64,000 bases of DNA from Thiothrix subterranea (GTDB taxonomy: Bacteria; Pseudomonadota; Gammaproteobacteria; Thiotrichales; Thiotrichaceae): positions 3,219,501-3,283,500 of the forward strand of contig NZ_CP053482.1 in the NCBI RefSeq assembly GCF_016772315.1. Reading direction: 5' to 3'. Shown here one piece after another: positions 1 through 64,000 of the stretch. Position 1 is the stretch's first letter, and each line of letters opens with the position of its first letter. The notes beneath the pieces were generated by a model. The model saw nothing but the letters and a program-made list of their open reading frames with translations, did no database searches and was not told where the DNA came from. A program made the translations under genes and the position numbers.

Positions 1-267
1 GGGTTGCACAGTGGTGTCTACATCGTTGTCGGCTTCGTTGTGATTGGGGAGGCGTATGTCAAACGGGGCAGAATAGATGCTGCAAGACTTATCTGTTAAA
101 TGAGAGCGTATCTGAAAGCCCACTTCAAAACTTACCCGCTGATGTTGCCGTGACGGAGCAGCCATTGCATATGCGACACCCTCAATCAGCTCCCAACGCT
201 CATCTTCCGGCCATTTGGCGTAATCGGCGTAGGTAAAGTGTTCTTGCAATTTTTCTGCTGCACCCAT
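1..267 (-). CDS. Uma2 family endonuclease (DUF820), N-terminal part
   Basis: An open frame runs without a stop from an ATG at 265-267 to the window edge (89 codons), so the gene continues beyond base 1. The translation begins MGAAEKLQEHFTYADYAKWP and continues with a conserved block ERWELIEGVAYAMAAPS followed by HQRVSFEV. This is the characteristic start of the Uma2/DUF820 restriction-endonuclease-like fold, which keeps a glutamate in the ELIEG block. The catalytic PD-(D/E)XK residues lie mostly in the missing C-terminal part. A GGAG-type ribosome site sits just upstream of the ATG. Uma2 proteins are common in multiple copies in filamentous and environmental bacteria and their cellular role is poorly defined. 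The family assignment rests on the N-terminal pattern only. Confidence 0.75.
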   Translation of the reverse strand, partial: MGAAEKLQEHFTYADYAKWPEDERWELIEGVAYAMAAPSRQHQRVSFEVGFQIRSHLTDKSCSIYSAPFDIRLPNHNEADNDVDTTVQP

Positions 268-351
268 TGGTCGTACTCCTAAGCTTTTCTCTACATGAGA
301 TTAACCATAGCATATTTCAAGAATGATCTTCTATTTCAAAGATTCAGTGCT

Positions 352-398
352 AAAATCAGTCGTAAGTTTGACTGATTTTGACATGTGGTCAGTCGTAA
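352..398. promoter_or_regulatory. Palindrome plus third half-site upstream of the DUF4143 ATPase gene
   Basis: AAAATCAGTC (352-361) and GACTGATTTT (370-379) form a perfect 10-bp inverted repeat with an 8-nt spacer. The sequence TCAGTCGTAA at 356-365 recurs at 389-398, immediately before the GGAGG ribosome site of the ATPase gene at 415. It could be an operator that blocks initiation or an RNA hairpin. No U-run follows the palindrome, so it is not a convincing terminator. Function is inferred from position only. Confidence 0.55.
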
Positions 399-414
399 AG
401 TTGGAGGATTTCTC

Positions 415-1719
415 ATGGAAAAAGACAAAATCTTCGCTATCCTGAGCGATTGGAACGCTTGGAACAAGCCTTTAACCGCCACGTTCAGCCGCCCGCTGTA
501 CGAGCAGGAAATCGCCCGCAAAGCTAAGTCCGGCGAAGTGATTGTGATCAAGGGCGTGCGCCGCAGCGGTAAATCCACCCTGTTGATCAACGAAATCAAA
601 CGCCTGCAAGCGTCGGGAATGCCCGCGAAAAATATCCTGTTCGTGAATTTGGAAGATCAGCGTTTCTCCCTGTTCGAGCCGCTCACTCTGCTAGAAAAAA
701 TCAAGGAAACCTGGTTGGAATACGTGCAGCCACAAGGCGATACCGTGATTATGCTGGATGAGGTACAAAACATTCCCCAATGGGAAAAATGGGTGCTGAA
801 GGAATACGAAATCGGCAATAGTAAGCTGTACGTCACCGGCTCGAATTCACAATTGCTGGGGGTAGAATTCGGCACAGCCCTCACCGGGCGTTACCTTGAT
901 ATAGAAGTTTACCCGCTGGGCTTCAAAGAGTTCCTGTTATTCCACGCGGTTGAAATCCATTCACGGGCAGATTTCATCCAGCAACAGCTTAAAATCAGGC
1001 AGCTTTTCCGGCGTTACGTGGCGTTTGGCGGTTTCCCTAAAATTGCGCTGACCGATGATGAATTACTGGCGAAAGAAACGCTCAAAGTTTACTTCGATTC
1101 CATCTTACTGCGCGATATTGTCAGCCGTCACAAGCTGAATAATTTCGCGGTGCTTCAGGAATTGTCGCTGTTTTTGCTGTCAAATAATGCCACCCTTAAT
1201 GCCTATAACAAGCTGAAAAACACCTTCAATGTGTCGTTTGAGATGATTCGCGAGTACGTGGAATTTCTGCAAGGGGCTTACCTGATTTTTACGCTCAACA
1301 AGTTTGATTATTCGTATAAAAAACAGGTGGTTAATCCGAAGAAGTTTTATGCGGTAGATACTGGCTTGTCCAATAATGTGTCATTCAACGTATCCGCCAA
1401 GATTGCCCAGAATCTCGAAAATATCGTGTTTTTGGAGCTGAAACGGCGGCATGAAAACGTTTTTTACTACAAGACTGCCAACAATCTGGAAGTGGATTTT
1501 TTGGTGGAACGGGATGATTGCTACGAACTGATTCAGGTGTGTGCAACGCTGCAAGACAGTGCCACCCGCCAGCGCGAATTGCGGGTGTTTGCGGTTGCCG
1601 CAGCGGAGTTACACAAGCCGATCAAGCCGCTGATTCTGACACTGGATGAGAGCGAAACGCTGGTGCAAGACGGTCTAAGCATCGACATTCGTCATGTACT
1701 GGAATGGTTGTGTTTGTAA
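415..1719 (+). CDS. ATP-binding protein, AAA + DUF4143 family
   Basis: A 434-residue P-loop ATPase. Walker A is GVRRSGKS at residues 47-54, and a Walker B-type stretch VIMLDEVQNI lies near residue 110. The region around residues 140-170 (LYVTGSNSQLL) is the usual sensor stretch of this family. The C-terminal third is the DUF4143 domain, which has a restriction-endonuclease-like fold. Here the fold's usual E-V-K is replaced by Q-V-C (EVDFLVERDDCYELIQVC), so nuclease activity is doubtful. The start at 415 is chosen because GGAGG (403-407) precedes it; an in-frame ATG at 385 lacks a good ribosome site. It ends two bases before the convergent recG stop. Such ATPases are accessory, patchily distributed and of unknown function. 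Confidence 0.85.
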   Translation: MEKDKIFAILSDWNAWNKPLTATFSRPLYEQEIARKAKSGEVIVIKGVRRSGKSTLLINEIKRLQASGMPAKNILFVNLEDQRFSLFEPLTLLEKIKETWLEYVQPQGDTVIMLDEVQNIPQWEKWVLKEYEIGNSKLYVTGSNSQLLGVEFGTALTGRYLDIEVYPLGFKEFLLFHAVEIHSRADFIQQQLKIRQLFRRYVAFGGFPKIALTDDELLAKETLKVYFDSILLRDIVSRHKLNNFAVLQELSLFLLSNNATLNAYNKLKNTFNVSFEMIREYVEFLQGAYLIFTLNKFDYSYKKQVVNPKKFYAVDTGLSNNVSFNVSAKIAQNLENIVFLELKRRHENVFYYKTANNLEVDFLVERDDCYELIQVCATLQDSATRQRELRVFAVAAAELHKPIKPLILTLDESETLVQDGLSIDIRHVLEWLCL

Positions 1720-1721
1720 AC

Positions 1722-3806
1722 TTAACTCTGGAAAAACTGCGTAGCCGTTTCGCCATCCGGTTGCTGTAACCAACGTTGGGTCAACGCTTCCACCCGCTCT
1801 GGGTAATGCGCCACCACGTCCCGCGCTGCGGTTTGCACCGCTGGCAACAAATGTTGATCGCGCAGCAAACTGGCAATTCGCAGCCGCACATCTCCCGTCT
1901 GGCGCGTTCCCAATACTTCGCCGGGGCCGCGCAATTCCAGATCAATATCCGCAATCATGAAACCGTCGGTGGTGGTGCGCATCGCATCCAGCCGTTTCCG
2001 CGCCGTCCTGCCGAGTGGATGTTGGTACAGCAGCACACAACTACTCGCAACGCTGCCGCGCCCAACCCGTCCGCGCAACTGATGCAATTGCGACAAGCCC
2101 ATACGCTCGGCATTTTCGATCACCATCAAGGACGCATTCGGCACATCCACCCCGACCTCAATCACCGTCGTTGCCACCAGTAGCTGGATTTCCCCCAGCT
2201 TGAACTGGCGCATAATGCTTTCTTTTTCCGAACCATGCAGCCGTCCGTGTACCAGCCCCACGGCGACATGCGGCAAGCGTTCGTGCAACATCGCAGCGGT
2301 GACTTCCGCCGCTTCGCATTGCAAGGCTTCCGATTCTTCGATTAGCGTGCAAACCCAATACACCTGCCGACCTTCGCGGCACGCGGCTGAAATGCGTTCA
2401 ATCACCTCATCGCGGCGCTCATTGTTCAGGGCAACGGTGGTAATCGGGGTACGCCCCGGCGGTAATTCATCAATCACCGAATAATCCAGATCGCCGTAAG
2501 CTGTCATCGCCAAGGTGCGTGGAATCGGTGTTGCGGTCATCACCAACTGGTGCGGGTAATGGTCGCCTTGCTTGCCTTTTTCGCGCAAGGCCATGCGCTG
2601 ATGCACGCCGAAACGGTGCTGTTCGTCTATAATGATCAGCCCCAGTTGCAGGAATTCGACGGTGCGCTGGAACAAAGCGTGTGTGCCGACCGCAATATGC
2701 CCAATGCCCAGCAACAAATTTTCGACTTTGCGGCGGCGTTGGCGTGGGGTTTGATTGCCGGAAATGTACACCGTTTCCACCCCCAACGGTTCGAGCCAGC
2801 GCACCAGATTTTGGTAATGCTGTTCCGCCAGCAATTCGGTGGGAGCCATGAGCGCGACTTGGAAACCGTTGGCAATGGCGTGTAACGCTGCGGCAACGGC
2901 AACCAGCGTTTTGCCTGAACCGACATCGCCTTGCACCAAGCGATTCATCGGCACGGTTTGTTGCAAATCGGTGGTGATTTCAGCAATCACGCGATTTTGT
3001 GCGCCCGTCGGGGCGAATGGCAAGGTGCGCAACAATTGCCGCCAATAGTGATTGGTTTCTGGCATGGTGTGCGCTTGCACGCGCTTGAGTTCGTGCCGCG
3101 CTTGTTGCACGCCGAGTTGGTGCGCGAGTAATTCCTCGAAAATTAGCCGGTACGGACGCATTCCTTCCACCGTTGAACCCGATGGCGGCGTATGCAATTT
3201 GCGTAATTCGTGCGCCAGCGGCGGAAAACGGTGTTGCTTAACCACGCTTTCCGGCAGCAAATCGGGCAATTCCTCCACATGTTCCAACGCCAAATCAATC
3301 AAGCGGCGTAAACTACGTTGTTGCAAACCTTCGGTCGTGGGGTAAGTCGGCGTCAGTGTGTTCGCAATCGGTTCGTGTTCATCGGCTCTGAGGTAATGGC
3401 ATTCGGGGTGTGCCATTTCCAGCTTCATACCGGATTGGCGCACTTCGCCAAAGCAACGTAGCCATACGCCTTTGCGCAAGCTGTATTTCTGGGCAGAGGT
3501 GAAGTGGAAAAAGCGTAGGATTAGTGTGCCGCTGCCGTCGCTGAGGTAGCACAGCAACATGGTGCGCCCGCGTTGCACCACTTCGGCGTATTCGATTTCA
3601 CCTTCGACCAGCACTTCCTGCCCAACTTTGAGGCTGGCGATCGGGTAAATGCGGGTGCGATCCTGATAGCGCAGCGGCAAATGAAACAGCAAATCTGCCA
3701 CGCGCAAAATGCCGAGCCGTACCAATTTTTCCGCCACCGCATCACCCACCCCACGCAGGGCGGTCACAGGTTGCTGTAAAAAATCGGGTTCGGCTGCTTC
3801 AGTCAT
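1722..3806 (-). CDS. recG: ATP-dependent DNA helicase RecG
   Basis: RecG is a 694-residue monomeric helicase, the family's normal length, that remodels stalled replication forks and Holliday junctions. The N-terminal wedge/OB region (LRGVGDAVAEKLVRLGI, then the VEGEIEYAE strand) precedes two RecA-like lobes. Visible helicase motifs are Walker A GDVGSGKT, the DEQH box (IIIDEQHRFGVHQR), motif III MTATPIPRTLAM and motif VI QLRGRVGRG. It is the last gene on this minus-strand run: aceK lies upstream with a 12-base gap, and the DUF4143 ATPase converges on its 3' end. Nothing unusual was seen. Confidence 0.97.
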   Translation of the reverse strand: MTEAAEPDFLQQPVTALRGVGDAVAEKLVRLGILRVADLLFHLPLRYQDRTRIYPIASLKVGQEVLVEGEIEYAEVVQRGRTMLLCYLSDGSGTLILRFFHFTSAQKYSLRKGVWLRCFGEVRQSGMKLEMAHPECHYLRADEHEPIANTLTPTYPTTEGLQQRSLRRLIDLALEHVEELPDLLPESVVKQHRFPPLAHELRKLHTPPSGSTVEGMRPYRLIFEELLAHQLGVQQARHELKRVQAHTMPETNHYWRQLLRTLPFAPTGAQNRVIAEITTDLQQTVPMNRLVQGDVGSGKTLVAVAAALHAIANGFQVALMAPTELLAEQHYQNLVRWLEPLGVETVYISGNQTPRQRRRKVENLLLGIGHIAVGTHALFQRTVEFLQLGLIIIDEQHRFGVHQRMALREKGKQGDHYPHQLVMTATPIPRTLAMTAYGDLDYSVIDELPPGRTPITTVALNNERRDEVIERISAACREGRQVYWVCTLIEESEALQCEAAEVTAAMLHERLPHVAVGLVHGRLHGSEKESIMRQFKLGEIQLLVATTVIEVGVDVPNASLMVIENAERMGLSQLHQLRGRVGRGSVASSCVLLYQHPLGRTARKRLDAMRTTTDGFMIADIDLELRGPGEVLGTRQTGDVRLRIASLLRDQHLLPAVQTAARDVVAHYPERVEALTQRWLQQPDGETATQFFQS

Positions 3807-3818
3807 GCCGTGAGTATA

Positions 3819-5564
3819 CTATCGCTTGAAGCGCAATGCCTCTGGGTAGGGGAACACATCTTCGTATTGCCCGTTATTAATCTTGTCTTTTTTGTCTTGC
3901 CAATAACGTGCATCCAACAAATTGCGGTGGTATTTAAGGAAAAACTTACGGATTTTGGGCGTAGACAACAAAAACGTACCGAATTCTTCCGGGAACACAT
4001 CGTTAGGCTCGACCGAATACCAAGGTTCGGAACGGAATTCGTCTTCGGGGAAGCGCGGTGGCGGAATTCGGCGGAAATTGCATTCGGTCATGTAGGTGAT
4101 TTCATCGTAATCGTAAAACACCACCCGCCCCAATTGCGTGACCCCAAAGTTTTTATACAGGAAATCGCCGGGAAAAATATTCGCGCCTGCCAGTTGTTTA
4201 ATGGCATTGCCGTAATCGTCTATCACCCGTTCCAGTGTTTCATCATCGGCGGTTTCGATGAAAATATTCAACGGAATCATGCGCCGTTCTAAATAAATAT
4301 GCCGGAATATAATGTTATCGCCGTCAAAGCTAATGCTGCTGGCACAGGTTTCCTGCAATTCTTGCAGCAGTTCTGGTACGAAACGTTCGATTGGCAGCAC
4401 CACATTGGAATATTCCAGCATATCCGCCATGCGCCCCACGCGGTCATGGCGTTTTACCAACTGGTATTTGTCTTCGACTTGTTGGCGGGTGAATTCTTTT
4501 TGCGGTGCAAATTTGTCTTTGATGATTTTGAACACGTAAGGGTAAGAGGGCAGGGTGAATACCATCATGACCATGCCGCGTATCCCCGGCGCGACCACGA
4601 ATTCATCGCTGGAATGCCGCAAATGGTGCAAGAAATCGCGATAAAACGCGGATTTGCCTTGCTTGTGCAAGCCAATCGCCGAATACAGTTCTGAGGTATC
4701 ACGGCGCGGTAATAAGTGCTGCAAAAACGACACCACAGCGGAAGGCACTTGGTGTTCCATCATGAAATACGCTTGTGAATAGCTGAAAACCACCGAAAGT
4801 TGCTTTTCCCCTAGCAACAATGCGTCGATGTACAAACCACCATTTTCATTATTGAGAATCGGCAGCGCGAACGGAATGTCTTCACGCCCGTTGATCATGC
4901 GTCCCACCAAATATGCGGCTTTATTGCGGAAAAACGGGTGGCGAATCACCGAGAGTTGGAAATTCAATTGCGCTTTGCGGGCGGATTTTCCTCGGTAGTG
5001 TTTGACAATGGCGCGGAAAATATTGCGTACATCCCGCTCCAAATTTTCAAATGGCAATTCAAATCCCGCATTTTGTAGAATACGCGCTAGGGATTCGCGC
5101 AAACCAATTTTGCCGGGGTAATAACACAGGTAGCTGGTTTCTTGTGAATCAATGTATTCGGTCGAAATGGAACTGCGCACGAAAATAAATTCGTTGGTGT
5201 AATGCTCACGCGGAAACTGGCGGCAGAATACCGAGGTATAAAAGGTTTCGGCTAATTCGGGTTGTTGGTGATCCAATAACAGACGCATGTAGCAATGTTT
5301 CACTTCACGCCACAGCGCTAGATTCACGGTTTTGATTTCGTAGAGTTCTTGCACCATTGAGACGGTTTCTTTAACGCGCCAATCGTACAACACAATGCGT
5401 TCGCGGGAGGCGAGTTGTACCGCTTTCCAATCGGCTTCTTCAAAACGCTGCCGTGCACCAGCGGTGATTTGCTGGAAAATATCAAAGTGCCGGTTAAAGC
5501 CTTGCAGGATGGTGGTGGCGATGCCGCGTGCAAGAGAATTAATCTGCAAAGCCTGTTCTGCCAT
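3819..5564 (-). CDS. aceK: Isocitrate dehydrogenase kinase/phosphatase AceK
   Basis: This 581-residue bifunctional enzyme phosphorylates isocitrate dehydrogenase on serine to divert carbon into the glyoxylate shunt, and dephosphorylates it again. The ATP-binding segment APGIRGMVMMVFTLPSYPYV and the metal-binding/catalytic stretch NFGV...GRVVFYDYDEITYMTECNFRRIPP match the AceK family closely. Length is typical. It is transcribed away from the isocitrate dehydrogenase gene across a 187-bp region carrying two ATTGTC palindromes. A possible promoter on the minus strand is TTGCAG (5627-5632 complement) with TAATAT (5603-5608 complement), 18 bases apart. AceK normally acts on the homodimeric IDH type, whereas the neighbouring gene encodes the monomeric type. 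No aceA/aceB is in this window. Confidence 0.96.
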   Translation of the reverse strand: MAEQALQINSLARGIATTILQGFNRHFDIFQQITAGARQRFEEADWKAVQLASRERIVLYDWRVKETVSMVQELYEIKTVNLALWREVKHCYMRLLLDHQQPELAETFYTSVFCRQFPREHYTNEFIFVRSSISTEYIDSQETSYLCYYPGKIGLRESLARILQNAGFELPFENLERDVRNIFRAIVKHYRGKSARKAQLNFQLSVIRHPFFRNKAAYLVGRMINGREDIPFALPILNNENGGLYIDALLLGEKQLSVVFSYSQAYFMMEHQVPSAVVSFLQHLLPRRDTSELYSAIGLHKQGKSAFYRDFLHHLRHSSDEFVVAPGIRGMVMMVFTLPSYPYVFKIIKDKFAPQKEFTRQQVEDKYQLVKRHDRVGRMADMLEYSNVVLPIERFVPELLQELQETCASSISFDGDNIIFRHIYLERRMIPLNIFIETADDETLERVIDDYGNAIKQLAGANIFPGDFLYKNFGVTQLGRVVFYDYDEITYMTECNFRRIPPPRFPEDEFRSEPWYSVEPNDVFPEEFGTFLLSTPKIRKFFLKYHRNLLDARYWQDKKDKINNGQYEDVFPYPEALRFKR

Positions 5565-5652
5565 ACCCTACCCACCCAAAATATCCAAGGAAAGAGGTCA
5601 GAATATTACAGGAATATTTATGTGCGCTGCAACAAACGCATTGAAATGGCAT

Positions 5653-5664
5653 ATTGTCGACAAT
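5653..5664. promoter_or_regulatory. Palindromic operator candidate 1 (ATTGTCGACAAT) between aceK and icd
   Basis: A perfect 12-bp palindrome, ATTGTC followed by GACAAT. It fits the TNGTNNNACNA pattern of GntR/FadR-subfamily operators. It lies about 20 bp upstream of the likely aceK -35 and about 20 bp upstream of the icd -35, so one bound regulator could affect both genes. No regulator gene is visible nearby. Confidence 0.55.
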
Positions 5665-5685
5665 TAGTGTTTTATTATGCGGATT

Positions 5686-5713
5686 TTGTGGCGATTTCGG
5701 CCTGTTTTATATA
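5686..5713 (+). promoter_or_regulatory. Probable icd promoter
   Basis: TTGTGG (5686-5691) and TATATA (5708-5713) are 16 bases apart, a good sigma-70 match. The expected start of transcription is about 5720, which falls inside operator candidate 2. Confidence 0.5.
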
Positions 5714-5715
5714 AA

Positions 5716-5728
5716 ATTGTCTGACAAT
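5716..5728. promoter_or_regulatory. Palindromic operator candidate 2 (ATTGTC-T-GACAAT) over the icd transcription start
   Basis: This has the same half-sites as the 5653-5664 palindrome, with one extra central base. The centres of the two sites are about 64 bp apart, close to six helical turns. It sits just downstream of the TATATA box, where a bound repressor would block transcription of icd. Confidence 0.55.
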
Positions 5729-5751
5729 ACCGCTTCTAGGAATACTTATAC

Positions 5752-8022
5752 ATGAATAATGAAACACCAAAGGTCATTTACACACTGACGGATGAAGCGC
5801 CACTGCTGGCGACTTGCTCTTTGCTACCGATTATCCGCACCTTTGCATCAGGCGCTGGCATTGAAATCACCAAAAGTGATCTGTCACTGCCTGCACGTAC
5901 CCTTGTCGAGTTCGCTGACTATCTGAGTGCAGCACAACAGGTATCTGACGATCTGGGGATACTGGCACAACTGACGCAAGAACCGGATAGCAACATCGTC
6001 AAGCTGCCTAATATCAGCGCATCTGTCCCGCAACTGGTAGCGACGGTCAAAGAATTGCAAGCCGCAGGCTACCCACTACCGGATTACCCCGAAGACCCGC
6101 AAACCGAAGACGAAAAAGCCCTGCTGCGCCGTTATTCCAAAGTATTGGGCAGTGCGGTAAACCCGGTACTGCGCGAAGGCAACTCGGATCGTCGCGTCCC
6201 CGCCGCCGTCAAACGTTACGCGCAAACCTTTCCGCATGAAATGAAGGAGTGGAGTCAAGCTTCACGCACCCACGTTTCGCACATGCATCACGGTGACTTT
6301 TACAGCAGCGAAAAATGCCTGACGCTGGATCGTGCCTGCGATGTCAGCATGGATTTGGTGACTAACAGCGGCAAAACCATCGTGCTCAAGCCCAAAGTTT
6401 CCCTGCTGGAAGGCGAAATCATCGACAGCATGTTCATGAGCAAAAAAGCCCTGTGCGAGTTCTATGAAAAGCAGATTGAGGACGCGAAGGAAACGGGTGT
6501 GATGTTCTCGCTGCACGTCAAAGCCACCATGATGAAAGTGTCGCACCCGATTGTGTTCGGTCACTGTGTCAAGATTTTCTACAAAGAGCTGTTTGAAAAA
6601 CACGCGCAGTTGTTCAAGGAATTGGGTGTCAACCCCAACAACGGCATGAGCAGTGTGTATGAAAAGATTGCCACGCTGCCCACTTCGTTGCGTGAAGAAA
6701 TTGAGCGCGATATTCATGCCTGCTACGAACACCGCCCGGAACTGGCGATGGTGGATTCCGCCAAAGGCATTTCCAACCTGCATTCCCCCAACCATGTCAT
6801 CGTGGATGCTTCGATGCCCGCCATGATCCGCAATGGCGGCAAAATGTATGGCCCGGCGGGTAAGTTGAAAGATACCAAGGCGGTGATGCCGGAAAGCACC
6901 TTTGCGCGTATTTATCAGGAGATTATCAACTTCTGTAAAACCCACGGTTCTTTCGATCCGCGCACCTTGGGCACTGTGCCGAACGTCGGTCTGATGGCGC
7001 AAAAAGCCGAAGAATACGGTTCGCACGACAAGACCTTTGAAATTCCCGAAGATGGCGTGGCGCGTATTGTCGACGACCAAGGCAATGTCCTGATTGAGCA
7101 AAACGTGGAAGCGGGCGACATCTGGCGTATGTGCCAAACCAAAGACCTGCCTGTGCGTGACTGGGTGGGTCTGGCGGTCAGACGGGCGCGTGAATCCCAA
7201 TTGCCTGCGGTGTTCTGGCTGGATGAGTACCGCCCGCATGAACATGAGCTGATCAAAAAGGTGAAACTGTACCTGAACGATCATGATCTGACGGATGTGG
7301 ATATTTGCATTATGTCGCCCCTGCGCGGGATGCGTTTCAGTCTGGAGCGGATTATTCGCGGCAAGAACACGATTTCCGTGACGGGCAATATTTTGCGCGA
7401 CTACCTGACCGACCTGTTCCCGATTATGGAAGTTGGCACGAGTGCCAAAATGTTGTCGGTTGTCCCATTGATGAAAGGCGGCGGTTTGTATGAAACCGGT
7501 GCGGGTGGTACTGCGCCAGTCTTGGTTAAGCAATTACTGGAAGAAAACCACCTGAGCTGGGATTCGCTGGGTGAGTTTTTGGCACTGACGGTTTCGTTTG
7601 AACAGGTGGCGAGACAATACGGCAGCAATAAAGCCAAAGTGCTCTCGGTCACGTTGGATGAAGCCATTGGCAATGTGTTGTTGAGCGATAAGTCACCGAA
7701 GCCACGCACCGGCGAATTGGATACGCGCGGCAATCACTTCTATTTGGCGATGTATTGGGCGCAAGCACTTGCCAAGCAAACCGAAGAGCCGGAAATGGCG
7801 GAGCATTTCGGCAAGCTGGCGCAAGTTCTGACGGAAAATGAAGAAAACATCATTACCGAGATTAGGAATGTTCAGGGGCAGCCAGTTGATATTGGCGGTC
7901 ATTTCTTTGCCGATTCCGCAAAGACCAAAGCGGTGATGCGTCCGAGTGCAACGTTCACGAATGCGATTATGGCGGCACGGATGCCGGGCTTTAGTGCGGC
8001 GGAGTTAGACGTGCCTCACTGA
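5752..8022 (+). CDS. icd: Isocitrate dehydrogenase (NADP+), monomeric type
   Basis: This 756-residue enzyme converts isocitrate to 2-oxoglutarate with reduction of NADP in the TCA cycle. It belongs to the large monomeric IDH family (about 740 residues), not the approximately 415-residue homodimeric type. Family blocks seen are [35 protein letters not shown], a [24 protein letters not shown] coenzyme/substrate region and the C-terminal [14 protein letters not shown] / [19 protein letters not shown] blocks. The start is an ATG at 5752. It is divergent from aceK, and the last 32 bases overlap the 3' end of the convergent flavoprotein gene. The two ATTGTC palindromes upstream suggest transcriptional control. 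Whether AceK modifies this enzyme type is unclear. Confidence 0.96.
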
Positions 8023-9238
8023 CTGATGCTAACCAGCGGATGATGCCCTCTCCGACCTCTCGTCCGCTGGCAAAGCACGCCGTCAGGAGATAACCACCTG
8101 TCGGCGCTTCCCAATCCAGCATTTCCCCCGCACAAAATACCCCCGGTAAGTGCCGCAACATCAAATTTTCATCCAAGGCTTCAAACGGTACGCCGCCTGC
8201 GGTGCTGATCGCCTCATCAATGGGTGTGGTGGCGGTCACGGTAATCGGGATGGCTTTTAAGGTCGACACGAGCAGTGGAATGTTTTGCCAGTGTGCTTTA
8301 TCCAGCGTTTCAAACAGCAATGCTGCTTTTACCCCATCCAATTTCCAGTGACTTTTCAGGAAGTTGCCCAGCGTTTTGTTGGCGGGCTTTTTGTGTAAAG
8401 CGGCTTCAAGTTGGGCGTGGCTGTGGTTGGGGAGCAAATCCAGATGGAAGGTGGCTGAACCGTGCACATCTAGCGTGTCACGCAAGCGAGCAGAAAAGGC
8501 GTATATCAAGCTGCCTTCCACGCCGCGTGCGGTGACGATCATTTCACCCATGCGCGTTTCGGTTTGACCATTAAGATCGGTGAAACTTAGGGTGACGGAT
8601 TTTAGGGGTGAACCGGCAAAGCGGCTGCTGAGGTGTTCGCTCCATACACACAGAAAGCCGCCGTTGGCGGGTTTTAAGGGAGCGATGGGGATGTGACGGG
8701 CGGTTAGTAGCTTGACCCATGCGCCATCGCTGCCGAGTTTTTTCCAGCTACCGCCACCGAGCGCGAGAATGACGGCGGTGTAGGGAACGGTAATTGTACC
8801 TTGGGGTGTTTCAAACACGAGCTGCCCCTGCGTATCCCACCCCACCCAACGATAACGCGGATGCACCCGCAATCCGTTACGCTTCAGCCGCGCCAACCAC
8901 GCCCGCAACAACGGCGCAGCTTTCATTTCCTTGGGAAACACCCGTCCCGATGTGCCAACAAACGTTTCCACGCCCAATTCCGCACACCACGCCCGCAATT
9001 CCTCCGCGCCAAAACGTGACAACAATGGCTGTATCTGCGGCTGCCGTTCAGCATAACGACCACAAAACGCCTCAAACGGTTCAGAGTGCGTAATGTTCAA
9101 ACCGCCAATCCCCGCCAGCAAGAACTTGCGCCCCAGCGTCGGCATGGCATCGTACAAATCCACTGCATAGCCCGCATTGGTAAGCTGTTCGGCAGCCATC
9201 AACCCAGCGGGGCCGCCGCCAATAATGATCACGCTCAA
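7991..9238 (-). CDS. NAD(P)/FAD-dependent oxidoreductase, HI0933/TIGR03862-like flavoprotein
   Basis: A 415-residue flavoprotein with an N-terminal dinucleotide-binding motif IIIGGGPAGLMAAE (residues 4-17), followed by GRKFLLAGIGGLNITH, the hallmark of the HI0933/BaiN family. The second FAD contact FCAGEMLDWEAPTGGYLLTACFASG is at the C-terminus. The natural substrate is not known. The start codon is TTG (9236-9238) and overlaps the TGA of the upstream permease gene as TTGA, so translation is probably coupled. Its 3' end overlaps the convergent icd gene by 32 bases. Confidence 0.85.
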   Translation of the reverse strand: MSVIIIGGGPAGLMAAEQLTNAGYAVDLYDAMPTLGRKFLLAGIGGLNITHSEPFEAFCGRYAERQPQIQPLLSRFGAEELRAWCAELGVETFVGTSGRVFPKEMKAAPLLRAWLARLKRNGLRVHPRYRWVGWDTQGQLVFETPQGTITVPYTAVILALGGGSWKKLGSDGAWVKLLTARHIPIAPLKPANGGFLCVWSEHLSSRFAGSPLKSVTLSFTDLNGQTETRMGEMIVTARGVEGSLIYAFSARLRDTLDVHGSATFHLDLLPNHSHAQLEAALHKKPANKTLGNFLKSHWKLDGVKAALLFETLDKAHWQNIPLLVSTLKAIPITVTATTPIDEAISTAGGVPFEALDENLMLRHLPGVFCAGEMLDWEAPTGGYLLTACFASGREVGEGIIRWLASVSEARLTPPH

Positions 9239-10008
9239 CTGCGAATCCCAATACCTTTATTCAATAAATGCAGGCTAAACCCGCCTAGCAGCAGGATAAA
9301 TGCCATGATTACCCCGTAACTCAGCCAGATCGACATATCCGACGCACCCAAAATGCCATAACGGAAGCCATTTACCATGTAAAGCACGGGATTCAGCAAG
9401 GAAATGTTCTGCCAAAGCGGTGAAAGCATCGCAATCGAGTAAAACACCCCACCCAAATACGTCAGCGGTGTCAGCACAAAGGTCGGCACAATGGTGATGT
9501 CATCGAAACTGGTCGCGTACACCGCATTGATCAGCCCCGCCAGCGAAAACAGCGTGGAAGTCAGCAGCACGATGGTAAAGGTGATGAAAATGTGTTGCAC
9601 GCTCAAATCGCTGAACAGCAACGACACCAACGTGACCGCCAGCCCGACGGCTAACCCCCGCGCCACGCCACCGCTGATAAAACCTGCCAGAATGATCCAA
9701 TTTGGCATGGGTGACACCAGCATTTCGGCGATATTGCCTTGAAACTTGCTGCCGTAAAACGACGACACCACGTTGGCGTAGGAGTTGGTAATCACGGTCA
9801 TCATGATCAACCCCGGTGTGATGAAGTCGATGTAGCTATGCCCGCCCATGTCGCCAATTTGCGAGCCGATCAGATTGCCGAAAATCACGAAATACAGCGC
9901 CGTGGTAATCACGGGGGGAATGATGGTTTGCACCCAAATTCGCGCAAACCGCAGCACTTCTTTGACCAGAATGGTGGTGTAGGCCGTCCAGAGTTGTTGT
10001 GCATTCAT
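9235..10008 (-). CDS. ABC-2 type transporter permease (YadH-like)
   Basis: A 257-residue inner-membrane protein with about six hydrophobic helices and the ABC-2 membrane domain signature (FTLATVLLTSTLFSLAG-like stretch, LTPLTYLGGVFYSI, LLNPVLYMVNGFRYGILG). Length and pattern match the YadH permease, which pairs with YadG. It overlaps the ATPase gene by ATGA and the flavoprotein start by TTGA, so the three genes form one translationally coupled operon. The exported substrate cannot be read from the sequence. Confidence 0.9.
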   Translation of the reverse strand: MNAQQLWTAYTTILVKEVLRFARIWVQTIIPPVITTALYFVIFGNLIGSQIGDMGGHSYIDFITPGLIMMTVITNSYANVVSSFYGSKFQGNIAEMLVSPMPNWIILAGFISGGVARGLAVGLAVTLVSLLFSDLSVQHIFITFTIVLLTSTLFSLAGLINAVYATSFDDITIVPTFVLTPLTYLGGVFYSIAMLSPLWQNISLLNPVLYMVNGFRYGILGASDMSIWLSYGVIMAFILLLGGFSLHLLNKGIGIRS

Positions 10009-10931
10009 TGCTTGTTGTTCTCCACCAAATCCATGAAAAGCTGTTCTAAGCGGTTGGTTTTATTGCGCATACTGTTGACGATGACCCCGTGTTCATTGAG
10101 GAAGGCGAAGACTTTGTTGAGTGAATAGTGTTCTTTGTGGAACACCACTTCCACGGTAGTCGGGTCTTGCAGGGTGAAATGGCACAGGTTGCTGGTGGTC
10201 GGTAATGCATCCACGGGGCTGGCAAGGTCGAAGACGTAGCTTTCGGTATCCAGTCGGTTGAGAAGCTGTTTCATGCTGGTGTTTTCGATCAACTCGCCTC
10301 GGTCGATAATGCCGATATTACGGCACAGGCTTTCGGCTTCTTCCAGATAGTGGGTGGTGAGGATGATGGTTGTGCCATCCGCGTTGAGTTTGCGCAGGAA
10401 TTCCCACATCGAGCGACGGATTTCGATGTCAACGCCAGCGGTGGGTTCGTCGAGGATTAGCAGGCGCGGTTGGTGAATGAGCGAACGCGCAATCATTAAG
10501 CGGCGTTTCATGCCACCGGAGAGGGTGCGGGCTTGATCGCGGGCTTTTTCCCACAAGCCGAGTTGCTTGAGCAAGACTTCGGCGCGAGCAAAGGCTTCCG
10601 CACGGGGAATGCCGTAATAGCCGCCCTGATTCACGAGGATTTCGACGACTGGCTCGAAAATATTGAAGTTGAATTCTTGCGGGACTAGCCCGATGTGCGC
10701 TTTGGCTTGTTCGCGTTGGGTGTCGAGGTCGTAGCCGAAAATGCTGACTTTGCCTGCGGTTTTGTTCACCAAGGAGCTGGCAATACCGATGGTGGTGGAT
10801 TTACCAGCGCCGTTCGCACCGAGCAGGGCGAAGAAGTCGCCTTGTTCCACGCGCAAGTCGATGCCTTTGAGGGCGGTGAAGCCGTTGCCGTAGGTTTTTT
10901 GTAAGCCTTGAATGTCGAGAGCCGTCGTCAT
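10005..10931 (-). CDS. ABC transporter ATP-binding protein (YadG-like)
   Basis: A 308-residue ATPase subunit, first gene of the minus-strand exporter operon. It has Walker A GANGAGKSTT (about residues 38-47), signature LSGGMKRRL, Walker B LLILDEPTAGVD and H-loop TTHYLEEAE. Length equals that of the YadG family, and the D-loop and C-terminal extension (FLNEHGVIVNSMRNKTNRLEQLF) are typical of ABC-2 exporters. It faces mtgA across a short divergent intergenic region. Confidence 0.93.
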   Translation of the reverse strand: MTTALDIQGLQKTYGNGFTALKGIDLRVEQGDFFALLGANGAGKSTTIGIASSLVNKTAGKVSIFGYDLDTQREQAKAHIGLVPQEFNFNIFEPVVEILVNQGGYYGIPRAEAFARAEVLLKQLGLWEKARDQARTLSGGMKRRLMIARSLIHQPRLLILDEPTAGVDIEIRRSMWEFLRKLNADGTTIILTTHYLEEAESLCRNIGIIDRGELIENTSMKQLLNRLDTESYVFDLASPVDALPTTSNLCHFTLQDPTTVEVVFHKEHYSLNKVFAFLNEHGVIVNSMRNKTNRLEQLFMDLVENNKQ

Positions 10932-11003
10932 GGTGGTTTTTCTGTTGAAAACGAAACGCGAATGTTACCACGTATCTCACGGGTGAGGTTTTGTTGTGAC
11001 ATA

Positions 11004-11741
11004 ATGCGCGACATTATGAAATTGTATGATCTGTTTGCGAAATGGAAAGCTCAACATTGGGTGCACTGGCTGTGGCGCGTGCCATTGCTGCTGTTCATGG
11101 CATTGTGTGTGTGGTTGCTGATTTTTCGTTGGCTGCCAGTGCCGACGTCGGCGTTTATGTTGCGCCAAGATGTGGTGGCAATCTTTAGCGCGGAAACGCC
11201 GTTTGTGCGCCATGACTGGGTGAGTTTGGCGGAGATTCCGCGCCACATGCAAATTGCAGTGATTGCGTCGGAAGACCAGCGTTTTGCGGAGCATTGGGGC
11301 ATTGATGTGGCGGCAACGGAGGCGGCGATTCGGGCGGAAATGCGCGGGCGTGGCAAAGGTGGCGGCAGCACGATTACCCAGCAGTTGGTGAAAAACCTGT
11401 TCCTGTGGGAAGGGCGGAGTTATCTGCGCAAGGGCTTGGAGTGGGGTATTGCGGGTTTGATGGAAATCTTCTGGTCGAAAGAGCGGATTTTGGAGGTTTA
11501 CCTGAATACCGCGCAGTTTGGTAAGGCGGATTATGGCGTGGGGGCGGCAAGTGCGAATTTGCTGCATAAGCCGGTGGGTAAGCTGGGGGCGGCGGAGGCG
11601 GCGTTGCTGGCGGCGGTGTTGCCTGCGCCGAGTAAATACAGCGCGGTGAAGCCGTCGGGGTATGTGCGAGCGCGGCAGGGGCGGATTATGCGGCAGATGC
11701 GTTCGATTGGTGGGGCGGCGTATTTGCAGCGTTTGGATTGA
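11004..11741 (+). CDS. mtgA: Monofunctional peptidoglycan glycosyltransferase MtgA
   Basis: This 245-residue GT51 enzyme polymerises lipid II into glycan strands at the inner membrane. One N-terminal transmembrane helix (RVPLLLFMALCVWLLIFRW, residues 25-43) anchors it. The catalytic motif EDQRFAEHWG starts at Glu90, followed by GGSTITQQLVKN and the KERILEVYLN block. The frame is open further upstream, but the ATG at 11004 (or 11016) gives a protein of normal length with the membrane anchor near the N-terminus. It is divergent from the ABC operon. The 3' end is followed 28 bases later by an ATPase gene with which it has no known link. Confidence 0.93.
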   Translation: MRDIMKLYDLFAKWKAQHWVHWLWRVPLLLFMALCVWLLIFRWLPVPTSAFMLRQDVVAIFSAETPFVRHDWVSLAEIPRHMQIAVIASEDQRFAEHWGIDVAATEAAIRAEMRGRGKGGGSTITQQLVKNLFLWEGRSYLRKGLEWGIAGLMEIFWSKERILEVYLNTAQFGKADYGVGAASANLLHKPVGKLGAAEAALLAAVLPAPSKYSAVKPSGYVRARQGRIMRQMRSIGGAAYLQRLD

Positions 11742-11769
11742 GTGGCGCGGCGTGTGCTAAACTACTAGG

Positions 11770-13461
11770 ATGAAAATCCCCTACGGTCTCAGCAATTTTA
11801 AGCAAGTCATCAGCGAGGGCTATGTGTATGTCGATAAGACCGATTACATCGCCAAACTAGAAGCGGCAGGTCGCCACCTTATCCTGCTGCGTCCGCGCCG
11901 TTTTGGTAAAAGCCTGTTGCTGTCGGCGATGGAATATTATTACGACATCGCTTATCAGGACGACTTTGAGGCGTTGTTTGGCAATCTCTACCTCGGCAAA
12001 CACCCTACTCCCCTTAAAAGCAGTTACCAAGTGCTGTTCATGGAATTCAGCGGGATTGCGACTGGGCAGGGATTCGAGCGGCTGTATGAGGATTTTGGGC
12101 GCGAAATAGCGCAGGCATTGCAAAAGTTTCTTAGTCGTTATGGTTATCCAGAGAGTACCTTGGCTGCTATCGAGCGTGAACCATCCCCGCAATCCCAGAT
12201 GAAATATTTTTTCAGGGTGACTGAGGGGAGTAAAATCCTACTGCTGATTGATGAATACGACCATTTTGCCAATACCATTCTGGCGGACGACCTCAAATTA
12301 TTCCAGCAAGTGATGGGCAAAGGCGGTTTCGTGCGGAGCTTTTACGAAACGCTCAAAACCGCGACCCAGCGCGGCGCGATTGACCGTTTATTTGTGACGG
12401 GTGTTACCCCGATCATGCTCGATAGTATGACCAGTGGTTTTAATATCGGTGAAAATTTGTCATTGCACGAAGATTTCAATGAGGCAGTGGGTTTTACCAG
12501 AAGCGAAGTGGCGGGGTTGCTTCAGCCGTTGGTGGATGCCTGCCAGCTTGATCCCGATGCTTTATTGGCGGACATCACGCGCTGGTACAACGGCTACCGT
12601 TTTTATCCTAAAGCGATTGATACGGTTTTCAATGCCAATATGGTGTTGTATTTCCTGAAGAACTTCCGCCGCAGAGATTGCTCTTACCCCGATCCTATGT
12701 TGGATGAAAACATTGCCTCGGATTACGGCAAAATCCTTGGGATGTTCAGTATCGGCAATCGTGATGACAATTTTATGGTGCTGGATGATTTGATCACGAA
12801 CGGGGAGGTCACTGCGCAACAACGCCGTAAATTTGACTTTGACAAAGGCTTTGGGCGTGACGATTTCATCAGTTTAGTGGCGTATATGGGGTTTGTTTCA
12901 CCGATCAAGAAAAGTCTGGCAGGCGAGGTGTTTAGCATCCCCAATTATGTGATGCAGGAATTGTATTTCCAGTATTTCAAGGTGGAGTTGGAACGTCGCA
13001 ACCAAATGACGATTTCTAATCAGGCAATTGCGTTTGCGGTGGAAGCCTTGGCGTTGCAGGACGACATTCAGCCGTTGGTGGTGGAAATGGTGCAAGCGTT
13101 GCAATTGCTCTCTAACCGCGATGCGATGGGGATGGATGAGAAGCACGTTAAGGTGTTGCTGCTAACCTTGCTGTACCAAACCTCCGTGTATTTCATTCAG
13201 AGCGAGCGGGAAATTAATCGCAAGTACCCTGACATTATGCTGCTGGAACGCAGCCCGTTTGTGGTGGATCACCAGCATTTGATTGAGCTGAAATACAGCA
13301 AACAAACCGATGGTGAGGCGGGTTGGCAAGCCAAGCGGCAAGCGGGCATTGAGCAAGTGCAAGGGTATTTGCAGTTGCCCAATATCGCCGTGTTGCCTAA
13401 GCTCAGTGCTTGGTTGCTGGTCAGCGATGGGGTGCGGGTGGAGGTGGTGAAGGTGCGGTGA
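11770..13461 (+). CDS. AAA-ATPase-like protein with C-terminal PD-(D/E)XK nuclease domain
   Basis: This 563-residue protein begins with the family-typical IPYGLSNFKQV...YVYVDKTDYI stretch. Walker A is RRFGKS (43-48) and a Walker B-type LLLIDEYDHF lies near residue 160. The C-terminus carries a PD-(D/E)XK motif: Asp488 (YPDIML), then Glu506 and Lys508 (LIELKYS). Unlike the two DUF4143 ATPases in this window, its nuclease residues look intact. These proteins are widespread, often multicopy and rapidly exchanged; a nuclease or mobile-element-linked role is suspected but not established. The 3' end converges on another ATPase gene with a 7-base gap. Confidence 0.85.
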   Translation: MKIPYGLSNFKQVISEGYVYVDKTDYIAKLEAAGRHLILLRPRRFGKSLLLSAMEYYYDIAYQDDFEALFGNLYLGKHPTPLKSSYQVLFMEFSGIATGQGFERLYEDFGREIAQALQKFLSRYGYPESTLAAIEREPSPQSQMKYFFRVTEGSKILLLIDEYDHFANTILADDLKLFQQVMGKGGFVRSFYETLKTATQRGAIDRLFVTGVTPIMLDSMTSGFNIGENLSLHEDFNEAVGFTRSEVAGLLQPLVDACQLDPDALLADITRWYNGYRFYPKAIDTVFNANMVLYFLKNFRRRDCSYPDPMLDENIASDYGKILGMFSIGNRDDNFMVLDDLITNGEVTAQQRRKFDFDKGFGRDDFISLVAYMGFVSPIKKSLAGEVFSIPNYVMQELYFQYFKVELERRNQMTISNQAIAFAVEALALQDDIQPLVVEMVQALQLLSNRDAMGMDEKHVKVLLLTLLYQTSVYFIQSEREINRKYPDIMLLERSPFVVDHQHLIELKYSKQTDGEAGWQAKRQAGIEQVQGYLQLPNIAVLPKLSAWLLVSDGVRVEVVKVR

Positions 13462-13468
13462 ATGGCTT

Positions 13469-14752
13469 TCAAAGCAAATACCGCCAAGCCGCCACAACTC
13501 TGATCATCACTCCATCTTCCTGCCACTGTGCGTCTTCATCCCGCGTCACAATCACCCCTTGCTGAACGCCGCAAAAACGGCAAGCCGCCAGCAATCCTGC
13601 CACCTCCCGAGCACGGGTGGTGGGATCACCCAGCTCATAACACACCTGCATCGGTAACAACTCGCCCGTTGCTTGCTGCACCACAAAATCGCACTCCTGC
13701 GCCCCTTTCACAAACAGCAGTTCCAACCCTTGTTTGCGTAACTCCATTGCCATCAGATTTTCCAGCAACTTGCCTTTGTCTTGCCCCGCTCGCCAGCTAA
13801 AGGCATTGATCAAGCCGTTATCGACGATATAGGCTTTTTTGTCGCCTAATTCACGCCGCACCAATGACGGGTCATATTTGTACGCTAATTGCAGCAAGTA
13901 AATCGCATTCGCTTGTTCCAAATACTGGTGCAAGGTATCTTTGCTGACACGAAATCCCGCAGACTTGAGTTCGTTGTGAATTTTGTTGATTGACAACGGG
14001 CTAGTCACACTCTCGATGCAACGCCGGAGAAAAAACTTGAGTGCCTGCACATTACGTTCCTGATAACGCTCGATCAGGTCGCGATAGATCATCACATCGA
14101 AATATTCGGTCAGCAGTTTGCGGCGGATGTTGTCATCATCCAGCAACACCACCTCAGGAAAGCCACCGTGCAGCATAAATTGTTCAAAAGCAACGTTGAT
14201 TAAGGCGACGGATTGCGAAGAATGCAGGTCAGGCACAATCCCTTGAAACGCCAGATATTCGCCAAATGACAGCGGAAATACTTCATAACGCAAGGTTCTG
14301 CCCCGCAAGGCAGTCGCGATTTCGCTCCCCAGCAATTTGCTGTTAGACCCCGTAATAAACAAATGGCGTGACACACTGTCATCCAGCCGCCGCACAAACA
14401 ACTCCCAACGTGAAATATTTTGGATTTCGTCAAAGAAAAAGTAGCACTGCGCTAAATCCAATGCTGGATACAGTTCACGGTAAGCCTGCACAATCAAATC
14501 AAGCTCGTGGGTAGCGAGATCCAGCCGCTCATCCTCGAAATTCAGGTAAACAATCTGCTCACGCGGCACGGTTTGGCGTAATTGTTCAATAGCTTGCAAG
14601 AGGATGGATGACTTGCCGCTACGCCGCACGCCGGTCAATGTCACCACTTTGTTGAGGTGTAAGGGGATGTCTAACAGGCGCGGTTTCAGCGTGGGAATAT
14701 CACGCAGATGAAAGTCACGGATCAAGGTTTTCAGCAGTTCTTTCTTAGTCAT
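13469..14752 (-). CDS. ATP-binding protein, AAA + DUF4143 family (second copy)
   Basis: A 427-residue P-loop ATPase with Walker A GVRRSGKS at 41-48 and a Walker B-type segment CYFFFDEIQNI near residue 105. LFITGSNSKLLGSEI follows. The DUF4143 domain ends in ECDFVVQQATGELLPMQVCYEL, where Q-V-C again stands in place of the nuclease-type E-V-K. It is only distantly similar to the copy at 415-1719, so this is not a recent duplication. A 12-bp perfect palindrome lies 15 bases upstream of the ATG. It follows moeA on the same strand but is probably a separate unit. Confidence 0.85.
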   Translation of the reverse strand: MTKKELLKTLIRDFHLRDIPTLKPRLLDIPLHLNKVVTLTGVRRSGKSSILLQAIEQLRQTVPREQIVYLNFEDERLDLATHELDLIVQAYRELYPALDLAQCYFFFDEIQNISRWELFVRRLDDSVSRHLFITGSNSKLLGSEIATALRGRTLRYEVFPLSFGEYLAFQGIVPDLHSSQSVALINVAFEQFMLHGGFPEVVLLDDDNIRRKLLTEYFDVMIYRDLIERYQERNVQALKFFLRRCIESVTSPLSINKIHNELKSAGFRVSKDTLHQYLEQANAIYLLQLAYKYDPSLVRRELGDKKAYIVDNGLINAFSWRAGQDKGKLLENLMAMELRKQGLELLFVKGAQECDFVVQQATGELLPMQVCYELGDPTTRAREVAGLLAACRFCGVQQGVIVTRDEDAQWQEDGVMIRVVAAWRYLL

Positions 14753-14767
14753 ACTGCTATTTTAGTA

Positions 14768-14796
14768 GAAATCTTCCTTATTAGAAGGAAGATTTC
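14768..14796. promoter_or_regulatory. 12-bp perfect palindrome upstream of the second DUF4143 ATPase
   Basis: GAAATCTTCCTT (14768-14779) and AAGGAAGATTTC (14785-14796) flank a 5-nt loop, between the end of moeA and the start of the ATPase gene (both minus strand). It is not followed by a T-run in the minus direction, so an operator or a 5'-UTR hairpin is as likely as a moeA terminator. Confidence 0.6.
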
Positions 14797-14817
14797 CCGA
14801 AAATCTCAAGGCAACGC

Positions 14818-16056
14818 CTACAAAAACCCCTCAAACGGTATAATCGTCACCGCCGCTCCCGCTTCCAAATTCCCCGCCTCCCGTGGCAAGGCGATGAAGC
14901 AATTCGCCTGACTCATGGAGCGCAAGATATGTGAGCCTTGCCCGCCCGTGCTGCGGACTTGCCATTGCCCGTGTGTGTCACGTTCGCAAATGCCGCGTTG
15001 ATAGTCGGTGCGCCCCGGTACTTTTTTCAGCGGGGTGGTACACAGCGCGGTGTATTCCGGCACGGTGGGTAGGCTTTCGCCGCGCAGCCGCAAAATGGCA
15101 GGGCGCACAAACAGCATAAAGGTTGCCATAACGGACACAGGGTTGCCGGGTAGCCCAAAGAATACACATTCACCCAAGGTGCCAAACGCCAGCGGTTTGC
15201 CCGGTTTCATGGCGATTTTCCAGAAATTTACCTGCCCCAAGCGTTCCAATGTAGACGTGACGTAATCGGCTTCTCCGACCGATGCGCCGCCACTGGTGAT
15301 GAAAACATCCGCTTGTTGCATGGCTTGTTGGAAAGCATGTTCCACCGCTTCGGGGGTATCGCGCACCACGCCGAGGTCGATGATTTCCACGTCGAGATTT
15401 TGCAGCAAGCCGTACAAAGTGTAGCGATTGCTGTCGTAAATATCACCGGGTTGCAGGGGTTCGCCAATGCTTTTGAGTTCGTCGCCGGTGGAGCAAAACG
15501 CGATACGCGGGCGACGTAATACCCTAACGTCGCTAATGCCGAGCGAGGCAAGCAAGCCAAGGTCAGCCGCATTCAGTTTGCGCCCTGCATCGAGAACCGT
15601 GTCGCCAGTGCGCATGTCTTCGCCGGGATGCCGCACATTTTCACCGTGCGTCAGGCTGCTGGTGATGCGGATATGGTCGCCGTCACGTTGCACATTTTCT
15701 TGCATGACTACGCTGTCTGCACCATCAGGAACGACTGCTCCAGTCATAATGCGCACGCATTCACCGGGCTGTACCTCACCCGCAAACGGGCGACCTGCAA
15801 AGGATGCACCCACCAGGTGCAGCGGTTTGTCGCTGGCAAGATCGGCATAACGCAGGGCGTAACCATCCATCGCGGAATTGCGGTGCGGCGGAACATCCAG
15901 CGGTGCGCACACCGTTTCTGCAAGAATACGCCCCTGCGCTTGCCATAAAGTGACGGATTCGCTGGCTTGCAACCCCGCAACACTGCCGAGAATGTGGGCT
16001 TGCGCCTGTTCGACACTTAAAATGCCGGGGGGTAAGAGGTCACACGTGTGGGTCAT
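14818..16056 (-). CDS. moeA: Molybdopterin molybdenumtransferase MoeA
   Basis: A 412-residue enzyme that inserts molybdate into adenylylated molybdopterin in the last step of molybdenum-cofactor synthesis. Family blocks are present: PPHRNSAMDGYALR, the GEVQPGECVRIMTGAVVPDGADSVVMQE-like region, the MoCF-binding GGASVGEADY and the GLPGNPVSVM loop. Start at ATG 16056; length is typical. It lies 29 bases downstream of glnD on the same strand. No other moco genes are in the window. Confidence 0.95.
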   Translation of the reverse strand: MTHTCDLLPPGILSVEQAQAHILGSVAGLQASESVTLWQAQGRILAETVCAPLDVPPHRNSAMDGYALRYADLASDKPLHLVGASFAGRPFAGEVQPGECVRIMTGAVVPDGADSVVMQENVQRDGDHIRITSSLTHGENVRHPGEDMRTGDTVLDAGRKLNAADLGLLASLGISDVRVLRRPRIAFCSTGDELKSIGEPLQPGDIYDSNRYTLYGLLQNLDVEIIDLGVVRDTPEAVEHAFQQAMQQADVFITSGGASVGEADYVTSTLERLGQVNFWKIAMKPGKPLAFGTLGECVFFGLPGNPVSVMATFMLFVRPAILRLRGESLPTVPEYTALCTTPLKKVPGRTDYQRGICERDTHGQWQVRSTGGQGSHILRSMSQANCFIALPREAGNLEAGAAVTIIPFEGFL

Positions 16057-16085
16057 GGGCGGTTCTCATGGTTAATCCGGTGTGG

Positions 16086-18722
16086 TTAATGGAGTTGCAA
16101 GGCTTGTTCGAGCGTGTGCCGAATGTGGGCTTGTTGCGCTTCATTCACAATCATTTCGCAGTTGCGGGTGGTGATGTAGAAAATATCCTGCGCCTGTTCG
16201 CCGAGGGTATTGATGCGGGCGTTGTGTACCCGCAGCCCCAAGCCATCCATTGCTTCACCAAGGCGTGAAAGTAGGCCCGGCATGTCACCGGCATTGATTT
16301 CCAGCAGTGTCAGGTTTTTTTCGGGTTGCTGGCTGAAGTGAATGCGCGTCGGCACATTGAAATTACGCAAAATGCGCGGTTTGCGATGGCTGTGATGGTA
16401 GGGTTGGTCGCGTTCCAAATTGTTACATAACGTATCAATAATGTGTTGCTGATCAATGTCACTGATAATGAGTTGATTGTCAGGGCCGAGGATGTGCAGG
16501 GTGTACAGGTCGAAACCTTCGGTGGTCGAGACAATACGGGCTTGCACCACGTTGAGGTTAAGTTGTTCCAACGACGCGACCACCCGCGAAAACAGGTCGT
16601 CGCGGTCTTTGCTGTAGACAAACAGGACGTTGCTGCTGCCCGATACGGTGCGGCGGATGTGAATCAGCGTGGGTTTGAAGGGGGCTTCGGCGAGAATGTG
16701 GCGGGTATGCCAGAGTACCGATTCCACCGAATGCATCAGGTGATAATCAGCACCGAATTGCTGCCAGAGGGCGCTGCATTCGGCGGCGCTAAAGCCTTCT
16801 TGCAAGAGTGGTTCGAGTGCTGCGCTGCGCTTTTCTTCGATCAATAGCTGGCTTTCGTGGGTCAGCAGGGTTCGGTTGCTCAATAAGCGGCGGGTAGAGT
16901 GGTAGAGTTCATGCAACAGGGATTGTTTCCAACTGTTCCATAGCTTGGGATTGGTGCCGCGAATATCCGCAATGGTGAGCAAAAATAAGCAGTCAAGACG
17001 GCTTTGCGATGCCACAATGCCCGCGAATTCGTGAATCACGGCAGGGTCGCTAATGTCTTTGCGCTGCGCGGTCATGCTCATTAGCAAATGATGGCGCACC
17101 AACCAACTGACCAGCGAAGCATCGTGCAAATTGAGGCCGTGTTCCCGGCAGAAATCGTAAGCATCGGTTGCGCCTAATACCGAATGATCCCCTTTACGGC
17201 CTTTAGCAATGTCGTGGAATAACCCAGCGAGGTACAAAATTTCCGGGTCACGCAAGGTTTTAAAGACTTCGGCACACAAGGGCAATTCTTGAGCGCCCAG
17301 TGCGGTGCTGTAACGCCGTATATTGCGCACCACAAACAGGGTGTGTTCATCCACGGTGTACATGTGGAACAGGTCGTATTGCATCCGCCCGACGATATTG
17401 GCAAAGGCGGGGATATACGCCGCCAAAATGCCGTAGCGGTTCATCAAGCGCATTACAAAGGTAATGCCTTTGGGTTGGCGCAAGATTTGGACGAATAATT
17501 GCCGGTGGCGGGCTTGCTGGCGGAAACTGGCATCAATCCGGTGCAAATTGTGCCGAATCAAGCGGGTGGTATCGGGTGTCAGCCCGGTTACGCCCGGTAT
17601 CATTTGCAGCAGCAGGAAAATTTCCAGCAACGCTGTCGGGTAGAGCACGAACACATCGGGCGAATTCACCGAAATCAGGTTGCCGCGCTTTTGATACCAC
17701 TCGCCTAACATTTCGGGTAATGGCGGGTGTTGCGTGAGGATGCGGTCGCGGAAAATCCCCATCAGCATATCGTTTAAGCGTTCGAGATCCGTAATCGTGC
17801 GGTAATAACGCTGCATAAACGCCTCCACCGCTGCATTATCGGCATCGTCGGTATACCCGAACAGGTGCGCTAAACTGCGCTGATAATCAAACAGCAAGCG
17901 GTCTTCTTTGCGGTTGGCGAGTTCGTGCAGGGCGAAGCGAATTCGCCATAAAAATTCACGGCCTTCGCGTAAGGTTTGGAATTCGTCGTATTCTAATAGC
18001 CGGTTTTCGTGCAACTCTTGCAAGGACATTGTGCCGTATTCGCGGTGTGTTACCCAGCTAATCGTCTGAATATCCCGCAAGCCGCCGCGACCTTCCTTGA
18101 GGTTGGGTTCAACCCGGTGCGAGGTGTCGCCTAATTTGAGGTAACGTTTTTGCTGTTCCTCAAATTTGGCTTGGAAAAATTCCGCGCTGCTCCACATGTG
18201 TGCGGGCGTAATGGCTTCACGTAAGCGCTGGAACAATTGCTCATTGCCGCTGAGGTAGCGCGATTCGATCAAATTGGTAATGACGGTAAGGTCAGCGCGT
18301 GCGGTTTCTAAACATTCATCGAGGGTGCGCACACTGTGACCCACGTCTAAGCCAATGTCCCACAGCAGGGTGATAAAGCTGGAGAGACGGTCGCGGCATT
18401 CTTCGCCCGGTGTGTCGGTGAGCAGAATCAGCAAATCAATGTCTGAGGCGGGGTGAAGTTCACGCCTGCCATAACCACCCACGGCAATCAAGGTGGCGCG
18501 GTGGTGTTGGGGAATACCGTTCAGCCCCCACAAATGCTGTAACAGGGTGTCGATGAATTCCGCATGATCTTGCAATAGGGTGCGAATGTTGGTGCCTGCG
18601 TGAAACGCTTCCCCTAATAAGCGCCGCGCATCCTTAATCGCTTGAGCGTAATCGGCCGTGCGTGGCGGGTCGCGTGCCAGGAGTTGGTCATAAACATCCA
18701 ATAAGGCGTTGGTTTGAATCAT
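16086..18722 (-). CDS. glnD: Bifunctional uridylyltransferase/uridylyl-removing enzyme GlnD
   Basis: An 878-residue nitrogen sensor that uridylylates or deuridylylates PII in response to glutamine. The N-terminal nucleotidyltransferase motif is GGYGRRELHPASDIDLLIL (about residues 82-100). The HD hydrolase domain has LFHDIAKGRKGDHS. Two ACT domains occupy the C-terminus (VLFVYSKDRDDLFSRV and LLEINAGDMPGLLSRL). Start ATG 18720-18722 overlaps the TGA of map as ATGA, so the two are coupled, as in other gammaproteobacteria. Confidence 0.97.
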   Translation of the reverse strand: MIQTNALLDVYDQLLARDPPRTADYAQAIKDARRLLGEAFHAGTNIRTLLQDHAEFIDTLLQHLWGLNGIPQHHRATLIAVGGYGRRELHPASDIDLLILLTDTPGEECRDRLSSFITLLWDIGLDVGHSVRTLDECLETARADLTVITNLIESRYLSGNEQLFQRLREAITPAHMWSSAEFFQAKFEEQQKRYLKLGDTSHRVEPNLKEGRGGLRDIQTISWVTHREYGTMSLQELHENRLLEYDEFQTLREGREFLWRIRFALHELANRKEDRLLFDYQRSLAHLFGYTDDADNAAVEAFMQRYYRTITDLERLNDMLMGIFRDRILTQHPPLPEMLGEWYQKRGNLISVNSPDVFVLYPTALLEIFLLLQMIPGVTGLTPDTTRLIRHNLHRIDASFRQQARHRQLFVQILRQPKGITFVMRLMNRYGILAAYIPAFANIVGRMQYDLFHMYTVDEHTLFVVRNIRRYSTALGAQELPLCAEVFKTLRDPEILYLAGLFHDIAKGRKGDHSVLGATDAYDFCREHGLNLHDASLVSWLVRHHLLMSMTAQRKDISDPAVIHEFAGIVASQSRLDCLFLLTIADIRGTNPKLWNSWKQSLLHELYHSTRRLLSNRTLLTHESQLLIEEKRSAALEPLLQEGFSAAECSALWQQFGADYHLMHSVESVLWHTRHILAEAPFKPTLIHIRRTVSGSSNVLFVYSKDRDDLFSRVVASLEQLNLNVVQARIVSTTEGFDLYTLHILGPDNQLIISDIDQQHIIDTLCNNLERDQPYHHSHRKPRILRNFNVPTRIHFSQQPEKNLTLLEINAGDMPGLLSRLGEAMDGLGLRVHNARINTLGEQAQDIFYITTRNCEMIVNEAQQAHIRHTLEQALQLH

Positions 18723-19531
18723 AGACTGGCACGCCAGTTAGCTTCTTCGGCGCGGAGGGTGAGAATTTCAAAACCCTCTTCGGTCACTAGCACGGTGTGT
18801 TCCCATTGTGCGGATAATTTATGGTCTTTAGTGACGGCGGTCCATTGATCGGGAAGGATTTTCAGGTGGCGTTTGCCTTGGTTGATCATCGGTTCGATGG
18901 TGAAAATCATCCCCGCTTCCATAATGATTTTATCGCTGTCTTTGCTGTAGTAATGCAGGATTTGCGGCGCTTCGTGGAAACGGCTGCCGATGCCGTGTCC
19001 GCAGAATTCTTCGACCACACTGTAATTGTAGGCGTGCGCGTGTTTTTGGATCACTTTGCCAATCTCGCCGAAGGTTGCGCCGGGGCGGACTTGCAAAATA
19101 CCAAGATACATACATTGCTGGGTAACGTGGCTTAAGCGTTTGCCTGCAATGGTCGGTTCACCAACGTGGAACATTTTGCTGGTGTCGCCGTGGTAGCCAT
19201 CTTTGATCACGGTAATGTCGATATTCAAGGCATCGCCGTTTTTCAGTTTCTTATCGCCGGGAATGCCGTGACACACGACATTATTGAGCGATGTGCAGAT
19301 GGATTTAGGGAAAGGCGGCGTACCGTAATTTAACGGGGCGGGAATCGCTTGCTGCACATTAACAATGTAGTCGTGGCAAATTTTATCCAATTCATCGGTG
19401 GTGATTCCGGGTTTAACGTGTTCTGCAATCATGTCCAGCACGTCGGCTGCCAGCTTGCCTGCTACCCGCATTTTGGCGATTTCGTCCGCCGTTTTGATCG
19501 TTATTGTTTGATCACGTTGTGTCTTTGCCAT
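18719..19531 (-). CDS. map: Methionine aminopeptidase, type I
   Basis: A 270-residue metalloprotease that removes the N-terminal methionine from nascent proteins. Metal ligands lie in NIDITVIKDGYHGDTSKMF, the HGIGSRFHEAP stretch and the FTIEPMINQG and QWEHTVLVTEEG segments. It is divergent from rpsB, the canonical map/rpsB arrangement. The C-terminal NWRASL adds a few residues beyond the usual end. It is probably transcribed with glnD and moeA. Confidence 0.97.
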   Translation of the reverse strand: MAKTQRDQTITIKTADEIAKMRVAGKLAADVLDMIAEHVKPGITTDELDKICHDYIVNVQQAIPAPLNYGTPPFPKSICTSLNNVVCHGIPGDKKLKNGDALNIDITVIKDGYHGDTSKMFHVGEPTIAGKRLSHVTQQCMYLGILQVRPGATFGEIGKVIQKHAHAYNYSVVEEFCGHGIGSRFHEAPQILHYYSKDSDKIIMEAGMIFTIEPMINQGKRHLKILPDQWTAVTKDHKLSAQWEHTVLVTEEGFEILTLRAEEANWRASL

Positions 19532-19600
19532 TTCTAGTTGTTCCCGGTAGCACTCAAAAGCGTTTCATGGTATAAAGCGCCCGCGAATTCCGCAAATAGT

Positions 19601-19628
19601 TTTACATATTGTCTAACTGTTTTATTTT
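19601..19628 (+). promoter_or_regulatory. Possible rpsB promoter
   Basis: TTTACA (19601-19606) and TATTTT (19623-19628) are 16 bases apart. The site precedes the structured leader by about 25 bases. Fit to the consensus is moderate. Confidence 0.35.
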
Positions 19629-19653
19629 AAATCCACACATACATCGACACGAC

Positions 19654-19725
19654 ACGCAGGGTGCCTGACTAAAAAAACAGGTTGCGTTTGTTGGGATGTA
19701 TGGAGGCATAACCCATACAGGAGCT
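19654..19725 (+). promoter_or_regulatory. rpsB 5' leader with two hairpins, probable S2 autoregulatory site
   Basis: Hairpin 1 pairs ACGCA (19654-19658) with TGCGT (19683-19687), enclosing CCTG (19664-19667)/CAGG (19678-19681) around a loop actaaaaaaa. Hairpin 2 pairs GTATGG (19698-19703) with CCATAC (19713-19718), directly before the AGGAG ribosome site (about 19720). Ribosomal protein S2 represses its own operon through a structured rpsB leader in gammaproteobacteria. The pairing is seen here; the regulatory role is inferred. Confidence 0.5.
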
Positions 19726-19729
19726 TATC

Positions 19730-20494
19730 ATGCCTAAAGTTACTATGCGCCAAATGCTCGAAGCAGGCGTTCACTTCGGTCACCAGACCCGTTACTGGAA
19801 CCCTAAAATGGGTCAGTTCATCTTTGGTGAGCGCAACAAAATCCACATTATCAACCTTGAGCAATCTTTGCCAATGTTCAATGATGCAACCAACTTCATC
19901 GGCAAGTTGGCGGCGAAAGGCGGCAAAATCATGTTCGTTGGCACCAAGCGTTCAGCGCGTGATGCGGTCAGCGAAGCGGCTGCGGCTTGCAAAATGCCTT
20001 ACGTCAACCATCGCTGGTTGGGTGGGATGCTGACTAACTTTAAAACCGTTAAGCAATCCATCAAGCGTTTGAAAGATCTGGAGCGCATGGCTGAAGACGG
20101 CACGTTCCAGAAATTGGGCAAAAAAGAAATCCTGACTTTGACCCGTGAATCCGAAAAGCTGGAACGCAGCCTCGGTGGGATCAAAGACATGCGCGGTCTG
20201 CCCGATGCGATTTTCGTTATCGACGTAGGCTACGAAAAAATCGCAGTACAAGAAGCTAACAAACTGGGCATTCCGGTTATTGGTATTGTGGACACTAACA
20301 ACTCCCTGCAAGGTGTTGATTACGTGATTCCGGGCAACGATGACGCGATCCGCGCTATCCAATTGTACGTTTCTGCGGCTGCTGATGCGATCAACGAAGG
20401 TCACACCGCAGCGGCTATTACGCCAATGCCAGAAGCGGAAGCACCGGCAGAAGCTGCTGACGAAGCACAAACCACTGACGCTGCTGGCGAATAA
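19730..20494 (+). CDS. rpsB: 30S ribosomal protein S2
   Basis: A 254-residue small-subunit ribosomal protein with the family opening [24 protein letters not shown] and the [23 protein letters not shown] and VDTNNS motifs. The C-terminus is acidic and alanine-rich ([19 protein letters not shown]). It is first gene of the rpsB-tsf pair, with a good GGAG ribosome site (about 19720) and a structured leader. Confidence 0.99.
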
Positions 20495-20524
20495 GTCAGC
20501 CCGTTCAAACAAGGAGTTACCCTA

Positions 20525-21394
20525 ATGGCAATTACTGCTGGAATGGTGAAAGAGCTGCGCGAACGTACCGGCGCAGGCATGATGGAATGCAAAAAAGCCC
20601 TGACTGAAACCAATGGTGACATGGAAGCGGCTATCGACCTGATGCGCAAATCCGGTGCAGCGAAAGCTGACAAGAAAGCCGGTCGTGTTGCTGCGGAAGG
20701 TCGCGTGGTGATTGCACTGACGGCTGATGCGAAACGTGCAGCGGTTATTGAAGTCAACAGCGAAACCGACTTCGCGGCAAAAGACAGCTTCTTCGTGGCA
20801 TTTGCTGATGAAGTGGGCGCAACTGCACTGGCAAACAATGTTGCTGATGTTGAAGCTTTGTCAGCGCTGACCGAAGCCAGCCGTACTGCGTTAATCGCCA
20901 AAATTGGTGAAAACGTGCAAGTGCGTCGTTTGGTATGGGTCGATGCGGGTGACGGTCAACTGGCTACTTACCAACACGGCGCGAAAATCGGCGTAGTGGT
21001 TTGCATGACAGGCGATGATGGCGAAGCAGGCAAGCACGTTGCGATGCATATCGCTGCCAGCCGTCCGGCTTGCGTTGACGAATCTGGCGTACCCCCTGAA
21101 ATGGTGGAGCGTGAGCGCGAAATCCAGATCGACATCGCGATGCAAAGCGGCAAAGCCCGTGAAATCGCTGAAAAGATGGTGGTTGGTCGCATGAAGAAAT
21201 TCATGGGCGAAATCACTTTGGTGGGTCAACCGTTCGTCATGAACCCTGATCAAACCGTTGGCGAATTCCTCGCATCCAAAGGCGCAAGCATTTCTCAGTT
21301 TGTGCGTCTGGAAGTGGGCGAAGGCATCGAGAAGAAACAGGATAACTTTGCTGAGGAAGTAGCGGCGCAAGCGGCTGCGGCAGCAGGGAACTAA
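20525..21394 (+). CDS. tsf: Translation elongation factor Ts
   Basis: The 289-residue nucleotide exchange factor for EF-Tu. It has the N-terminal UBA-like domain [19 protein letters not shown] and the core motif NSETDFAAK (TDFV-type contact). The ribosome site AGGAG is eight bases before the ATG. Co-transcribed with rpsB, and followed by a strong intrinsic terminator. Confidence 0.99.
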
Positions 21395-21420
21395 GAAGAC
21401 CTTCGGGTTCTTTAGTAAGG

Positions 21421-21443
21421 AGGGGCACTGGTTGCCCCTTTTT
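21421..21443 (+). terminator. Intrinsic terminator after rpsB-tsf
   Basis: AGGGGCA (21421-21427) pairs with TGCCCCT (21433-21439) around a 5-nt loop, followed by TTTT. The position is right for ending the rpsB-tsf transcript before pyrH. Confidence 0.85.
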
Positions 21444-21491
21444 GCTGTCCCCTGTATAAATACACCCATCTAATTTAACACAGGCATACTC

Positions 21492-22226
21492 ATGACCTCT
21501 TCAGCATCCAACCCTGCCATTCGTTTCCGTCGGATCTTATTAAAACTCAGTGGTGAAGCCCTGTTAGGCAACCAAGATTCCGGCATCGACCCCGACATCC
21601 TCTATCGCGTCGCGAGCGAAGCCCTTGCCGTACAACGTTCTGGCGTACAAGTCGCTATCGTCATTGGCGGCGGCAACTTGTTCCGGGGTGCAGGCTTGGC
21701 GGAGAAAGGCATGGATCGGGTGCGTGGCGACCAAATGGGCATGTTGGCAACGGTGATGAATTCCCTCGCGATGCAGGATGCGATCGAAAAGCTCGGTGGT
21801 AACTGCCGCGTATTGACCGCGCTCGGCATTGATCAAGTCGGCGAACGCTATTCTGCGCATCAAGCCCGCCGTTATTTAGAGCAGGGCGACATCATTATTT
21901 GTGCAGCAGGCAGTGGCAACCCGTTTTTTACCACCGATACGGCTGCCAGCTTGCGCGGGGTTGAATTACAATGTGACCTATTGCTGAAGGCGACCAAAGT
22001 GGACGGTATCTATGATGCTGATCCGAAAAAAAATCCTACGGCGAAACGCTTCGATCGGTTATCCTTCGAGGACGCTATCCAGCGCCAATTAGGCGTGATG
22101 GACTTAACGGCAATGGTCATGTGCCGTGATAATAAACTGCCGTTGGGTGTGTTCGATATGTTCGCACCGGGGGCGCTTGCTGCGATGGTTCGCGGCGAGA
22201 TTGTTGGAACATTGGTTGAGGTTTAA
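21492..22226 (+). CDS. pyrH: UMP kinase
   Basis: A 244-residue UMP kinase of the amino-acid-kinase fold, making UDP for RNA, pyrimidine and cell-wall precursor synthesis. Motifs are [11 protein letters not shown] near the N-terminus, [25 protein letters not shown] and the [13 protein letters not shown] nucleotide loop. It has its own short leader after the tsf terminator and leads into frr with a 4-base gap. Confidence 0.98.
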
Positions 22227-22230
22227 GGCA

Positions 22231-22788
22231 ATGATTGCAGACATTAAAAAAGATGCAGAGCAGCGGATGCACAAAAGTATTGACGCGCTACGCAATGATT
22301 TGGCAAAAATTCGTACAGGTCGCGCTCACCCCAGCTTGCTGGATCAAATCACCGTGGATTACTACGGTTCGGACGTTCCCTTAAGCCAAGTGGCGAATAT
22401 CGGCACGGAAGATGCGCGTACCTTGAAGGTCACGCCGTGGGAAAAGCCAATGGCGGCGAAAATCGAAAAAGCGATCTTGACCTCCAATTTGGGTTTAAAC
22501 CCGTCTAGCGATGGCAATGTGATTCGCGTGCCGTTGCCTGCATTGACTGAAGAACGTCGCCGTGATTTGGTAAAAGTGGTGAAAGGGGAAGCCGAAGGTG
22601 CGCGGGTGGCGATTCGCAATATTCGCCGCGATGCTAACTCTGATTTCAAGGCACTGCTCAAGGAAAAAGAGATTTCCGAAGATGAAGAGCGCCGTGCGGC
22701 AGAGGAAATCCAGAAGCTGACTGACCATTTCATTAAAGAAGTGGAAACAGTGCTGGAAACCAAAGAAAAAGAATTAATGGTGGTTTGA
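22231..22788 (+). CDS. frr: Ribosome recycling factor
   Basis: The ATG at 22231 gives 185 residues, exactly the family length. An upstream in-frame extension into pyrH is not needed. It begins [20 protein letters not shown] and carries [27 protein letters not shown] and [16 protein letters not shown] with EF-G splits post-termination ribosomes. The gap from pyrH is four bases. Confidence 0.98.
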
Positions 22789-22838
22789 TGATTGCTGCTG
22801 CCTCGGTTCGGGGCGTGCTTGCATACGATGGGGCCTGA

Positions 22839-23588
22839 ATGACAAATACAACGCCAAAAGACGCGGTTCCCCGGCATGTTGCCATTGTGATGGATGGCAA
22901 CGGACGTTGGGCGAAAGCGCGTTATCTGCCCCGTTTGATGGGGCATCATCGCGGAGTTGAAGCTGCTCGCAAAGTGATCCGTGGTTGCAATAGCGCTGGG
23001 GTGGAATGCCTGACGCTATTCGCGTTCAGCAGTGAAAATTGGCGCAGACCCGAAGAAGAAGTCAGCGGTCTGATGTCATTGTTCATGTCAGCGCTGGAGC
23101 GTGAATCCGCTGCTTTATTCCGTCACAATGTCAACATGCGTTTTATTGGCGACCGCAGCGGTTTTTCGGTGAGTTTGCAGGAAAAAATCCAGCAAGTGGA
23201 GGCCATGACCGCCAGTTGTACCGGAATGCGTTTGCTGATTGCGGCAAATTACGGCGGGCGCTGGGACATTTTGCAGGCGGTGCGTACCGTGGCCAGTCAG
23301 ATTGCGGCAGGTGAGTTGGATGCGGTGGCGTTGGATGAGGCAACGTTCAGCGGTTTATTGTCCACTAGCGGTGTGCCTGAACCTGATTTATTTATTCGTA
23401 CAGGTGGGGAAAAACGCATCAGTAATTTCCTGATGTGGCAAATGGCATACGCGGAATTGTATTTCACGGATGTATTATGGCCGGAATTTGATGAACAATG
23501 CTTGCGTGATGCCTTTGCGGATTTTGCGTGTCGGCAGCGGCGTTTCGGGATGACTGGCGAACAGGTATCAGGAGGAAAACATGCTTAA
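22839..23588 (+). CDS. uppS: Undecaprenyl diphosphate synthase
   Basis: A 249-residue cis-prenyltransferase producing the C55 lipid carrier for peptidoglycan and O-antigen. The signature HVAIVMDGNGRWAK is at the N-terminus, with GMRLLIAANYGGRWDI and the PEPDLFIRTGGEKRISNFLMWQMAYAEL-type C-terminal block. It overlaps cdsA by 8 bases. Confidence 0.97.
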   Translation: MTNTTPKDAVPRHVAIVMDGNGRWAKARYLPRLMGHHRGVEAARKVIRGCNSAGVECLTLFAFSSENWRRPEEEVSGLMSLFMSALERESAALFRHNVNMRFIGDRSGFSVSLQEKIQQVEAMTASCTGMRLLIAANYGGRWDILQAVRTVASQIAAGELDAVALDEATFSGLLSTSGVPEPDLFIRTGGEKRISNFLMWQMAYAELYFTDVLWPEFDEQCLRDAFADFACRQRRFGMTGEQVSGGKHA

Positions 23589-24399
23589 ACAACGGGTGAT
23601 TACGGGGCTGGTACTGATTTTATTGGTATTTGCCGGTATCGTGTTCCTGCCAGTCGAGTTGTTTGGTTTGTTTTCATTGATGTTTATTGTTGGCTTGGGC
23701 GCTTGGGAATGGGCGGGGTTGACCGGTTGTTACCTGCCTGAAAAGCGCATGGCTGGCACGATGATGATTTTGACCGCTTCGATTCCGTTGGTGTTTATTC
23801 GCCCCGATCCCGTTTGGGTGTTGGCGGTGAGTATTCCGGTGTGGTTGCTGGTGTTGGTGGCGTTGCAAGTATATCCGCGCAACGCGGGATTTTATAAAAA
23901 GCACGCGCTGGCGATGCGTTTATCCGGTATTTTGGTGCTGTTGCCTGCTTGGTATGCGTTGATGCATTTGCATGTGATGCATTATACCTATGTTATCTAT
24001 TTGATTACCTTGATTGCATTGGCGGATACAGCGGCGTATTTCACGGGGCGTAAGCTGGGAAAAAATAAATTAGCCCCGGATTTAAGCCCCGGTAAAACCA
24101 GAGAAGGCATGTCAGGCGCAGTGCTTGCTACGGCTGTTTGGGCGTCTTTAGCCAGTTTCTGGTTGGATATTCCTGAAGGCAAGGGTGTAATTTTTATGAT
24201 GTTATCCATGTTTGTGGTGCTAATGTCGGTGGCAGGTGATTTGTTTGAAAGTTTGCTCAAGCGCGAAGCGGGAGTGAAAGACAGCGGACGCATTTTGCCG
24301 GGACACGGCGGCATTCTGGATCGCATTGATAGCCTGTTAGCGGCAGCACCGTTATTCACATTGGGTTTACTGTGGCTGGGGATTTCGCGTGGCATCTAA
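23581..24399 (+). CDS. cdsA: Phosphatidate cytidylyltransferase
   Basis: A 272-residue polytopic membrane enzyme making CDP-diacylglycerol from phosphatidic acid and CTP. About seven hydrophobic helices are visible. The C-terminal signature runs [21 protein letters not shown] then [16 protein letters not shown]. It overlaps uppS at its start and dxr at its end. Confidence 0.97.
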
Positions 24400-25578
24400 A
24401 GGCATTACGATTTTAGGCGCAAGTGGCAGTATCGGGGTCAGCACCTTGGATGTCTTGGCGCGTCACCCTGAGCGCTTTCACGTTTACGCCCTGACCGCGC
24501 ACAGCAATGTGGATAAATTATTCGAGCAATGCCAGCAATTTCAGCCGCGTTATGCGGTAATGGTTGATCCCCTAGCAGCGTCCTTGCTGGAAAAGCGCTT
24601 ACAAGCGGTGGGCAGTGACGTGGTGGTGTTAGCGGGTGCGGAAGCTTTGGATGCGGTTGCGAGCAGCCCTGACACCGATTACGTGATGGCGGCGATTGTT
24701 GGTGCGGCGGGTTTAGTGCCAACGTTGGCAGCGGCGCGTGCCGGTAAGCGCGTCATGTTGGCGAATAAAGAAGCGTTGGTAATGTCGGGGCAATTGTTCA
24801 TTGATGCGGTGTGTGCGCACGGTGCCGAATTATTGCCGATTGATAGCGAACATAACGCGGTATTCCAGTGTCTCCCTTCGGCTTCGCTCAGGGAACGCGA
24901 ACATCGCGGGGTGGAAAAGATTTTGCTGACTGCTTCTGGGGGGCCTTTCCGTACATGGGCAGCCCGCGATCTGCATGATATTACCCCGAACAAGCCGTGG
25001 CACACCCGAATTGGTCGATGGGGCAAAAGATTTCGGTCGATTCGGCGACCTTGATGAATAAAGGTTTGGAAGTCATTGAAGCTTGCTGGTTATTTGGTCT
25101 GCCAGCCGAGCGCGTCGAGGTGGTTGTACACCCACAAAGCACTATTCATTCAATGGTGTCCTATAATGATGGTTCGGTGTTGGCGCAATTGGGCAACCCC
25201 GATATGCGTACCCCGATTGCGTATGCTTTGGGGTGGCCTGAGCGTTTGGTGTCAGGGGTCGCACCGTTGGATTTGTTTGCGACCGCAAGATTGGATTTTG
25301 AACAACCGGATCGGGAACGTTTTCCATGTCTGCAACTGGCGTATGATGCCCATGTGCGCGGTGGTTATGCCACGATCGCGTTGAATGCGGCGAATGAAGT
25401 GGCAGTGAAAGCCTTTCTGGGGCGCGAAATCGGTTTTACCGATATTCCAGTGCTGGTCAAGGCTGTGATGCTTACAGCGTCCACCGGCACGCCGATGAAC
25501 CTCGAAGAGATACTTATTCAGGATGAGGAAAGCCGTGTGCGTTCACTATCTTGGATAAAAAACAAGAAAATACATTAA
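24389..25578 (+). pseudogene. dxr: 1-deoxy-D-xylulose 5-phosphate reductoisomerase, interrupted by a one-base frameshift
   Basis: DXR makes 2-C-methyl-D-erythritol 4-phosphate in the MEP isoprenoid pathway. Frame one starts at a GTG (24389), has the NADPH motif [17 protein letters not shown] and continues through [13 protein letters not shown] and [10 protein letters not shown]. It loses homology after DIT (about 24983) and runs to a stop at 25054. The second frame, readable from just before 24997 to 25578, resumes exactly with [20 protein letters not shown], then [11 protein letters not shown] and LNAANEVAV. Adding one C to the CCCC run at 24984-24987 (giving [12 protein letters not shown]) restores a normal 396-residue enzyme. 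The gene is likely essential, so a sequencing or assembly error is at least as likely as a true mutation. Confidence 0.9.
24873..24894. repeat. Short palindromic element inside dxr
   Basis: TCCCT (24873-24877) and AGGGA (24890-24894) flank a GC-rich core TCGGCTTCGCTC. It encodes SLRE within a stretch SASLRERE at a variable loop of DXR, between FQCLP and GVEKILLT. The look is that of the small mobile palindromes scattered in many environmental bacterial genomes. No second copy was noticed in this window. Confidence 0.4.
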
Positions 25579-25581
25579 ATC

Positions 25582-26958
25582 ATGAACTTGTTAATCATAA
25601 TTCCTGCATTCCTTGTCGCGATTGGTATATTGGTCACAGTACACGAATTCGGACATTTCTGGGTCGCTCGTAAACTGGGCGTCAAAGTCCTGCGTTTTTC
25701 GGTGGGTTTTGGTAAACCGCTGTGGCGGCGTGTGTCCAACGATGCCGATCAGATTGAGTATGTGTTAGCTGCGCTGCCCTTTGGTGGCTACGTCAAAATG
25801 CTGGACGAGCGCGAATGCGAAGAGGGTTGCGACATTCCTGAGAAAGATTTGCCCCGCGCATTTAACCGTCAGGTGTTGTGGAAGCGTGCCGCGATTGTGG
25901 TGGCAGGCCCGGTGGCTAATTTCCTATTGGCTATCCTGATTTATGCGCTGGTGAATATGATCGGTCAGGATGCGATGCGTCCGTATGTCGATGTGGTGAA
26001 AGATTCCCCGATGGCAGCGGCAGGTTTTCAGCCCGGTGAAGAAGTGACCGCGATTAACGGCATTGCCACGGATTCGTGGGAAGACATGCGCATGTTGTTG
26101 ATTGATGAATATTTGAAATCCCCGCAATTGTTGTTCAGTGTGAAAGCGGCGGATGGTGTCGCCCTGCAACGCCAATTGGATCTGAGTAAGGTGGCGATGT
26201 TTGATGAAGAAGCGGGCGCATTGGATAAGCTCGGTTTGAATCCGTGGTTGCCGCCCTACGATGTAGTGGTTCATGCGGTTTTACCGGATACCCCCGCTGC
26301 GCAAGCAGGCTTGCAAGCGCAGGATAAAATTCTGCAAATTGACGATTTGAAACCGACCAATGGGCGCGTTTTCATTGAACATATTCAGCAACATGCCGAT
26401 CAAGCGGTGACGTTAACGCTTGAGCGTGCTGGTAGTGTGCAAACCTTGACGCTTACGCCGCGTATTAATCCCGCCAGCGGTGTGGAGGTTGCTACCATTG
26501 GGGCGCAATTAGCCCCGCCGCCCGCGAGTTTGCGTGAGCAAGTGTATTTCACTCAATCGTATGGTTTTGGCGAATCGCTATGGCGCGGAATGAATAAAAC
26601 TTGGCAGATGTCGGTCGTGACTTTGAAATTAATGGGACGAATGCTGACAGGTGATGTGTCGTTGAAAAACGTCAGTGGGCCGGTAACGATTGCGCAATAT
26701 GCCGGTGTTACTGCGTCGATTGGTTTCACGGTTTACCTAGGGTTTCTTGCGATTGTAAGTGTTAGCCTTGGGGTATTGAATTTACTGCCTATTCCGATGT
26801 TGGATGGTGGGCATTTATTTTATTATTTGATTGAATGGATAAAAGGTAGCCCGGTGTCGGCAGAAACGGAGGCCGTCGGTTTTCGGGTAGGAATGGCAAT
26901 CATTGGCGGACTGATGGTGCTTGCCTTGTATAATGACGTTACACGGTTATTAAATTAA
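25582..26958 (+). CDS. rseP: Site-2 intramembrane zinc metalloprotease RseP
   Basis: A 458-residue inner-membrane protease that cleaves the anti-sigma factor RseA and remnant signal peptides. The zinc motif is H21-E22-F-G-H25 in the first membrane helix. Two PDZ domains follow (around residues 130-200 and 215-300: GFQPGEEVTAING and AGLQAQDKILQIDD). The C-terminal NLLPIPMLDGGHLFYY contributes the third zinc ligand. It sits between dxr and bamA as in most gammaproteobacteria. Confidence 0.97.
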   Translation: MNLLIIIPAFLVAIGILVTVHEFGHFWVARKLGVKVLRFSVGFGKPLWRRVSNDADQIEYVLAALPFGGYVKMLDERECEEGCDIPEKDLPRAFNRQVLWKRAAIVVAGPVANFLLAILIYALVNMIGQDAMRPYVDVVKDSPMAAAGFQPGEEVTAINGIATDSWEDMRMLLIDEYLKSPQLLFSVKAADGVALQRQLDLSKVAMFDEEAGALDKLGLNPWLPPYDVVVHAVLPDTPAAQAGLQAQDKILQIDDLKPTNGRVFIEHIQQHADQAVTLTLERAGSVQTLTLTPRINPASGVEVATIGAQLAPPPASLREQVYFTQSYGFGESLWRGMNKTWQMSVVTLKLMGRMLTGDVSLKNVSGPVTIAQYAGVTASIGFTVYLGFLAIVSVSLGVLNLLPIPMLDGGHLFYYLIEWIKGSPVSAETEAVGFRVGMAIIGGLMVLALYNDVTRLLN

Positions 26959-26960
26959 TT

Positions 26961-29252
26961 ATGAAAAAACACACTCTTGTAATTTCGGCTGTAAGCTGTC
27001 TGTTGGCAGTTTCTCAAGCGGTTTGGGCTGCTGCCTTCGTAGTCCGCGACATTGAAGTGAATGGTTTGGAACGCATTGCCGCCGGTACGGTATTAAATTA
27101 CTTACCCGCCCAAGTTGGTCAACCGTTTAATGATGCGCAATCGGCTGAAGCGATTCGTACATTATTCCAGACGGGTTTGTTTGAAGACGTGCAACTTGGT
27201 CGGCGTGGCGATGTGTTGGTGGTGACGGTGGTGGAGCGCCCCGCTATTGGTGAATTGACCATTAAAGGCAATCGCAAAATTCCTACCGATAAGTTAATGG
27301 AAGTGTTGAAACTGCGCAATATCAGCAAAGGCAATACTCTTGATAAAGCGGCCTTGGCAACCATTCAGCGCGAATTGGCGGAACAATACCAAGGCATGGG
27401 GCATTACGGCGTTGATATTAATACTGCAATTGAAGCTTTGCCGCGCAATCGGGTCGCCGTTAATATTAATATTAACGAAGGCAATGTGGCACGTATTCAA
27501 AAAGTTAAAATTATCGGCAATAAAGCTTTTCCCGAATCGGTATTGCTGAAACAATTGGAATCAGGGCCACGCGGGGCGTTTTCGATTCCCTTTTTGAGCG
27601 ATAGCGACAAGTATTCCAAAGAAAAACTGATGGCGGATTTGGATGCGCTCAACAGTTTCTACCGTGACCGTGGTTATATCAATTTTGAAATCGCTTCGGC
27701 TGATGTGTCAATGTCGCCGGATAAAAAAGATATTTTCCTGAATGTCAGCGTGAACGAAGGAGCGCAATACCGCATTGGTGACGTGAGTGTCGCGGGAAAT
27801 CCTGGTTTATCCAAAGAACAATTGGCTAAATCGGTTAAATTACGCAAAGGTGAAGTGTTTTCACAAAAAGCGTTGGAAGAAACCCGTAAAAACCTTTCCA
27901 ATCAGCTTGGTGCGCAAGGTTATGCGTTTACCAAAGTGGCGGCAACCCCGGATTTTGATGAAAACAATAAGCAAGTAGGTATTTTGCTGTCCGTCGATCA
28001 GGGTAAGCGCACGTATGTCCGCCGCATCGACATTCGTGGTAATAACCGTACCAAAGATGAAGTGTACCGCCGTGAATTGCGTCAGGTAGAAAGTTCGTGG
28101 TTCTCGAAAGAGCAGGTGGAGCGTTCCAAAACCCGCTTGCAGCGCCTGCCTTACGTTGAAGAAGCCACGATTGAGGTAGAACCGGTTGCTGGTACAGAAG
28201 ATCAGGTAGATTTGATTGTCACCGTGAATGAGCGTTCTTCTAACCAATTCCGGGTGGGGGCGGGTTATTCACAATCGCAAGGCGTGTTATTCAACGTTAA
28301 CCTTAACCAAGATAACTTCATGGGAACCGGTAAAAAGCTGGATGTGAACGTTGATAACAGCAAGGTCAATAAAAATTACAGCATCGGTTATACCAATCCT
28401 TATTATACGCCTGATGGTATTAGCCGTGGTTTCAGCGGTTATTACAAAGAATACGATGCTGAGGCGGAAGATATTGCCAGCTATGCGTCTAATCGTTACG
28501 GCGGCAGCGTCAATTATACCGTGCCATTGAGTGAGCATGATTCGGTATACGCCAGCGTCGGTGCGGAAAAGCGTGAAATTGTGTTGGGTACTGCCCCGGC
28601 GCAGCGCATTAAAGATTTCGTCGATACCAACGGTGATGAATACAATCAATTGCCAGTGACGGTCAGCTATGTGCATGACACCCGCAACCGTACCGTTTTC
28701 CCAACTGAAGGCCAGCGTCATCGGGTTTCTTTGCAAACAGCCGTGCCGGGTAGCGATTTGGAATACCACAAATTGAATTATGACGGTGCTGCTTATAAAC
28801 CCATTACCGATAATGTTACGTTCGCGGTAAAAGGGAAAGTTGGTACGAGTACGACGGGCGGTGATCTCGATAATTTACCGTTTTTCGATAAATACTACGC
28901 GGGCGGCATTAACAGTGTGCGTGGTTTTGACCAGAGTTCATTGGGTTCACGTGATGAAAACGATGATCCAACCGGCGGTGATTTGTTAGTGACGGCGACG
29001 GCTGAAGTGCAATTCCCTGTTCCTTTAGCAGAAGATGTGAAAGGCTTGAAAATGAGCGCCTTCGTGGACGGCGGGAATGTGTTTGATGATACCGGTGATT
29101 TTAAAGCGGATGAGATGCGTTATTCCGCTGGTGTAGGCGCGGTCTGGTTATCGCCGATTGGCCCGCTGGAAGTCAGTTATGCGAAACCGTTGAATGCTGA
29201 AGAAACGGATAAAGAGCAGAAGGTACAATTCAGTATTGGGGCATCGTTCTAA
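26961..29252 (+). CDS. bamA: Outer membrane protein assembly factor BamA
   Basis: A 763-residue Omp85 protein. A cleavable signal peptide ends near AVWAAA (about residue 24), followed by five POTRA repeats (FVVRDIEVNGLERI; IGELTIKGNRKIP; ARIQKVKIIGNKAFPE; YRIGDVSVAGNPGLS; YVRRIDIRGNNRTKDEV) and a 16-strand barrel. The barrel contains the conserved YYAGGINSVRGFDQSSLG loop and ends in a terminal phenylalanine (FSIGASF). It is the core of the machine that folds outer-membrane proteins. Two bases separate it from rseP and three from skp. Confidence 0.98.
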   Translation: MKKHTLVISAVSCLLAVSQAVWAAAFVVRDIEVNGLERIAAGTVLNYLPAQVGQPFNDAQSAEAIRTLFQTGLFEDVQLGRRGDVLVVTVVERPAIGELTIKGNRKIPTDKLMEVLKLRNISKGNTLDKAALATIQRELAEQYQGMGHYGVDINTAIEALPRNRVAVNININEGNVARIQKVKIIGNKAFPESVLLKQLESGPRGAFSIPFLSDSDKYSKEKLMADLDALNSFYRDRGYINFEIASADVSMSPDKKDIFLNVSVNEGAQYRIGDVSVAGNPGLSKEQLAKSVKLRKGEVFSQKALEETRKNLSNQLGAQGYAFTKVAATPDFDENNKQVGILLSVDQGKRTYVRRIDIRGNNRTKDEVYRRELRQVESSWFSKEQVERSKTRLQRLPYVEEATIEVEPVAGTEDQVDLIVTVNERSSNQFRVGAGYSQSQGVLFNVNLNQDNFMGTGKKLDVNVDNSKVNKNYSIGYTNPYYTPDGISRGFSGYYKEYDAEAEDIASYASNRYGGSVNYTVPLSEHDSVYASVGAEKREIVLGTAPAQRIKDFVDTNGDEYNQLPVTVSYVHDTRNRTVFPTEGQRHRVSLQTAVPGSDLEYHKLNYDGAAYKPITDNVTFAVKGKVGTSTTGGDLDNLPFFDKYYAGGINSVRGFDQSSLGSRDENDDPTGGDLLVTATAEVQFPVPLAEDVKGLKMSAFVDGGNVFDDTGDFKADEMRYSAGVGAVWLSPIGPLEVSYAKPLNAEETDKEQKVQFSIGASF

Positions 29253-29255
29253 GCC

Positions 29256-29837
29256 ATGTTGAAATTAGGCGCGTTATGCATGTGCGGGTTGTTGCTCTTG
29301 ATGGGGCAACAATCCGTGGTTATTGCCGCTGATGAAGCAGAACAACGCCCGGTGCGTATTGCGATTGTGAATATGGCGGGTTTACTGGAGAATGCGCCGC
29401 AGTCTAAAGCAGCGGATGCTCAATTGAAGCTGGATTTTGTGCCGCGTGAACGCAGGCTGGAGGCTGATCAAAAAGCTATCCGGCAATTGGAGGACGAGCT
29501 GTCCACCAGTATTCAATCCGGTGTATTGCCTGATCTTGAAAAAGTGGAAGGCCAACGCAAGTTACGTGACCTACAGCGCACTTATGCGCGTGAGATGGAA
29601 GATTTTCGTGAGGCAGTCCGCCTTGCCCGCGATACGGCGATTGGTGCTTTGCAAGCCGAGATTGTGCAGGCGATTGTTGAAGTGCGTGAACGGGAAAAAA
29701 TTGACCTCGTGTTACGCGAAAGCAATTACATTGTTGCCAGCGACCGCATTGATATGACCGCGCAAGTCATGCAGCATTTGGAGCAAAAATTCCAAGCAAA
29801 AGCCGCTGCAACACCCGCGACAGGTAAACAGGAGTGA
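29256..29837 (+). CDS. skp: OmpH/Skp family periplasmic chaperone
   Basis: A 193-residue protein with an N-terminal signal peptide ([22 protein letters not shown]), the conserved [19 protein letters not shown] start of the OmpH domain and a long charged coiled coil (about residues 65-140). Skp trimers hold unfolded outer-membrane proteins for BamA. The ATG follows bamA by three bases. Confidence 0.92.
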
Positions 29838-29842
29838 TGGCC

Positions 29843-30832
29843 ATGCCCGAAGGCGTTTCGTTGCAGGCATTAGCCGAGCACACGGGTTCTACCTTGCAAG
29901 GTGATGCGCAATTACGCCTGTATGCGGTGGCTTCGATTGAAAAAGCGCAAGTCGGTGAGATTAGCTACATCCGTGATGCGAAATACCGTCATTATTTACA
30001 AACCTCACAGGCCAGTGCTTTGATTCTGCCACCGGATATGGCACAAGCCTACGATGGTAATTGTTTGATCAATCCCAATCCTTACCTTGCGTATGCGCAA
30101 GTAGTCGGCATTATTTACCCCACCGTGCGCCCCATGCCCGCGATTCACCCTAGCGCGGTGATCGGTGCTGGGGTTGAATTGGGTGAGGGTGTGGTGATTG
30201 AAGCGGGTTGCGTGATTGGCGCGAGCTGCCGGATTGGGGCGGGCAGTTGGTTGCACGCAAATGTGACCTTGTATGCCGATACCCAGATTGGGCAGCGTTG
30301 CATTATCCATTCCGGCGCGGTATTGGGGGCGGATGGCTTTGGGTTTGCCCCTGATCAGCGCACTTGGTTTAAAATTCCGCAAGTGGGCAACGTGGTAGTC
30401 GGCGATGATGTCGAAATCGGTGCAAACACTACCATTGACCGTGCGGCGCTGGGTTCAACCGTTATTGGTAACGGGGTTAAACTCGATAATCTGATTCAGA
30501 TTGGGCATAACACCCAGATTGGCGATTATACCGCGATGGCTGCCTGTACTGCGGTGGCGGGCAGTGTGCAGATTGGCAAGCATTGCCAGATTGCGGGAAT
30601 GTGTGCGATTGCGGGGCATTTGAGTATTGCCGATAATGTCGTGGTAACGGGGACGAGCATGGTTTCGCATTCGATTACCAAACCAGGGGTATACTCTTCT
30701 GGCACAACAATAGAGGAAAATGCGCTTTGGCGTAAAAACGCAGTGCGTTTTAACCAGTTGGACAAATTAGCACGCCGCTTACAGGAGTTAGAAAAACAAC
30801 TGGCGGCTTTACAAAACAAAGGGAGTACGTGA
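29843..30832 (+). CDS. lpxD: UDP-3-O-acylglucosamine N-acyltransferase
   Basis: A 329-residue left-handed beta-helix acyltransferase that adds the second (N-linked) hydroxyacyl chain in lipid A synthesis. The N-terminal uridine-binding domain is followed by hexapeptide repeats ([20 protein letters not shown] and many more), with the catalytic stretch [13 protein letters not shown]. The start at ATG 29843 ([13 protein letters not shown]) is preferred because AGGAG lies eight bases upstream and matches the family N-terminus; GTG 29834 and ATG 29837 are alternatives. Overlaps or abuts skp. Confidence 0.96.
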
Positions 30833-30838
30833 ACCGCT

Positions 30839-31291
30839 ATGGGCACCATGAACGTTGAACAAATCAGAAATTACCTACCGCACCGTTACCCGTTTTTGTT
30901 GGTTGACCGCGTGGTGGAATACGAAGTCGGTAAGTCATTGACCGCGATTAAGAATGTCACTGTGAATGAGCCGTGGGTCAACGGGCATTTCCCGCATCAG
31001 CCGATTATGCCGGGGGTGCTCATTATCGAAGCCTTGGCACAAGCCACTGGTTTGTTAGGTTTCCGCACGATGGGTGAAGAGCCGCAAACCGATACCCTGT
31101 ATTTGTTGGTGGCAGTGGATAAAGCGCGTTTTAAACAAGCGGTGGTTCCCGGTGATCAGTTGGTGATGAAGGTGGAATTGGTGAAGCGTAAAGGCATTAT
31201 GTGGGTGTTCACGGCGGAAGCACGGGTCGATGGCAAGCTCGCGGTGTCGGCTGAATTGATGTGTGCGGCGAAAAAAGAGACTGCGGCTTGA
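30839..31291 (+). CDS. fabZ: (3R)-hydroxyacyl-[acyl-carrier-protein] dehydratase FabZ
   Basis: A 150-residue hot-dog-fold dehydratase of fatty-acid synthesis. Signature LPHRYPFLLVDRVVEYE, then the catalytic GHFPHQPIMPGVLIIEALAQATG (His and Glu). It sits between lpxD and lpxA, linking 3-hydroxyacyl-ACP supply to lipid A. The stop overlaps the probable TTG start of lpxA. Confidence 0.98.
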   Translation: MGTMNVEQIRNYLPHRYPFLLVDRVVEYEVGKSLTAIKNVTVNEPWVNGHFPHQPIMPGVLIIEALAQATGLLGFRTMGEEPQTDTLYLLVAVDKARFKQAVVPGDQLVMKVELVKRKGIMWVFTAEARVDGKLAVSAELMCAAKKETAA

Positions 31292-32067
31292 GCCGTTTGA
31301 TTCACCCTACCGCGATTATACACCCGTCGGCGCAACTGGCTGATGGCGTGGAAGTGGGCGCGTACAGCGTGATCGGTGCGGATGTCAGCATCGGTCAGGC
31401 CAGCCGCATTGGTTCGCATGTGGTGATTGACGGCCCGACGCGCATTGGTGCGGAAAACCAGATTTACCAGTTTGCCTCAGTGGGCGCTGCCCCTCAGGAT
31501 AAAAAATTCAACGGTGAGCCGACCGAGTTAATCATTGGTGATCGCAATGTCATCCGCGAATGCTGCACCTTGAACCGTGGCACTGCGCAAGACAAGGGCA
31601 AAACCGTGATCGGGGATGATAACTGGATCATGGCTTACGTGCACATTGCACACGATTGCATCATTGGCAATAACACGATTTTCGCTAACAGTGCGACATT
31701 GGCGGGGCATGTGGAAATCCGTGACTGGGTGATCTTGGGCGGTTTCACCTTGGTACACCAGTTTTGCACCATTGGCGAACACGCATTCACCGGCATGGGG
31801 TCGGCGATTGCGAAAGATGTGCCGCCGTATGCCATGGTGACAGGCACGCCCGCTGAGCCGCGCAGTATCAATATGGAAGGCTTGAAACGTCGGGGCTATA
31901 GCACCGAAGCGATTCATCGCATTAAAGAAGCGCATCGCATTCTGTACCGCCACAATCTGACCACACAGGAAGCCCTCGCGAAAATTGATGCGGATTTCGG
32001 TGAACACGCCGAGATTCGCTTATTACTCGACTTCTGCCATCACAGCCAGCGGGGGCTGATTCGTTAA
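31288..32067 (+). CDS. lpxA: UDP-N-acetylglucosamine O-acyltransferase
   Basis: A 259-residue hexapeptide-repeat enzyme catalysing the first step of lipid A synthesis. The most likely start is TTG 31288, overlapping the fabZ TGA as TTGA; this gives (M)SRLIHPTAIIHPSAQL and the family length. An upstream GTG at 31261 would add nine residues lacking homology. Beta-helix repeats, the catalytic-histidine region YVHIAHDCIIGNN and the C-terminal helical domain (EAIHRIKEAHRILYR) are seen. Confidence 0.96.
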   Translation: MSRLIHPTAIIHPSAQLADGVEVGAYSVIGADVSIGQASRIGSHVVIDGPTRIGAENQIYQFASVGAAPQDKKFNGEPTELIIGDRNVIRECCTLNRGTAQDKGKTVIGDDNWIMAYVHIAHDCIIGNNTIFANSATLAGHVEIRDWVILGGFTLVHQFCTIGEHAFTGMGSAIAKDVPPYAMVTGTPAEPRSINMEGLKRRGYSTEAIHRIKEAHRILYRHNLTTQEALAKIDADFGEHAEIRLLLDFCHHSQRGLIR

Positions 32068-32070
32068 CGC

Positions 32071-33225
32071 ATGAAGCGTATAGCCATCATTGCCGGAGAA
32101 GCGTCAGGTGATTTACTGGCGGCGCGTCTGATCCTTGCCTTGCGCGAACTTCGCCCTGAACTGGTGTTTGAAGGGATTGCAGGCAGTGAAATGCAGGCGG
32201 CGGGTTGCACCAGTTTATTCCCGATGGAAAAATTTTCGGTCATGGGGCTGGTGGAAGTGTTGCCGCGCTTGCCCGAATTATTGGCTATCCGCAAACAACT
32301 GCTGCAACGTTGGCAAGCAAATCCGCCGGATTTATTCATTGGCGTGGATGCGCCCGATTTAAACCTGCCCATTGCCAAAAAGTTACACGCACTCGGCATT
32401 CCCACGGTGCATTATGTCAGCCCGTCCGTATGGGCATGGCGTGCCAAACGGGTGCGCAAAATGCGTGGCAATCTTGATTTAATGCTGACCTTATTCCCAT
32501 TTGAAGTGGATTTTTACCGCGAGCATGGCATTCCGGCGGTGTTCGTCGGGCATCCATTGGCAGATGAAGTAAGCTTCAACGCGGATCGGCAAAGCGCCCG
32601 TGAGCAATTGGATTTGCCGCTGACCAAACCGCTGCTGGCGATTTTGCCGGGCAGTCGCTTGGGTGAAGTGCGCCGTCTCGCCCCGGATTTTTTCAAAGCC
32701 GCCTTGCAATTGCAGCAACAATACCCTGAATTACGCTTAGCAACACCCGCCGCAACGCCGCGCTTGCGGCAAGAATTGGAAACGATTCGGCAGGATATTG
32801 CTCCAGAACTCATCCTTAAGGTATTGAACGGGCAATCCCGCACCTTAATGCAAGCGGCGGATCACATTCTATTAGCGTCTGGAACGGCGGTGTTGGAAGG
32901 CATGTTAGCCGGACGTTTGATGGTGGCGGCTTATCGGGTTGCACCATTGACTGCTTGGCTGATTCGCACCTTCAAATTGCTCAAAGTCCGATTTGTTACC
33001 TTGCCGAATAATCTTGCTGGTGAGGAGCTTGTGCCGGAATTGTTGCAAGAACAGGTGACACCTGCGAATCTGGTACAGGCGTTAGAACGTCTATTTAACC
33101 TACCCGCTGAACGCCAGCAGTATATTTTGCAACGTTTTCAGGCATTGCACGCGCAACTACGACAAAACGCGAGTGCCAGCGCCGCTCATGCTATCCTTAC
33201 CCATTTTCCGACCAAAAAATCCTAG
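32071..33225 (+). CDS. lpxB: Lipid-A-disaccharide synthase
   Basis: A 384-residue glycosyltransferase that condenses UDP-diacylglucosamine with lipid X. Opening IAIIAGEASGDLLAARLI, then VDAPDLNLPIAKKLH, HYVSPSVWAWRAKRV, GHPLADE and ILPGSRLGEV. Three bases separate it from lpxA. It is normally followed by rnhB, but here an extra methyltransferase-like gene is interposed. Confidence 0.97.
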   Translation: MKRIAIIAGEASGDLLAARLILALRELRPELVFEGIAGSEMQAAGCTSLFPMEKFSVMGLVEVLPRLPELLAIRKQLLQRWQANPPDLFIGVDAPDLNLPIAKKLHALGIPTVHYVSPSVWAWRAKRVRKMRGNLDLMLTLFPFEVDFYREHGIPAVFVGHPLADEVSFNADRQSAREQLDLPLTKPLLAILPGSRLGEVRRLAPDFFKAALQLQQQYPELRLATPAATPRLRQELETIRQDIAPELILKVLNGQSRTLMQAADHILLASGTAVLEGMLAGRLMVAAYRVAPLTAWLIRTFKLLKVRFVTLPNNLAGEELVPELLQEQVTPANLVQALERLFNLPAERQQYILQRFQALHAQLRQNASASAAHAILTHFPTKKS

Positions 33226-33237
33226 AGACAGTACACC

Positions 33238-33777
33238 ATGGTCTATCTTACCAAACTCAAACACACCGGCTCCGTCATTAGTTCCAGCGATAAGTTTGGG
33301 GCGAAAATGTTTGAGGTCGCGGCGCGTTATTTTTCCCAGTATGCACGCGGTATCTTTATTGGCACGGGCAGTGGGGTGGTGGCGCAATATTTCATGCAAA
33401 CCCCTGTTCCCTTTGCATTTGTGGAGAAGCATCCTGATTTTGTACGCCAATTTCATGCGCGTTTTGGCGCCGATACCCCGCTGTTGGCGAAGGATTTTTT
33501 CACACTGCCCGTGGATGATAGTGAGGAAGGTTTAGGCAATTGCATTATGGTGTCGTGTATGCCGGTCACGGGGATGTTTTATTCTGAAAAATTGGTGGAA
33601 CAATTCCGTGATGCGCTTAACAGTGGCTCAACGATTGTGCAGATGAGTTATACCCCATTTATTAAGCAAATTCGCTTATTTGAACGTTTGCAGCGTGAAG
33701 GTTTTAAAATCCAACGGGTGAGCACCGTATTTTTCAATATTCCGCCCGCCTCGGTATTTGTATTGAGGAAAGCGTGA
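33238..33777 (+). CDS. Small class I SAM-dependent methyltransferase-like protein
   Basis: A 179-residue cytoplasmic protein. The segment [17 protein letters not shown] (about residues 36-52) has the look of methyltransferase motif I, and [11 protein letters not shown] resembles the motif II acidic position. The layout recalls small phospholipid N-methyltransferase-like or rRNA-adenine-methyltransferase-like proteins, but the usual catalytic motif IV is not clear to me. It lies between lpxB and rnhB and overlaps the rnhB ATG by one base, so it shares their transcript. A lipid or envelope substrate is a guess from context. Confidence 0.5.
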
Positions 33778-34349
33778 TGTTGGTGGCGGGTGTGGATGAA
33801 GTGGGGCGTGGGCCATTGGCGGGGGCAGTGGTCGCGGCGGCGGTCATCCTCGACCCGCAACGCCCGATTATTGGTCTGAACGATTCCAAGAAATTGACCG
33901 AGAAACGGCGTGAGCGGTTAGCGCTTGAAATCCGCGAAAAGGCGCTGGCATGGAGCCTTGGGCGTGCTGAGGTGGAAGAAATTGATGCGATCAATATTCT
34001 GCAAGCGACGTTTCTGGCGATGCAACGGGCGTTGGAAGGCTTAAACATCCAGCCTGATTTTGTGAAGGTTGATGGCAACCATTGCCCAAAGCTGGCGTAT
34101 AAAATGGAAGCGATTATTGGCGGTGATGCGACAGTGGCGGAAATCAGTGCTGCGTCGATCATTGCGAAAGTGGCGCGGGATGCGGAGTTGGTGGTATTGG
34201 ATGCGCTGTACCCGCAATACGGTTTTGCCAAGCATAAAGGCTATGGCACGGCGGCGCATTTAGCCGCTTTGCAGGAATTTGGCGCAACGCCAATTCATCG
34301 GCGCAGTTTTGCCCCGGTTAAAAAAGCACTGGATGCCGCCGCCACATAA
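33777..34349 (+). CDS. rnhB: Ribonuclease HII
   Basis: A 190-residue endonuclease that nicks the RNA of RNA-DNA hybrids and misincorporated ribonucleotides. The motif [21 protein letters not shown] carries the first acidic residues; [13 protein letters not shown] and the [12 protein letters not shown] region follow. The start ATG 33777 has GAGGA seven bases upstream and overlaps the preceding stop (TGATG). The 3' end faces a convergent membrane protein gene. Confidence 0.97.
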
Positions 34350-34359
34350 GCCTTGTGTG

Positions 34360-34381
34360 CCGACTATTATTTGGTAGTCGG
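34360..34381. terminator. Inverted repeat between convergent genes, possible terminator
   Basis: CCGACTA (34360-34366) and TAGTCGG (34375-34381) flank an 8-nt loop at the junction of rnhB and the minus-strand membrane protein gene, whose stop codon lies inside the loop. No good T-run follows, so it would be a weak terminator. Confidence 0.35.
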
Positions 34382-34900
34382 TGAAGCATTGATCAGACGA
34401 GGCTTGGTTTTTGCTTTGGGTAATAATTCCATTTTGGCTTTTTCTTGACGGATGCGTAACACATAGCCGCCCAGTGCGCCGCCAGCCGTGGTCAACATTA
34501 GTAACCCTAGCGTGATGAACTGCGTCAGTAACAGCAAACCGCCGATGCCCGCTGCCCCCGCAAACGCGATGCCCACCTTGATATTCGCTTCGGTGGAAGA
34601 GCGACGTACTTCCTGAATTGTCTCCTGATGTGCTTGTTTGATGACGCGATGCTTGGCGCGTTCGGCATTGACGCGCAGCGCTTCGCGCTCTTTCGCGTGG
34701 CATTCTTGTAAGCGATTGATTTCATCTTTGTTGTGGTGTGCCGCCATTGAACTGAACCAAGCGGCGGTGAGTACGCCCACAATGCCGACAGGAATCAACA
34801 GTCGCAACCAGCCCCAGCCGCTCAATTCGGCGGGCGCAATCAATACCAATACCACGGTGATGGCTTGTAGCAATAAAATGCCGGGTAGAAATTTCAGCAC
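34367..34900 (-). CDS. Hypothetical membrane protein with cytoplasmic coiled coil
   Basis: A 177-residue protein I do not recognise. Two hydrophobic helices lie near the N-terminus (residues 5-25 and 31-52), followed by a charged, probably coiled-coil stretch rich in Glu, Lys and Arg (about 55-100), and two further glycine-rich hydrophobic segments (about 105-150). The basic C-terminus ends KTKPRLINASPTTK. It is alone on the minus strand between rnhB and the pyrophosphohydrolase gene. Confidence 0.6.
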   Translation of the reverse strand: MLKFLPGILLLQAITVVLVLIAPAELSGWGWLRLLIPVGIVGVLTAAWFSSMAAHHNKDEINRLQECHAKEREALRVNAERAKHRVIKQAHQETIQEVRRSSTEANIKVGIAFAGAAGIGGLLLLTQFITLGLLMLTTAGGALGGYVLRIRQEKAKMELLPKAKTKPRLINASPTTK

Positions 34901-34974
34901 TGTGAGTGTCCTTTTCTTCTGTCAGGTTCTGATTCGGGGATTATAATGCTTATTGGATTCAACAGGACATTACC

Positions 34975-35331
34975 ATGCTGCCGAAAGACCTTGTGGATGA
35001 ACTCATGCACTTCCGCGCCGAACGTGATTGGGCGCAGTTCCACACCCCGCGCAACCTTGCAATTTCACTTTCGCTAGAGGCGGGCGAAGTGCTGGAATTG
35101 TTTCAGTGGGAAGACCGGCAGGGTGCGGCATTGGATAAAATCATGCCGCAGTTGCGTGATGAGGTGGCGGATGTCGCAACCTACCTGACGTATTTGTGTG
35201 CGGATTTGGGGATTGATTTGGAAGCGGCGGTGCGGGAGAAGATGGTGCAGAATCGGTGTAAATATCCGGTGGAATTGGCGAAAGGGTCGGCGAAGAAATA
35301 TACCGAATTGCAGGCAGGAGACGACGCATGA
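34975..35331 (+). CDS. MazG-like nucleotide pyrophosphohydrolase
   Basis: A 118-residue all-alpha NTP pyrophosphatase of the RS21-C6/dCTPase type. The metal-binding motif is SLEAGEVLELFQW (about residues 31-43), with a second acidic motif DEVADVATYLTYL (about 60-72). It probably hydrolyses (d)NTPs, perhaps aberrant pyrimidine nucleotides. Its TGA overlaps the dnaE ATG (ATGA), so nucleotide sanitation and the replicative polymerase are translationally coupled here. Confidence 0.85.
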   Translation: MLPKDLVDELMHFRAERDWAQFHTPRNLAISLSLEAGEVLELFQWEDRQGAALDKIMPQLRDEVADVATYLTYLCADLGIDLEAAVREKMVQNRCKYPVELAKGSAKKYTELQAGDDA

Positions 35332-38300
35332 CCCCATTCGTCCACCTCCGCCTCCACACCGAATATTCGCTGGTCGATAGCACCATCCGCATCAAACCGC
35401 TGATGAAAGTTGCCGCGAGCAAAGACTTACCCGCGCTTGCCATTACCGACCAAAACAACTTTTTCGGCTTGGTGAAATTCTACAAAGCCGCAATGGGCGC
35501 AGGCATAAAACCCATTTTCGGACTCGACCTGTTGCTGGCAGACGAACAAGGCACGGATACCTTGTTCCACACGATTTTGCTGTGCCAAAACAACACCGGC
35601 TACCGCAATCTAACCAAACTCGTATCCCGCGCTTACCAACAAGGGCAAGTGCTGGGCGTACCGCGTGTACAACGCGAGTGGATCAAGGAATTCAGCGACG
35701 GCGTCATCATGCTCTCCGGCGGACGCGAGGGCGATATAGGTCAAGCCTTGCTCTCTGGCAACCAAGAACTCGCTGAGAAACGCCTGCAAGAATGGCTGGA
35801 AACCTTCCCCGACCGCTATTATTTAGAGCTGCAACGCACCGGGCGCGATGGCGAAGAAGGCTACATCCACGCCGCCATCGACCTTGCCCTTGCGCACGAC
35901 ATCCCCGTAGTCGCCACCAACGATGTGCGTTTCATTGCCGAATCCGATTTTGCTTCCCACGAAGCGCGGGTCTGCATTCGCGACGGCTACGTGCTGGCTG
36001 ACCCCAAACGCCCCAAACGTTACAGCCCGCAGCAATATTTGCGCACGGGCGACGAAATGGCGGAACTGTTCGCCGACATCCCTAGCGCCATCAGTAACAC
36101 GGTCGAAATTGCCAAACGCTGCAATGTGTCGCTGACCTTGGGTAAAAATTACCTGCCACAATTCCCGATTCCTGAGGGCATGACTGAAGCCGAATACTTC
36201 TGCCAAGTCAGCGAAAAAGGGTTGGAAGAACGCCTTGATTTCCTTTATGGCGACCAATACCCACGCGGTACGCCAACGTTTGCCGAAAAGCGCAAAGTGT
36301 ACGACGAACGCCTGAAAATCGAACTCGGCGTGATCAATAAAATGGGTTTCCCCGGCTACTTTCTGATCGTTGCGGATTTCATCCAGTGGGCAAAAGATAA
36401 CGGTATTCCGGTAGGCCCTGGGCGGGGGTCTGGTGCGGGTTCATTGGTGGCGTATGCGTTGAAAATCACCGACCTTGATCCGCTGGCTTACGACTTGCTG
36501 TTTGAGCGTTTTCTCAATCCAGAACGGGTGTCAATGCCTGATTTTGACATCGACTTCTGCATGGATGGGCGCGATAAAGTGATTGATTACGTTGCCAGAA
36601 CTTACGGGCGTAATCAGGTTTCGCAAATCATCACCTACGGTTCGATGGCGGCAAAAGCAGTGGTGCGTGACGTGGGGCGGGTGCTGGGGCATCCCTACGG
36701 TTTTGTGGATCGGATTGCAAAATTGATCCCGTTCACCATTGGTATTACCCTGCAAGATGCGTTGGGGATTAGTGAGAAATCGAAAAAAGATTCTGAACTG
36801 ATTTCCCCCGATTTGATTGAATTGTCCGAGCGCGATGAAGATGTTAAATCTTTGCTGGATTTAGCGATTTCATTGGAAGGCTTGTCGCGCAACACCGGCA
36901 AACACGCGGGTGGGGTATTGATTTCCCCGACTGATTTGACCGATTTCACCGCGATTTGCTGCGAGGAAAATGGCGATAGCGTGGTATCGCAATTCGACAA
37001 AAATGACGTGGAAGACATTGGGCTGGTCAAATTCGACTTTTTGGGCTTGCGCAACCTCACCATTATCGACTGGGCGTTGCAAACCATTAATCGTAAGCAA
37101 GCGGCGAAAGGTTTGCCGCCCGTTGATATTAACCGCATTCCGCTGGATGACAAAGCCAGCTTTGATCTGCTCAAGGCGCAAAAAACCACCGCCGTGTTCC
37201 AGCTTGAATCACGCGGCATGAAAGACCTGATCCGCCGCCTACAACCGGATGTGTTTGAGGATGTGGTGGCATTGGTGGCACTGTTCCGCCCTGGCCCATT
37301 GCAATCGGGGATGGTGGATGATTTCATCAACCGTAAAAAAGGCATTGCCAAGGTCGAATACCCGCATCCGAGCTTAGAGCAAATCCTCAAACCGACCTAC
37401 GGCGTTATTGTTTACCAAGAACAGGTTATGCAGATTGCGCAAGTCCTTGCCCAATATACGCTGGGTGGGGCGGACATGTTGCGCCGCGCAATGGGTAAAA
37501 AGAAACCAGAAGAGATGGCAAAACAACGTTCCATTTTCATGGAGGGAGCGCGTAACAATAATGTCGATGAAAATCAGGCGGGCTATATATTTGATTTAAT
37601 GGAGAAATTCGCGGAATATGGTTTTAACAAGTCCCATTCCGCCGCCTACGCCCTCGTCGCCTTCCAAACCGCATGGCTAAAAGCCCATCACCCCGCCGCG
37701 TTCATGGCTGCAGTCATGTCAGCGGATATGGATAACACCGAAAAAGTTGTCACGTTGTTGGACGATTGCCGCCAATTGAATTTGCAGGTGTTGCCGCCGG
37801 ATATTAACCGCTCCGAATACCAATTCACGGTGGATGACCAAAACCGCATTATTTACGGGCTGGGCGCAGTCAAAGGCGCAGGCGAAGCCGCCTTGAGTAT
37901 TTTGGTGGAACAGCGCAATAAAGATGGGACATTTAAATCACTGGCGGATCTCTGCAAACGTGCGGGTACACAAAAGGTTAATCGCCGTGTATTGGAAACC
38001 CTGATTAAATCCGGTGCGTTCGACAGCCTGGGCGGGACGCGCCGCGCCATGCTCGAATACCTGCCCGAAGCCATGCGCATGGCAGAACAATACAATCGCA
38101 ATCAAGGCACGGGGCAAACCGACCTGTTCGGCGGATTATTTGGCGGCGGCGTGGCGGAATCGACACCAGAAGCCACCATGCCAGAGCGCGAAGAGTTTCC
38201 TGAAAAAGAACGGTTGCGTTTGGAAAAAGAAACGCTGGGGTTGTACCTCACCGGGCATCCCCTCGATGAATACCAGTCAGAAATTGCCGGTTTGGGCAGT

Positions 38301-38858
38301 CGCAAAAAATTGGTCGATATTGCCGAAGACGACAGCACTAAGTACCGCCGTGAGCCGGTGATGTTAGCGGGGTTGGTGGCGAGTGTGCGCACGCAACACA
38401 CCGATAATGGCAAACGTGCGTTTGTGCAATTGGACGACAATACCGCTTATTACGAGGCGATGATTTTCACCGATACGTTTACCCAGTACGGCAATTTGTT
38501 GGAAAAAGAAGCCTGCGTGGTATTGGAAGGTACACTCGATACCGATCAGCGCACGGGTAAAACGCGGTTGCGCGTCGAAAAAGTTCACAATATGCAGTCC
38601 GTGCGTGAAAACTTCCTGCGCAAATTGGTGTTGCGACTGGAAGAGCAGCAGGTGCAGCAAGGCATATTGCCCGCCCTGCGCCAACGCTTGAAACCAGCAG
38701 CAACAGCGGGCAGTTTTCCGATTACAATTGAATATTTTAATGCCCAAGCGCGTGCCGATCTGCGCTTAGGTGGAACGTGGACAGTGCCGCTAGACGATGC
38801 CGGAGTGCGTGATCTACGCCAGCTATTGGGCAAGGAAAATGTCAGCTTGGTGTTTTAA
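35328..38858 (+). CDS. dnaE: DNA polymerase III subunit alpha
   Basis: The 1176-residue replicative polymerase. The N-terminal PHP domain opens FVHLRLHTEYSL. The palm has GPGRGSGAGSLVAYAL and the catalytic aspartates in PDFDIDFCMDGRD. EYGFNKSHSAAYALVAFQTAWLKAHHP is a family block. An OB domain and the C-terminal region follow. Its TAA shares bases with the TAA of the convergent ATPase gene at 38855-38858. accA, which often follows dnaE, is absent. Confidence 0.98.
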   Translation: MTPFVHLRLHTEYSLVDSTIRIKPLMKVAASKDLPALAITDQNNFFGLVKFYKAAMGAGIKPIFGLDLLLADEQGTDTLFHTILLCQNNTGYRNLTKLVSRAYQQGQVLGVPRVQREWIKEFSDGVIMLSGGREGDIGQALLSGNQELAEKRLQEWLETFPDRYYLELQRTGRDGEEGYIHAAIDLALAHDIPVVATNDVRFIAESDFASHEARVCIRDGYVLADPKRPKRYSPQQYLRTGDEMAELFADIPSAISNTVEIAKRCNVSLTLGKNYLPQFPIPEGMTEAEYFCQVSEKGLEERLDFLYGDQYPRGTPTFAEKRKVYDERLKIELGVINKMGFPGYFLIVADFIQWAKDNGIPVGPGRGSGAGSLVAYALKITDLDPLAYDLLFERFLNPERVSMPDFDIDFCMDGRDKVIDYVARTYGRNQVSQIITYGSMAAKAVVRDVGRVLGHPYGFVDRIAKLIPFTIGITLQDALGISEKSKKDSELISPDLIELSERDEDVKSLLDLAISLEGLSRNTGKHAGGVLISPTDLTDFTAICCEENGDSVVSQFDKNDVEDIGLVKFDFLGLRNLTIIDWALQTINRKQAAKGLPPVDINRIPLDDKASFDLLKAQKTTAVFQLESRGMKDLIRRLQPDVFEDVVALVALFRPGPLQSGMVDDFINRKKGIAKVEYPHPSLEQILKPTYGVIVYQEQVMQIAQVLAQYTLGGADMLRRAMGKKKPEEMAKQRSIFMEGARNNNVDENQAGYIFDLMEKFAEYGFNKSHSAAYALVAFQTAWLKAHHPAAFMAAVMSADMDNTEKVVTLLDDCRQLNLQVLPPDINRSEYQFTVDDQNRIIYGLGAVKGAGEAALSILVEQRNKDGTFKSLADLCKRAGTQKVNRRVLETLIKSGAFDSLGGTRRAMLEYLPEAMRMAEQYNRNQGTGQTDLFGGLFGGGVAESTPEATMPEREEFPEKERLRLEKETLGLYLTGHPLDEYQSEIAGLGSRKKLVDIAEDDSTKYRREPVMLAGLVASVRTQHTDNGKRAFVQLDDNTAYYEAMIFTDTFTQYGNLLEKEACVVLEGTLDTDQRTGKTRLRVEKVHNMQSVRENFLRKLVLRLEEQQVQQGILPALRQRLKPAATAGSFPITIEYFNAQARADLRLGGTWTVPLDDAGVRDLRQLLGKENVSLVF

Positions 38859-39835
38859 CGCACCTTGGTCAACACTACACCGACCATATTGGTACGCGCC
38901 TGTTTCAAACGCTCAAACGCGGCATGAAGCGGGCGACGGCGGGTTTCATTACACGCAACTACCAATAAAGTGGCATGGACGCGATTGCCGATAAGCAACG
39001 CATCCGCCATGCCCATCACGGGTGGTGAGTCAATAATGATCAGGTCAAACGGCGCATCTTGTTGTTCAGTGGTGGCAATCAATTGCGTCAAACGTTCGCT
39101 GGACAATAATTCCACTGGATGCGGGGTAATCGGGCCAGATGACAACAGTTGCAAATTAGTAATCTTGGTGGGGCGGATGAGCGTTTTGAAATCATCTAAC
39201 CCTGCCAAGTAATTACCCAGCCCCTTGGTGTTGTCTAATTTAAAATGCTTGTGCAGCGTTGGGCGGCGTAAATCCGCATCAATTAACAATACCCGTGTCC
39301 CCGCTTTTGCAAAGGCAGTGGCGAGGTTAATGCTGGTGCTGCTTTTGCCTTCACTCGCATCGGTGCTGGTCACATTGATGACTTTTGGGCGCTGTTGCTG
39401 GGTGACGACTAATAGATTATTGCGCAGGGAACGAAACGCTTCCGCCACGTTGGAATCGGGGCGCTCGGCACTCTGAAACGCATAATTGCCCGCTTTTTTG
39501 GGGATGGCAGGCGCAACGCCCAACAGTGGAATCGGCAATACGCGCGCCAGCATGTCTGGATTTTTGATAATCGCGTCCGTACCTTCGCGGACAAATGCGG
39601 CAATCATCCCGGCACACAAGCCTAAAATAAAACTTAAGATAAAGTTTTTAAAAAGGTCAGGGCTTAACGCCTCTGTGGTAAACAACGCGGCTAAAAAAAC
39701 CGTTAAATACATACTCAGCAACGTTTTTTCGCGGCGCTTAACCACAATACGCAATTTACGGAATTCTTCCCGCAGCGATGTACCGCCGGTGTCGAAGGTT
39801 GATACGTGTATGAACCCTTTTTCGTGTGCATTCAT
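38855..39835 (-). CDS. CpsD/CapB-type polysaccharide tyrosine-kinase-like ATPase
   Basis: A 326-residue protein. Two hydrophobic helices (about residues 39-55 and 65-83) flank what resembles the tail of a Wzz chain-length domain. The cytoplasmic P-loop domain has Walker A DASEGKSST (159-167), Walker A' VLLIDADLRRP (182-192) and Walker B DLIIIDSPPVMG. These are BY-kinase features of capsule or exopolysaccharide regulators. The tyrosine-rich tail used for autophosphorylation is absent (it ends TNMVGVVLTKVR). The start at ATG 39835 gives a sensible N-terminus; a longer open frame upstream lacks homology. No polysaccharide genes are adjacent. Confidence 0.8.
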   Translation of the reverse strand: MNAHEKGFIHVSTFDTGGTSLREEFRKLRIVVKRREKTLLSMYLTVFLAALFTTEALSPDLFKNFILSFILGLCAGMIAAFVREGTDAIIKNPDMLARVLPIPLLGVAPAIPKKAGNYAFQSAERPDSNVAEAFRSLRNNLLVVTQQQRPKVINVTSTDASEGKSSTSINLATAFAKAGTRVLLIDADLRRPTLHKHFKLDNTKGLGNYLAGLDDFKTLIRPTKITNLQLLSSGPITPHPVELLSSERLTQLIATTEQQDAPFDLIIIDSPPVMGMADALLIGNRVHATLLVVACNETRRRPLHAAFERLKQARTNMVGVVLTKVR

Positions 39836-39894
39836 GATTGACAAATTCCCCAATTTAGCCCTGATTTCACTGATTATACATAAGAAAATATAAT

Positions 39895-39933
39895 TTGCAT
39901 GGTTGAAAGCGTGTTTGCATAAACATATTGCAT
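39895..39933. repeat. Three TTGCAT direct repeats in the carA upstream region
   Basis: TTGCAT occurs at 39895-39900, 39915-39920 and 39928-39933, between the ATPase gene and carA. Spacings are 20 and 13 bases. They could be activator or repressor sites for carA, or chance in an AT-rich segment. Confidence 0.3.
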
Positions 39934-39987
39934 CTGCTCCGATACAATAGATCAGCGCATAAGCATTAAGTTTCCGTGAAAGCGTGC

Positions 39988-40014
39988 ATGGACACTCCGT
40001 CGGGCAAAGAGTAA
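39988..40014 (+). other. Possible carA leader mini-ORF (MDTPSGKE)
   Basis: An ATG-initiated eight-codon frame ends at TAA 40012-40014, about 20 bases before the hairpin at 40035-40060. The residues are not enriched in arginine or pyrimidine-pathway cues, and no ribosome site is convincing, so translation is uncertain. Confidence 0.2.
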
Positions 40015-40034
40015 AATGCCATCCTACTAATTTC

Positions 40035-40060
40035 ACGGGATGAGCCACGCCTCATCCCGT
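40035..40060 (+). promoter_or_regulatory. Stable hairpin in the carA leader
   Basis: ACGGGATGAG (40035-40044) pairs perfectly with CTCATCCCGT (40051-40060) around loop CCACGC, 17 bases before the GGAGG of carA. Only TTC follows the stem, so it is a poor terminator as it stands. It may be an attenuator or an mRNA-stability or translation-control element. Confidence 0.6.
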
Positions 40061-40086
40061 TTCGTATGTAGACTTCGGAGGTTCTT

Positions 40087-41226
40087 TTGAACAAGCAAGC
40101 ACTGCTGGTGCTGGAAGACGGGAGTGTTTTCCACGGGCGTTCCCTCGGCTGTGATGGCCAAACCACGGGTGAAGTGGTCTTTAATACCGCACTGACAGGC
40201 TATCAGGAAATCCTGACTGACCCGTCGTATTCACGCCAAATCGTTACCTTGACTTACCCGCATATTGGTAACGTTGGTGTCAATCAGGAAGATTGCGAAT
40301 CCACCCAAGTCCACGCGGCTGGGCTGATCGTGCGTGACGTGCCTGCGGTTTACAGTAGCTGGCGTGCGGAAGAATCCCTGCCAGATTATTTAGCCCGCAA
40401 TAACGTTGTCGCGATTGCCGACATCGACACACGCCGTTTAACGCGCATTTTGCGTGAAAAAGGCGCACAACGCGGCTGCATCATTGCAGGTGAAAACCTC
40501 TCCGTGGATGTGGCACTGGATGCGGCACGTTCCTTCCCCGGTTTGAAGGGCATGGATTTGGCGAAAGAAGTCACCGTCAAGTCCAGCTATGTGTGGACAG
40601 AAGGCAGTTGGCAGTTAAACCCCGCCACCCCACGCCCCTCTACCGCGACAACGGCTGAATTCAACATCGTCGCTTACGATTACGGCATCAAAACCAATAT
40701 CCTGCGCATGTTGGTGGATCGTGGTTGCCACGTTACTGTCGTGCCTGCGCAAACCCCAGCGGCAGATGTACTGGCGATGAAACCAGACGGCGTATTCCTC
40801 TCCAATGGCCCCGGCGACCCAGAACCGTGCGATTACGCGATTGCCGCTATCCGCGAAGTGCTGGAACAAAAAGTCCCCACGTTCGGTATTTGCCTCGGTC
40901 ATCAATTGCTCGGTCTTGCTAGTGGCGCGAAAACCGTCAAGATGAAGTTCGGGCATCACGGCGCGAACCATCCGGTGCAAGACTTGGACAGCAAGCGCGT
41001 GATGATCAGCAGCCAAAACCACGGTTTTGCGGTGGATGAAACCACGCTGCCAGCCAACGTCCGTGCGACGCATCGCTCGTTGTTTGACGGCACATTGCAA
41101 GGTATCGAACGCACCGACTGCCCCGCGTTAAGTTTCCAAGGACACCCCGAAGCCAGCCCCGGCCCGCACGACGTAGCCCCTGTATTCGACCGTTTCATTG
41201 AGATGATGAGAGCCGCACATGCCTAA
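40087..41226 (+). CDS. carA: Carbamoyl-phosphate synthase small subunit
   Basis: The 379-residue glutamine amidotransferase subunit, which passes ammonia to CarB for pyrimidine and arginine synthesis. The start codon is TTG 40087, with GGAGG at 40077-40081. The class I GATase triad lies in [14 protein letters not shown] (Cys) and [14 protein letters not shown] (His, Glu); [11 protein letters not shown] is also seen. It overlaps carB by eight bases. Confidence 0.98.
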
Positions 41227-44200
41227 ACGCACTGACATTAAAAGCATTCTGATTATTGGTGCAGGCCCGATCATTATCGGTCAGGCGTGCGAATTCGACT
41301 ATTCCGGTGCGCAAGCGTGTAAGGCGCTGCGTGAGGAAGGCTACCGCGTCATTTTGGTCAATTCCAACCCCGCGACCATTATGACCGACCCCAACATGGC
41401 GGATGCGATTTACATCGAGCCAATCCGTTGGGAAACCGTCGCCAAAATCATTGAAAAAGAACGCCCTGACGCGCTACTGCCCACAATGGGTGGGCAAACT
41501 GCGCTCAACTGTGCGCTCGACCTTTCCCGCCAGGGCGTGCTGGAAAAGTTCGGCGTGGACATGATTGGTGCGAACGAAGTCTCCATCGACATGGCAGAAG
41601 ACCGCCAGAAATTCAAAGTAGCGATGGATGAAATCGGTCTGGAATCCGCCCGTTCCGGCGTAGCCCATACGATGGACGAAGCCCGTGCGGTGCAAGCCAC
41701 CCTTGGCTTCCCCGTGGTTATTCGCCCCTCGTTCACGATGGGCGGCAGCGGCGGCGGTATTGCCTACAACAAGCAGGAATTTGAAACCATCGTGGCGCGT
41801 GGGCTGGATATGTCTCCGACCACCGAAGTCCTGCTGGAAGAATCCCTGCTCGGCTGGAAAGAGTATGAAATGGAAGTCGTGCGTGACCGTAACGACAACT
41901 GCATCATTATCTGTTCCATCGAAAACCTTGACCCGATGGGCATCCACACCGGCGACTCGATCACGGTAGCGCCAGCGCAAACCTTGACCGACAAGGAATA
42001 CCAATTGCTGCGGAACGCCTCCATCGCGGTCTTACGCAAAATCGGTGTGGATACCGGCGGTTCTAACGTGCAGTTTTCGGTCAATCCGAAAGATGGGCGC
42101 ATTATCGTTATCGAAATGAACCCACGGGTGTCACGTTCTTCCGCACTCGCCTCCAAAGCCACCGGCTTCCCGATTGCGAAAGTGGCGGCGAAACTGGCGG
42201 TCGGCTACACCTTGGATGAATTGCGCAACGAGATTACCGGTGGGGCAACGCCTGCGTCGTTCGAGCCATCCATCGACTACGTTGTCACCAAAATCCCGCG
42301 TTTCACCTTCGAGAAATTCCCGCAAGCTGACTCGCGTTTGACCACGCAAATGAAGTCCGTGGGCGAAGTCATGGCAATGGGGCGCACTTTCCAAGAGTCG
42401 TTCCAGAAAGCCCTGCGCGGTTTGGAAACCGGTATTGATGGCTTGAACGAGCGCATTGATCCGCAAGACCCTGATGCGAAAGATACGCTGCGCCGCCAAC
42501 TGACCGAAGCCAGTTCCGAACGTATTTTGTACGTCGCAGATGCCTTCCGTTTGGGCATGAGCATTGAAGAGCTGTTCGCGCAAACCAGCATCGACCCGTG
42601 GTTCTTGGTGCAAATCAAAGAACTGGTTGACCTTGAAAATGGTTTGAAAGACCGCTTGCTCAATAGCCTGTCTAGCGACGAAATGCGGGCATTGAAACGC
42701 AAAGGCTTCTCTGACCGCCGTTTGGCTAAGCTGTTGCACGAAACCGAGAAAACGGTACGGGCGGCACGTCACAAGCTCAATGTGCGCCCAGTGTATAAGC
42801 GCGTCGATACCTGCGCGGCGGAATTTGCAACCAATACCGCGTACATGTATTCCACCTACGAAGAAGAGTGCGAATCCAACCCCACCGACCGTAAGAAAAT
42901 CATGGTGCTGGGTGGCGGCCCCAACCGTATCGGTCAAGGGATCGAATTCGACTACTGCTGCGTCCACGCGGCGTTGGCGTTGCGTGATGATGGCTTTGAA
43001 ACCATCATGGTCAACTGCAACCCTGAAACTGTTTCCACCGATTACGACACCTCTGACCGTCTGTATTTCGAGCCGCTGACGCTCGAAGACGTGATGGAAA
43101 TCGTGGATCTGGAAAAACCTTACGGCGTGATCGTGCAATACGGTGGGCAAACCCCGCTGAAATTGGCACGTGATTTGGAAGCATTGGGTGCGCCGATCAT
43201 TGGTACATCGCCGGATTCCATCGACTTGGCGGAAGACCGCGAGCGTTTCCAACAACTGATTCACAAGCTTGGCTTGAAGCAGCCGCCGAACCGCACTGCC
43301 AGAAGCATCGACGAAGCGGTACGCTTGGCAGACGAAATCGGCTATCCGTTAGTCGTGCGTCCGTCTTACGTGCTGGGTGGGCGGGCGATGGAAATCGTTT
43401 ACCACGAAAACGAATTGCGCCGTTACATGACCACGGCAGTATCCGTGTCCAATGATTCTCCGGTATTGCTCGACCGTTATTTGGACGATGCCATCGAAGT
43501 GGACGTTGACGCGATTTGCGACGGTGAGAACGTGCTGATCGGCGGCATTATGCAGCACATCGAACAGGCGGGTATCCACTCCGGTGACTCAGCGTGTTCT
43601 TTACCACCGTATTCCTTGCGTGCGGACATCCAAGACCAATTGCGTGAGCAAATGGCACAGATGGGCAAAGCCCTCAACGTTATCGGCTTGATGAACGCGC
43701 AATTTGCCATCAAAGGCGACGACGTATACGTGCTGGAAGTAAACCCGCGTGCCTCACGTACCGTGCCTTTCGTGTCCAAAGCGATTGGTCGTCCGCTGGC
43801 AAAAGTGGCGGCACGTTGCATGGCTGGTCAAAGTTTAGCGTCGCAGAATGCGTTGAACGAAATCATCCCGTCCTACTACGCGGTGAAAGAAGCGGTATTC
43901 CCGTTCATCAAATTCCCCGGCGTTGATCCAATCCTTAGCCCCGAAATGAAATCCACGGGCGAAGTCATGGGCGTGGGCAGGACGTTTGCCGAAGCCTTCG
44001 GGAAAGCGCAATACGCAGCGGGCGAAGTTTACCCAACCTCTGGCGTGGCGTTCATCAGTGTGCGCGAAGCAGACCGCCGTCACCTGAAAGAAGTGGGTGA
44101 TATGCTGATCGGGCAAGGCTTCAAAATCGTTGCCACCCGTGGCACGGCACGCGAATTGCAGAACGTCGGTGTAACCTGCGAAATCGTTAACAAAATGCGC

Positions 44201-44449
44201 GAAGGCCGCCCCAATATCGTCGATATGATCAAGAACGAGGAAATCGACCTGATCGTGAACACGACCGAAGGCGAACAGTCGACCCGCGACTCGTTTGAGA
44301 TTCGCCGCGAAGCCTTGCAGCACAAAATTACCTACACCACCACGATTGAAGGTGCGCGGGCATTGTGCAAAGCGATGGCCTACACTGACAGTGAGCAGGT
44401 TTATTGCTTACAAGATTTACATCAGGAAATAACAGAACAAGGGGTTTGA
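41219..44449 (+). CDS. carB: Carbamoyl-phosphate synthase large subunit
   Basis: A 1076-residue synthetase with two homologous ATP-grasp halves. The first begins [23 protein letters not shown] and the second [36 protein letters not shown] and [14 protein letters not shown] mark the two ATP-grasp domains. The C-terminal MGS-like allosteric domain ([18 protein letters not shown]) binds UMP/ornithine in relatives. Start overlaps carA; greA follows four bases later. Confidence 0.99.
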
Positions 44450-44453
44450 AGCG

Positions 44454-44939
44454 ATGAGTACAAGACCACCGCTAACATTGAAGGGTTCGGAGCGTTTGAA
44501 GGCTGAATTGCAGCGTTTGAAAACCGAAGATCGCCCGCAAATTATTCAGGCGATTGCGACCGCCCGTGAGCATGGCGATTTGAAAGAAAACGCCGAATAC
44601 CACGCAGCACGTGAGCAGCAAAGCTTTTGCGAAGGGCGTATTAAAGAACTGGAAAGTACCTTGTCGATGGCGCAAGTGATTGATGTGGTAGCCGTGGGTG
44701 CAATGAATCCCGGCAAAGTGGTTTTCGGTGCAACCGTCGAGCTTGAAGCGGTCGAAACCGGCGAAACCATTACTTACCAGATTGTTGGCGACATTGAGGC
44801 AGACATTAAGCACAACCGTGTGGCGGTGTCTTCCCCGATTGCGCGGGCGATGATTGGTAAGGAAGAAGGTGACGTGGCGGTCGTGCAAGCGCCGAGTGGC
44901 AAGCGTGAGTATGAAATCGTTGCGGTTAGCTATCAATAG
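44454..44939 (+). CDS. greA: Transcription elongation factor GreA
   Basis: A 161-residue factor that rescues backtracked RNA polymerase. The N-terminal coiled coil has [19 protein letters not shown] (acidic tip) and the C-terminal FKBP-like domain has [17 protein letters not shown]. The carAB-greA order is common in pseudomonads and relatives. The stop TAG shares a base with the GTG of the following phosphatase-like gene. Confidence 0.97.
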
Positions 44940-45547
44940 TGGCCAATAATTTTACTCATATTGGCCTGTTGCAACACGGTGCGGTGGAAGCGGGAGACGT
45001 GTTCTGCGGTGAACTCGATACCCCGCTCACCAAAGCCAGTTGGAAGCAGCTCAAACAAGCTTTCGGTCGTGCCAGCCCAGACTGGGATGCCGTGGTGACT
45101 TCGCCTCGGATGCAATGCGCTGCTTTCGCCGAATGGTTTGCACAAAAACAGGATTTGCCGCTGGTGCGCGATGAGCGTTTGCGGGAAATTCATTTCGGGG
45201 AATGGGAAGGGCGTAATCCGCAAGACGTGATGACGACGCATCCCGAAGCGTTGGCGCAATGGTGGCTGAATCCCGCGCAAGTATCGCCACCGAGCGGCGA
45301 AAGCTTTGGCGATTTTCGCGCCCGTGTGTTGGATGCATGGACAGAAATGGGACGTGCCTATCGAGGCGAACGGGTGCTGGTGGTGACTCATGCCTTGGTG
45401 ATTCGGGTGATTATTGCGCACGTATTGCAAATGTCGGATGAGCGCTTGCTGGCCTTGAACATTGAGTACGGCGCGTTGACCCGCTTGCGGGTATTGCGTG
45501 ACCGTAGCGGTGAATGGGCCAGTTTGTTGGTACACGGTTGCGGATAA
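44939..45547 (+). CDS. Histidine-phosphatase superfamily (CobC-like) protein lacking the RHG arginine
   Basis: A 202-residue protein of the histidine phosphatase fold. The N-terminal catalytic motif, normally R-H-G, reads LLQHGAVEAG: the nucleophilic histidine is present but the phosphate-pocket arginine is Gln. REIHFGEWEGR, a family-typical segment, and the second histidine in VVTHALVIRVI are conserved. The CobC-like placement beside a CobS-like gene suggests descent from alpha-ribazole phosphatase. The start is GTG 44939, sharing one base with the greA stop. The altered active site makes catalytic activity uncertain. Confidence 0.75.
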   Translation: MANNFTHIGLLQHGAVEAGDVFCGELDTPLTKASWKQLKQAFGRASPDWDAVVTSPRMQCAAFAEWFAQKQDLPLVRDERLREIHFGEWEGRNPQDVMTTHPEALAQWWLNPAQVSPPSGESFGDFRARVLDAWTEMGRAYRGERVLVVTHALVIRVIIAHVLQMSDERLLALNIEYGALTRLRVLRDRSGEWASLLVHGCG

Positions 45548-46284
45548 TGAAAGCCGTGCTGCGTTCTTTTCAGGTGGCGTTGCGGGTGTTGACATTATTG
45601 CCAGCACCGCCAATTTCCGCGTTTTCGGCGGAAGAAAAAGGGCGTGGTTTGATCTGGTTTCCGGTGATTGGTGCGTTAATGGGTGGGTTACTTGCCCTAA
45701 CCGCATGGCGCTTGCAAGGCATTGAACCGATGTTGGCGTCGGTGATTTTGTTGACGGCTTGGTTGTTTATCAGTGAGTTGCATCATCTGGATGCATTGGC
45801 GCGTAGCGTTAATGTGTGGTTGTTTGGTGGGCAAAGCGCTGCTGTAGCGGATGATGCAGAGGCGGCGCAGTTGCCGATGCCGCATTTCGGTGTCATGGGG
45901 GTCATGGCGCTGGTGATGATGGTCAAGTTTTCAGCGCTTTCAGTGCTGATTGAATACAAACTGTGGCTGTACATTATGATGGCACCGCTGGCGGCACGTC
46001 TGTTAGTGGCGGCATTGATTGGGTTCACGCTAAGTGCGCCGGGGCAAACGCTGGCGCAAGATTTTCGGGTTGAATTTCCCTACGTTGCCTTGTTTATTTG
46101 GTTGTTTTTGGCATTACCGATCGCATTGGTGGCAGGAATCCCGTTATTGGGGGTGTTTGTGTTGCTGTTGCTGATTCGTTTACGCCTCAAACAGACGAGT
46201 GGCGGGCTAACTTGGGAGTCTATTGGCGCGAGTATTGTGTTATTGGAGGCAGTTGGTTTGTTTGTCGCCGCCGTGACCGCTTGA
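45547..46284 (+). CDS. CobS-like membrane protein with degenerate active site
   Basis: A 245-residue polytopic membrane protein related to adenosylcobinamide-GDP ribazoletransferase, which joins the nucleotide loop to the corrin ring. The family pattern is recognisable: GRGLIWFPVIGALMGGLLA near the start and a helix-rich body. But the acidic HLDGLADTxDG motif is here HHLDALARSVNVWL, and the C-terminal GDTLGA-type motif is replaced by TWESIGASIVLLE. The ATG overlaps the TAA of the CobC-like gene by one base. It may be inactive as CobS or repurposed. No other cobalamin genes are in the window. Confidence 0.65.
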   Translation: MKAVLRSFQVALRVLTLLPAPPISAFSAEEKGRGLIWFPVIGALMGGLLALTAWRLQGIEPMLASVILLTAWLFISELHHLDALARSVNVWLFGGQSAAVADDAEAAQLPMPHFGVMGVMALVMMVKFSALSVLIEYKLWLYIMMAPLAARLLVAALIGFTLSAPGQTLAQDFRVEFPYVALFIWLFLALPIALVAGIPLLGVFVLLLLIRLRLKQTSGGLTWESIGASIVLLEAVGLFVAAVTA

Positions 46285-46332
46285 GAGTACCGCGCAATCC
46301 CCATCTTGGTGGTATGGTATTGGCTTAGCTGT

Positions 46333-46345
46333 TAAGATAATCTTA
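46333..46345. promoter_or_regulatory. Palindrome TAAGAT-A-ATCTTA upstream of the antitoxin-like unit
   Basis: A perfect 6-1-6 inverted repeat, 35 bases before the ATG at 46381. Autoregulated Xre-type antitoxins bind such palindromes in their own promoters. Role inferred from position. Confidence 0.4.
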
Positions 46346-46380
46346 TTATTTCGCAGCTTTACAGGCAGGCCATAATTATT

Positions 46381-46659
46381 ATGTCAGCAGAACAGTTCTC
46401 CACAGAAAAACGTATCCTGATGGCGATGCGTAAAACCCTCGGCGGCATTATTCGCGATTTAACCCCTTCAGATTCAGCCGTGCGTTACCCCTTATCCGAT
46501 GCGACGGTTGAAGACGTGAAAAAATGCTTTGATTTGATTGCAGCGCGTGAACGTGAATTGGCGCAATTGGCTGGGGTGAGTGAAGAGCGTCCGCACTTTA
46601 TTGATGAAGTCAGTGCGACGAAAGTGGTGTCGATTGCTGGCCTGAAAAAGAGGGATTAA
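46381..46659 (+). CDS. Hypothetical protein, 92 residues
   Basis: I do not recognise a family with confidence. The sequence MSAEQFSTEKRILMAMRKTL begins a mainly helical, charged protein (VEDVKKCFDLIAARERELAQLAG). No signal peptide, membrane helix or catalytic motif was seen. It stands two bases before an Xre/MbcA-like gene and probably forms an operon with it. It has none of the RES-domain features of the usual partner toxin. Confidence 0.6.
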   Translation: MSAEQFSTEKRILMAMRKTLGGIIRDLTPSDSAVRYPLSDATVEDVKKCFDLIAARERELAQLAGVSEERPHFIDEVSATKVVSIAGLKKRD

Positions 46660-46661
46660 CC

Positions 46662-47099
46662 ATGCAAACCTTTTCAAGCGAAGAAATGGGCGCTTTGACG
46701 CGAGCTGTTCTTAATCACATGGATGAATGGAAGATCAGCGCGGATGAGATGCTGGCAATTTTGCAGTTGGGCGAAGAAGTGCGCCCGCGCCATTTGCAGC
46801 AATACCGTCAAGGCGATAAAACTTTCCCGCAAACCACCGAAATGATGAACCGCATTGACCACATTGTGGGCATTGCCGATGCGTTGCGCACCACGTTTCC
46901 GTTCAGCAGCCAGATGCGGGTGATGTGGTTGAGCAAGCCGCACCGCCGTTTTCAGCGTCGTCACCCTTTAGCGGTGATGTTGGATGAGGGCGATGACGGT
47001 TTAATGCGGGTCAGAATTGAAGTGGATTGTGCTTACGGTTACGCGATCAACGATGCGCTTCATGCAGCGGCTGAAGAAAAGAAGGCAGCAGCAGCCTAG
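46662..47099 (+). CDS. Xre/MbcA/ParS-like antitoxin-type protein
   Basis: A 145-residue protein. The N-terminal half is helical and fits an Xre-like helix-turn-helix (VLNHMDEWKISADEMLAILQLGEE...HLQQYRQGDKTFP). The second half resembles the MbcA/ParS toxin-binding domain: IVGIADALRTTFPFSSQMRVMWLSKPHRRFQRRHPLAVMLDEG, with the WL-x-P...PL block of that family. It ends in an Ala/Lys-rich tail. The usual RES toxin is absent; the only partner is the 92-residue upstream gene. A strong terminator follows. Confidence 0.6.
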   Translation: MQTFSSEEMGALTRAVLNHMDEWKISADEMLAILQLGEEVRPRHLQQYRQGDKTFPQTTEMMNRIDHIVGIADALRTTFPFSSQMRVMWLSKPHRRFQRRHPLAVMLDEGDDGLMRVRIEVDCAYGYAINDALHAAAEEKKAAAA

Positions 47100-47106
47100 T
47101 TGATGC

Positions 47107-47135
47107 AAAAGGGCTTGATATTCAAGCCCTTTTTT
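47107..47135. terminator. Bidirectional intrinsic terminator
   Basis: GGGCTTGA (47111-47118) pairs with TCAAGCCC (47122-47129) around a TAT loop, with AAAA before and TTTTTT after. It serves the antitoxin-like unit on the plus strand and the glutaredoxin gene on the minus strand. Confidence 0.9.
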
Positions 47136-47154
47136 ATGTGCTCAGTGTGGCTGA

Positions 47155-47490
47155 TTAAGCCGCTTCGCCTGAATTACCCTGCATGGCTTCTTTAACCATT
47201 TTCTGTAATTCACCGTTTTGGTACATTTCCAGCGTAATATCGCAGCCGCCGATCAATTCGCCGTTGATATACACTTGCGGGAACGTTGGCCAGTTCGCGT
47301 ATTGTGGTAAATCTTGGAAAATTTCCGGGTCACTCAATACGTTCACGTAAGCAAACTCTTCGCCGCACGCCATTAATGCTTGGGATGCGCGGCTGGAAAA
47401 CCCACATTGTGGCATTTTCGGTGTGCCTTTCATGAAAATGACGACGGGGTTGCTTTTAACGGCTTGGTCGATACGGTCTAATGCGCTCAT
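47155..47490 (-). CDS. grxD: Monothiol glutaredoxin GrxD (CGFS type)
   Basis: A 111-residue class II glutaredoxin involved in iron-sulfur cluster storage and delivery. The active-site motif is C29-G-F-S32 in KMPQCGFSSRASQAL, preceded by VVIFMKGTP. The glutathione-binding WPTFPQVYINGELIGGCDI is present. Start ATG 47490; it is monocistronic by the look of the flanks. Confidence 0.97.
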   Translation of the reverse strand: MSALDRIDQAVKSNPVVIFMKGTPKMPQCGFSSRASQALMACGEEFAYVNVLSDPEIFQDLPQYANWPTFPQVYINGELIGGCDITLEMYQNGELQKMVKEAMQGNSGEAA

Positions 47491-47583
47491 GCGATAATCC
47501 TCATTATGGTTTAGTGATGATGATTACATTCTACCTGTTGCCCAAAATAAATAAACGTCAGATTCCATGAGGAATAGCCGCAT

Positions 47584-47850
47584 CTACGGCTTACGGTTAT
47601 CACGGCGGCGTTTCATCTCGGCAAATTCCGCCGGATCGATATAGCCGTCACGATTAGTATCCACATTGTCGAAAATGCGGCGCGGGTCGAGTCTGCCGGA
47701 TTTGGGATTTTTGGCGGCGTATTCCGGCCAAGAAATTAGCCCATCGTTGTTAGTATCCAAGCGTTTGAAATCTGGATCAGTTGCGGCAGCCGCGTTTCCT
47801 GCGCTGAGTAATACGGCAACGCTTAGCGCTGATAAAATCATTTTGTTCAT
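47584..47850 (-). CDS. Secreted EF-hand calcium-binding protein
   Basis: An 88-residue protein. Residues 1-21 form a signal peptide (ILSALSVAVLLSAGNAAA), then two EF-hand loops, DTNNDGLISWPEY and DTNRDGYIDPAEF, each with the expected spacing of Asp/Asn and the terminal Glu. The start at ATG 47850 follows an AGGGGTG ribosome site; a longer frame upstream is not supported. It probably binds calcium in the periplasm; partner unknown. Confidence 0.8.
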   Translation of the reverse strand: MNKMILSALSVAVLLSAGNAAAATDPDFKRLDTNNDGLISWPEYAAKNPKSGRLDPRRIFDNVDTNRDGYIDPAEFAEMKRRRDNRKP

Positions 47851-47995
47851 AATGCACCCCTGTTTGGTTAATTTGTTGTCGGTGAAAGGGATTAACGCGA
47901 ATTCCAAAGCAACGTTGACAGCATTGCGTCAGAATTTTGGTTTTTCTTCACGCAGTATCAGCATAATCCTGCGATGCTAACAGGGGATGAACATT

Positions 47996-49387
47996 TTAAG
48001 ACGTGAGGGTTGGTGTCAGCCATTGTTGCAGTTTTTGCCGCAAGCTTGCCATGGAAATGGGTTTGGTCATGTAATCATCCATGCCCGCTTGCAAGCAGTT
48101 TTCGCGGTCGCCCTGCATGGCGTTGGCAGTGAGTGCAACCACGGGAGTGCGCGGTGTTTGCCGTGTTTGTTCCATTTGGCGGAATTGGCGCGTGGCTTCG
48201 TAGCCATCCATGCTGGGTAATTGGCAATCCATTAGTACCAAGTCGTAGCGATTGTTAGCCAGCATGGCGACCGCTTCATGCCCATCCATCGCAATGTCGA
48301 AACTCATGCCCAGTTTGGTAAGCATGACTTGTGCCACTTTGATATTCACCAGATTATCTTCAACCAGCAGAATATGTCCTTTCAATACGCTATTGGCAGA
48401 AGGGTCAGTTGTGGCGTGTGGATGATCAGCGTAGGGGTTGCTGACGAGGTGATGTTTAGTGAGGGTGAGATCAAAGTAGAAAGTGCTGCCTTGCCCTGGT
48501 GTGGATTTTATCCGAATACAACCTCCCATGAGGTGTACTAATTCTTGCGCGATGGTTAGCCCTAATCCCGTGCCACCGTAGAGGCGGGTGGTGGATTCAT
48601 CCGCTTGATTGAAGGCATTGAAGAGCGCTTCCTGTTGTGCCGGATGAATACCGGGGCCAGTGTCCGCCACCAATAAACGCAGGGTGGTTTGTTCGGGTTG
48701 TTCTTGCAAGGCTTCGATGTATAGCGCTACCGTGCCGCTGGTGGTGAATTTGACCGCATTGCCCAATAAATTCCCCAGCACTTGTTTCAGGCGAATGGGG
48801 TCGCCGTAAAACCATGCGTGGCAGTCATTGAGTATTTGGCTGCTTAGCGTTAGGTGTTTTTTGGTCGCAGAGCCACTGAATAACAGCACCATATCGGCGG
48901 CGAGTTTGTGCATGTTAAAGGGGATGCGTTCCAGTGCCAGCTTACCGGATTCGATTTTGGAAAGATCCAGCACCGCGTTGATGACATCCAATAAGATTTC
49001 GGAGGAGCTGTAGGCAGTGTGCAGGTATTCTTGCTGCTGTGGGTTTAGCGGGGTTTTGGCGAGAATATCCAGCATCCCCAAGACGCCGTTCATGGGGGTG
49101 CGGATTTCATGGCTCATATTGGCGAGGAAGCGCGATTTTTCCTTGGATTGTTGCAGAGCGCGAATTTTTTCCTGCGATTCCTGTTGGAGCGTGGCATTGA
49201 GCGCCAGCATTTCCTGCGAAGATACTTCTAATGAACGTTCCAGCACATAGTAGGCTTGTTTGTGATCATCGTAGGTGTGACTGATCCGATTCAGGAAGGC
49301 ACGCCAACTGGCAGCGTCAGGGGGAGCTTCTGGGTTTAACCCCAGACTGCGTAACTGCCGGTTAAGCGTGCGGTCGTAATCACTCAT
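47996..49387 (-). CDS. Hybrid histidine kinase-response regulator, partner of the FIST protein
   Basis: A 463-residue cytoplasmic kinase. The N-terminal 80 residues are helical, probably a signal-relay coiled coil ([24 protein letters not shown]). The H-box is [11 protein letters not shown] with His93. The HATPase domain has [16 protein letters not shown] and [11 protein letters not shown]. The C-terminal receiver has Asp387 in [13 protein letters not shown]. It has no membrane helix or PAS domain of its own, so the signal must come from outside. It overlaps the FIST gene by eight bases (ATGAGTGA), suggesting direct coupling of sensor and kinase. Confidence 0.93.
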
Positions 49388-50501
49388 ACAGCGTGGTCAG
49401 CGTCATCGTCTGATTGTGCAGATCACAATTGCCTTTGGAAAACGGTGAAATTTCGCCGTAGGAATAAAAACCAATCTGGGTGGTATTTTCCGGTAGATTA
49501 TCGAGCACTGCTTCGACTTCTTCCTCAGCATCTGCGCCCATGACCATGCGCCGCCCGACGCAACTGATCGCAATGCACAGCACGGTTTTGTCGGTGTCGG
49601 CATTGCACATTAACGCGGCATCTTCAGCACCTTCCACCAATTGTTCCAGATTTGCCCGCATTAATTGCGCTTGCGAGCCGACGGGAATGTCTCCGGCAAA
49701 GGTCAGCGATTGCGTGGCTTCATCAACCGCTAAGATGGTGCGTACCAGTTCTTTGGTTTCACCGGGTCGGCTCAGGGCTAAGGGGAAGCGTAGCCCGGTG
49801 GCGGGTAATCCGGTGGCCATTTCACCGAGGTAGGTTTTATACAAAGCCAGAGCAGGTTTACCGGCGAGTTCGTATAAAACGTTGTTTTCAGCGCGAGTCA
49901 CTTCGCGGGCTGGGCCGAAAGGTTTCCAACCGCCTTTGGAGCCATGACTGATTTGAATATTGCCATAGAAGCCGAGCGCGGTGACGATGCCGCTGGTGGG
50001 TTTACCGTCTTTTAATACCCAGGTATTCACGAAACGTTCGCCATCACCTGCCAGCCCGCCGGTGACGCTGATCGCCGCACTGACGACATCGTTAAACCCT
50101 TGGGTGAGTTCGCTGCCGTTGACTTTTAAGCCATCTGAGAGGGTAAAAATGCCTTTTAGGGTGTCGTGCGCGAGGTTATCTGCCAGAAAACGCCCAATGG
50201 TGCGTGATTCTGACGGGTTGTGAATCGCCACTTGCGCGAGGCGTAATGTGGTGGATTCAAATTCTACCAACGCAATGACCAGACTGTGGTCACGAATATG
50301 ACCAGCGAGGATTTCACCTGAACTGGAACATCCCATAAAAATAGCTTTTGGGTATTGTGCCGTTAGCACTTCAAAGGGTGCGGGTTGATTGATAAAATCC
50401 GAAGCCCCAAAGACAAGCACAAGCTGCTGTGCGCTTGTCATGGCAGGCAAATTGTCAGAAAAACCTTGGGTGGTGGTATAGGAAAGCGTATGGATTTTCA
50501 T
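49380..50501 (-). CDS. FIST domain sensory protein (NosP-like candidate)
   Basis: A 373-residue soluble protein with FIST N and FIST C domains: [35 protein letters not shown] and [23 protein letters not shown] in the first half, [29 protein letters not shown] central, and [30 protein letters not shown] at the end. FIST proteins bind small ligands. In Pseudomonas and Legionella one such protein (NosP) is a nitric-oxide-responsive haemoprotein co-encoded with a hybrid kinase. The same arrangement is seen here. Ligand identity is inference. Confidence 0.88.
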
Positions 50502-50588
50502 GGTGGTGCCATTCCCTCAACTAATGATAATTTTTATTAATGATTGCTTTATCGGAATAATGGCATGACTCATTCCAAGACGCTAGTC

Positions 50589-50969
50589 TTATGGATGTAA
50601 GGGGTTAACTTTTGCCAGCATTTTGCTGTTGGTGTCGATAAAATCTCTGACGAACGGTTTGTTGCGGGCGCTGCTAAAGCGGGCGACTTCTTCACCCTGT
50701 TCAAACAAAATGACAGTGGGAAAACCGCGCACTTGGTGACGACCTGCCAGTTTCATATTTTCATCTTCTTCGGTATCGAGTTTGGCGAGTATCACTTTGC
50801 CGTGGTATTCGGGAATAACGGCTTTCAATACCGGATCAAGGAATAGGCACGGGCCACACCAATCCGCCCAGAAATCGACGAGCACGGGGGTGCGTAACGA
50901 GGCTTTTAGTACCCGTTCTTCAAAATCGGCAATGCCGTTGATGTCATAAATAAAGGTGTAAGTGGTCAT
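50589..50969 (-). CDS. Thioredoxin-like protein
   Basis: A 126-residue thioredoxin-fold protein. The active site is W37-C38-G-P-C41 in VLVDFWADWCGPCLFLDPVL, with the conserved cis-proline in VRGFPTVILFEQGE. The C-terminal tail is longer than in standard Trx (RDFIDTNSKMLAKVNPLHP). The start at ATG 50969 (MTTYTFIYD) is preferred; the upstream in-frame extension is not homologous. It could act as a general disulfide reductase or as a co-chaperone-type thioredoxin. Confidence 0.9.
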   Translation of the reverse strand: MTTYTFIYDINGIADFEERVLKASLRTPVLVDFWADWCGPCLFLDPVLKAVIPEYHGKVILAKLDTEEDENMKLAGRHQVRGFPTVILFEQGEEVARFSSARNKPFVRDFIDTNSKMLAKVNPLHP

Positions 50970-51064
50970 GGTGCGTTTCCGGTTAAGTGATAGGGCGCAA
51001 TTATAGCGACCTGAGGCTAGATGTGTATAATCCCTAAGCCTTAAGCCCATAGGAATTTGCTCTC

Positions 51065-51550
51065 ATGCACGTAACAGTAACGGCAAAAACGGTTTTTTCT
51101 TCCCCCGTCCATTTTTTGGCATTCGGGTTTGGCAGTGGTTTATCGCCGTTTGCGCCCGGCACGGCGGGTACTTTAGCGGCGATTCCGTTGTATCTGTTGC
51201 TGGTGCAATTGCCGCTCTGGGGTTATGTCGCCGTATTGCTGGTGATGTCGCTGGTCGGCATTTGGATTTGTGGTGAATCCTCACGGCGTCTGGGTGTGCA
51301 TGATCACGGCGGTATTGTGTGGGATGAATTTGCGGGTTTCTTGCTAACCATGCTGGCAGCACCAACAGGGTGGGTGTGGATTGTGGTGGGCTTTTTCTTG
51401 TTCCGCCTGTTCGATATTTGGAAACCGTGGCCGATACGCTTGGTGGATCGTGATGTACCCGGCGGCTTTGGAATTATGTTCGATGATATACTGGCGGGCA
51501 TTTACGCTTGGATTGCGTTGCAAGTGTTGGCAAGATTGTTTGGCGCTTGA
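51065..51550 (+). CDS. pgpA: Phosphatidylglycerophosphatase A
   Basis: A 161-residue membrane phosphatase for the last step of phosphatidylglycerol synthesis. FGFGSGLSPFAPGTAGTLAAIPL is the family signature, followed by HDHGGIVWDEFAGFLLTM and FFLFRLFDIWKPWPIR. Several hydrophobic helices are visible. A hairpin terminator follows 18 bases after the stop. Confidence 0.95.
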   Translation: MHVTVTAKTVFSSPVHFLAFGFGSGLSPFAPGTAGTLAAIPLYLLLVQLPLWGYVAVLLVMSLVGIWICGESSRRLGVHDHGGIVWDEFAGFLLTMLAAPTGWVWIVVGFFLFRLFDIWKPWPIRLVDRDVPGGFGIMFDDILAGIYAWIALQVLARLFGA

Positions 51551-51567
51551 GATTGCGCAGACAGCAA

Positions 51568-51591
51568 AAAGCCTTCCCGAAGGAAGGCTTT
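51568..51591. terminator. Hairpin terminator after pgpA
   Basis: GCCTTCC (51571-51577) pairs with GGAAGGC (51582-51588) around a CGAA tetraloop, extended by AAA/TTT to ten base pairs. The T-run is short. Confidence 0.75.
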
Positions 51592-51644
51592 CAATACACG
51601 AAGCCTGTTATTATTATTGGGCGCTTCAATGCGGAATAAAAAAG

Positions 51645-51680
51645 AAGGGGCGTAGCCCTGTTATTATTCTTCTACCCCTT
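51645..51680. other. Second hairpin in the pgpA-gltX intergenic region
   Basis: AAGGGG(C)GTAG (51645-51655) pairs with CTACCCCTT (51672-51680) with one bulged base and a 16-nt loop. The pentanucleotide-rich CCTGTTATTATT occurs both in the loop (51657-51668) and at 51604-51615. It may be a terminator or a processed RNA structure; the remaining 51681-51797 holds no gene. Confidence 0.4.
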
Positions 51681-51797
51681 TAGCCCTTGAACGAGGCTGA
51701 TTATGTGAGGGTGCCACTGAATTTGAACTGAATATTTCGGTTATTTTTCGTTCAGTTTTGCTTAAGGTATTATTTAAAAATCAATCACTGGAATGTC

Positions 51798-53210
51798 ATG
51801 AACGTCAGAACTCGCTTTGCTCCCAGCCCGACTGGTTATTTGCACATTGGTGGCGCACGTACTGCGCTGTTTTCTTGGCTGTATGCCCGCAAGATGGGCG
51901 GCACTTTCATTTTGCGTATTGAAGACACTGATCGTGAACGTTCCACGCAGGCGTCTGTGGATGCGATTCTGGAAGGCATGGCGTGGTTGAATTTGGGGCA
52001 TGACGAAGGCCCGTTCTACCAAACCCAGCGTTTCGACCGTTACGCGGAAGTGATTCAACAATTGGTCGCGAGCGGTCACGCTTACCGTTGCTATTGCAGC
52101 AAGGAAGAGCTGGAACAGATGCGCGAAGGCCAAATGGCGCGTAAAGAAAACCCGCGTTATAACGGGTTATGGCGCGACCGTCAGGACGAAACACCACCCG
52201 CAGGGATTGAGCCGGTAATACGTTTCCGCAACCCGCAAACGGGCGTGGTGGAAATTAATGATGTGGTGCGTGGCAAAATTACTATTAGTAATGCCGAACT
52301 GGATGATTTAATCATTGCGCGTTCTGACGGCACACCCACGTATAACTTGACCGTGGTGGTGGACGATATTGATATGCAGGTGACGCACGTGATTCGGGGT
52401 GACGACCATATCAGCAATACCCCGCGCCAGATCAATATCATGCGGGCATTGGGTTTTGAACCGCCGAAGTTCGCCCATTTGCCGATGATTCTGGGGTCGG
52501 ATGGGCAGCGTTTGTCCAAGCGTCATGGGGCTGTCGGGGTGATGCAATACCGTGATGACGGCTTTATTCCACAAGCCGTGTTGAACTATCTGGTGCGTTT
52601 GGGCTGGTCACACGGGGATCAGGAGATTTTCTCCCGCGAGGAAATGGTTGAGCTATTTTCTCTGGAAGCTATCAACCGTGCTCCGTCTGCCTTTAATACC
52701 GAAAAATTGCTCTGGCTTAATCAACATTATATCAAAACACTGCCCGTAGCAGAGCTGGAAGCGCAATTGCAGTGGCATTTGCAGGCGCAAGCGTTGGATA
52801 TCTCCACAGGCCCTGCATTAGCCGCTGTCATCAATGCGCAACGCGAACGCGCCAAGACGTTGGTGGAAATGGTAGCCATTAGCCGTTATTTCTACGAAGA
52901 GTTTGCAGAATTCGATCCGGTTGCGGTGCAAAAGCAATTTAAAGCGGATACGGCGGATAATTTACTGGTGGTACATGATGAATTAGCAGCCTTGGCTACT
53001 TGGCAGGGTGAGGCGATCCACGCCGCTATTCAAGCCGCTTGCGAAACATTAGGCTTGAAACTGGGCAAGGTGGGGCCACCGTTGCGGGTGGCGGTGACGG
53101 GCAGCGCTTCTTCGCCGTCACTGGAAATCACCTTGGAATTGATCGGGCGTGAGCGAGTATTGCAGCGGATTCAGCGGGCAATTGGCTTTATTCGCACTTT
53201 GGCGGCTTAA
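51798..53210 (+). CDS. gltX: Glutamyl-tRNA synthetase
   Basis: A 470-residue class I aminoacyl-tRNA synthetase charging tRNA-Glu. The HIGH motif is in PTGYLHIGGARTALFSWLYAR (residues 16-19) and the KMSKS-type motif in GQRLSKRHGAVGV. The tRNA-Glu genes lie about 0.9 kb downstream. Start ATG 51798 gives the standard N-terminus. Confidence 0.98.
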   Translation: MNVRTRFAPSPTGYLHIGGARTALFSWLYARKMGGTFILRIEDTDRERSTQASVDAILEGMAWLNLGHDEGPFYQTQRFDRYAEVIQQLVASGHAYRCYCSKEELEQMREGQMARKENPRYNGLWRDRQDETPPAGIEPVIRFRNPQTGVVEINDVVRGKITISNAELDDLIIARSDGTPTYNLTVVVDDIDMQVTHVIRGDDHISNTPRQINIMRALGFEPPKFAHLPMILGSDGQRLSKRHGAVGVMQYRDDGFIPQAVLNYLVRLGWSHGDQEIFSREEMVELFSLEAINRAPSAFNTEKLLWLNQHYIKTLPVAELEAQLQWHLQAQALDISTGPALAAVINAQRERAKTLVEMVAISRYFYEEFAEFDPVAVQKQFKADTADNLLVVHDELAALATWQGEAIHAAIQAACETLGLKLGKVGPPLRVAVTGSASSPSLEITLELIGRERVLQRIQRAIGFIRTLAA

Positions 53211-53301
53211 GGTGAGCCATATCCCCCTAAGCTAATACGATTTATGGGGGATTTTATGCTATGTTTATATGACTAAAACCTAGCATGAATGAGGAGGATA
53301 A

Positions 53302-53751
53302 ATGAAAGTCAAAGACATCATGAATACCAGCGTCAAAACCGCTAAGCCCAATACCCCGGTGCGTAATTTGGTCGAAGTTATGTGCTTTAACAAAATCAGC
53401 GGTATGCCGGTCGTGGATGACAATAACAATGTCGTCGGCGTGATTTCTGAAAAAGACGTATTACGTAAGATGTTCCCTGACATCTCTGAGGTGGCTCGTG
53501 AAGAGGGCGTGCCTGATTTCGAGAAGATGGAAAAAGGTTACAGTGATGCCTTGAGTTTGCAAGCCAGCGATTTGATGAGCAAGTTGGTGGCGTCTGCCAG
53601 CCCTGAGATGCCGTTGATGAAAGCGGTTTCTATTATGTGCGTGCAGAAAATTCGCCGGATTCCGGTGGTCGAAGCAGGCAAGTTGGTGGGGATTATTAGC
53701 CTTGGCGATGTGCATAAAGCAATCTTCGCAAATTCTTTAAAAGGCGCTTGA
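53302..53751 (+). CDS. CBS domain-containing protein
   Basis: A 149-residue protein made of two CBS domains: KVKDIMNTSVKTAKPNTPVRNLVEVM through VGVISEKDVL, and LQASDLMSKLVASASPEMPLMKAV through LVGIISLGDVHKAIF. Such stand-alone pairs bind adenine nucleotides and act as energy sensors on partner proteins. The partner is not evident from the context. GGAGG-type ribosome site precedes the ATG (AGGAGGATAA). Confidence 0.85.
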   Translation: MKVKDIMNTSVKTAKPNTPVRNLVEVMCFNKISGMPVVDDNNNVVGVISEKDVLRKMFPDISEVAREEGVPDFEKMEKGYSDALSLQASDLMSKLVASASPEMPLMKAVSIMCVQKIRRIPVVEAGKLVGIISLGDVHKAIFANSLKGA

Positions 53752-53758
53752 CAAGATC

Positions 53759-53788
53759 GGCGAATTCCCTCAGAATTCGCCTCTCTTT
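53759..53788 (+). terminator. Intrinsic terminator between the CBS gene and tRNA-Ala
   Basis: GGCGAATTC (53759-53767) pairs perfectly with GAATTCGCC (53773-53781) around a 5-nt loop, then TCTCTTT. Nine base pairs with an imperfect T-run. Confidence 0.7.
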
Positions 53789-53794
53789 CGCAGT

Positions 53795-53870
<76 letters not shown>

Positions 53871-53894
53871 TTATTGACCGACGTGAGAGTATTT

Positions 53895-54098
53895 ATGGAT
53901 CGTCTTGGTCGTTACAGCTTGATCACTGGTCTGGTGATAACAGTCGTAGGCTTAATCTTTGGATTCGGCTTCATGTTTGCAGACAGCGATGAGTTGGCGA
54001 AAATGTTTTTACTGGCGGTGCCACTCGGTTTTTTGATTACATTTGCCGGGTTATCCACCATTGTTATTTTTTCACCACGAGAAAATGACAAACAATAG
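53895..54098 (+). CDS. Small membrane protein, 67 residues
   Basis: A 67-residue hydrophobic protein between tRNA genes. Two membrane helices are apparent: LITGLVITVVGLIFGFGFMF and AVPLGFLITFAGLSTIVIF. The C-terminus is charged (SPRENDKQ). The start at ATG 53895 has a GAGAG ribosome site; a TTG at 53874 would add seven residues. I do not recognise a family. Confidence 0.5.
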   Translation: MDRLGRYSLITGLVITVVGLIFGFGFMFADSDELAKMFLLAVPLGFLITFAGLSTIVIFSPRENDKQ

Positions 54099-54118
54099 GT
54101 TTGGAAGTTTACATCAGC

Positions 54119-54194
54119 GACCCTATCGTCTAGAGGCCTAGGACACGACCCTTTCACGGTTGTAACTGGGGTTCGAATCCCCATAGGGTCGCCA
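54119..54194 (+). tRNA. tRNA-Glu (anticodon TTC), copy 1
   Basis: A 76-nt tRNA with acceptor stem GACCCTA/TAGGGTC, anticodon TTC in the loop CTTTCAC and encoded CCA. The T arm is CTGGGG TTCGAAT CCCCA. It is identical to copy 2. Confidence 0.97.
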
Positions 54195-54243
54195 CTTTTC
54201 CAAGTCTAGCTATGCAAGTAGCACACAACAAGTTCACATCAGC

Positions 54244-54319
54244 GACCCTATCGTCTAGAGGCCTAGGACACGACCCTTTCACGGTTGTAACTGGGGTTCG
54301 AATCCCCATAGGGTCGCCA
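54244..54319 (+). tRNA. tRNA-Glu (anticodon TTC), copy 2
   Basis: Identical in sequence to the copy 125 bases upstream. Both are preceded by nearly the same leader (AGTTTACATCAGC against AGTTCACATCAGC) and followed by CTTTT. A tandem duplication of the gene and flanks is likely. Confidence 0.97.
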
Positions 54320-54361
54320 CTTTTTTCTTTCTTCCCCTTCCCCATCCAATCAAACATTATC

Positions 54362-54374
54362 ACCACATTGTGGT
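54362..54374. promoter_or_regulatory. Palindrome ACCACA-T-TGTGGT upstream of the alpha-2-macroglobulin gene
   Basis: A perfect 6-1-6 inverted repeat, about 75 bases before the A2M start codon. It may be an operator; no regulator can be assigned. The -10-like TACAAT (54413-54418 area) lies about 40 bases further downstream. Confidence 0.4.
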
Positions 54375-54448
54375 AACGTCTCTGTGCCAAAAAAGTCTAT
54401 ACTGGCATTCTATACAATACATCTAGTCTTGCAGGGTGGAGAACAATA

Positions 54449-57400
54449 ATGGCTTATCAAATTCGTCGCGTGTTACCGTGGTTATGGGTGTGCCTGTTAC
54501 TGCTATTCATGGGGCTGGCAAGGGCAGAAGTGCCACAATACAGCAATGAAGCCTTATTGACGCAAATGTTGGTAGTGGATGTGTCGGAGCGTACCTTGGA
54601 TACCAGCCCGGCGTTGGCGGTGACTTTTTCACAAGACTTGAATCCAACCGAGAATTACAACAGCTTCATCACCTTAACGGCTAACGGCAAAATGGTCGAA
54701 GGTCAGTGGGTGATGACCAGCGAATCGCGTCGCCTATTTTTCAGCAATATCAAACCACAAACCGATTATCGCGTGCAGATTAGGCCGGGCGTCACCAGTA
54801 AAAACGGCCTGAAGTTGCAAAAACCGTCGGATACCAGCCTTAAAACCCGCGATATTAGCCCCGCATTTGATTTTGCGACGACCGGCAGCATTTTGCCTGC
54901 AAAATTGACGGGTGGATTGCCGATTCGGGTGGTGAATGTGCCGGAATTGGACATTGAATTCCTGCGGGTGCAGCCAGAAAAATTGCCGGATATGCTCAAA
55001 ACGGTCAGTTTGGGCGGGCGTTTGTCGCAGTGGCAATTGGAAGAAATCCATGCCGTGACCGAAAGTGTGTATGCCCGCCGCTACGTGACCGATGCCAAGT
55101 TGAATGCGCGTACTTCGATGTTGATTCCGGTAGAAGATATTCAAGAATTGAAAACGCCGGGCGTGTATTTTGCGGTGATGCGAGAACCGGGGCGTTTTAA
55201 CGATGAGGCTTACCGAATTACGCAGTTCGTCGTGACGAATATTGGCTTGCATGTGCGTTTGTATGCGCGTGGGCTGGAAGTGTTTGCGAATGCTTTGGAC
55301 ACTGGCAAGCCGCTGTCCGGGGTGCAATTGAAGTTGCAGGGTGAAAAAGAAGTGTTGACGCTGGAAACCGATGCGGATGGGCGTGTCAGTTTTGAACATC
55401 GACCCAGTGGTGATTTATTGCTGACGGCGCAGCAGGAAACGCAGTTTGCGTTTTTGGATTTACGGGAAGCGGCGTTGGATTTGTCAGAATACGCCGTAAC
55501 CGGATTGCCGGATAAGCCGATTGCACCGTTTATCTACAGCACCCGTGATTTGTTCCGCCCCGGTGAACCGATGGATTTGTCGGTGTTGTTGCGTGATCGG
55601 GATGGCAAAGCGGTTTCGCTGAAAAACCTGCACTTGCGCATTGTGCGCCCCGATACCAAATTATTATTGGAAGAAAACTTGCTGGCTGCCAATGCCGATC
55701 TTGGCTTTTTCAGCTACCGCTTGCCGATTCCGGCAGATGCGCCAACGGGAACTTGGAAAGCAGAAGTGCGGATCAACGCCAAAGATGCTGCTCCCGTCAG
55801 CAGTTTTAATTTCCACGTCGAAGATTTCATGCCAGAACGGATGAAGCTGGCCTTGAGTGCGGAAGAGAAGCTGTTGACGGCGGGGAAAAAGCTGGTGGTG
55901 GCGGCGCAGGGTGATTATTTGTACGGTGCACCTGCCAGTGGCAATAAATTAACCGCTGTGCGCACGGTGAGCGTGAATCGCCATCCTTTAGCCGAATTTA
56001 AAGAGTACTATTTTGGCGATCCTGCCGATGAGAAATTGGTGAGTCGCGAAGATTTGCCTGAAGTGATGCTCAATGAAACCGGCGGCGGTTTTGTGGAAAG
56101 CCCGGCGTTAGTGGGCAACATCAGTTCACCGTTGACCTTGAGCATTATCGGCAGTCTGCACGAAACCGGCGGGCGCAGCGTTACCCGTAAGTTGGATGTT
56201 CCGTTTTGGCCTAGCCCGAATTTGGTGGGCATTCGTCCCTTATTCAGCAAAGACACCGTAGCCGATAACGGTGAGGCGGGTTTCGAGTTGGTGCGCCTGA
56301 ATGCAGAAGGGCAGGCGGTTCCCACTACTCAAGCGCTTGCCGTGACCTTGGTCAGGGAAGAGAAGGACTATTTCTGGGAATACAACAATGCCGAAGGTTG
56401 GCAGCGTAAAGAGATTTCCAGTGAATACCCGACCGTGCAGCAAAAAATTACTTTGGATGCAAGTGCGCGTGGCAAAGCGGTATTTGCGGTGCAATACGGC
56501 TATTACCGCTTGGAAGTCGAAGATGCAGAAACTGGCTTGAAAGCGGTTTACCCGTTCCATGCAGGCTGGGATTGGGAGCAAGCGGAGAACAATGCCGCAC
56601 GCCCTGACCAGATTGAATTGGCTTTGGATAAAGCCAAGTACCAAGCGGGTGATGTGGTCAAATTGAAAATTACCCCGCCTGCCGCTGGTGAAGCACTGGT
56701 GGCGGTGGAGGGTGAAGCGCTGTTGTGGTCACAGCGGGTGACATTGCCCGCCGACGGCATGACGGTGGAAATTCCCGTGGATAAAGCGTGGGATCGCCAC
56801 GATTTATACGTCACAGTGACATCGTTCCGCCCCGCGAGTAGTGAGCAAAAAATTGCGCCAAACCGTGCGTTGGGGGTGATTTTCCTGCCATTGGATCGGG
56901 ATGCACGGCGTTTGAATGTGAGCATTGAAGCGCCCGAAAAAGTATTGCCCGAAAAGACCACGACTGTGACCGTCAGTGCGGATAATCTCAGTGGCGAACA
57001 GGCGATCGTGACTTTGGCGGCGGTGGATGTGGGCGTATTGAGCATTACCGATTTCAAAACACCCGATCCGCTGGCGTTTTATTTCTCACAACATCAATAC
57101 ACGCCTAGTCTGTATGACGCTTACGGCAAGATTATTGAGAGTGTGGACGGTGCGCCCCTACGCCAACGTTTTGGTGGCGATGCCGGTGGACGGCGCGGTG
57201 GCACGTTGGGGCAGGCAGATTTGCGAATTGTGTCGCTGTTTAGCGGTGCGGTGACGTTTGATGCCGAGGGCAAGGCTAAAATTGAATTGCCCTTACCCGG
57301 CTTCGATGGAACTTTACGCTTAATGGCGGTTGCTGCAACAGCAGACCGTTTTGGTAGCGCCGAACGTGAGATGAAAGTGGCTTCACCCGTGGTTGCAAGT

Positions 57401-59293
57401 TTGGCTGCACCCCGTTTTCTTGCCGCTGGTGACAGCAGTTTTCTGAGTGTTGACGTGAATAACACCACGACAGAAACGCAAGTGGTGACATTAAAACTCA
57501 GCAGCAATGCGCTGTTGTCGGGTGTGACCGATACCCGCGAACTCGCGTTGGTGGCGGGTAAGCGCGAAACGCTACGTTTGCCAATCTCCGCGCAGCAAGC
57601 GATGGGTAGCGGGCAGATTAATCTGGAGTTGACGGGGAAAGGCTTTACCGCGCGGCGTCAGCTTCAGGTTGCGATACGCCCTGCATACCCGGCGCAATAT
57701 TTGGCACAAAAGCGGGAATTGGCGGCGGGTGAAACGCTGAAGCTGGATGCGGCGACGATTCAACCGTTTCAGGCGGCGGGTTTGCAGGCGAATCTGAGTG
57801 TGGGGGCAACGCCGGTGTTGCCGTTGCGGAATGCGTTGCAAGGCTTGTTGCAATACCCTTACGGTTGTTTGGAACAGACCACTAGTAGCGCCTGGCCTTA
57901 TTTATTCTTGGATGCAAATGTAGCGGAATCGTTAGGTCTCGAACCGTTGGAGATGAAAGAGCGCAATGAGCGGGTCACGGCGGCATTATTGCGTTTGGCG
58001 GGAATGCAGTTAGCCAACGGCGGTTTCACCTTGTGGGGCGATGCCAACGGTGGGCAAGAAGAATATTGGCTCACGCCGTATGTGGTGGATTTTTTGCTGG
58101 ATGCCAAAGAGCAGGGCTTTACGGTGCCGGAATGGTTGTTGCAGCGGGCGCTGCAAAACCTGGAAGAGCGTTTGCAGGAAGGCGAAGGCGCTGCGGAAAG
58201 CCGGTATGATTTTTCGGATAGGCCAGAGCATGTTGATTTCGCCGCTCGCGCTTATGCAGGGTACGTGCTGGCGCGGGTGAAACGTGCTTCGCCGGGAACG
58301 CTGAAAGTCATGTATGAAAAAGACTTGGGCAAAGCGGCTTCCGGTTTACCGTTGGTGCATTTGGGTTTGGCGTTGCAAATGGTGCCGGGCGGTGACAGTA
58401 AACGCGGTGACGCGGCGATTCAACAGGGTTTGGCGCTGGTGCGCGATGAGCAAAAATACCTCGGTGATTACGGCAGCAGCTTGCGTGATCAAGCGGCGGT
58501 GTTGTACTTGCTATTACGCCATAAGGCTAAATTGCCGCAACTCGCTTCAGAAATTAATCAGTTGGTGGATTTGCTGCATAACCGCAATTATTTCAGCACA
58601 CAAGAGCAATTATTCACCTTGTTAGCGGGCTTGAAAGTGCAGGAGAAATCCCAAACGGCTTGGAAAGCGGCGCTGACCATCGGCAAAGATAGCGTGGATT
58701 TGGCAGGCAGTGGTACGCAATACCGTGCTCTGAGCGCGGCAGATTTTCAGCAAGGCATTCAGGTGACAGCGCCGCAGCCGCTATACTTGGCGTTGAATGT
58801 GGATGGCTACCCGAATAGCGTGCCTGCACCGGATAGCGATCCGATTGAAATACAACGCGCTTGGTACAGTTTGGATGGCAAAAAAGTATCACCCGATGGC
58901 ATTAAAGTCGGAGCATTATTGCTCACGCATCTCACGATGAGCAGCAATATTGACATCAATGATGCATTAGTCGCGGATTTATTGCCCGCAGGCTTTGAAA
59001 TTGAGAATACCAATTTGTCGAGCAATGAATCCTTAGAGGGCTTGCAATTTGAAGGGATGGATAAGCCGGTGTTAGAGCTGTTGGGCAGTAGCGAATTGCG
59101 CACGCAGGAATTCCGCGATGACCGTTACATCGCTGCACTGCCGTTGACGGCGAAAACACGCCACCATTTGTTCTATTTGGTGCGGGTGGTGTCAGCAGGC
59201 AAGTTTGCGGTGCCGCCGCCTTATGTTGAAGACATGTACCGCCCGGAACTGAACGGCTTAGGGGCGGTGCCGCCCGCGCTGGTGATTCCGTAA
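54449..59293 (+). CDS. Bacterial alpha-2-macroglobulin (protease trap)
   Basis: A 1614-residue periplasmic protein. Residues 1-26 are a signal peptide ending ...GLARA, with no lipobox cysteine, so unlike E. coli YfhM it is not a lipoprotein. Macroglobulin beta-sandwich domains fill the first 900 residues (DLFRPGEPMDLSVLLRDRDG, then YQAGDVVKLKITPPAAGEA). The internal thioester motif is C1140-L-E-Q1143 in YPYGCLEQTTSSAW, followed by the alpha-helical thioester domain (MQLANGGFTLWG). It traps proteases that cleave its bait region. It precedes pbpC by 12 bases, the pairing known across proteobacteria. Confidence 0.95.
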   Translation: MAYQIRRVLPWLWVCLLLLFMGLARAEVPQYSNEALLTQMLVVDVSERTLDTSPALAVTFSQDLNPTENYNSFITLTANGKMVEGQWVMTSESRRLFFSNIKPQTDYRVQIRPGVTSKNGLKLQKPSDTSLKTRDISPAFDFATTGSILPAKLTGGLPIRVVNVPELDIEFLRVQPEKLPDMLKTVSLGGRLSQWQLEEIHAVTESVYARRYVTDAKLNARTSMLIPVEDIQELKTPGVYFAVMREPGRFNDEAYRITQFVVTNIGLHVRLYARGLEVFANALDTGKPLSGVQLKLQGEKEVLTLETDADGRVSFEHRPSGDLLLTAQQETQFAFLDLREAALDLSEYAVTGLPDKPIAPFIYSTRDLFRPGEPMDLSVLLRDRDGKAVSLKNLHLRIVRPDTKLLLEENLLAANADLGFFSYRLPIPADAPTGTWKAEVRINAKDAAPVSSFNFHVEDFMPERMKLALSAEEKLLTAGKKLVVAAQGDYLYGAPASGNKLTAVRTVSVNRHPLAEFKEYYFGDPADEKLVSREDLPEVMLNETGGGFVESPALVGNISSPLTLSIIGSLHETGGRSVTRKLDVPFWPSPNLVGIRPLFSKDTVADNGEAGFELVRLNAEGQAVPTTQALAVTLVREEKDYFWEYNNAEGWQRKEISSEYPTVQQKITLDASARGKAVFAVQYGYYRLEVEDAETGLKAVYPFHAGWDWEQAENNAARPDQIELALDKAKYQAGDVVKLKITPPAAGEALVAVEGEALLWSQRVTLPADGMTVEIPVDKAWDRHDLYVTVTSFRPASSEQKIAPNRALGVIFLPLDRDARRLNVSIEAPEKVLPEKTTTVTVSADNLSGEQAIVTLAAVDVGVLSITDFKTPDPLAFYFSQHQYTPSLYDAYGKIIESVDGAPLRQRFGGDAGGRRGGTLGQADLRIVSLFSGAVTFDAEGKAKIELPLPGFDGTLRLMAVAATADRFGSAEREMKVASPVVASLAAPRFLAAGDSSFLSVDVNNTTTETQVVTLKLSSNALLSGVTDTRELALVAGKRETLRLPISAQQAMGSGQINLELTGKGFTARRQLQVAIRPAYPAQYLAQKRELAAGETLKLDAATIQPFQAAGLQANLSVGATPVLPLRNALQGLLQYPYGCLEQTTSSAWPYLFLDANVAESLGLEPLEMKERNERVTAALLRLAGMQLANGGFTLWGDANGGQEEYWLTPYVVDFLLDAKEQGFTVPEWLLQRALQNLEERLQEGEGAAESRYDFSDRPEHVDFAARAYAGYVLARVKRASPGTLKVMYEKDLGKAASGLPLVHLGLALQMVPGGDSKRGDAAIQQGLALVRDEQKYLGDYGSSLRDQAAVLYLLLRHKAKLPQLASEINQLVDLLHNRNYFSTQEQLFTLLAGLKVQEKSQTAWKAALTIGKDSVDLAGSGTQYRALSAADFQQGIQVTAPQPLYLALNVDGYPNSVPAPDSDPIEIQRAWYSLDGKKVSPDGIKVGALLLTHLTMSSNIDINDALVADLLPAGFEIENTNLSSNESLEGLQFEGMDKPVLELLGSSELRTQEFRDDRYIAALPLTAKTRHHLFYLVRVVSAGKFAVPPPYVEDMYRPELNGLGAVPPALVIP

Positions 59294-59305
59294 GCGCAAC
59301 GCATA

Positions 59306-61642
59306 ATGCGCACCTATCTGATAAGGGCGGCTGGCTCGGCGCTGTTGTGCCTGTTGCTGTTTGTATTGGCGGATTGGTGGTGGCCGCTGCCAGAGCCTGA
59401 GCGGGTGCGCAGTGTGTTGATTCTGGCACAAGACCGAACCCCGTTGCGGGCTTTTGCAGACAATGAAGGCGTGTGGCGCTATCCGGTGACGTTAGCGGAA
59501 GTGTCGCCTTTGTATGTCGAGGCATTGCTGACCTACGAAGACCGTTGGTTTTATCAGCATCCCGGCATTAATCCGTTCGCTTTAGTGCGGGCAGGCTGGC
59601 AATGGTTGCAAGGCGGGCGAGTGATTTCGGGTGGTTCGACGCTGACCATGCAAGTGGCGCGAATTTTAGACCCCCATGACCGTACCGTGAGTGGGAAAAT
59701 TCGGCAGATGTTTCGGGCCTTACAACTCGAATGGCATTACAGCAAGACGGATATTCTGACGTTTTACCTCAACCTTGCGCCTTTCGGTGGCCCTATCGAA
59801 GGCGTGCAAACCGCCAGTTTTGCTTGGTTACACAAGCCTGCCTTAGCACTGAGTCATGCAGAAGCGGCATTATTAGCCGTGTTGCCGCAAGCCCCCTCGC
59901 GTTTGCGCCCGGATCGCTCCCCCGAATTGGCGCAACGTTACCGCGATAAAGTCCTGCGCCGCATGGCGACACAAGGCGTTTGGTCGCAAGACACCGTGGT
60001 GGACGCGATGGTTGAACCCGTGATGAAATTGCGTTTTCAACAGCCGATGAAAGCGCCGTTGTTTGCGGAACGCATGAAAATCCGCGCTTTTGCCAACAAA
60101 GTGTCACGGTTACAAACCACCTTGGATGCGAATATTCAGTGGGCGGTTGACAATGTATTGCGCACCCGCGTGAACAGTTTGCCGGAGAAGGCTTCGGTCG
60201 GGGTCTTAGTGCTTGAAAATCACACGGGCTACGTGCGGGCGTATGCGGGATCGGCGGATTTCCACAATGCCGAACGTTTTGGGCACGTGGATATGGTGCA
60301 GGCGGTGCGTTCCCCCGGTTCGACTTTGAAGCCGTTTTTGTATGGCATGGCGTTGGATGATGGCCTGCTGCATTCGGCGAGTTTGCTGAGTGATGTGCCG
60401 CTGAAATTGAATGATTACGCCCCGCAGAATTTTTTCCGGCATTTTTCGGGGGCGGTGAGTGTGATGCAAGCGTTGCAGCAATCGTTGAATGTGCCTGCGG
60501 TGGACATCTTGCAACGTTTGACACCGACGAATTTTGTGGCGCGGCTGCGTCATGGCGGGGTGGTGATCAGTTTTCCTGAACACGCTGAACCGAATTTGAG
60601 CGTGATTTTGGGGGGCGCTGGCACGACCTTGGAAGATTTGGTGCGGGGATTTAGCGCATTAGGGCGCGGCGGTATTAGCATCAAGCCGCGCTTTGTGGCG
60701 GATGATCCGCTCGAAGAACGCCGAATGTTGTCCGAAGGGGCAGCGTGGATAATTCAGGAAATCTTGCGGGCGATTCCGCCGCCAGAGGGCAGTATTAATG
60801 CAGCGGGTGTGGCGTGGAAGACGGGAACCAGTTACGGGTTTCGGGATGCTTGGGCGATCGGGGTAAGTGATTACTACACGGTTGGGGTGTGGACAGGTCG
60901 CCCAGACGGTACACCATTACCCGGCAGTTTGGGGGTTGCGGCGGCAGGCCCGATTTTATTTGACGTATTTCGGGCATTGCCCAAGCAGTCGGGCATGAAT
61001 GCCCGTCGCCGTCCGGCAAATGTGACGCAAGAGGATATTTGTTGGCCTTTGGGGGAAAGTGCGGCGCAAACTGCCCCGGAACATTGTCATGTTCGTCAGC
61101 AAGCGTGGATTTTGAACGGCAATGTGCCTCCAACCTTGCCGCATTTTCAGCACTATTCATGGTCAGCCGGTTTGCAGACGTATTGGCTTAACCCCGCCAC
61201 CGGCTTGCGGGTAACGTCGGCTTGCAATGTCCCGGCGCGTATGGCGCGACAAGTCGCTCAATGGCCGCTGGAATTGCAACCTTGGTTAGCCACTACCTTG
61301 TTGGAAAAAATACGTTTACCCGCTTTTGATAGCAGTTGCCCGCCCGGTAGCGCGTATCAGGGCGGGAAACAATTGGCGGTTCGGCATTTGGATGACAGTA
61401 CGCGCTTGTATTTGCCCAAAGTAGCCGCAGGGCAACCCAACAACGGCGTAACGTTGGATTTGCTGGCGGACGGTGGCGAAGATCAGTATTTCTGGTTGGT
61501 GAACGGCGAACCGGTTGGCGTGGACACGGCGCGTAGCGGTTTGCGCCACACCTTTACGCGGGCAGGCGATTACGAATTGACGGTATTTGACACCGCCGGA
61601 GCGGTGGATAAAGTCAGCATTCGCGTTATCAGCCAGCCCTGA
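59306..61642 (+). CDS. pbpC: Penicillin-binding protein 1C
   Basis: A 778-residue bifunctional peptidoglycan synthase. One N-terminal membrane anchor (about residues 8-27). The GT51 glycosyltransferase motif EDRWFYQHPG starts at Glu78, then GGSTLTMQVARIL. The transpeptidase active site is S339-T-L-K342 in RSPGSTLKPFLYG, with the SLN motif and K505-T-G (VAWKTGTSYGFRDAW). A PBP1C-type C-terminal beta-rich domain (YFWLVNGEPVG) ends the protein. It is co-transcribed with A2M; the two are thought to combine protease defence with wall repair. Confidence 0.96.
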   Translation: MRTYLIRAAGSALLCLLLFVLADWWWPLPEPERVRSVLILAQDRTPLRAFADNEGVWRYPVTLAEVSPLYVEALLTYEDRWFYQHPGINPFALVRAGWQWLQGGRVISGGSTLTMQVARILDPHDRTVSGKIRQMFRALQLEWHYSKTDILTFYLNLAPFGGPIEGVQTASFAWLHKPALALSHAEAALLAVLPQAPSRLRPDRSPELAQRYRDKVLRRMATQGVWSQDTVVDAMVEPVMKLRFQQPMKAPLFAERMKIRAFANKVSRLQTTLDANIQWAVDNVLRTRVNSLPEKASVGVLVLENHTGYVRAYAGSADFHNAERFGHVDMVQAVRSPGSTLKPFLYGMALDDGLLHSASLLSDVPLKLNDYAPQNFFRHFSGAVSVMQALQQSLNVPAVDILQRLTPTNFVARLRHGGVVISFPEHAEPNLSVILGGAGTTLEDLVRGFSALGRGGISIKPRFVADDPLEERRMLSEGAAWIIQEILRAIPPPEGSINAAGVAWKTGTSYGFRDAWAIGVSDYYTVGVWTGRPDGTPLPGSLGVAAAGPILFDVFRALPKQSGMNARRRPANVTQEDICWPLGESAAQTAPEHCHVRQQAWILNGNVPPTLPHFQHYSWSAGLQTYWLNPATGLRVTSACNVPARMARQVAQWPLELQPWLATTLLEKIRLPAFDSSCPPGSAYQGGKQLAVRHLDDSTRLYLPKVAAGQPNNGVTLDLLADGGEDQYFWLVNGEPVGVDTARSGLRHTFTRAGDYELTVFDTAGAVDKVSIRVISQP

Positions 61643-61654
61643 AGCATCAGACAC

Positions 61655-63121
61655 TTATACCGGCAAATGCAAGCGTACCCGCGCACCCACATACGGTGAC
61701 ACCAGCAGTTCAATTTTGCCGCCAATGGCTGACACAATTTCGGTACTGACCGCCATGCCAATGCCCTGACCATCGCTTTTACTGTCTTCACGAATCCCGC
61801 GTTGCAATAATTTTGCGGGGTTATTGAGTGGAAAGCCCATGCCATCATCGTCAATATCAATGACTAGCAGGTTGTCTTCGTGATGCGCGGAGATTTCCAC
61901 CACGTCTTTGCAGAAACGGCAGGCATTATTCAGCAGGTTGCCAAACAGTTCCATCATGTCTTCGGCATCCATGCGGCACTTGGCGTATTCGTCGACATTG
62001 ATGCGAATTTCAAAGGATTTGTCGCGGTAAACTTTCTGCAAGGTTTCGCGCAATCGGAACAGCACGGGGCGTACCGGTTGGGATAAAATCATCGCGCCTT
62101 GGTTTGTTACCATAGCACGGCGTAATTGATGTCCAATGATTTCACGGATGCGTTCGATTTGCGTTTCAAATACGGTAGCAGCAATTTTGTAGCTTGGATC
62201 TAAGTTGGCTTCACGGCGCAATTGATCCAGTTGGTTTTGCATCGCGGTCAACGGGGTTTTGATGCTATGCGCCAAATCATCCAAAGTATCTTTGTAACGC
62301 TGCTTTTGGCCTTTTTCGTAACTCAATAAACCATTCAGTGCGTTTTTGACGGGAATTAATTCTTCAGGGTAATGGTCATGGATGCTATCGCGTGCACCGG
62401 CCTCAATCGCTTTGACTTCATTCTCAAATTCTTTAATCGGGGCGACCACCCAAAAACTCAGCGCCAGTTGCGCAATCAATACCAGTACGGCGGATAGAAA
62501 CAATAAGATCGCAAATTTTTGGCGCATGTCCTGCATTTCTTTTTCAATATCCGCGATAGAAACGCCCACAATAAACTGGAACGTGCCGTATTTGGGCTGG
62601 AAAAAGCTTTGAATCGCCAACAAATACTCCTGATCGTATGTTTGTAGCGCGGTTGGATCATCTTTCAGGCGAAGCGTATTTTTAGGTGGCAAAGGTTTGA
62701 GCTGATCGAAAGTGGGTTCAAAGCTGGTTTTTAACACCTTACTGATTTTGAAGTGCAGGTAATAATCTTCGTCGACCAGATCATTGGGCTTGCTGAGGGT
62801 AGCGGCGCTCCAAACCACTTGGGCTTTCTCGATATTGATCACATACGCGAAATGGTTTTGGGTGACGTCATCCAGATTGTGCTCACTGATCCTTTGCTGA
62901 GCTTTGGCTAACATATCTGCGTCGGGCAGGATGCCGAATTGACCATCTTGAAAGTTCAAATACCCCAGTACATCGTAAGATATTTCCCTTAATTCGGTCT
63001 TTTTTTGTTCAATTTTATAGCTGTAAGAAAACCAGTGCAGCATGATGCCTAGTATCAGAATACCGACCATAATAACGCCAAACCCACTGATGAGTTGGCG
63101 GCTACGTAAGGAGCTGAGCAT
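61655..63121 (-). CDS. Sensor histidine kinase, PhoQ-like
   Basis: A 488-residue inner-membrane kinase. Two transmembrane helices (about 12-32 and 200-222) enclose a periplasmic sensor domain. A HAMP-like stretch follows, then the H-box DLAHSIKTPLTAM with His285 and a HATPase domain (FGNLLNNACRFCKD, DIDDDGMGF, DGQGIGMAV). The N- and C-terminal pattern matches PhoQ, which senses divalent cations and antimicrobial peptides in enterics. The actual signal here is unknown. It lies 24 bases downstream of the response regulator gene. Confidence 0.9.
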   Translation of the reverse strand: MLSSLRSRQLISGFGVIMVGILILGIMLHWFSYSYKIEQKKTELREISYDVLGYLNFQDGQFGILPDADMLAKAQQRISEHNLDDVTQNHFAYVINIEKAQVVWSAATLSKPNDLVDEDYYLHFKISKVLKTSFEPTFDQLKPLPPKNTLRLKDDPTALQTYDQEYLLAIQSFFQPKYGTFQFIVGVSIADIEKEMQDMRQKFAILLFLSAVLVLIAQLALSFWVVAPIKEFENEVKAIEAGARDSIHDHYPEELIPVKNALNGLLSYEKGQKQRYKDTLDDLAHSIKTPLTAMQNQLDQLRREANLDPSYKIAATVFETQIERIREIIGHQLRRAMVTNQGAMILSQPVRPVLFRLRETLQKVYRDKSFEIRINVDEYAKCRMDAEDMMELFGNLLNNACRFCKDVVEISAHHEDNLLVIDIDDDGMGFPLNNPAKLLQRGIREDSKSDGQGIGMAVSTEIVSAIGGKIELLVSPYVGARVRLHLPV

Positions 63122-63145
63122 AAAGGTTGCTACCGAATACGGGTT

Positions 63146-63847
63146 TTACGTGCGTGTTAAGGTGAAACGGTAGCCGCGCCCGCGCAGGGTCTCGATCGGC
63201 TTGAGCGTATCATCCGGGTCTAATTTAATGCGCAAACGGCGGATAAATACCTCAATCACATTGCTATCGCGGTCGGTATCTTCTTCGTACAAGCTGTCGG
63301 TTAAGCGTGTTTTGGAAATCACTTCACCCGCGTGCAACATTAAATGCTCCAATACGCGGTATTCATAAGCCGTTAGGGTGATTTCTGTTTCGTTAACATA
63401 CACCCGTTGTTCGGAGGTATTTAAGCGAATCGGGCCGCAACTGAGTTCGGCTTGTGTCCAACGTCCGGTACGGCGCAATTGCACGCGCAGACGAGCGATA
63501 AGCTCTTCGGTATGAAACGGTTTGGTAACGTAATCGTCAGCACCGGCTTCCAACCCTTCCACCTTGCTTTGCCAACGGTCACGCGCGGTCAGAATAATGA
63601 TGGGATAACTCAAGCCTTTGGCACGAATGGCACGGATAATATCCAAACCCAGATCATTATTGACAGGGCTGCCTTTGGATTGGGGTAATCCTAAGTCAAT
63701 GACTGCAATATCAATGGGGTATTCGAGAGCAACATACAGCCCTTGGGAACCATCAGCAGCCAAATCCACGGTAAAACCGCTCTTTTTTAAGTTTTCAGCG
63801 ATTTGTTCGCGGATGATGTTTTCGTCTTCTATTATCAGTACGCGCAT
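63146..63847 (-). CDS. OmpR-family response regulator, PhoP-like
   Basis: A 233-residue regulator. The receiver domain has the acidic pair E7-D8, phospho-acceptor Asp51 (IDIAVIDLGLP), the LTARDR threonine and the TKPFH lysine. The winged-helix DNA-binding domain follows (LTAYEYRVLEHLMLH...SNVIEVFIRRLRIKL...IETLRGRGYRF). It is the first gene of the two-component operon, and the region to the window end holds its promoter. Confidence 0.92.
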   Translation of the reverse strand: MRVLIIEDENIIREQIAENLKKSGFTVDLAADGSQGLYVALEYPIDIAVIDLGLPQSKGSPVNNDLGLDIIRAIRAKGLSYPIIILTARDRWQSKVEGLEAGADDYVTKPFHTEELIARLRVQLRRTGRWTQAELSCGPIRLNTSEQRVYVNETEITLTAYEYRVLEHLMLHAGEVISKTRLTDSLYEEDTDRDSNVIEVFIRRLRIKLDPDDTLKPIETLRGRGYRFTLTRT

Positions 63848-64000
63848 AACACGGCTCTTTTTTGATTGGTCAACGGATTATCGTTTGAATGTATACAGGA
63901 GCCTTATTAATCAGCAAGCTCCGAAAACGCAATCATACACCAGCTTACAGGTAATAAAAAACCATCAATGATGATTATTAATAAAAATTATAAAAAAATA
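63848..64000. other. AT-rich region upstream of the phoP-like gene
   Basis: No gene is seen up to the window edge. The segment becomes very AT-rich after 63950. ATTAATAAAAATTAT at 63977-63991 recurs as its reverse complement at 50527-50541, upstream of the FIST gene. Confidence 0.4.

Follow-up and report, generated by a model that had tools for sequence, protein, structure and literature searches.

CobC belongs to the histidine phosphatase superfamily, in which the roles of the conserved residues are well established: a nucleophilic histidine, an acid glutamate, a second histidine and two arginines that hold the phosphate. The closest described counterparts of the locus reported here are this adenosylcobalamin/alpha-ribazole phosphatase (TIGR03162; structures 3hjg, 6e4b and 6nru) and CobS, the membrane-type cobamide 5'-phosphate synthase (PF02654, TIGR00317). 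In Salmonella CobS, each of the substitutions D82A, D86A, D89A and D229A abolishes growth on cobinamide plus DMB, according to PMC8092220, where the reason for the membrane tie of cobamide assembly in all known producers is described as unanswered. A membrane complex of CobC and CobS has been proposed in enterobacteria; PMC8749415 reports that the two proteins associate in vitro, that CobS recruits CobC to liposomes, that CobC relieves the membrane stress caused by CobS and that the inactive CobS variant D82A still dissipates the proton motive force. Within open PubMed Central, outside which most subscription papers lie, none of the matches listed had a title or abstract opening on the pair described below or on a naturally disabled CobS.

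The cobC'-cobS' pair of Thiothrix consists of adjoining genes of the same two families as the enterobacterial complex, but both proteins of the Thiothrix pair are altered and its halves also occur apart. CobC' resembles the CobC phosphatase in its family by sequence, its similar length and its position before a cobS homologue, and it keeps E83, E121, R129, R156 and H151 in 13 distinct rows from the genus; it differs in having glutamine for both phosphate-binding arginines and in sitting behind greA rather than in a cob operon. CobS' is likewise of the membrane type and retains T16, P19, P39, G42, G46, H80, D82, K127, R151, G220 and G227 of the synthase, whereas D86, D89, G77, G93, G228 and the IxKD stretch are missing. 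The pair is a variant of known families, and its CobC' is one of a wider set of greA-linked CobC homologues that are disabled differently in three genera and kept by selection.

Locus organization and residue changes

The window, that is, the whole stretch of 64,000 nucleotides that was analysed, comes from a Thiothrix genome of 4.08 Mb and contains the following features.

carB, 41219..44449, + strand: open frame of 1076 aa, which we take to be carB from its sequence; upstream anchor of the locus
greA, 44454..44939, + strand: Pfam domains GreA_GreB_N and GreA_GreB; directly 5' of cobC'
cobC', 44939..45547, + strand: GTG start, 202 aa; CobC-family histidine phosphatase homologue without both phosphate-binding arginines
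Q12-H13-G14 codons of cobC', 44972..44980, + strand: R-H-G in intact CobC
Q59 codon of cobC', 45113..45115, + strand: second phosphate-binding arginine (SPxxRC) in intact CobC
cobS', 45547..46284, + strand: ATG start, 245 aa; CobS-family membrane protein with altered active-site loops
Loop 2 motif of cobS', H80-x-D82-xxx-R86-xx-N89, 45784..45813, + strand: HxDxxxDxxD in canonical CobS
Loop 6 motif of cobS', G220-xx-W223-E224-xx-G227, 46204..46227, + strand: GxxGDxxG in canonical CobS

An earlier, sequence-only reading of this DNA had described a CobC-like and a CobS-like gene coupled by a one-base overlap. The overlap exists at 45547, where the cobC' stop TAA (45545-45547) and the cobS' start ATG (45547-45549) have one base in common; cobC' likewise overlaps the greA stop, in a TAGTG junction (stop TAG 44937-44939, start GTG 44939-44941, one base in common). 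The same reading saw no other cobalamin genes in view, in agreement with our searches for CobS, CobT, CobU, CbiB and histidine phosphatases, which returned no further match in the window. No cobalamin riboswitch reached the gathering score in the window or in six other loci, canonical cob loci included, a result that is uninformative either way.

CobC' matches histidine phosphatase branch 1 (His_Phos_1, PF00300) with 146.1 bits (E 1.4e-42; cut-off 21.7). Its TIGR03162 score is 154.1 bits, and the cut-off of 162.9 is passed by no match in the 16 genus genomes, intact CobC included. The Q-H-G that had been picked out in place of R-H-G is real and recurs in 14/14 genus copies, as does a second change that had gone unremarked, glutamine for the arginine of SPxxRC; CobC' thus lacks both the RHG motif and the second phosphate-binding arginine (R12Q, R59Q). 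The nucleophile H13, the acid E83 and the second histidine H151 are present in all 13 distinct CobC' rows of the genus, and E83, W89, P112, E121, R129 and R156 in all 28 altered rows from Thiothrix and its family. H13, G14 and H151 are found in 73/73 intact rows. This comparison comprised 101 rows (73 intact and 28 altered), identical rows and repeated loci being skipped; ten others (nine intact and the altered G008) were excluded because they were incomplete, nearly duplicated another row or had odd extensions, and one more was left out as badly trimmed. The best solved relative of CobC' is 3hjg (E 1.1e-26); a structure model built from 6 sequences had a mean pLDDT of 43.8 and was set aside.

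CobS' matches PF02654 (CobS) with 68 bits (E 1.7e-18; cut-off 23.2) and falls below the CobS equivalog cut-offs (40.9 against 110 for TIGR00317 and 98.2 against 252 for NF001278). The HxDxxxDxxD region of the window copy reads H80-L-D82-A-L-A-R86-S-V-N89, and loop 2 takes the form HxDxxx[RHQ]xx[NST] instead of the canonical motif in 15/15 genus copies, with D86 replaced by R, H or Q, D89 by N, S or T, and G228 by W throughout. The change in the acidic HLDGLAD-type motif noticed from the sequence alone is therefore borne out. The GDTLGA-type C-terminal motif had been called missing; its canonical form is indeed absent, but it has been substituted, not deleted, GLTWESIG aligning without gaps to GxxGDxxG with G228 changed to W and D229 to E. 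Loop 6 has the form GxxW[E/D]xxG in 13/15 copies rather than GxxGDxxG, the D229 position (residue 224 of CobS') being P in G048 and S in G062. Alignment with relatives, which had been proposed as a check on both proteins, shows that intact relatives conserve these sites: the substituted positions are R in 73/73 intact CobC rows and D in 52/52 canonical CobS rows, where D86, D89 and the G and D of loop 6 are all invariant.

Other altered positions in CobS' are G77, now E, and G93, now F, together with the lost IxKD stretch. E77, F93 and W223 are fixed, and H80, D82, K127 and R151 present, in 13/13 distinct rows. The persistence of the latter four residues, and of E or D at position 224 in 13/15 copies, was counted against reading CobS' as a pseudoenzyme. 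The CobS comparison held 68 rows, namely 52 canonical, 13 altered from Thiothrix and three of family f22; seven named rows were excluded from the tree, and the motif filter removed five CobS rows of genus g8. A structure model of CobS' shows eight helices at medium confidence (mean pLDDT 69.9); no fold in the PDB matched it at E ≤ 0.001, nor did any PDB chain match the CobS' profile at E ≤ 1. Outside the genus, no altered-type CobS was found in the 63 order genomes (16 of which are the genus itself) or in 369 sampled class genomes, the motifs being read only in the best-matching loci fetched; the next best match outside scored 136 bits against 410 to 453 within.

Canonical cob genes, distribution and selection in Thiothrix

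A search for canonical cobS, cobC, cobU and cobT in the rest of the genome, suggested along with the original observation, located all four outside the window. At C1:2774955, behind cobU and cobT, is a canonical CobS (E 8.5e-49); CbiB maps to C1:2778218 and a canonical CobC of the RHG type to C1:2093568. The genes cobC' and cobS' accordingly form a second, altered set. Within the genus, CobS' is found in 15/16 genomes (absent from G050) and CobC' in 14/16 (absent from G048 and G050), and the two genes are adjacent in 13. In G054, greA-cobC' lies on contig C40 and cobS' on C8, while G048 has cobS' alone behind greA and no CobC'. Canonical CobS accompanies CobS' in 14 of the 15 genomes that bear the latter. 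The exception, G055, holds both altered genes, yet it gave no match for canonical CobS, CobT, CobU or CbiB; G050 lacks these four as well as the altered pair. Given the absence of cobC' from G048 and G050, and the lack of any CobC behind greA in G039 and G046 of genus g8, this gene appears dispensable in some genomes. Cobalamin-dependent methionine synthase is encoded in 16/16 genus genomes, so that all members probably still use B12, and with CbiB in only 5/16, most of them appear to salvage cobinamide.

Selection was estimated as dN/dS by the Nei-Gojobori method, using sequence pairs whose dS fell in the range 0.03 to 1.5. The 14 cobC' pairs, drawn from 13 genomes, had a median of 0.057, and the 29 cobS' pairs, from 14 genomes, one of 0.113; comparison values were 0.094 for canonical cobC (42 pairs), 0.118 for canonical cobS (10 pairs, 7 genomes) and 0.052 for greA (50 pairs). 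The medians of the altered pair are thus no higher than those of its intact paralogues. Even between G048 and G062, despite P and S at position 224, cobS' gave 0.055. The frames are open in 14/14 cobC' and 14/15 cobS' copies, including pairs with dS above 1, whereas neutral simulation at 0.5 or 1.0 substitutions per site left either frame open in at most 1/1000 runs. The only broken copy is the cobS' of G057, a metagenome-assembled genome, with two in-frame TGA codons; an assembly error is possible there, because an unreadable codon occurs in its CobC' and in its canonical CobC as well. An antisense gene was considered as a source of the low dN/dS and rejected, since the long frame antisense to the pair (44933-45706 in the window) is not conserved as an open frame in the 12 genus loci examined.

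The same positions are changed in 14/14 cobC' and 15/15 cobS' copies under low dN/dS, which answers the earlier suggestion to look for conservation of the substitutions in sister species. Apart from the one broken cobS' in 15, neither relaxed constraint nor disrupted frames, as would mark a pseudogene pair, were found. Catalytic residues have been lost while other conserved residues and constraint were kept, a combination that would be expected of pseudoenzymes. Loss of cobamide chemistry in CobC' and CobS', together with purifying selection on both, is well supported at the level of sequence comparison.

greA-linked CobC in the family and origin of the pair

Regions downstream of greA were read in the 47 genomes with a greA match among 50 searched, three of the 47 being Thiothrix. 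A CobC homologue lies behind greA in 12/12 genomes of genus g2, 6/6 of g5 and 7/9 of g8. In the sister genus g4, the order greA-cobU-cobT-cobC-cobS occurs in 4/8 genomes with a greA match; among the other four, one reads greA-cobU-cobT up to the contig end, another runs out of contig after 0.2 kb and two gave no cob match in the readable 4.3 kb and 1.1 kb behind greA. No CobC was detected behind greA in g3, g6 and g7, where most contigs end early. A carB match lies upstream of greA in 14/14 family stretches fetched.

With Thiothrix counted, the 43 greA-linked CobC copies divide into 30 altered (14/14 Thiothrix, 7/7 g8, 9/12 g2) and 13 intact (3 g2, 4 g4, 6 g5). In g8, R-H is replaced by P-S or A-S, the nucleophile position being S in 7/7 rows, and two copies have also lost the second histidine. 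In g2, three copies combine H13N with H151D (the nucleophile position is N in 3/8 altered g2 rows), two have H151D with H13 kept and four have lost only R59 among the residues seen; G008, cut by a contig end, has already lost R59. In these two genera, altered greA-linked CobC is found with no CobS-like neighbour. For the 13 intact copies, stretches of 4 to 15 kb surrounding cobS or downstream of greA were read, and 13/13 showed no second cobC next to cobS. The altered copies occur in 30/30 cases either with another RHG-type CobC (14 Thiothrix, 5 g8, 6 g2) or in a genome with no CobS match (5: G003, G011, G012, G041 and G043, from g2 and g8, with G011 80% and G041 67% complete). G046 of g8 has a CobS, but neither its surroundings nor the region behind greA showed a CobC. 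On the tree, 3 switches between the intact and altered states of CobC suffice; with relatedness taken into account, the 30/13 split therefore lacks significance, and a sign test for independent losses had 1 to 3 independent pairs, with which no significance is possible.

Constraint on the altered copies extends beyond Thiothrix. The least diverged pairs gave dN/dS values of 0.044 (g8, G044-G047), 0.063 (g2, G009-G011) and 0.057 (g2, G001-G012), the g2 set comprising 5/12 copies owing to the motif filter; CobC without one or both catalytic histidines is therefore still constrained. More diverged g8 pairs ranged from 0.074 to 0.226 (0.165 and 0.226 among them), with dS saturated.

The CobC trees place cobC' with the greA-linked CobC of g8 (SH-aLRT 97-98), while 27 canonical rows (g1, g2, g8 and one g3) form a separate group with support 99 and the RHG-type Thiothrix CobC of G050, G055 and G059 fall among class rows. 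In unconstrained trees, the group of cobC' and g8 stayed apart from the greA-linked CobC of g2, g4 and g5, so common descent of all greA-linked CobC rests mainly on synteny; a tree constrained to unite them scored 0.26 log units above the quick tree and was not rejected (p 0.51). The CobS tree puts cobS', on a long stem (2.45), in one group with g4 and g6 at support 93, below the tool's 95 mark. Synteny and the CobS tree point to cobC'-cobS' as a relict of an ancestral carB-greA-cobU-cobT-cobC-cobS locus. The simplest history would be that the work of this locus was taken over by another, separately descended cob set, after which most genera would have retained only cobC at greA and Thiothrix cobC together with cobS. 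An origin of cobS' as a duplicate of the canonical Thiothrix CobS was also considered, and that grouping was rejected (AU p 0.0197).

Possible functions of the altered pair

The explanation that we favour, at a probability of about two in three, is that CobC' and CobS' are pseudoenzymes of a relict locus, kept by strong purifying selection for a non-catalytic job. The pair probably does something other than making B12, because residues needed for that work have been lost and yet constraint equals that on working enzymes; the retention of both genes in G055 without a match for canonical CobS, CobT, CobU or CbiB is consistent with independence from B12 assembly. Once released from B12 work, CobC' would have lost its phosphate pocket and CobS' two aspartates needed for cobamide synthesis, and both would then have been retained as pseudoenzymes. 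Ligand or partner binding, or scaffolding, is the most likely job. CobC' may act as a soluble, non-hydrolysing binder of a cobamide, a nucleotide or another protein. CobS' may be an anchor in the membrane, or a membrane protein under regulation, that carries out no synthesis; CobC' may also dock on CobS', as enterobacterial CobC does on CobS. Docking is weakened as an explanation, and cannot be the sole use of CobC', because altered CobC persists in genomes where no CobS was found. A broader proposal, which we regard as doubtful, holds that greA-linked CobC is a new non-enzymatic class with the disabled CobS as its membrane partner in Thiothrix, forming a cobamide- or nucleotide-sensing module with no B12-making role; a B12 phosphatase would in three genera have become a ligand-binding or regulatory protein translated with GreA, through different residue losses.

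New or altered chemistry is conceivable because H13, E83, H151 and D82 are kept in Thiothrix: the histidine nucleophile of CobC' would act on another substrate without the two arginines, and D82 and E224 of CobS' would carry out another transfer. The catalytic triad is present in every distinct CobC' row, and the kept and newly fixed residues of CobS' suggest a defined new state rather than drift. We nevertheless judge this unlikely, since related greA-linked CobC proteins that are also constrained have lost the nucleophile (S in 7/7 g8 rows, N in 3/8 altered g2 rows) or the second histidine, and since the cobS' genes of G048 and G062, encoding P and S respectively at residue 224, still give a dN/dS of 0.055. 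A role as helper subunits, in which inactive CobC' and CobS' would regulate or stabilize the canonical CobS/CobC complex, accords with the in vitro association reported in PMC8749415 and with the canonical CobS found in 14/15 CobS'-bearing genomes; it is improbable in view of G055, which keeps both altered genes without canonical CobS, CobT, CobU or CbiB, and of G003, G011, G012, G041 and G043 (G011 and G041 being the incomplete genomes noted above), which keep altered CobC without a CobS match.

The sequence-only reading had offered two outcomes, decay in concert or a repurposed two-protein system. Redundant copies that were losing function and still present would fit the canonical set elsewhere in the genome, the two TGA codons of the G057 cobS' and the absence of cobC' from G048 and G050. 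The open frames (14/14 and 14/15, even at dS above 1, where neutral simulation left at most 1/1000 open), medians of 0.057 and 0.113 that do not exceed those of intact paralogues and identical arginine replacements in every CobC' copy contradict such decay and leave it very improbable. Repurposing fares better in that residue loss is indeed coupled to retention by selection, but obligate pairing is not supported, as each half occurs alone.

Family scores alone would label cobC' and cobS' as B12 enzymes, and a genome such as G055 would be credited with loop-assembly genes that are absent from it. A non-catalytic role, if true, would bear on the membrane tie of cobamide assembly, the question raised in PMC8092220, and this family makes such a role of CobC and CobS directly testable. 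It amounts to a natural experiment: the CobC of the greA locus is intact in genomes that showed no other CobC, and genomes with a second CobC or without CobS carry versions disabled by differing residue changes, which proved strongly constrained wherever constraint could be measured.

Cobalamin genes across Thiothrix

Among the 16 Thiothrix genomes compared (G000, the genome of the window, and G048-G062), CbiB was found in only 5, whereas CobU and CobT were present in 14, which suggests that most members of the genus rely on cobinamide salvage. Two of the 16 retain MetH, the cobalamin-dependent methionine synthase, while lacking CobU, CobT and canonical CobS. Two others, G056 and G061, encode two copies each of canonical CobS, CobT and CobU in addition to the altered protein CobS'.

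In-frame TGA codons in cobS' of one species

The altered gene contains two in-frame TGA codons in Candidatus Thiothrix singaporensis (G057):

L046 6013-6753, cobS' with two in-frame TGA codons

These codons may reflect either real loss or an assembly error, the latter being possible because two further genes of the same assembly hold unreadable codons.

Downstream genes and RNA genes of the window

Two short genes, neither of which matches a Pfam family at E 0.001, come after the cobC'/cobS' pair:

46381-46659, first short gene
46662-47099, second short gene

The same two genes come after greA or a greA-linked CobC in four genomes of g8, another genus of the family (G039, G043, G044 and G047). 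Elsewhere in the window, Rfam identified a t44 RNA and three tRNAs, at 19616-19712 and 53795-54316.

A different altered CobS in genus g29

A different altered CobS, adjoining a CobC of the RHG type, occurs in the gammaproteobacterial genus g29 (family f22), in all three genomes seen:

L090 1456-2241, altered CobS of G338
L112 746-1531, altered CobS of G083
L116 2058-2843, altered CobS of G230

Across these three genomes, D82 is replaced by M or V, D86 by N and G228 by S; G338 and G230 also carry an additional CobS match.
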